Under the pieces are notes generated by a model, which was not told where the DNA came from, did no database searches, and worked only from the letters and a program-made list of their open reading frames with translations. Below are positions 1-30,443 of a DNA stretch of 30,443 bases, in pieces; positions within the stretch are counted from its first letter, which is position 1; each line of letters starts with the position of its first letter. Source of the stretch: Schoenoplectus triqueter (taxonomy: Eukaryota; Streptophyta; Magnoliopsida; Poales; Cyperaceae); the NCBI GenBank assembly GCA_964058805.1, contig CAXKVV010000677.1, forward strand, positions 1 to 30,443. The letters run 5' to 3'. A program made the translations under genes and the position numbers.

Positions 1-211
1 TTTAAAGCAGAGTTTTCATCAGTTGATCAGCCTCTCGACATGATCTACAAATTTCAATCTTATCAAAATTTAATTCGAAACTTTTAGATTTTCTTCTCTA
101 TGTTTTACATAAAAAATCATTTAAAATTTTCGAAACCGTTAAATGATACCGTCTCCTTCTAATAATAAATAAATAAAATATATTAGAAATTGTATGAATA
201 GCGACTAGAAG
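1..211. other. AT-rich intergenic DNA
   Basis: No open reading frame of note and no recognised element. It abuts the inverted-repeat element that begins at 212. Confidence 0.5.
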
Positions 212-1207
212 CAGATTTTTTTTGGTAATTAAAATAATTAACAATTAGAATTTGATAAGATTTTTTATAAATTAGACTGACTAGTCTGGACTGAGTTTAA
301 AACTCAGTCTCAATATATTTTTTTTACAAATTTGGTATGTTTTGATTAATTATTTGTTTATTATTTTTATAGTTTATTTAGTTATTTTAGTATGTTTAAT
401 TATTTATTGAATAGTTTAGAAGTATTAATGTGTTTAATAGTATGTTAAATATAATATTATTGTATTTTATAATAACATATATTTTAAAAAATCATAAGAG
501 AAAATTATAAAAATAATAAATTAGAATAAATAGATATGTTTATATATGTTTATTATGAATCAGAATAAATATATATTTATAGTTTTTCATTATTTATTTA
601 GTTATTTATTATATTTAATTATTTATTCAACGATTTAGTTTATTTTTAATTGATTGTTGAATTTTCATAATATTTAATTTATCCGACGCATCCGATCGAA
701 CAAACGGAGATGAGATCGGAAGATAAAATCGAAATTCAAACACTTCGAATGGTCATAACATATGATAAGAAACTCCGATCAAGGCATGCTACACGACCAT
801 AAAAAGCTCACAACTACAGGGTTAAACATTTATATTATTACGGTCATTTTCAGAGCAAAAGATATCGTCTTCAAGTTAAAAAACGCGTTTGAAGTTTTAG
901 ACATCTATTTTTTCGTCATTATTTTTTAGTAAATGTATATATATATATTAGTTCATAATAAATATGTTTATTGAATACATAATAAAAAATATAAATATGT
1001 TTATAGTACATAAACATACTATTAAACACAATAATATCATATTTCTAACTAAACAAATAATTAATCAAAATATACAAAATTTTAAAAAAAAATTGAGACC
1101 AAGTTTCGAACGCAGTTTAAGGATCTAGAACCGAGTTTGTCCATATTAATAAGTGTAATTTTCTCATCAAATCCTAATTTTTAATTATTTTAATTAAAAA
1201 AAATCTG
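212..1207. mobile_element. Non-autonomous DNA element with long inverted ends (MITE/MULE-like)
   Basis: The left end begins CAGATTTTTTTT and the right end is its reverse complement. Matching continues for about 200 bases or more on each side (roughly 212-480 against 950-1207): shared words include AATTAAAATAATTAA, TTTTGATTAATTATTTGTTT and GTTTAATAGTATGTT. Flanking 9-mers GACTAGAAG (203-211) and AACGAGAAG (1208-1216) agree at 7 of 9 positions, which would suit the 9-bp target duplication of Mutator-like elements. There is no coding capacity inside. The long arms and possible 9-bp duplication are seen; assignment to the MULE superfamily is inference. Confidence 0.5.
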
Positions 1208-1216
1208 AACGAGAAG

Positions 1217-2725
1217 TCTCCCGTATGAAATGTCACATCGAGCAGTTTGAGTTGATTTTTCAACTTCCCAAAATTGAGATATTAAACCCGAGCATCTGGA
1301 GTTCACTGCCAATCTCTGATGGTAAATGAGAAAAGTGATTGTTAGGTAACCACCTTGTTAACAGTTCAGTAGGCAACTTAAGATGTTGACACGACAGCGA
1401 TAGGTGCATCTTTTTTATTTGCTAAACCGTTGCTGGTATCTGTATGAAACAGTGCCGTATTGACTAATCTACAAAGCTAATTGGTTTGCAATACCAGATA
1501 GTTTATCCTAAAGTAACTTCATCACTCAGCCCAATATATTCTGTGAGATAAAAAAAAAAGTATATCTCTGCACACTTGTACATATATTAGGCCTATCATA
1601 CGGAATTTCCAATTGATTAATTAACTTCCACCACAATATACTAATACACTTACTTTAGATTAAAAATATAAGCCTAATAAAAAGAAATGTCTGTTGCCAG
1701 GAAACAAAGCGGTGAAGGAATCTAATGGTGCATGAACTTAATCAGAGAGAGAGAGAGAGGGAACGAGTACTGTGCTAATGGACAAAATGAACATTTTTTA
1801 TTTTCAACAGGGTATATTTCTTTTTCAGTTTATCTTATGATATTGTAGTTGAGTAATGTTAAATAAAGTACGTCCCAAGATTGTCCTGTCAAAATAAAAA
1901 TTTTCAGGGCCGGAAAAAACTGCAAAATTAATGCGCAAAAAGTTATGGGGGGCATATATGGTATACAGGCCCGAGAACATGGTCATTAATATATATTTTT
2001 GTATAAAGACGTTCTTTTTCTTAATAAAAGCCGACGAACAAAGTAGTTTGGACCTTCTCTGGTTTAATTATTTTCAGTTACCAATTCAAAACGTAACTTG
2101 TGTGCAAACTCTTGTTTAATTAACAAAGTTGTGCTCGTTCTGAGAAAAGAATAAATCAAAAAATAACTAGAGATATATTAATATGAAAATGTTAGTACTT
2201 AAGTCCAAAATATAAAACACGTCAAAATATACTTTTTCTTCTTCAATATTTTTTATTTAGTTTGTAAGGTTTTAATAGAAAACATTATCTATTTTTAAGT
2301 TTCTTAAATATTTTCTCAGATTTTTTTGCAAATGGCCTATTTGTATATGCAAATATTTGTTATTTTAGAATCAAAAGTTAAAAACTCCAAGAAATTTGGT
2401 ATCTTATAAATTTTTTCATATGTTATATTTAAAAGGCACTTAAATTGAACTTTTGGACACAAAATACATAATTTAGAGTGTTTCTACTTCTTTCTGAAGT
2501 ACAAATATTTTCACATAGTCTATCACATAAAATATATTAACCAGTGTAGGCATTCAGGATAATCTTATTTCTGGTAATTAAGACCTTAATTCTGTACTTT
2601 CTGTCATCGACACACATATCTCTCATTTAAAAAATGTTCGTTTAAACAAAGTGAATACTTAATAACATCATGTGTAAATTAAATCGACAGTGTTTCTTTT
2701 AATTGAATGAAAACAAAATTATGTA

Positions 2726-2728
<3 letters not shown>
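1217..2728. other. Intergenic DNA, no gene recognised
   Basis: AT-rich, with a short GA tract near 1745-1760. An open stretch at 1931-2119 has no similarity I recognise and AT-driven composition. I see nothing else to annotate. Confidence 0.5.

Positions 2729-2760
<32 letters not shown>
2729..2760. repeat. (TA)n microsatellite
   Basis: About 16 TA units directly abut the left end of the first palindromic element. TA tracts also lie in and after the second element (3158-3175, 3558-3580). Confidence 0.9.
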
Positions 2761-2763
<3 letters not shown>

Positions 2764-3139
2764 ATGCTATGGTGCTTCGCGAAGCAAAAATTTTTTTTTG
2801 CTTCGCGTCCGTATCTCGAATTTAAAAGTTTAAATGGCCGATCCAAACCGTTGAGCATCATCTTCATATTGAAAAATCCTTGGAGATCAAATTTTATATT
2901 TTTTTGAATTTTTTTTGATATTTTTTAGATGGGTACAAAGTCGCTTGTTTTGGATGGTGCAGAAATCTTTAGATCAACAAACTTTGTACCCATCTAAAAA
3001 ATATAAAATTTGATCTCCAAGGATATTTCAATATGAAGATGATGTTCAACGGTTTGGATCGGCCGTTTGAACTTTTAAATTCGAGATACGAACGCGAAGC
3101 ACAAAATTTTTTTTGCTTCGCGAAGCACCATAGCATTAC
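2761..3139. mobile_element. Palindromic (foldback) element, copy 1, in TA microsatellite
   Basis: The element starts GTAATGCTATGGTGCTTCGC and ends with the reverse complement of that sequence. It is one long imperfect palindrome: left-arm words such as GAGATCAAATTTTATA and AGATGGGTACAAAGT recur reverse-complemented on the right. A unique loop of about 35 bases (CGCTTGTTTTGGATGG...) sits at the centre. Each terminus carries the small palindrome GCTTCGCGAAGC. The right arm lacks about 20 bases that copy 2 retains. Rice Micron elements are also known to sit in (TA)n tracts; kinship to Micron is only an analogy here. Confidence 0.75.
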
Positions 3140-3149
3140 TCATATATAT

Positions 3150-3556
3150 GTAATGCTATATATATATATATATATTATAAGCAAAAAAATTTTTGTGCTT
3201 CGCGTCCGTATCTCGAATTTAAAAGTTCAAACGGCCGATCCAAACCGTTGAGCATCATCTTCATATTGAAATATCCTTGGAGATCAAATTTTATATTTTT
3301 TTGAATTTTTTTGTTATTTTTTAGATGGGTACAAAGTCGCTTGTTTTGGATGGTGCAGAAATCTTTAGATCAACAAACTTTGTACCCATCTAAAAAATAT
3401 CAAAAAAATTCAAAAAAATATAAAATTTGATCTCCAAGGATATTTGAATATGAAGATGATGTTCAACGGTTTGGATCGGCCATTTGAACTTTTAAATTCA
3501 AGATACGGACGCGAAGCACAAAAATTTTTTTGCTTCGCGAAGCACCATAGCATTAC
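3150..3556. mobile_element. Palindromic (foldback) element, copy 2
   Basis: This is a tandem second copy, 10 bases after copy 1, with the same loop, arms and ATAGCATTAC right end. Its left terminus keeps GTAATGCTAT (3150-3159), but the next bases, which should be GGTGCTTCGCGAAGC, are replaced by a TA tract. That suggests microsatellite expansion or slippage inside the element. Both copies share the same arm asymmetry (GAGCATCAT on the left, ATGATGTTC on the right), so they descend from one already imperfect palindrome. Confidence 0.75.
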
Positions 3557-3580
3557 TCTATATATATATATATATATATG

Positions 3581-4945
3581 GGAAGCTGGTTTATCATCAT
3601 AATTATTAGGGTAAATAGTTGTGTGTAAGCTTCTTATTTTGTAATAAAAACAGAAAAAATAAGAATCATATGAACCTCCGCTAGTCTAGCAACTTTTAAT
3701 ACTATTAGGCCGGCTCTCCGCAGTCCAGAAATACAATTATTTAATTTTATGAATTTATAGAATCAAAAGGTAAAAATGGAATAAATGATATAATTACATC
3801 AAAATTATCTAGAGAAAATATAAAAAATTCATGATAAATACTCATGGTCTTATGCAGATTAATATTGTGACTCATTGTATTCTTTCTATTCTTTTTCTAA
3901 TGAAAGATTTAAAAAAAATAGCAACCATCAGATTAATGCTAATAATTACTAAAAAAAATCAAATGATTAGTAGTTTAGATAATATAGCATGCTTGAGAGG
4001 CTTAAGGACTCAACCGTCTTTCTTTATTTAAAAAAATAGTTAATATAAAAGTTAATCTAGTATATATATACTAGTTAATTTGTCCTCTATTTTAATTATA
4101 GTGCTCTAATCTTTCGTCTATTTCATCAAATTTTACTATGTTCAGATTTGCGCAATCAAATCAGACACTTTTGTTTAACAAAGACCTGCTTGGCTTGGAA
4201 AAAGAAAGAAGAAAAATATTATTATATTTAACAGCTTTTTTTGGAAGAGTTCATATATTAATCTCATCTCCTCATGTTTCAACTGGACAGTGCATCTTTT
4301 TATTTAAAAACTTTGAGCATATATCAATTTGTATGATATATTGAAGTCTTATGAATATACATTCAAAAAAATATCAAAATAATAAACTAAAATTGTAGAT
4401 ATGTTTTTAATTATGTATATAAAGGATGTATTGTATTTGATTCATTATTCAATATAAATATAGTAATATTTCATAATAAAATCTTAAATTATTTTAAGAA
4501 AGCTTAAATATCTTCAAAATATTTCAAACTTTTACACAATCGAGACAAATTAGAAGCAATACATTAATTATTTTATAGTGAGTCCCAAGCAAGTAAGCAA
4601 CAAAAACAACCAAGTCAAAAGATGTGGTCACTTATTCAATAGAACTATGCAAATAAGACCAAGTGAGGAGGAAAGCACAACTTGATCAACTTGTAAAAAT
4701 ATCCCCAGCTCAGTATGAACTTTACATTCCTATATACCATATTACCATTACCATCTGATTCAACTCAATGAATTCAAATTATATTATTCTTAGTTCTTTA
4801 TTACGCCTTGCATCCTTAATGCATTTAATTAGTATTTACAATTTAGTATGAAATGCTAGAACTTGCCAAAGCAACAGGACCAAACAAAATTTTTTTGCTT
4901 GAATTATTCGAAACCCTTCTCTAGGCGAACCAGTTGAGCTTATAC
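3581..4945. other. Intergenic DNA, no gene recognised
   Basis: AT-rich. Open stretches at 3831-4031 and 4138-4344 show no domain and look like chance frames. No promoter, RNA gene or element end was recognised. Confidence 0.45.
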
Positions 4946-5370
4946 CACTATCACAAAAAAACCTTTAGAACCGTACATATTGCAGCCGTTAAATAAAAAA
5001 TTGATTATAAAAGAGTTGAATGATAGTGTAATAATTTGAGTGAAATATTTTAAAATTGATTATTATAAAATAAGTGATTCTAATGGAAACAATAATAATA
5101 GTTAGAATCGGTTTTTATAAAAACGACTCTAGTGAATTTATTTTTGCACCAATTTTTTTAAAGAAAAGACTAATTAAATAGATTTAAAATCAGTTCTTTG
5201 AAAATCATCTCTAATCAAATAGGTTTATAATTATTTTTTTAAAATCAGCTCTAATCAAATAGGTTTAAAACTGATTTTTAAAAACTAATTTTAGTCAAAT
5301 AAGTTCAAAATCAGCTCTAATCAACTACTCGACTCAAACTAACACTGATTTTTTTAAAAATCATTTCTTC
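4946..5370 (+). mobile_element. CACTA-like terminus with subterminal repeats
   Basis: The stretch begins CACTATCACAAAAAAACC, which resembles the plant CACTA transposon end (CACTA followed by an A-rich run). Behind it lie degenerate repeats of CTCTAATCAAATAGGTTTA and AAAATCAGCTCTAATCAA in the same orientation (about 5150-5330), as expected of CACTA subterminal arrays that bind transposase. A CACTA-type transposase fragment follows about 1 kb downstream in the same direction. The matching right end was not found. Confidence 0.45.
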
Positions 5371-6077
5371 ACATTATAGTTTTATCTATAAGTTAGGTTT
5401 TGTTTGAGCTACCATTTCTTTCATCTCTTCTCTATCATTTCTTTCAACTTCTCTAGCACTGCAACTCTTCCTTTTCCTTCTATTTTCATCAGCTAGATCT
5501 CTTCTCATTACCAACTAAAATTTTTTCTCACCAGCAACTTATAACAAGCATCCCTTCCTCTTCATCACCTATTTTCTCATTAAGATATTTGTTTTTCACT
5601 TTTTATATTTCGTAGCTAGCTCTAAGTAGTATAAATTGATTATATATATATATATATATAAAATTAAAATTATATATTTATAATTGATAGTATTATCATA
5701 TAGGATTAAATTATCGGAACTTATATTAATTTAGGTCGGTACTCGTTCAGAATTAATTCAAAATGGATTAATCTTGAATAGTCCCCGGATTGTGATTGCT
5801 TTTTGAATATTTTATCACATTTAAGATAGTAAGCATACACTAGCTGTAATTTGGTGTTCGAGAAAAGTTCGGTTAGTATTCTTACTATTGTTCCTATGGA
5901 TATGTACATATGTGAAAATTTATGTTGACATATTTGGGGAGCTTAGGGGGAATATTGTCATTTTTTTCTCAAACACCAAATTGGTTAGTGTATGTTCACT
6001 AATGAGACAAAGAATCTAAAAAGTGAGTTATGATGGTTGATTGGTCTAAAACCTTATGTTAAACTTGATAAAAAAAA
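5371..6077. other. Pyrimidine-rich leader-like and AT-rich DNA inside the CACTA-like remnant
   Basis: 5400-5600 is rich in C and T on the plus strand, like a plant 5' leader, and could be the old promoter and leader of the CACTA element. The remainder is AT-rich with a short TA tract near 5641-5660. No gene was recognised. Confidence 0.3.
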
Positions 6078-6180
6078 CCAAAACCTATAACCCTGAACTC
6101 TGGTAACCCTGAACCATAAACTCTAAATTCTAAACTCTAAACTCTAAACGTTAAACCCTAATTTCTAAACCCTAAATCTA
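6078..6180. repeat. Degenerate telomere-like repeats (CCCTAAA-type)
   Basis: A run of diverged units such as AAACCCTAAT, AAACCCTAAA, AAACTCTAAA and AACCCTGAA. It resembles an eroded interstitial copy of the plant telomere unit TTTAGGG. Short interstitial telomeric repeats are common in plant chromosomes. Confidence 0.6.
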
Positions 6181-6279
6181 AGAGTTATCTTTTTTTCATA
6201 GATGGATCATGATATTTGAATGTATAAAAACAAACATAGTACAATTGATACTTGAGAGGGACTAATGAATTTCTAAAAT

Positions 6280-6540
6280 GTGCACAGACACTTGTTTGTC
6301 CTTGTCGAGATTGCCAAAATTTATGAAGATTTTAAAATATCAAAGAAGAGAGAGATCGAAATCAAAGAAATGAGAGATCATTTAATTCATCATGGATTTA
6401 TGGAGCGGTACACCCCAATAGATACTGATGGAGAAAATATTGAAATAATTGTTAATATTAAAAATATTGTGCGAGATGAATAGGGAGGTGATTGAGAAGA
6501 GGATTTAATTTTGAGCAATGATGAACAAGATGAATCATTA
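6280..6540 (+). pseudogene. CACTA (En/Spm) transposase fragment, transposase-associated domain
   Basis: The reading frame contains MRDHLIHHGFMERYT followed by DGEN, which fits the end of the plant transposase-associated domain: there a cysteine-rich part is followed by (V/M)-x-x-HL-(I)-x-x-GF-x-x-x-Y-T-x-W-x-x-HGE. The tryptophan and the histidine of HGE are lost, the CPC-type cysteines are absent, and the frame ends at 6481 with further stops after it. This fragment normally precedes the Tnp2-type transposase; no Tnp2 catalytic part was recognised downstream. Together with the CACTA-like end at 4946 it indicates a decayed element. The family call rests on one motif and its context. Confidence 0.45.
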
Positions 6541-7540
6541 ATATGTTTAAAATGTAGGACAATACATTATAAAAAATTATGTCTAAAAAGAAGAAAATAT
6601 TTGAGCCATCTCCGATTATGAAATCTTATAGATAGCGTTTCTCGATGATGATACATTACAATGTCTTCCTGGATGCTCTTTATTTTTGTATAGGATTATC
6701 ATGATGCAGTCTGCCAATACGACTCATTTTTCTATCCCATTCTCGGAGTTATTCGGCTATGAGGGTGATATTTTTTTGTACGTGACAAACATCATCGAGC
6801 TTTTTAAAGATTAATGGTTCAATGTCTCGGTTCTTTAAATTTTCTGGATGTAAGAATTTTTAAGCATTTGTTTCAAAATTTTAGTAATTTGATGAATAAT
6901 TATTGTAAACATGATATGGTTTTCTTCGATACGTGCAATAGCTTCTTAATTGTGAAGTACAATTTTATCAATCCATATTTTTATGCGGAAAACACAAATA
7001 CAAACTGATTTGAAACATACGACTAATTATTTGGGACAATGCTTTTTTAATTATTAGACATACTACATATTTCTTCCGTACATTGAGGGGTTAGAATTTT
7101 AAATTTTAATTTACTTATTAAACTAATTACTTTATCTCATAATACTAATATGTATAAATTATAGGGGGCATTGGATTCTTCTGATTTTAGAACTTAAACC
7201 CTTAATTGCTTACATTGGGAACCCTTTAAATCATGAAAATAAAAATTATGTTATCTAGACGGCATTAAATATGCAAATTTTTTTTCGGACACTTTAATAT
7301 ATAATATAATTAAATATACTCATTTCATATATTTATAAATGGGTTTTATGCTATTATTAATATGAAAAATAATTTAAAGAAAAAATAATCTCAAGTTCAC
7401 TTGAAAAATGATTGATGTACATAATTTGAACTTTAAATTATAATAGGTCAATTTATGATATTAAGTTTAACAAATTTATGATTTAATTAGAGTTTAGGAT
7501 TTGAGGCTTCGCACAATGGAATTGGTTGTTGAGTCTGAAC
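6541..7540. other. Transposon-derived or intergenic DNA, not resolved
   Basis: AT-rich. Short broken frames (for example 6814-7008) have no recognised domain. It lies between the CACTA fragment and the MULE pseudogene and may hold the decayed remainder of either. Confidence 0.35.
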
Positions 7541-7549
7541 TAGTCCTAG

Positions 7550-9180
7550 ATGCCACTTGTTAGACCCATATCCAAATAGTGTTTCTAGTAGTAGTAACCC
7601 AATCTCAGCTAATATCCCAGTCTAGAGCAACCCACAAACTGTCCAAAATTAAAATGATGAAGATGAACAATGGCATACGGATATCAATGATAATACATAT
7701 GGGGTAAATATAGAGGAAATAGAGGAATATAATGATGTTGAAAATATTATACGTAAATGATGTTAGTCGATTCCTTTTACTAATCGGGAAATGGGACACC
7801 CGTGTACCCAGTTCAATGACGGTTAACCGTTTTCGTATGCTGATGAGTCATTTTATCATAAATCAACACGGATCGATGAACAATTTGATGAAGGACAACA
7901 ATTTAAGTTGAAAACATAATTAAAAACCAAACTTGCTGAATTTCATATGGAACTTGATGTACAAAAGAGTAATGAAAGTGTTTACATTGTGACATGTAAG
8001 AATCTCAATTGTCCATGGAGATTATATGCAAGAGCCCTTGTAAATAGTACTTATGAAGTTTCGATGAATCCATTTCAGCACACATGTTATGGACATGCTA
8101 TCAAAAGGAATCATTGTGAAATGACTATCAGAATTATTACGGGTCTTATCAAACCTCATTTGCGTGATAACTTGGATATAAACCATATCACACAAGAGGT
8201 TTGGTGAAACAAAAATTTCTCACTGAGGCTGTATCATACAATAAATTATGGAGGAGGAGAGAACTTGCTCACTTCTTTGCTAACTTTCTCACCGAGGATG
8301 TGTCATATAAGTTTTGGGAGTTGGAAGAAGTAATATGAAATGCTCACTTATTTATTAAATATCATACAAAATATCACGCTAGGTACTAAATTTAGACCGG
8401 AACGGGAGCCATCAACCAAGTTTAGAATTGACTTTTTTTACCGTGTAGTATGGGCATATAGCCCTTACATTCAAGCATGGCCTCATCTTCGACCAGTAAT
8501 AAGTGTCGATATTGATTTTCTATCCGGTAGGTATGCTGGTAAGTTGTTCATGGTTTGTGCATATGATGCAGACCAACGACTCTTATCGCTCACCTTTGTA
8601 GTAGTTGATGAGGAATTAACACACAATTGGAGGTGGTTTATGAATTTATTGCAAACTGAGGTGGTTGGACCAGAAAAAATAATAGTTATTTCTGACCTAC
8701 ACCTAGCAATCAGAAGTGTGTTCGAGCAACCTAACTTAGGGTGGTGTGAAACCACAAGAGAAGACATTCATAGATTTTATTCGTAATATATTGCACAAAG
8801 CGTGTACAAACATGATCCAAACAAATTATTGGGACTCCGGGGTGAGATTAAGTACGAGATACATTTAATTAGAGAAGGACAAGCCAGATGTCAGTGCTAG
8901 AAACCACAACTAACTAGTTTTCCTTGTGATCATGTGCTTGATATATGTTCATTCAGAAGGCTTGATTCAAAATAGTACATCAATCCATATTATGCACTGA
9001 AATCATTCATCAACACTTGGTCCGGTGTCTTTAACAGTTATGGAAATCCACGAGTCTAACAAATGTATCACGATGCAACTATCGGACCATATCCGACAAA
9101 AAAACAAGGGTGGAATGAGAAAGGTAAGAATTCTAATGGTAATAGATGAAATGGATGGTCAGATTAGTAGGCTTCCGAGT
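7550..9180 (+). pseudogene. MULE (MuDR-type) transposase pseudogene
   Basis: One reading frame carries all recognisable parts in family order, interrupted by many in-frame stops. An acidic N-terminal stretch (about 7650-7750) comes first. The Mutator DNA-binding domain follows at 7900-8205, with the signature CPWRLYARA and HTCYGH. The MULE transposase core (8400-8770) shows RPVISVDIDF with the first catalytic Asp, then AYDADQRLL, NWRWFMNLL and VISDLH with the second Asp. A SWIM-type zinc finger (8880-8930) shows CQC and then PCDHVL. Between the core and the SWIM finger about 150-200 residues expected in the family are missing, including the third catalytic acid, so an internal deletion has occurred. 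Stops lie at 7746, 8205, 8784 and 8898, among others. The element ends were not located. Confidence 0.85.
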
Positions 9181-10520
9181 TGAAGAAGAGGGCGAACAAG
9201 GAGAAGATAATTTATTAATTATGATTAAGTAATTGATCAAAAGATTTTATTTAATTTTTATGTTTGTATGAACGTCTTTGTTTAATTTTTATATTTGTAT
9301 GATTTTTCCATGTTTGTACGAACTTTTCATATTTAATTCTCAATGGTAATTGATTTTCTTTGTTTAGTGTGATAATATGAAAATTATTTAATTTACTTAT
9401 AAATAAAATCCGCGCGATAACACAAAAAAATATTTGAATGATAATTATCTGCGTAAAAAATATGAATTGAAATAGAATCGATAAAAAACAAATTACAGAA
9501 AGAAAAAAAATCTGGTTGTAATACAATTATGGTCCAGCAGCAAAAAAAGAAGAAGAAGAGATGGTTCGAGATTAGATTAGATTAGATTACGGACCACCAT
9601 ATCTGATCCGGAAAAGAATTCCGGACCATGCTAATGCATGTAATAATATTTTTTTCTGTTTTTAAAAAAAAATTCATTATTTGAGTAACTGTGGTGAACT
9701 TCAGGTAAATGAGAAACTTAAAACAAAAATCCTCTTGGTTTTATTTTATTTTTCCTTTAGAAAACATTTATTGTACAATAGGCCCCATGTGCTGTATTAT
9801 TTAAAAATAGCCCTGCAGCTTTACAAAAATTGTAACGGTCATGAGTCATGACTCGTTTTAGTAGAAACTTTTCTTTTCAGAAAAGCCCTTGAAATTTAAT
9901 AACAAAGTCATTGTCCGTTTGCTTATTAGTCTCACTTCTCTTCATTATTATTAGGTTGTATCAATGTGCCTTTGTTCCCTTCCAAAACAACATCTCTCCG
10001 TGAAATTAAATTAATTTAGAACTAAGCACCAAATATATTCTAGTTAGGTGAAGGTAATTGCTGGTACCTACAGAACTCGTGCTTCATAGATTCGTCTCCA
10101 ACCGTACGCTCTTCTTTTCCTTAGTCCTTAGAAGTAAACTCAAGAGAATTAATCGAACCGCGTGAAGGAAAGCATTTGAGGAAGACTTGAGAGTCAATGG
10201 CAACGAGCACTTTTGATTTCTCGGCAATAATAGCAATAAAAATAACAAATTAGAAATAAAAATTCAGCAATGGAAAATTAATTTGTATCGAGAGGTCGCA
10301 CTGTTGTGTTAACTTGAAGATCGTGTGCAAATGATCGTACAGTAGCAGAGCTTGAGATAAGTTTAAGGAGGGCTAATTAATATTGCTTATCTATATCTAT
10401 TGAGAATGAGGTGATCATTTAATACTCTAAAAAAATTAACTTAGAAAATTAAAAATGTTTTAACTAATTTTCAAATTATAAGAGATCATGGTTCAGATTG
10501 GCTCCAATGAAGCCTCACCT
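9181..10520. other. Intergenic DNA, no gene recognised
   Basis: AT-rich. A short (ATTAG)4 tract lies near 9571-9590, followed by an imperfect inverted pair built from CCGGA words near 9586-9628 that could belong to the end of the MULE element. Nothing else is supported. Confidence 0.4.
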
Positions 10521-10524
10521 CTGA

Positions 10525-10665
10525 TTCAGTAGCTCAAGTGAGACCTAATTAGGATGATTTTTAAAAGATCATGGGTTGAAGTCTTTATAAATATAAAATA
10601 AAATTTAAGAGCTAAATATTTATCTTTCTCTCTTAAAAAAAATTTGAAGATTGTGTGCATCTCTT
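10525..10665 (+). mobile_element. Possible tRNA-derived SINE head
   Basis: TAGCTCAAGTG (10530-10540) resembles the RNA polymerase III A box of plant SINEs and tRNAs. GGGTTGAAGTC (10573-10583) resembles the B box GGTTCGANTC at about 8 of 10 positions. Their spacing of about 35 bases suits a pol III promoter. No clear target duplication was found, so this stays tentative. Confidence 0.3.
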
Positions 10666-11861
10666 TCTTTTTTCTTATTTTCAGCTATACCGAAAATATT
10701 CTATTTTTTTTTAGAAAATATGAGACATAATTCTTTCGATTTTAAATATCCACAAAAGTATTCAATCAATTGTGAACCGTACAATACATATTTTGTTGCG
10801 TAGACGGAAAATATTTCAGTGCATACTAGTAGAGTTTAATAAAGTAAATTATACGAACTCAACAACTCCACTTATTTAATTTGATAATCAGGCTTGCTAT
10901 AGTTCGTTTTGTTAATTGTTATACGTATTGAATAATCAAGTAAGAAATTCAGTACAAGACAAAAGGATGAGCTCAGGGTCATGACTTTCATCTTGCTATA
11001 AAAAAAATCATTTCTATTTAACCCTAATTGTAATTTTTTTTTCCCGAAGTTCTGAACCCATCAACAAGTCTAGCATAGCAAGAATATGATTAGTTGAATT
11101 GTTATGCTGGATTTGAGAGGGACACACGTGTGTGCTGAGTCTGATCTGACAATTTGCACTTGTATTATACCCCTTGCAATTCCAGCTAGATACTAATAAA
11201 ATATCTAATTAATTAACATAAACATCGTTGATTGTCATATAATGGCCACTAGTGATATAAGCCGTTCATTGGTTAAAAGACTAATGATGTTGCACCAAGC
11301 AAGCAATGCAACAAAAAAGAATGTGATCACATGAAAATGGTGCCGAATAATTTAATTGTAGTAAACTCGGCCGTAATAATTAATTTAGCACATCTTGCTT
11401 TGATTCGTTGCTGATTTATTGTTAAATACATATTAATTATTTAGTATTTACAAATGGGGCTACAATTGAAGAGACTTGTATTGATCTGGGAGAACAAAAT
11501 AAACCGTCCAGATTGCATCACTATTGGTCAAATTATAAAAGATTGATTAGTTTGTATTACAATCTGACCTTCCAATATGATTCTCATGATCTTAGTTTAC
11601 GAAATCACTTAAAGTGTAGTGCACACTTATAATTTTTTATTTTCTCTCTTTTATTTTTTTGAGTAAAAAGATTAAAAAGAAAAATAGAAGGAAAAAAGGT
11701 AAAATTAAAAGGGGGTCTTCCTTTTTTCTTTTTAGTTTATTTGAATTTGGACCCAGATTATTTGTAGTAGACCAAATGCAGTGCATGTAAAAAGGGAGCA
11801 GCGCTTTCAAAATAATAAAAGGATAAAAACGTAATTATACATGTTAACTTGTTGATGGTGA
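10666..11861. other. Intergenic DNA, no gene recognised
   Basis: AT-rich with no long frame in either direction and no recognised repeat. Confidence 0.45.
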
Positions 11862-12221
11862 GCAGCATCCGCCATTTTTTCAAATGCTCTCCAATTATCG
11901 TATCCTGTCACCCATATCCTTCCTCTCCTTTTTCTCCGCATAGAAAGGAAAGACAAAAATGGTAATTGCCACAGTAATGGAGAAAATCAGGGTCACGCAT
12001 ATTCTTCCTCTCCGTCTACTTGCTACGCTCAATGTCTTCGTGATCTCAGAAAAACCCTCTCCGATCAGCCTCACTTAGTCTTCAAAATTCCACCGCATCG
12101 CTTCACACCACTTCTCAACCTCTGCTTCGATCACTCCTCTCTGCTCGCTTACTCCTCTCCACTCCGCGTTCTTCTATCCGCTCCGCTCGGTTGGCTTGAG
12201 GAAGCTAGCGTCAAAAAGTGA
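11862..12221 (+). other. Open exon-like stretch without a start codon (possible gene fragment)
   Basis: A plus-strand frame stays open for about 119 codons and ends at the TGA at 12219-12221. It has no methionine near its beginning. The second half is richer in GC than its surroundings and reads like real protein: CLRDLRKTLSDQPHLVFKIP, then HRFTPLLNLCFDHSSLLAY, then a LGWLEEASVKK end. I do not recognise the family. It could be an internal exon, a captured gene fragment in a transposon, or the promoter-proximal part of a dead gene. A possible splice donor overlaps the stop (AAA followed by GTGACT). Confidence 0.3.
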
Positions 12222-12540
12222 CTGCCCGCTCAATTTAAAATTTTCCTTCTATCTATTTTCCCATCTGAACCAGCCCTTGTTTGAATATGCTTCTATTGTT
12301 TTTTTTAAATAATTTAGAGTTCGATAATCCTGAAATTGATTCAGAATTTTCCACCGCAAAGCAACATACTAAAAGCTCAGTTCCTTGATCTAATAGAAAT
12401 AAAAAAAAAAGAGGCATTGGTTGGATCAAACTTGTTACTGATGTACGTTTAGGGTACTAGAATTGAATTTTGCTTTTATTTCAGTAGGGTACTGAAACCA
12501 GTATTAGAAGCTTAAGGTCTCTTAATTGGAACCATATCAT

Positions 12541-12565
12541 CTGCGGAGCTGAAAAAGCTCCGCAG
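12541..12565. repeat. Perfect 10-bp hairpin
   Basis: CTGCGGAGCT, the loop GAAAA, then AGCTCCGCAG. A looser inverted pair (TGCAG/CTGCA, 12705-12722) follows. Such GC-rich hairpins in AT-rich plant DNA are often parts of small transposons, but no ends were identified. Confidence 0.7.
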
Positions 12566-13380
12566 GTGCGGTTCTTTTGATTTGAGCAATCCGATCATTT
12601 ATCAACGGTTATGATTTAACAGTAATAAACAGCTCTGTGCATTAAAATTCATGTTTAGATTTCCCCACAGTCGTTGTGATTTCCTTGAACTGTTGTGATT
12701 TCCCTGCAGTGATCTCTGCAGAGATTGTTCGCCCCTCTTAATTACTAGTAGAGCAAAGATTATCTTCTTTTTTTTTTCTTTATTTACATAATGTGATCTC
12801 TTATGTTTATTGTTTGTTTTTTTTTTGCTTCTTTTGCTTTTTATCGTAACAGTAGTAAACCTTAATTTAAAATTAACATAAAAAAAGATTGAAAGAAGAT
12901 AGGAGAGGGGATGAAGGAGGAATGTGAGAGAGGTGGAGAGTGACTGGGGGTTGGAACTGGACAAGCGAAAACATAATGGAGAGAAGTTTTACTGAGTTTC
13001 AAAATTTATTTTTATTGACGTAAATAACCTTCTTTCCTCTATTCGCTGACCGGTTGTAGCCTTCAGATTACTGGCTAAAGCCTTTGGCAACCGGTTACAC
13101 ATTTCATCTGCGCCGTTCAATGCAAAAAATCCAAGGGTTTGAAAATTTTGTCTTCATTGAAGCAGCGCTCGTAAAAAGGACGTGTAATAATAACAAGTGC
13201 AGAATTCTTAATCTAATAATCAATGGTGTATCGAGTTGTAAACTTCTGTTATCCACACCGCTTTTATTGGTCAAATTGATGGATGGGGTCCACTTGTCAT
13301 TAGTAGCATCACGGTTAGTTTCTTCATTGCACGCCAGGAGAAATCTTCATTGGAAAAGGGCTTTTGGTAAAACAGGTGAC
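12566..13380. other. Intergenic DNA upstream of the FLZ gene
   Basis: Open stretches here (12602-12964 minus, 13084-13518 plus) have low-complexity, compositionally odd translations and no start context or domain. I regard them as non-coding. Confidence 0.4.
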
Positions 13381-13386
13381 TTCCAT

Positions 13387-13394
13387 GTGGGACC
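13387..13394 (+). promoter_or_regulatory. TCP-type site GTGGGACC upstream of the FLZ gene
   Basis: GTGGGACC fits the class I TCP transcription-factor consensus GTGGGNCC, about 690 bases before the FLZ start codon. A direct repeat of CGAGAGCGACCTTTT-like sequence (13446-13462 and 13490-13506) lies nearer the gene. Binding is inferred from the consensus only. Confidence 0.3.
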
Positions 13395-13908
13395 ACAGGA
13401 GCACTCACTCAATAAGGTCCCCGCTTTTTTCTCTCTCTTAGTCACACGAGAGCGACCTTTTTATTATTTTTATTATTTTTATATTTATTCGAGAGAGCGA
13501 CCTTTTCCAGCCAATTGATTCTCACTACAAGTTGCAAAAACAGTTGGCACTTACTATTTTATTTAATTTACTAAAAAAGAAAAAATATTAGATGCATGGG
13601 TGGCAATCAACATTTTCTTGCATTAGGTGTGAATACAATTTCCATGATTACTGGACTACGAAATTTCAAATGGAAATCCAATAATATACACAAAATATGT
13701 TTTGAGTCGGAAGAAAGAATAACAAACGACAAAAAAAAATCAGCATCAAATATAAATTGTTCCTTATTTTGGGTTATAATGGATTCTAGAATAAAAACAA
13801 GATTCTCACTCCCATTGTTTTCTCAAAACCGAACCAAACCCAAAAAAACTAGCCCGAACTTCAACTAACCAGACCATGGTTTCCCAAGCCCCACCTCCTT
13901 TCTTCTTC

Positions 13909-13915
13909 TATATAA
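13909..13915 (+). promoter_or_regulatory. TATA box of the FLZ gene
   Basis: TATATAA in a pyrimidine-rich setting, 168 bases before the start codon. Transcription would be expected to begin near 13940-13950, giving a leader of about 130 bases that contains a CT-rich tract (13988-14014), a frequent feature of plant 5' leaders. Confidence 0.65.
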
Positions 13916-14076
13916 CCAGTCTCTCCTTTCATTCCTTTCCCTACCTCTCTCACCTCTCCGATCTCTGAAAAGCCTCTCTAACTTTTCATCTCTCCCTCCC
14001 TCTCTCTCTCTCTCAATCAACAAAACACCAACAAACAAAGCACTAGCGCTTGAAGCAAGAACAAAAGCCCTCTTCA

Positions 14077-14388
14077 ATGGCGACCAGACGCATGTCTAGC
14101 ATGTTCTACTGCGACACAGTAGAGTATGACTGCGGGACTCACTACTTCCTCGATTCTTGTTCTCTCTGCAAGAAGCCCCTCTCCAAGAACAAAGACATCT
14201 TCATGTACAGAGGAGATGCGCCTTTCTGTAGCGAAGAGTGTAGGCAGGAGCAGATTGAGATCGACCAAGAGAAAGAGTTCAGAAGAAAACACAGAAAGAG
14301 CGTAGGCAAGGTGGCAAGCAGGGATTTGAAACAGAGGCAAGAAGAGTGCGATGCCAATCAAAGAATACCTGTTGTGGCTGGTTGGTAG
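14077..14388 (+). CDS. FCS-like zinc finger (FLZ) domain protein
   Basis: The product has 103 residues. The FLZ domain (DUF581) spans about residues 22-67: [14 protein letters not shown], then [20 protein letters not shown]. The zinc ligands are Cys28, Cys31, Cys51 and Cys55, and the family hallmark FCS is present at 50-52. FLZ proteins are plant-specific and are known to bind the SnRK1 energy-sensing kinase as adaptors. The ATG at 14077 (CTTCAATGGCG) is the first in frame after the TATA box; the frame extends upstream without an ATG. Outside the domain are a short cysteine-containing N-terminus and a basic, coiled-coil-like tail (residues 60-90) ending RIPVVAGW. It is complete, reads without an intron, and is short for the family. 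No particular subfamily is assigned. Confidence 0.92.
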
Positions 14389-14640
14389 TCCCCTGCCAAT
14401 TTTGAGTGGATTTAAGCACGGAATTTTGTTTTGTTTAGTGAGAGTTCCATGTAATTTTTGTACAATCTATGTGAAAGATGAAGTCTTTTCCAAAATTAAG
14501 GTTTTCCCTTTTCTAATTTACCAAGCAATTTCTGTGTTCTCTTTGATTTCTGATGGTATGGCTCTATGGAGTCAGAAAGGACAATACTGTCCAATATTTT
14601 TGGTCTATGTACATCTGACAATACAAGGTCTCTAACATGA
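14389..14640 (+). other. FLZ 3' untranslated region and downstream flank
   Basis: T-rich DNA with a UGUA-containing stretch (TGTAATTTTTGTACA near 14450) typical of plant polyadenylation regions. No exact AATAAA was seen. An overlapping open frame (14351-14635) is a shadow. Confidence 0.4.
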
Positions 14641-15480
14641 TCGAATTATTTTTCCTTCCAGAAATTATGCAAAGTCAGATTCCGTACGAAAATTGTTAGC
14701 AATATAAGTGTCAAGTGGAACACAAGCTTTATTTCCTCAAAAAAAAAAAAGAACACAAGCTTTATTTATTTGATATCATATCAAGCACACTGAATTTACA
14801 TGTTGCATGATGTCCGAAGAAAATGGTTCTTTGTTAAAGAAATTAAAACATGTCCCAAAAAGAAAAATTAACATCAAATCTGACGAACAAAAAGGGAACT
14901 ATAATATTTTTTGGAGAAGGGGATAACCTAAGTACAAACAGGACGAACAGAAAAAGCATCTTGTTTTGCAATTAGATATAAATTATTAAAACACCCTTTT
15001 CCGTGCGCCTCTTGTTTTGCAATTAAGCAATTAGCTTTAGGAAAACCATTTCTAATAGAAAATTATCTTATTGTAGAAAGAAAAATTCTATGAGCTTATT
15101 CTTGCAAGTGGGACGAAAATTTTCAACCAATTGTGCAAATGTTACTTTTTGTGAATCATTTTTTAGTCACTACTCACAACATTTTCTTTTTAACTAGACA
15201 CACTACAAAATAAGAAACGTATTTCCAACAGGAACAAACACAACTCTTCCCTTGGTGGTTCCTGTTCTTTTGGATAATTACATCTTAATTTGACATACGA
15301 ATTTTGACAGACATAATTCTTTTCAATTTTTTTCGAAAAAAAAACTATTGGCATGACTCGATCTTATGATTTGTAGTAAATATTTATAAATTACATGGTT
15401 TTAGTCCAAGCAGACAAATTTCTTCGGGTTATCTACATCTATCTTAATTCATGAAAAACCTCCGTAAACATAAACCTACG
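14641..15480. other. Intergenic DNA; one CACTA-like word
   Basis: AT-rich. CACTACAAAATAAGAAACG begins at 15202 and looks like a CACTA-type end, but no partner end, subterminal array or transposase was found near it. Nothing else is supported. Confidence 0.35.
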
Positions 15481-15481
15481 C

Positions 15482-15500
15482 TAATAATAATAATAATAAC

Positions 15501-15544
<44 letters not shown>

Positions 15545-15590
15545 CAACGGCGAAGACGACGACGATGAAAACAACAACAATAATAATAAT
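15482..15590. repeat. (AAT)n and related trinucleotide repeat
   Basis: A long AAT tract passes into AAC and GAC-type triplets and back to AAT, directly abutting the LTR-like segment that begins with TGTCACACCT. Confidence 0.9.
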
Positions 15591-16093
15591 TGTCACACCT
15601 TAAAATAAATAAATCAGATTAGGGATGATTAATCCCGCCACGTACGCATGATGAGACGTACGTACAGAAGGCTAAATGAATAAAATAAGGCAATACATAA
15701 TAAACAAAATAATAATAGTATAAAATAATATACAGTCCAAAGTAACAAAATAAGAGTACAACGCCGACATCAGCGAGGCTGACTCCATCGAAATGGACAG
15801 CAAAATCTCTCAAATAAAAACCCAAAAGAAAGAATTAAAATCCGAAACTCGATGGATCCTAATGAGAACTACTCTGCTCACATGCGGATGCGGCGAAATA
15901 TTTTTGTCACCACGTAGGACTGCACCTAGCACTCTCTCCAAGAAAAATCCTGTACCTGAAAAACCTGGATCTCACAACCATTATGAAAACATGAGTAATT
16001 TAAAAATTACTCAGTACGTATTTAGATCTAACCTTAAGATTTGATCTTTTTTTCTAGACTAGACTAAAATACTGATATTGATATTTTAATGTA

Positions 16094-16095
<2 letters not shown>

Positions 16096-16136
<41 letters not shown>
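16096..16136. repeat. (AAT)n microsatellite
   Basis: About 13 AAT units lie inside the LTR-like segment. Confidence 0.9.
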
Positions 16137-16313
16137 TTATGAATATAATTTTAACTTTTATGCACATTTTTAGAAATTTACCTAGATGCTATGACATGAA
16201 ATGACAAGCAAATCAAAAATAGAAAATCTGTGAAAATAATATAATATTGTATATAATACGAGAGAGAAATACCCGAAATAAATATCTAGTTTGTAAATTA
16301 CTAGATCAATCTC

Positions 16314-16403
16314 AAGCGGGCGCCACCAGTGTCCCAACTTATGAACTTTAGCCTTTCCTAAGCGGGCACCACCATTGACTCAACTTACTAACTTAAGACT
16401 TTA
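16314..16403. repeat. Two tandem ~45-bp repeats
   Basis: AAGCGGGCGCCACCAGTG...CCCAACTTATGAACTT is followed by AAGCGGGCACCACCATTG...TCAACTTACTAACTT. A similar pair, with CAGGGGCMAAA as the shared word, lies at 16633-16708. Confidence 0.75.
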
Positions 16404-17688
16404 TGTTTATGTGGCCCAAATGCCGTATAAACGGCAATTCAGGCTCCCATGGAGATAACACCCTAGGAGAGTGAGCGTGCAAAAATACGTACTCTGATCT
16501 ACTAAATCTAGTAATTCACCTTATAAAATATATAAAAAAAGGGATTAGATTATAACTTTAGTTGTCATATCGTCAAAATGAGATAACTATCCGTATAATG
16601 ATAAAATTGAATATAATAACAAAATGGAGCCTCTATGTACCAACCAGGGGCAAAAAAAGAGTTCTCGAATTTCCCTGTAACAATCAGGGGCCAAAGGAGA
16701 AAGCTTTTCGGGCATACCGAGATCTCAAATAAGCCGGCTAAATAAAATAAAATAGAATCCAAACTTGAATATGACCGCTCATACTAAATATTGAAAGTCA
16801 TTTCAATCTTGATCGCTCAAATAAATTTGGAATCAAATCATATACGAAGTAATAAATAATATAATATTGATCAAAGAAAAGCACCCGTGGCGCTATCGAA
16901 CCCGTCAAATGATGAGGTCGGTGAATGACCGACAGACAAAGGTGCGCATTGTATACACATACCAAGGGACCCCACGGGACAACTAGTTTACCGAACGTAA
17001 CCCGTTGGTCTAGTTATACAAGGCAATCTCGGACTGAGATCATCCGGCCCGTCTCTCAGTACTCCCATATATTTAATGCATGATTAACTAACTAACTTAA
17101 TTGTTAGTTAGTGATAGTAGTAGTATTTATTCTGATAATTATAATTTATAACTTTTATTTTAATTTTAATCTGATCCTATCTCGGGACTAGTACTCAAGT
17201 CCTACTCCTATCCTATCTACATACAAAATGATATGATATGATATGATATGTAAATGCGGGTAGACCCAAAAGATGCTGGTCATTTACCGAATGCATATGA
17301 CAATTCAGATTCGGTCTCAAATTTGTGTTTGGTCAAAAATACCGTAGTTCAGTTTGAATTTTGAAAACAATTATTTTCAGATTTGGGATCCTATTTCTAA
17401 AGAGAGAAAATCAAATCCTAGGAAATCATACCTAAGATCGCCGGTGAAGATCACAGAGTCGCTCTATTCCAGAGGCAGCATGCTTGTCTCGAGATCGACG
17501 TCTGAGTAGATCCGAGATGACTATATCACCTAATATTGATTTAAATTAAGTGTTCGTTGGCTTTAATGTGATTTTTTTCATAATTAATAATTAATTATAA
17601 CAACATTTTAACTTAATGTCTGTTTGGGTTTTATCGTGTTTTTCCTTTAAAAATCCGGCAGCATTTCTACTGTATTTATGGGGTGTCA

Positions 17689-18404
17689 GAAATTTTAATT
17701 AACACATTTATTTTATGTTATGGTATTTTTTAATGTTAATCACTTTTATCCTTCTTTTATTAAGTTATTCAGAATTTGTCAAATTTGATCAATTGATTGT
17801 GTCAAGTGTTTATCATTGATCCTTTTTATTTTTTTTGAGTTCTGATTATAAAACTGTCTTTTTACATATTTATTATTTTTATTGTGTTTCTCATTAAGTG
17901 ATTAAATTATGTTATTTGACAATTCAAATTCGGTAATGATAGATGTTCGAATAGCAGACAATACACACAATCATGAGTACAAGTAAATAATTTTTTTTTA
18001 TTAATTTTATCTCGATTACAACTACAATTAAAAATGGATAAAGAAAAATAAAAATAAAATAAAGATCATATTACAAATTAAAATAATATAGAGAAATTGA
18101 TTAATATATATGTTATATTATAAAATATTTATTTCTAATATTCTTTATATTTTAAAAATAGAGAAATTGATTAATATATATATATATATTATATTTCATT
18201 TACATCCTAATTATTATATTGATTATATTTTAATTCCCCATGATTTTTTTTATTTTGTACATTTATTAATATTATATTCTTATAGATTAGAAACTAGGTT
18301 TAAATTAAAAATCAAAAATAAAAGAAGAGAAAAGAAATTTAATTTATTTAATTATCATTTTATTTTACTAACTGTGTTGGTGTTTTAATGTAGGGGATCA
18401 TAGG
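17689..18404. other. AT-rich DNA, no gene recognised
   Basis: A direct repeat of AGAGAAATTGATTAATATAT at about 18090 and 18160 is followed by a TA tract. The open frame at 18110-18388 is AT-driven and unconvincing. Confidence 0.45.
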
Positions 18405-18420
18405 CTGCCTTGATACCAAT
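18405..18420 (-). other. Possible reverse-transcription primer-binding site
   Basis: On the minus strand the sequence reads TTGGTATCAAGGCAGCC. Its TGGTATCA equals the first eight bases of the usual initiator-methionine tRNA primer site of plant LTR elements (TGGTATCAGAGC), then it departs. It lies a few bases from the repeat domain at 18430, which would then be the end of a minus-strand LTR. Confidence 0.35.
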
Positions 18421-18429
18421 ATATTTGTT

Positions 18430-18690
18430 TGTGTGCGACCCTTTTTCGCGCGCTCCGCACCGCCGCTGGGCGATGGAATGCGGAAGAAGGACACGGAGAT
18501 CCCTCCCGAGCGTGCATCTGCTAAGTGCCGGCTGATTCTGCCGTTTAGAGAGATTTGGATGCACATTCAGGGGGTTTTTAGTGATTGTGAGTTCTTGTAG
18601 ATTCCAGTGGGCGCAAGCCCCCACCGTTAATTACCCTGGGCTACTAACCTCGAGGCACCTCTGGATCTTTGAAAGGGAGAAGCAAATAGT
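18430..18690. repeat. Structured direct-repeat domain, copy 1
   Basis: It shares its whole length with 29261-29511: TGTGTGCGACCCTTTTTCGCG, GCGGAAGAAGGACACGGAGA, GGGCGCAAGCCCCC and TTAATTACCCTGGGCT. Two inverted repeats are visible: GTGCATC (18512) with GATGCAC (18558), and CAGTGGG (18605) with CCCACCG (18620) around CGCAAGCC. It may be the end of an LTR on the minus strand (primer-site-like sequence at 18405-18420). Identity as part of an LTR is inference. Confidence 0.7.
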
Positions 18691-18735
18691 ATAATTAAAA
18701 GATGGTCAAGTGGTCGTCTAGGTCAATTCCAAGGA

Positions 18736-18885
18736 AGACGAACCTACTACAGATCGGTTCAGTCTTTACCGCTTCAAGAAATAACCTTACTACAGATCAG
18801 ATTAATCTCTTTGAAGGGGTTCGAGGTGAGTCTACTACAGAATGACTCGACCTCAGTTCATCTAGAAAATGAACCTACTTAATCC
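18736..18885. repeat. Hairpin array, higher-order unit 1 (H1-H4)
   Basis: H1 (18736-18765): AGAC/GTCT outer, GAACC/GGTTC inner. H2 (18778-18809): GAAAT/ATCTC and AACCT/AGATT, one mismatch in each. H3 (18823-18854): GAGGT/ACCTC and GAGTC/GACTC, perfect, with a bulged G. H4 (about 18866-18885) keeps GAACCTACTT but has lost the rest of the loop and the 3' inner arm. Loops of H1-H3 are TACTACAGATC, TACTACAGATC and TACTACAGAAT. Confidence 0.8.
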
Positions 18886-18891
18886 TATGGA

Positions 18892-19053
18892 AGACGAACC
18901 TACTACAGATCGGTTCAGTCTATACCACCTCGAGAGATAACCTTACTACAGACCAGGTTAATCTCTTCAGAGGGGCTTGAGGTGAGTCTACTACAGAACG
19001 ACTCAACCTCCGTTGATCTAGAAGATAAACCTACTACAGAACGGTTCAATCTT
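18892..19053. repeat. Hairpin array, higher-order unit 2 (H5-H8)
   Basis: This is a 156-bp-shifted copy of unit 1. H5 (18892-18921): AGAC/GTCT and GAACC/GGTTC. H6 (18934-18965): GAGAT/ATCTC and AACCT/AGGTT, repairing both mismatches of its partner H2. H7 (18979-19010): GAGGT/ACCTC and GAGTC/GACTC, with a bulged A where H3 has G. H8 (19022-19053): AAGAT/ATCTT and AAACC/GGTTC with one mismatch. Loops: TACTACAGATC, TACTACAGACC, then TACTACAGAAC twice. Confidence 0.8.
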
Positions 19054-19076
19054 AACTAGTCAACAACCAATCACAC

Positions 19077-19266
19077 AAAATACAACTCGAAGCACTGAGC
19101 CGGTTGATCTTGAGGTTGGTGAATCAGGAGAAGGGTGGATATGGCCCACGTGTTTCTTCTCACCGATCTTCTAGATCATGAATTCGAAGCACTAAGCCGA
19201 TTCATAAACCTAGGAAACACAGTTACACATAATGTCAAACCTGAAGCACTAAGCCAGCTTAACATT
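19077..19266. repeat. Second hairpin class, loop CGAAGCACTRAGCC (H9-H11)
   Basis: H9 (19077-19111): CAACT/GGTTG inner, AAAAT/ATCTT outer with one mismatch. H10 (19178-19205): ATGAATT/GATTCAT, 7 bp including one T-G pair. H11 (19231-19266): AACCT/AGCTT inner with one mismatch, AATGT/ACATT outer. The 14-base loop is near constant (CGAAGCACTGAGCC, CGAAGCACTAAGCC; the third lacks the first C), while all three stems differ. Confidence 0.7.
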
Positions 19267-19279
19267 GAGGCATGTGTTA

Positions 19280-19357
19280 GTGAAGGAACCTACCTACAGA
19301 ACGGTTCACATTCACTGTTTTGTGGATGAATCTACTACAGAACGATTCAATCTCACA
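19280..19357. repeat. Hairpins H12 and H13 of the TACTACAGAAC class
   Basis: H12 (19280-19315): GTGAA/TTCAC outer, GAACC/GGTTC inner, loop TACCTACAGAAC with one extra C. H13 (19321-19357): TGTG/CACA, GAT/ATC and GAATC/GATTC with a bulged A at the usual place and a second bulged T; loop TACTACAGAAC. Confidence 0.75.
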
Positions 19358-19377
19358 ATCTCGGGAGATGAACCAGA

Positions 19378-19408
19378 AGACAAACTCATCAACGGATGAG
19401 TTCAGTCT
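19378..19408. repeat. Hairpin H14 with short AACG loop
   Basis: AGAC/GTCT outer, AACTCATC/GATGAGTT inner (8 perfect pairs), loop AACG. The outer clamp is the same as in H1 and H5, although the loop sequence is different. Confidence 0.7.
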
Positions 19409-19423
19409 TACTAGCTTAAATAG

Positions 19424-19995
19424 TCATGAATTACTTGTTCATGACACCGAGTCATTAAGATGTCACTTCTCTCGGACATCGTAATGTTCATATCTCTTGG
19501 AGTCGACATATCTCTTCACGTCGATGTCGCAGCCTTGGTCATTCTTCAGCGAGCGTCAAGATGTTCTTGTCCCGACTAATCATTCTATATGTTGCATTAC
19601 TTGTGCAAAATTACTATGTTGCCCTACACCCCTTGTGTGAGCGTGTTTAGTCATGAGTTACTTGCTCATGGTAATGAGTCATTAAAATGTCACTTCTCCC
19701 GGACATCGTAATGTTCTTCTTCTTCAGAGTCGACATATCTCTCCATGTTGATGTCGCAGCCCTGGTTATTCTTCATCATGCGTCAAGATGTTCTTGTCTC
19801 GACATATCTCCTCATATTGCTATCGAAAGCCTCAGTTATTCTTCATCAAGATGTTCTTGTCTCGACATATCTTCTCATGTTGCTGTTGCAACCTTGGTTA
19901 TTCTTCGTCAAGATGTTCTTGTCCTGACTAATCGTTCTAAATGTTATATCATGTGTGCAAACATCCTCATGTTGCTCCACACCCCTTGTGTGAGC
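19424..19995. repeat. 227-bp tandem repeat made of hairpins
   Basis: Two main units (from about 19424 and 19651) correspond at a fixed 227-bp offset. Paired words inside include CATGAA/TTCATG (19425) against CATGAG/CTCATG (19652), both around TTACTTG; GATGTC/GACATC (19459, 19475); CGACAT/ATGTCG (19504 and 19731); CAAGA/TCTTG around TGT (19557, then three more). In the second unit the CGACATATCTC...CAAGATGTTCTTG part is further amplified at about 61-68 bp. Open frames across it (19687-20193) merely translate the repeats. Confidence 0.75.
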
Positions 19996-20095
19996 AATGA
20001 GCATATTTGTAAAAAAGCTTATTGCATAATATCTTTCATTATTATCTCTATTATAAAGATGAATTTATTTATTATTTATTATTTTTTTTTATTTT

Positions 20096-20480
20096 TAAAC
20101 TCTATTTATTTCTATAGAAAATTATTTACAAAAATAATAGGAAATGGGTTAGCTATTAACTATAATTTTATTTATATTTTTGGGATTTTATAATAGCTAA
20201 AATAGTAGAATTTTATTTTTATTATTTCTAAACTCTATTTACTTTGTAAAAAAAAAATCACTTACAAAATAATGGAAAATAAAATGGCTATGATTTTTTA
20301 TTTGTATTTTTAAAATATTTATAATAGCCAAAGTAATGGAATTTCATTATTATATTTCGTTATGTTGAAACATTATTCATTATGTAAAAATTATTTACAA
20401 ATCAAAAAAAGGATGAATTAGCTATATTATTTTTATTTTTATTTTTATTTTTAGGATCTATAATAGCTAAAAAGAAATTA
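20096..20480. repeat. AT-rich ~135-bp tandem repeats with inverted arms
   Basis: Three diverged units, each with ATTATTTACAAA-like and GGGAT/GGATC words and an inverted pair. Unit 1: TTAGCTATT (20149) with AATAGCTAA (20192). Unit 2: TGGCTAT (20285) with ATAGCCA (20334). Unit 3: TTAGCTAT (20418) with ATAGCTAA (20463). The A-T pair of units 1 and 3 is a G-C pair in unit 2. Confidence 0.6.
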
Positions 20481-21250
20481 TTATTAATATTCTATCCTAT
20501 TTATTATAGTTTTCATTATATTTTTTTTATTATTTCTATTTATCATCTATAGAAAAATATAAGATTTTTTATTATTATCATCATTATTTGAAAATAGCCA
20601 TAAGGGATGGAATTCATTATATTCTTTATTACAACTATTATTTTTATTGCATTTTTATCCATCAAAAATATTTTATTGTATATTTGTATAGAAATAACAA
20701 AAGAAATGCAATTCATTTTATTATAAAACTATATTATCATTCTTTATTATAGAAGAAAATGCATTTACTATCTATTACCATGGTTGTATATATTTTTGTA
20801 TATTTTGTGCTATTTATTTTTATTATATTTTTATTTTTTACAGAAAATATTAACATAGTCTTTATTATTGTTTATTTTTATTTATCAAAGAATAGAGCTA
20901 ATCTCATTATTTATTATTGCATATTACTATTGTCATTATTATCTCATGAAAAATCACTTGAAAAATCAGTAAAGTATATCTAATTATTATTCATGATTTT
21001 ATTTGAATTTTTGGAATTTTTATAGTATTTAAAATGACAAGTCAAAGCTAAGTCAAATATATCAATATATGTAATATCTTTTGCTTTTAAATTGTTTCAA
21101 CATGATTATATTTTTAAAACTGGAATATTATTATATAGAAAAATAGTATGAAAAATAAGAAAATTTTAGAAACAAATTTGAGTTAATTTGGAGTTCAGGA
21201 GCATTTTTAAATAATTTATTTATTATTTAATTTTAATATTCTGTTATTAA
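20481..21250. other. Very AT-rich DNA
   Basis: Further diverged copies of the preceding repeat may continue (AATAGCCATAAGGGATGG near 20590). The open frame at 20759-20983 is a low-complexity, AT-driven translation. No gene recognised. Confidence 0.45.
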
Positions 21251-21480
21251 CTTAATGGGCTTTAATTGGAATGGGCCGAGTTTATTCATTTATTTATTTC
21301 CTTATTTTTCTGTGAATAAGCCCAATATGGTGACTGGGCCGGCTCCTTTTATTTTAGTTCTGCTATTAATATGGGTCGTTGGATTGTGCCAAGATTAGTG
21401 CAGAATTTTATTTAAATGTTTAGATGTGTTTGGGCCGTTAGATTTAATTAAGATGAGTGTTTAATAAATCTAAGGCCCAG
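21251..21480 (+). promoter_or_regulatory. Promoter-like stretch with several TGGGCC words
   Basis: Words of the plant site II type (TGGGCC or GGCCCA) or close to it occur at about 21275, 21325, 21337, 21431 and 21474. Such clusters are common in plant promoters of housekeeping genes. An exon-like ATG follows at 21621. No TATA box was identified. Confidence 0.3.
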
Positions 21481-21620
21481 ATCTATTCTTATTTAAATTT
21501 CCTTAACTCCTGACAAATCTCATCCGCTAATAATCTCTAAAGATTAGTGAACGCTTCAATAATCGTGCAAAGGAGATCCTCTCAGTCTCCATCTTCCCGA
21601 TGCGTTAAGATCTGTGCTGG

Positions 21621-21688
21621 ATGGCGTTCCCGGCGACCGGAGCACTCCTTTTCCGATCAGATCAGCGACTTAGCATCGTCTCACTTTG
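21621..21688 (+). CDS. Possible first coding exon, unknown protein
   Basis: ATG begins a short frame MAFPATGALLFRSDQRLSIV, which ends in TTTG followed by GTGAGC, a good plant splice donor; the frame stops at once if not spliced. It is GC-rich against its surroundings and follows a TGGGCC-rich stretch. No downstream exon could be joined with confidence, and no family is recognised. It may be a dead gene start or part of a repeat. Confidence 0.22.
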
Positions 21689-21745
21689 GTGAGCTTTTCT
21701 GTGGTTCTTGATCGGAAATCCATACGGTGGTAGAAGCTATACTAT

Positions 21746-22125
21746 GGTACCGAATTGAGATGCATCACTTGGCATCGGTACCGAATTGAATTCTTACCAA
21801 TTTAGATCAAATTAATCGAAATTCTTGACAATTACGGGTTTGATAAGCATCATCTTGATATGTTATTATGATTTGAAGCGATGATGCAAGACCATCTCAC
21901 CATTTGTCAGTATACAGTACCGACTGGTACCGAGTTGCTTTTCTTACCAAATTCAATAAATTTAACCAATGTTATTGATAATTGCAAGATCATTAAGCAT
22001 CGCCTTAGTATGTAAGTGTAATTTAGGATGAATGTGAGTGATTTTATTCACAAATGATCGTGCTACAGCACTGTCAATTGGAGATTATGCAATACCGACT
22101 GGTACCGCCTCAATTCCTCTCCAAT
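21746..22125. repeat. Diverged tandem repeat of ~170-180 bp with TACCGACTGGTACCG
   Basis: Three starts at about 21746, 21913 and 22092 share (A/G)TACCGA(C/A)(T)GGTACCG followed by TTCTTACCAA-like or CTCTCCAA-like text, ATTGATAATTGCAAG and AAGCATC. Each start is an inverted repeat: TACC and GGTA around GACT in units 2 and 3, GTACCGA and TCGGTAC in unit 1. Unit 1 also holds GCATCATC (21847) with GATGATGC (21880). Confidence 0.55.
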
Positions 22126-22163
22126 TTGAGATGCTTATTGAACTCACACCTTTGATTGCTACT

Positions 22164-22216
22164 TCTCAGGCCAAAAGGCTCACCCAGGCACTGCTGGGGC
22201 CAGTGGCTCGCTGAGA
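22164..22216 (-). ncRNA. Two-fold-symmetric structured motif, copy A (candidate RNA)
   Basis: Read on the minus strand: outer stem TCTCAG/CTGAGA, then CGAGCCACTGGCC, an inner hairpin (CCCAG/CTGGG with a 6-base loop), then TGAGCCTTTTGGCC and closure. The core contains two copies of YGAGCC-N3/4-GGC, so it can fold either as two small GCC/GGC hairpins (a four-way junction) or as one rod with symmetric YGA bulges. The transcript direction is assumed from the minus-strand TATA box at 22876. Confidence 0.5.
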
Positions 22217-22456
22217 TAACAGTTGATTCAATTCCGAAATCCTAGCGATATACTGACTTATACCAGAATTAGTGTATTACAAAAGGAATTAACTAACCTA
22301 TTCAACTAGAACTATGCAATTAGAATGTCAAAAGGTAAAAGTCATCACTTTTCAGTTATTGCATGGATATGAGCAAGAAAACCGATTGAAAATTAAAAAT
22401 CACAAAGAAATTAATGCAATAATAGTTGAATTACAAGTTTTTGATGTTTGTGACTG
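22217..22456. other. DNA between motif copies A and B
   Basis: AT-rich single-copy-looking sequence. I see no gene or repeat in it. Confidence 0.4.
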
Positions 22457-22512
22457 ATCTAGGCCTAAAGGCTCGCCAATTAGTTTGTAATTGGGCCAGT
22501 GGCTCACTAGAT
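22457..22512 (-). ncRNA. Two-fold-symmetric structured motif, copy B (candidate RNA)
   Basis: The core is as in copy A, with the outer stem ATCTAG/CTAGAT and the inner hairpin CCAATTA/TAATTGG around a 5-base loop. Both stems differ from copies A and C yet pair fully, while the core YGAGCCACTGGCC and YGAGCCTTTAGGCC is unchanged. Confidence 0.5.
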
Positions 22513-22721
22513 ATAATCAATTAATACTAGATGTAACTATTTAAAAGGAGAAACAGTAAAGAAACAAATGAAAGAAGCAAAATTTGCAAAGGGAGAAAGC
22601 AAGAATGAAGAAAGAGGTTCAATTGACTATCCAACAAATATGAATTGAATGTTTTAAATTCAATTTCAGAGAAAGAATACAAAAGAAAACATCAATGAAC
22701 TAATGAACATTATCAATTACC

Positions 22722-22884
22722 TTTTTATTCTTGACAGAAAAGATAAATTGAGCAATCTCTCTTCTAGCTATTCACTCTCTCTCTCTCTTGTTGACTAGGA
22801 AAGTGTATGTGAGTGTATGTTCTTGATCTTAATTGCTCTGCTAATGGATTCCCTTCTACTGTTGCTGGATTTCTGTTTATATAG
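22722..22884 (-). promoter_or_regulatory. Minus-strand promoter and leader-like segment
   Basis: On the minus strand AGCCTATATAAACAG (TATA box at 22876-22883) is preceded by AACCAATCGCAATTGG, a CCAAT-type setting. It is followed by a purine-rich leader with an AGAGAGAGAG tract. At 22722 the text AAAAAG is followed by GTAATTG, a possible splice donor. Motif copies B and then A lie about 365 and 660 bases downstream of this TATA box. No coding exon was recognised, so this may be the promoter of a mobile element. Confidence 0.4.
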
Positions 22885-23126
22885 GCTAGAACCGGCCAAT
22901 TGAACCCAATTGCGATTGGTTGAGTGCCTTCCACCCGGATTGCCACCTTGGATACATCCATACCCTTCAATCTACTTCAATCAACGGCTAAGATGGGTTT
23001 GTGTTTGTTGTGGAAATCGCCTAACTGTTTTCTGTTATGGTTTGACTGTGCCGTGATTTCATTGACTCATACTCTCCAATTACTGATGCAGCTCAACTGA
23101 CAAGCGGGCCCGAGGCTATTACTTGC

Positions 23127-23134
23127 TATTTAAA
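23127..23134 (+). promoter_or_regulatory. Possible TATA box before the ORF at 23464
   Basis: TATTTAAA within GCTATTTAAACACTCC. It is followed by about 300 bases of C- and T-rich, leader-like sequence up to the ATG at 23464. Confidence 0.4.
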
Positions 23135-23463
23135 CACTCCACGACCACTCTGACTGCTGCTTCACTCATCCACCAATTCCAATTTCACTGAATCCATTTC
23201 TGCCCCGCTTTCTTCTTTTGATCAATTGGCATTTTACACCTTGAATTGCCTCACCAATTCACCTCAATCGGCGTCGCCTTGCCCTAAAGGATCTAACTTG
23301 CCGTGCGATTTGATCTCCATAGCGTCAATTCACCTCTTCTTATCAATTCAATTTCCGGTAATAACTCGACTTCGCCTTTTGTTCATCTATTTTCACCTGT
23401 TGATTTGGTAGCACCTATCATCCGATCGCCTAATCATCACCACTCGTTAGATCGTCTTCAATC

Positions 23464-23629
23464 ATGGTGAGGCGTCAAGGGAAACGGAAGGCGCGAACTT
23501 TGCTAGGATCGGACAATGGCGAGAAGAAGAGGGAGGGAGAAGGCTCTTCGACTGGTTTGGGTGCACATGGCGCGCGTGATCCAAAGCGCAGAGGAGAGGA
23601 GGAGCAGCGGCATAGAGCTCATGCACCAG
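23464..23629 (+). CDS. Hypothetical basic protein, possible first exon
   Basis: ATG in good context (AATCATGGTG) starts MVRRQGKRKARTLLGSDNGE, then a Lys-, Arg- and Glu-rich stretch ending RHRAHAP. The composition is very different from the AT-rich neighbourhood, and the clustered basic residues would suit a nuclear or nucleic-acid-binding protein. CACCAG followed by GTTTATCC at 23629/23630 is a plausible splice donor; unspliced, the frame would run to a stop at 23685 (73 residues). I do not recognise the family and could not find a second exon. It could be the beginning of a transposon protein. Confidence 0.35.
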
Positions 23630-23921
23630 GTTTATCCCTTTCTTATTCTCCTTTTAAATTCAGCTGCGTTGAACTGAATGAATAGGCTATACAGACTTGG
23701 TTCATGGCTTAACTATGCGTCTCTGTTTGCATCTCTGACTGTTGGGCCCCACTTGTAAGATTTACTGAGTCTAAGCTTATAGTAATGGATTAGTGATTAA
23801 TTAGTGCATGATTAGGGTTAATTGATACGATTTGGCATGATCTGATTGGCTCATTAGTTTAATCACCTTCCTTTTATCTCTGATTATTCACTAACTGATG
23901 CTGAGGTGGCCTTATAATATG

Positions 23922-24147
23922 GTGCCATGTGGCACAGGGCTGGGTGAGATGGCCTTCTCTGGCTGTGCCATGTGGCACAGAGAGGGTGAGGTAGCCCTGT
24001 GGTGTGATGCCATGTGGCACTAGGGTGATGAGGTGGCCCACTGGCTGTCTGCCACGTGGCACTGAGGTGGGGCCCACCTGTCAGTGACTCATACCAGGGT
24101 GGGGCCCACTTGCTGACATGGCCCAATGAGAGGCTGCCACGTGGCAC
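23922..24147. repeat. 42-bp minisatellite of G-box-like palindromes
   Basis: Perfect or near-perfect palindromes GTGCCATGTGGCAC occur at 23922 and 23965, ATGCCATGTGGCAC at 24007, and CTGCCACGTGGCAC at 24049 and 24134. Starts are 43, 42, 42 and 85 bp apart, so one unit (near 24092) lacks the core. Between cores is text of the type GGGTGAGGTGGCC. The last two cores contain CACGTG, the G-box bound by bZIP and bHLH factors. GTGGGGCCCAC words lie at 24068 and 24100. Confidence 0.8.
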
Positions 24148-24510
24148 ACCCTCTCTCTTCGCTTATTTTATACCTTCTGTGTTTCTTGCATGGTTAGGTG
24201 GTTGCTCACAGCTTTGGCACCAGGTCAGCCTTGAAAGCAAAATCACATTTGAAATTTTTCATGACTAGTTGTATCAGAATACTAGCTTGGCATTGACATC
24301 ATTTCATGTAGCATAGGGATTATACTGCTTCAGCTCCTTTCTAGGGTTTGCTATAGTGATAGATTCTCAGGGTTCAATTCTGACTCCTTTAACAGGTCAC
24401 TGAGGTGTGGGCCCACCTGTCAGTGAAAAATGGTCACATGGATGACCCATCAGATAGGCTAGGTTTATGTTGTTAGATCCATCTACAAGGGACTGCCAGG
24501 TGGGTCCCAC
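24068..24510 (+). promoter_or_regulatory. Repeated GTGGGNCCCAC-CTGTCAG words
   Basis: Copies lie at about 24068, 24100, 24406 and 24493 (GTGGGGCCCACCTGTCAG, GTGGGCCCACCTGTCAG, GTGGGTCCCACTTGTCAG). This word is frequent in monocot promoters and contains TCP-type GTGGGNCC in both directions. No gene start follows closely. Confidence 0.4.
24191..24350. repeat. Left arm of a long inverted repeat (with hairpin F)
   Basis: It matches the reverse complement of 27015-27175 at roughly 80% by eye. Shared words include GGTTAGGTGGTTGCT, AGCTTTGGCACCAGGTCAGC and CTTGAAAGCAAAATCA. Hairpin F (24197-24221) has GGTG/CACC outer and GCT/AGC inner stems. Confidence 0.7.
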
Positions 24511-25230
24511 TTGTCAGAAAAGATATAATCACATGGTGACACCCGAGAGATCTCCTCTCTCCCTCGATCCTCTCGGCTGTCACTCATGCTGAGTGAATAG
24601 AGAATGGTAGGGTATTTATACTCTTCACTTCATGCCCAAAATTCCGTTGTGGGACTAATGGATTCATTCCGGGGTTAAGCAGCGACCTTTTCTGATTAGT
24701 GGGCCATCTTTCATTGCTTTCTCTTCTTCCCTCTTCTTATGATTTATCATTAATCATCAATTTATTTTCATTTATTCATCTATTCATCCTTGAAATCTTT
24801 CAAGGGTAAACAGTTTGGTATCTAAATTTTGAGGCAGATAATTAAATCATTTCTCTTTCTTTAAGTTTACATATTAGTCTATGGATAATGCTAAACCTTT
24901 CGGGGCGGCTTCCAATTAATTAGTCATAATTTATCTTATCATTTAATTATCTTGTGACTTTTAAATCATTTGGGCCTTTATTATTTTAACACTAATCTTA
25001 TTTAAGCTTTTAATTTAATTATCGACCAAAATGAACTTTATTCTTCTTAGCTACTGATTATTAAGAATGAGCCTAATCTCTTTTATTAATTTCCTTAATA
25101 AATTTCTAATTTTTGTTAAAGGCCCAGCCGACCCAAGTGTAAGTTCTTTCTCTTAATGAATTTATTTGGGCCCACTCAACAATTCCTTTATTAAATTTTT
25201 AGCCCAACAAAAATATCATCCAAGCCACAA
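24351..25230. other. Spacer of the long inverted repeat, part 1
   Basis: It includes an inverted pair CCGAGAG/CTCTCGG near 24543-24575 and a minus-strand TATA-like word (TATAAATA, near 24617). The rest is AT-rich with some GGCCCA words. No coding frame supported. Confidence 0.4.
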
Positions 25231-26460
25231 CCAAAGCCCATTTACAAATATAGTTCACATCAGACACCAGACAAGAACAAACATAGCAAAGTAAATCAAG
25301 CACTAAAGCAACAGGTAGGGATCACAGACAACAGACAAAAACAGAACAACAACAACAGTCAAGTAACAGAGGATCAAGACAACATATACAAGAAATCAGA
25401 GGCTAGGGATACAATCTCAATCAACAAGACAACCATAGTAGGAGGGGAGAAGATAGGCCAGATGAGGGTAATATCAATTCAAATACCAGCAAAATAGGCA
25501 ACCCAGTAACAGACAGTAACAGACAAGCAATCCCTAACAAGAATCATCAAACAAAAAATCCCAACACAACCCCACAAGCAACAGTTCTACCACAAAGGGA
25601 CATACCAGCATAGACAAGGGTACTTGTAAAACCAGTAAGGGAGCACCCAGGGAAACAAACAAGCAAAGCAAGGACCAAGCAGTATTTAACAGTGACGACA
25701 AGCCCACACCCCTCAAACCCAATGTAACAGGTCAGCAACCAAAGCAACAAAATCAACAAGCATCGAGCACAAGCCCACTCTTGGACCTCACCGAATAGTC
25801 GGCGGATCACAAGTGAAAGGGCGGTGCTCCACAGAGCAACCAACCAGCAAAACAACATTACAATCATTACAGAAAAATTCAAGGCTAAGTTTTACAAGTG
25901 AATCAGGGACAACAAGCAGCAGAAAGGAGGGAGCTAGGGTTAGGGTGAGCCAATGCTCCACCTCTTCAGACCTCCGGCCAAGCCTCCCTCTCGGTTTGAT
26001 CAAGCTTAACATTGTTCTTATCAGAATTTTTTTTGAGTCTAAATTCTCAACACATTAGCAAATAAGGTAACTAGAGAGGCGATAAGGAGGCTTGGGCTGC
26101 CTTATAAGGGAAGTAGCTGCTCTTTTCAAAGGAGTAGGTCAGCGATCAGACAGGGGCCAAGCCAAAGTCAAGGTGACTCGACCAGCAACAGGTCTCACAT
26201 GGACCTTAGATATGACAAGCAGAGGGGATAGTTGAGGGGAGCAGTTGATCGGCAAAAGAGAGATAGAAAGAAAAATGGTCTGACTGGCGGAGAGGGCAGC
26301 ATAAAGAAGTTCAAAAGAAAAAGACAGAAGAGAGAGCGGGTCGTCGCCACATTAAATGGGGGGGGGTGAGGGGCGACTGATCACGAGCAGAAAGAGAGGG
26401 ACAGATCGGGTTAATGTAGGCAGAGAGAGACAAAAAAAGAAAGGGGATTTTTTGTGACAT
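25231..26460 (-). other. Strand-biased, leader- or intron-like DNA (minus sense), no gene identified
   Basis: The plus strand is strongly A- and C-rich (CAACAG, ACAGACAA words), so the minus strand is T- and G-rich like a plant intron or leader. On the minus strand a CTCT-rich stretch (26450-26280), a TATA-like CCTTATAAG (26102-26109) and a short frame with GRLGRRSEEVEHWLTLTLAP (about 26000-25920) occur in promoter-to-exon order. That frame meets GTGAGG, a donor-like word, near 25790. Open minus frames inside 25534-25882 have T-rich hydrophobic translations and no recognised family. It could be a dead gene or retroelement start. Confidence 0.3.
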
Positions 26461-26837
26461 GGGTTGGAGTAAATTATGTGAGAAATGCTTAATTTGGTTT
26501 ATTATTTATTTAATTACATTATCGTTAGTTCTAACAATTGACAATTTTTTTAAACCGACCTTAAGTTATTTATTTGTTCAATCCATCTATAAATTTAAGT
26601 CTTATATATATAAAAACTCTTAGTACAAGCTTGATTTCATAATGGTTTTATTAAATCATAATCAACACATGTATAATAGTTTTATTGACTTATAATTGCA
26701 CGTATAATATTATTTGTTAAGTAATATGATTTCATTGTTAATCAATATTGGATTTATTATTCTAAAATCTTAGCTTTAATCAGTCATTTATTTTTTGAAG
26801 ATGATTTGATTTATTTTTTGACTTAAGTTCACAGAAG

Positions 26838-26902
<65 letters not shown>

Positions 26903-27014
26903 TTTTAAAGTCATTGTTGTGTGTTATTAGATAATTGGGTTAAATTATTTTAATTCCTCTTTGTTTACCCCTGAAAGGTCGAAGGAAGAAATACAAGAGA
27001 AAAAAGTCAAGATC
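26461..27014. other. AT-rich DNA with a TA microsatellite
   Basis: A perfect TA tract spans 26841-26899 (about 29 units). The rest is AT-rich with no gene. Confidence 0.7.
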
Positions 27015-27175
27015 AAACCCTATGAGCTGAACCAATACAATCCCTATACTATATGAAATAGTGTCAATGCCAAGCCAGTATTTTGATACAACCAATCATG
27101 AGAAATCTCAATATGATTTTGCTTTCAAGGCTGACCTGGTGCCAAAGCTGTTAGCAACCACCTAACCATGCTTTA
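27015..27175. repeat. Right arm of the long inverted repeat (with hairpin D)
   Basis: It is the reverse-complement partner of 24191-24350, so the two arms enclose about 2.7 kb. Hairpin D (27138-27162): GGTG/CACC and GCT/AGC. Confidence 0.7.
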
Positions 27176-27345
27176 ATTTGTGTCAATTGCTGATAAGTAG
27201 TCAGCTCTTTGACCAAATTACCCTCATGTTAAGGGATTGAAAGTCAATTTCACAAGACTGATCAGGTGCCAAAGCTGGGAGCAATCACCTGATCAAGTCT
27301 AGATTTGTATTAACTGCTGATAAGTAGTCAGCATTTGATCAAATC
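27138..27345 (+). repeat. Tandem pair of hairpin units D and E
   Basis: Units about 120 bp apart share GGTGCCAAAGCTG, AGCAAYCACCT and, about 35 bases later, TGCTGATAAGTAGTCAGC. E (27255-27300) is a strong hairpin: TGATCAGGTG/CACCTGATCA, a bulged A, then AGAC/GTCT. D keeps only the inner GGTG/CACC and GCT/AGC pairs. Confidence 0.65.
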
Positions 27346-28440
27346 AAACCCTAATAAGCATCATTATTGGTGTTAATTGGGGAAGAGTTTCTGCAAGGAG
27401 AATTTATTTGGCAGAGACATTGAGCTACAATTGTGAGAAATTGGGATTTATTCAGAAGAATAATAGGGTTTTATTGATCAAATAATTTTTATCCCAAGAG
27501 AGCAAGGGTAAAAATGGAATTAAAAATTATAGGGATGATTATCATGAATTTAGAGAATTTTGGTGAAAATTTCATGATTTTTGAATGAAGGGATCTATTA
27601 AAATCAATTGGAGAAAGAAAATTGATCAATCAGAGGGCCAAGATCAGATCAAGGGCTTTATGGGTGCAATTTAGGGATAATACTTCACTGGGTGCAAACT
27701 GGGGGTGGAAGTCATTACAGGCATCTAAATGGCGCTGGAGAGGAATTTAAAAAAAAGAGGAAATACTGAATGGACTTGGTCTATTTCATTTGTCTCTCAT
27801 TAACCATTACATGTGGGGCCAGTCCATGAACACCGAGTCTACCGAACTGCGCTATCCCTTCCCTTCCATTTCTATCACTGCCACCGGGCCCCACGACGAC
27901 AGAAAAGCCCTCTTTCTCCCTATTGCTGCGATTTCCCTCTGCCAGCCCGGTTCTTCAACAGAAGTAAACTCAAAAATGGAAAAGAATCCAATCGGTAACG
28001 AAATTTGACAAATAATATACCGTTGGAAAGCACTTGGTGAGGAGAATCCATTGGAGTAATTAATTTTGAAAATGAAGCACCGTACATCACTCGCATCAGA
28101 GGGGAAGTAATTCGGGTATAAAATTCAATAGAGTGATTCGGGGAGTAATTGAATGAATTGGCGGTTTAGAAGGCACTATGTGGGCCCCACGATGCGGTTG
28201 GAGTAGTTGCTGGCATAAAACAGTTGATGCTTACATGATTTCTCACTGGAACCGGTGCACATGATTAAGAGCATGTACCAAGAATTGATCAATTCGGTGT
28301 TTGAAAGAAAGAACAAGGGATGGTGAGTTGTAGTCACATTGCCCTATTGCTAATCCGAAGCTTAACCCATAACAACAACAAACACAAATTAGATCAATCC
28401 ACACCATTAAATCATTGAAAGAAGGGCTAGAGATTTGCCA
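27346..28440. other. Intergenic DNA, no gene recognised
   Basis: Two GGGCCCCAC words (27888, 28184) of the TCP type. Open frames at 27790-28008 and 27813-27998 overlap each other and show no domain. I see no convincing exon. Confidence 0.4.
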
Positions 28441-28510
28441 CCTCATCGATCCGTGGGATCAAGGAAACACAATTGGTGCATAAAGAAACACAATTGAGAT
28501 GTAATTGAAG

Positions 28511-28730
28511 CCTATATAAACACTGGAGAAACAATTAAACAAGCACCCCCCAGAGTGAGAGCTTCTCCATTATTGAAAATTCACTAACTCTCATTTCTCC
28601 CACAAAACCCGATTTGCTGATTGATCGATCTCAGTGATTACTTGAAGAACTCAATCAGCATTGCATGAAACTTGGAAGAAGGGAGGAGATTCAGATAGTA
28701 AGGTGATAAAAAGAGGGAAGTACTAGTGTA
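28511..28730 (+). promoter_or_regulatory. Plus-strand promoter and leader-like segment
   Basis: AGCCTATATAAACACTGG (TATA at 28513-28520) shares AGCCTATATAAACA with the minus-strand promoter at 22876. A leader-like stretch follows, with a short frame MKLGRREEIQIVR whose end overlaps a possible donor (GTAAGGTGATAA, near 28700). Motif copy C lies 565 bases downstream in the same orientation as copies A and B have to their TATA box. Confidence 0.4.
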
Positions 28731-29077
28731 GCATTGAGACAAGATTTGATTTTTTTTTTGCTTTATCTCCTAGATAATAAGATCAGGTTTGATTCAATAT
28801 GTTCAATTTACATTGATTTCAGCAAATGTTTCTTATTCTTGCTGTTTCTTCTTCACAATCCTTCATTCTTGCTATTCCATTGAATTTCATTTGCTTCTCT
28901 CTTTTCTTTTATATTTTTGTCGAAAAGATTGAAGATCAAGGGTTAATTATCTCCTTTGCCTTGACTGTATACTAATAATTGAGAAAAAGGCTTCAATTTA
29001 TGCAGTTTTCACAGCAAAAGCACTGATTCTGACAGATCTAGTATATTGCCTACTGTTAGAATATGGATTGATCAAAA
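28731..29077. other. T-rich DNA between promoter-like segment and motif C
   Basis: Intron-like composition on the plus strand. No coding frame supported. Confidence 0.4.
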
Positions 29078-29130
29078 ACTCAGCGAGCCACTGGCCCTGA
29101 CTAGAGTCGGGTGAGCCTTTAGGCCTGAGT
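29078..29130 (+). ncRNA. Two-fold-symmetric structured motif, copy C (candidate RNA)
   Basis: Outer stem ACTCAG/CTGAGT, then CGAGCCACTGGCC, inner hairpin CCC-T-GAC with GTC-GGG (one bulged T, loop TAGA), then TGAGCCTTTAGGCC. The core agrees with copies A and B; both stems differ yet pair. Confidence 0.5.
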
Positions 29131-29260
29131 GACACCTATCCGAGGTATTGAACAAGCCAAGGGGCCCAATTCAATACCGGACACAGTGAAATTTCACTGC
29201 AACGATGACACTGGGTGTTATCGACCTTATTCTCGAAATCTGAAGAAGCCTTGACGGGTA

Positions 29261-29511
29261 TGTGTGCGACCCTTTTTCGCGCCCCTCACCGCCCTGAAAA
29301 AGGAACTGGACGATGAATTGCGGAAGAAGGACACGGAGATCCCTCTAAGTGTGCATTGGGATATATTTATATAAATTTGGAATGCACATTTAAAGGTTTT
29401 AGAGATTGTGGGGTCTTTAAGATTCCAATGGGCGCAAGCCCCCATTGTTAATTACCCTGGGCTTTGAACCCGAGGAACCTCTGATTAAGAAAGAGAAAAT
29501 AAACAAAATAG
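29261..29511. repeat. Structured direct-repeat domain, copy 2
   Basis: Homologous to 18430-18690, in the same orientation and about 10.8 kb away. Its inverted pairs are GTGCATT (29351) with AATGCAC (29381), and CAATGGG (29426) with CCCATTG (29441) around CGCAAGCC. Compared with copy 1, both partners of several pairs have changed. No primer-site-like sequence lies beside this copy. Confidence 0.7.
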
Positions 29512-29579
29512 TTAAGCAATTTTAAGCGGTCGCTGTGAGTAAGGGCATGGAATATATGGACTTTTCAAGATAGTTTACA

Positions 29580-30110
29580 CCTTGTGAATTGACTTTTTAT
29601 TTTTTATTGATAAAATGATTTAGTTTTTATTTATTTATTATTTGAACTTATCTTATTTAAATTTATTTAGTCTTGAATGTTGAGATTTATTTTTATTTTA
29701 GATTAAGGTTGGTTTAATTCTAAAATTGAATTTTTATTTGATAAGAAGAAAAAAAAGTCTTTTAGTTTATTATTATTATTTTTACTAATATTTTATTTAT
29801 TTATTGATATTTAAATTTATTTGATTTTGAAATTGAGAGTTACTTTTTTATATTTTGATCTTTATTTTAGGTGAATGTTGATTTAGTTTTGAAATTGAAT
29901 TTATCTTTAATTGGTAAAAATAAAAATCAAAAAGTCTTTTACTTTTTATTTATGTATTTATTTATTTAATTCATTTTTATTTAATTTTTCTTTGATTTTG
30001 AATAAGAGTTATATTTATTTTATTATTTTATTTATTTATTCATTATATATTTAATTTTGTTTATTTTTGTATTTTTGTATATTTTCATTTAGAATTTGAT
30101 TTAATGAATA
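29580..30110. repeat. AT-rich ~177-bp tandem repeat
   Basis: Three diverged units share AAAGTCTTTTA (29754, 29931), TTTTGAAATTGA and TTTATTTTAG words. The offset between the first two landmarks is 177 bp. As at the 18.4 kb copy, a tandem repeat follows the structured domain. Confidence 0.55.
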
Positions 30111-30443
30111 AAAATTATATTTATTTATATTAAGAAAATTTTTATCTTATTATTTTTTATGTTATTTCTTTTTATTATATATTTTCAACGAATGCATTAT
30201 TTTTATTTTATTTATTATGATTTTTATTCTAATTGTTATATTTTATCTTGAAATGATTATTTTTTAATTAAAATGATTTATTATGAAACTATTTTTAATC
30301 TATTTTCTTAAGATCTATTTATAAAGAAATTTATTATATTTTTATTTATACTTATTATCAAAATATTTATGATTTTAAAATATTTTTTTTAGAATGGACC
30401 ATAATATTTTTCTGATTTTTATCGGTAAAGAAAATATAATCAT
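30111..30443. other. AT-rich DNA to the end of the window
   Basis: No gene, repeat border or RNA gene recognised. Confidence 0.5.

Follow-up and report, generated by a model that had tools for sequence, protein, structure and literature searches.

A tandem array of hairpins with covarying inner arms and a nearly constant loop in the long terminal repeat of a plant retrotransposon

Introduction

LTR retrotransposons make up a large share of many plant genomes and, to our knowledge, how they choose their own RNA is poorly known. The packaging signals of retroviruses and Ty1 offer one parallel, and consist of a few hairpins that are unlike one another. A signal of this kind is expected to bind Gag specifically, to be required for packaging and to stand in the leader of the genomic RNA, between R/U5 and gag. 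In the parts of the literature available to us they are described as cis-acting RNA bound by Gag, lying in retroviruses near the primer binding site. Plant LTRs can also encode structured RNA, as in retrozymes with their LTR-borne hammerhead ribozymes. In Tat elements the primer binding site is complementary to a non-Met tRNA and stands just after the 5' LTR, and the Ogre subclade has an intron between protease and RT and an ORF1 upstream of gag. The available portion of one source gives RH, aRH, INT as the domain order in Ogre and Retand, the Tat elements of angiosperms (PMC6317226). According to the available part of another, the hypervariable tandem repeats of these elements are situated downstream of the coding sequences and are variable in both sequence and monomer length; in that part of the account conserved pairing and the word 'hairpin' are absent (PMC7004042). 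CaMV, a plant pararetrovirus, is a reverse-transcribing element with a long structured 5' leader, and tandem repeats of one hairpin are not mentioned in the part of the account available to us (PMC12786077).

Here we describe an array of tandem hairpins in a 30,443-nucleotide stretch of Schoenoplectus triqueter DNA, the whole of which we call the window. Like the Tat/Ogre repeats of the 3' UTR, which are sources of satellites, it is a short array of variable copy number within Tat-clade elements; it differs from them in lying inside the LTR, near the primer-binding side, and in keeping paired arms and a nearly fixed loop.

Results

The array lies in a solo LTR

The stretch from 18432 to 24812 is flanked by GTTTG and lacks an internal region, and we therefore read the window copy as a solo LTR (Table 1). 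Its end at 18432 is shared by most copies compared from the source genome; a few alignments overrun it by 1 to 12 bases, one starts two short, and in some diverged or cut copies the alignment begins further inside the LTR. The other end, 24812, was set by comparison with both LTRs of a second copy, C2081 (297025-303285 and 317940-325005, the latter with extra sequence), which has the target-site duplication (TSD) GCACT on both sides. The C2081 element is about 28 kb long, with LTRs of 6.3 and 7.1 kb and a 5-bp TSD, and its LTRs are 99.6% identical over 3.3 kb and 96.6% over a further 1.7 kb. LTR pairs standing about 21-22 kb apart are 99.6% identical over 3.3 and 2.5 kb aligned.

A near-identical LTR pair, TG...CA ends, a short TSD and an integrase placed after RT/RH are together those of a Ty3/gypsy LTR retrotransposon. 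In the C2081 copy the Pfam domains Retrotrans_gag, RVT_1, RT_RNaseH, RVT_3 and rve are all encoded on the strand that corresponds to the minus strand of the window, which we therefore take as element sense. One open frame of this copy holds RT_RNaseH (5-108), RVT_3 (178-290) and rve (470-567); a second RNase H, of the archaeal type for which we take RVT_3 to stand, is thus found between RH and INT, the arrangement that distinguishes the Tat clade. On this domain evidence the window LTR belongs to a Tat-clade Ty3/gypsy retrotransposon. The likeness to Ogre and Retand covers the RH-aRH-integrase order, the lengths of the LTRs, the 5-bp TSD and reversed frames beyond the integrase. In the C2081 copy the latter are a pair of neighbouring open frames, 248 and 225 amino acids long (L095:564-1988, +), without Pfam match. 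The gag frame of C2081, in which a protease match falls under the Pfam cut-off, and its RT frame are separate and about 390 bases apart.

Past 18432 in element sense, 11 of the 32 ends listed continue with GGATC and then TGGCACGCCCGGTGGGACC, one copy differing by a single base. Standing five bases beyond the LTR end, TGGCACGCCCGGTGGGACC looks like a candidate primer binding site. We rejected TGGTATCA at 18411-18418 for this role: it falls in the flanking DNA, beyond the LTR, and the other ends listed do not have it at that place. A search for tRNA genes found none.

The LTR holds other repeats as well: a tandem block at 19421-19933, built of 227-base and 63-base units and containing short palindromes, of which CAAGATGTTCTTG is one, and a GC-rich 42-base tandem repeat (23923-24071). 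The terminus at 24788-24812 contains a palindrome (CCTTGAAATCTTTCAAGG in the window), and so do both C2081 LTRs at the corresponding place. Positions 29263-29515 are a further LTR end (TGTGCGACCCTTTTTCGCG), alike in family type and orientation, with 72.8% identity to the C2081 LTR end; no exact hairpin loop was found between it and the end of the window. The window further contains a 417-base unit in about two tandem copies, 91% matching (2782-3567), MuDR/MULE transposase fragments (7920-8786; Pfam MULE, with DBD_Tnp_Mut just below cut-off) and a frame for an FLZ zinc-finger protein, a member of a plant gene family (14047-14388; Pfam zf-FLZ).

Table 1. Coordinates of the LTR, its target-site duplications and the hairpins of the array within the window
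Feature	Positions	Strand	Remarks
Target-site duplication GTTTG, low side	18427..18431	.	
Solo LTR, Tat-clade Ty3/gypsy (by domain evidence)	18432..24812	-	TG...CA termini TGTGCGACCC...GGGTAAACA; sense runs 24812 -> 18432
T-class hairpin	18735..18766	-	5-bp outer stem, bulged base, 5-bp inner stem, loop of 11 bases
T-class hairpin	18778..18809	-	inner and outer stem each with one G-U pair, element sense (A/C mismatches on + strand)
T-class hairpin	18823..18854	-	
T-class hairpin	18891..18922	-	18735-18766 duplicated in tandem (156-base unit); outermost pair T-T
T-class hairpin	18934..18965	-	18778-18809 duplicated in tandem
T-class hairpin	18979..19010	-	18823-18854 duplicated in tandem
T-class hairpin	19022..19053	-	outermost inner pair G-U in element sense
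G-class hairpin	19076..19112	-	sense loop GCTCAGTGCTT, 2 bp, bulged A, stem
G-class hairpin	19178..19205	-	closing pairs here CG/CG; other copies CC/GG
G-class hairpin	19230..19267	-	two G-U pairs in element sense
T-class hairpin	19279..19316	-	12-base loop; internal loop replaces single bulge
T-class hairpin	19320..19358	-	two bulges, outer stem longer
Hairpin, loop diverged to 12-base CATCAACGGATG	19377..19409	-	outer stem, bulge and inner stem as in T class
Target-site duplication GTTTG, high side	24813..24817	.	

Two classes of hairpin in one array

The array spans 18735-19409 on the minus strand and contains 13 hairpins; in element sense it stands 303-977 bases short of the LTR's 3' end. 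An earlier note on this DNA, made from its letters, had reported nine hairpins sharing a loop. All nine are real and lie at the positions given there: eight have the exact loop TACTACAGA (at 18745, 18788, 18833, 18901, 18944, 18989, 19032 and 19333), and the ninth is the hairpin at 19279-19316. The list was incomplete, having missed a tenth at 19377-19409, in which the loop has diverged and the stem and bulge are kept, and three hairpins of a second class.

Read in element sense, the reported type (T class) has a 5-bp outer stem, an unpaired pyrimidine on the 5' side, a 5-bp inner stem and the loop G(A/T)TCTGTAGTA (11 bases) or GATCTGTT(A/T)GTA (12 bases). The second type (G class) has an 11-base loop, 2 bp, an unpaired purine on the 3' side and a stem of 6 to 11 bp; its loop is AAGCACTRAGC on the written strand and GCTYAGTGCTT in element sense. 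By inspection, its closing pairs vary as pairs between copies, CG/CG versus CC/GG. The single bulged purine that the earlier note placed on the written 3' side in nearly all hairpins is present in most of them; 19279-19316 has an internal loop in its place. Hairpin number varies through tandem duplication of units of 43 to 45 bases and of 156 bases.

Pairing is kept across copies in the source genome

In the 82-Mb source assembly, CTACTACAGAWC has 950 exact matches against 38 for a reversed control. Array counts were made on 89 copies from the same genome, 19 of 929 matches lying outside arrays having been dropped. Between 4 and 12 T-class hairpins with 11-base loops occur in 63 of 69 copies, often in a common order and set around three G-class ones; 6 of the 69 have 0 to 3, and four of these six are short cuts. 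The most diverged copies hold many hairpins without a bulge, with continuous stems of 6 to 8 bp and commonly the inner arms GAACT/AGTTC (27 loci), and 4 of the 27 diverged loci are without the loop at up to one mismatch.

All five inner pairs are canonical, G-U included, in 740 of the 910 hairpins of the reported type, a low figure in that 31 hairpins with a 12-base loop read as 11 are counted as unpaired. The claim that stems stay paired is upheld by these inner stems, with exceptions in the window itself, where 18778-18809 has two A/C mismatches and 19022-19053 one (G-U on the other strand). The opposite outcome, most loops having unpaired flanks, had been named in the earlier note as fatal to its proposal; it did not occur.

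A scan blind to the loop found 365 distinct bulged hairpins, spread over 83 of the 89 copies; dinucleotide shuffling gave 9.8 per shuffle. Each hairpin was counted once, second readings at loop lengths 13-14 being left out. The loop is present in 346 of these 365. With loop lengths of 11-12 only, the count was 343, against 3.0 per shuffle. Among 159 distinct cores chosen by loop and neighbours alone, inner stems are fully paired in 133, compared with a mean of 57 and a maximum of 72 when arms were re-paired randomly (1000 shuffles); outer stems are fully paired in 75, compared with 34 and a maximum of 49 (1000 shuffles).

For 787 hairpins with five Watson-Crick inner pairs we compared four outer-stem models, with loops of 11 or 12 bases and at least 4 outer pairs for the 5' bulge (32 hairpins fit two models). 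A 5' bulge was found in 343, a 3' bulge in 13, no bulge in 32 and a 1x1 arrangement in 24. As many as 407 of the 787 match none of the four, and the inner stem is therefore the firm part of the structure. A few kinds of hairpin do not fit the standard bulge model and were redrawn by hand. On the 5' side the bulged base is T or C in 335 of 343 cases.

Eleven distinct Watson-Crick inner arm pairs occur, together with 40 outer arm combinations having at least 4 of 5 pairs. This diversity bears on a role for the palindromes as DNA, in which they would be LTR enhancer repeats bound by a dimeric transcription factor or extruded as cruciforms. Tandem short repeats in LTRs are often enhancers, and the 1-kb bins of the array are higher in G+C (0.34, 0.42) than their neighbours (0.30, 0.16). 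A dimeric factor, however, should fix the arms and leave the spacer free, whereas in this array it is the arms that vary, the spacer being for the most part conserved, and of all the accounts considered this is the one to which we give least credence.

Inner arms covary beyond descent

Covariation was assessed against a tree-based null in which columns evolve independently on the tree with the number of changes kept equal; the trees were built on short sequences, which makes the figures rough. Total covariation was 2.51, against a null mean of 0.62 and a maximum of 1.18 in 300 runs. Taken singly, pairs were equalled in 0 to 41 of these runs (41 and 38 for two outer pairs), apart from one nearly invariant pair that every one of the 300 reached. 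With 633 distinct contexts, inner pairs 1, 2 and 3 lay beyond 200 of 200 null runs and pair 5 beyond 197 of 200; for inner pair 4, which is almost invariant, 23 of 200 runs reached the observed value, and for the outer pairs 0, 12, 1, 2 and 0 of 200. In a further control the partner was slid by 1 to 3 columns. No slid version attained the covariation of the inner pairs; in pairing, inner pairs 1 and 5 were exceeded. In the outer stems the same control beat 3 of 5 pairs in covariation and 3 of 5 in pairing.

The inner arms thus covary beyond descent, and the evidence for the outer stem is mixed. The proposal that both partners change together consequently holds for the inner stems, with the outer stems divided on the slid-partner control. 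Because inner-stem covariation exceeds the tree-based null, plain repeat decay is rejected as an explanation of the pairing, in agreement with the earlier note.

Another account of the array is a functionless minisatellite, whose paired look was inherited from an amplified palindromic unit. Copy number is variable, the units are tandem duplicates and young copies show no constraint; tandem repeats are, in the part of the account available, common in Tat elements (PMC7004042). Inheritance alone nevertheless does not fit 11 inner arm pairs and 40 outer combinations, nor the result against a descent-aware null, nor a second hairpin class that by inspection likewise changes in pairs, and we consider this account very unlikely.

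Strand, rate and order of changes

Substitutions in the stems comprise 82 W-to-GU and 56 W-to-AC steps in element sense. Unpaired parts of the LTR are biased between strands to a similar degree (ratio 1.34, with 1.11 for the stems in the 34-copy set), so that the 82:56 excess of G-U is matched by that bias, is not significant and was rejected as proof of an RNA strand. Variants at 10-50% within a group, the older ones, stand at 15:9 in stems versus 81:94 in flanks (p=0.19), and rarer variants at 62:48 versus 117:89. In hand-drawn stems, whose drawing assumed RNA pairing, fixed wobble pairs number five G-U and zero A-C in element sense; these lean toward sense RNA, but are few. Folding energy compared strand against strand, relative to shuffles, gave no difference, both strands folding equally well. 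No conserved TATA was found near the array start in the copies compared; a TATTTAA box there was rejected, since among the copies listed only the window copy has it at that place.

Counted over 34 young copies that belong to the family of the window copy, changes per column are 0.42 in T stems, 0.44 in G stems and 0.47 in spacers, with 0.39 in T loops and 0.48 in G loops. The eight T-class bulge positions change faster, at 1.25 per column, and three of the eight vary. These rates are as for dead insertions and give no sign of constraint. Bulges apart, 18432-19450 is slower than the upstream LTR, at 0.39-0.49 against 1.27 changes per column.

Trees of orthologous hairpins contain 4 double compensatory changes versus 138 single steps from Watson-Crick to G-U or A-C. 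The tree of all hairpins contains 252 double changes that keep a Watson-Crick pair (33+113 inner, 23+83 outer), due in part, in our view, to paralogues mixed in that tree. These numbers bear on the possibility that a DNA process, such as hairpin template switching in reverse transcription or replication, copies one arm onto the other and so keeps pairing without function. Retroelements do replicate via single-stranded cDNA, covariation taken alone is compatible with such copying, constraint in young stems is not detectable, and the 252 double changes speak for it, though paralogues are mixed among them. Rewriting should, however, erase the bulge as well, yet the 5'-side pyrimidine bulge recurs, and the orthologous trees, with 4 double against 138 single departures, indicate stepwise change rather than tracts. 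We regard arm-to-arm rewriting as quite unlikely. The earlier note had named an RNA and a DNA reading as possible; RNA now fares somewhat better on the recurring bulge and the orthologous trees, with the 252 double changes and the non-significant strand test standing on the other side.

Discussion

Taken together, the variability of the arms, the near constancy of the loop and the recurrence of a pyrimidine bulge favour a structured RNA. Its most likely identity is an array for multivalent protein binding, of the packaging kind. We tentatively favour, at somewhat less than even confidence, the reading that the array in sense RNA is a row of stem-loops presenting a nearly fixed loop to a protein, probably Gag, which selects or pairs genomic RNA for packaging. 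By its position on the primer-binding-site side, the array would be transcribed within R or U5 of the leader, and selection on this stretch would act on the RNA. The loop would be repeated as a docking site whose predicted partner is the element's own Gag; Gag may be the most economical choice because it oligomerises and must pick RNA. Hairpin number would shift by tandem duplication, and the stems would drift one base at a time with the partner base answering, as in other RNA helices. The 252 double changes, together with the 407 hairpins whose outer stem follows no simple model, place less weight on packaging and more on DNA rewriting.

Covariation fits any RNA role, and the wobble test leaves the strand unfixed. 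The array might accordingly serve in nuclear export, leader translation or strand transfer during reverse transcription, act in an antisense transcript, or offer its loop to a host protein. A plant pararetrovirus uses its structured leader to recruit export factors, according to the available part of one account (PMC12786077). Nothing in the present analysis points to a host partner, however, and one repeated loop would better suit multivalent binding by an oligomerising protein such as Gag. We judge an RNA role other than packaging to be possible, if on balance unlikely.

As a hairpin repeated many times around a loop that hardly changes, it offers a concrete and testable candidate for an RNA-selection signal, and the hundreds of copies in one genome make covariation measurable without reads. 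Were arm-to-arm DNA rewriting the true explanation, the array would instead be a rare natural record of that process.

Searches of Rfam gave no match at gathering score for the whole window or at E up to 1 for 18432-20100, and two single matches in a scan of viral contigs were taken as chance. In the open-access literature, the loop, LTR-end and primer-site sequences matched two works, on other subjects judged by title. No description of covarying hairpin arrays in Tat or other LTRs was found in the parts of that literature available to us, which is weak evidence of novelty. The earlier note had known of no plant element like this one; the hairpin array alone looks undescribed, but the surrounding LTR, which the note had missed, is of a known plant retrotransposon clade.

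Where the packaging signals of retroviruses and Ty1 are few and unlike hairpins, the array repeats one hairpin design 4 to 12 times in most copies, and here binding by Gag is predicted. A bolder and rather unlikely extension is that the array is a multivalent RNA tag of natural origin, with which a giant plant retrotransposon would mark its own RNA for Gag. Such a tag would present as many as a dozen near-identical loops in a row that can expand, on stems that drift freely while covarying, and its hairpins would fall into two classes, each with its own loop; their number would be adjusted by tandem duplication, much as in engineered MS2 arrays.
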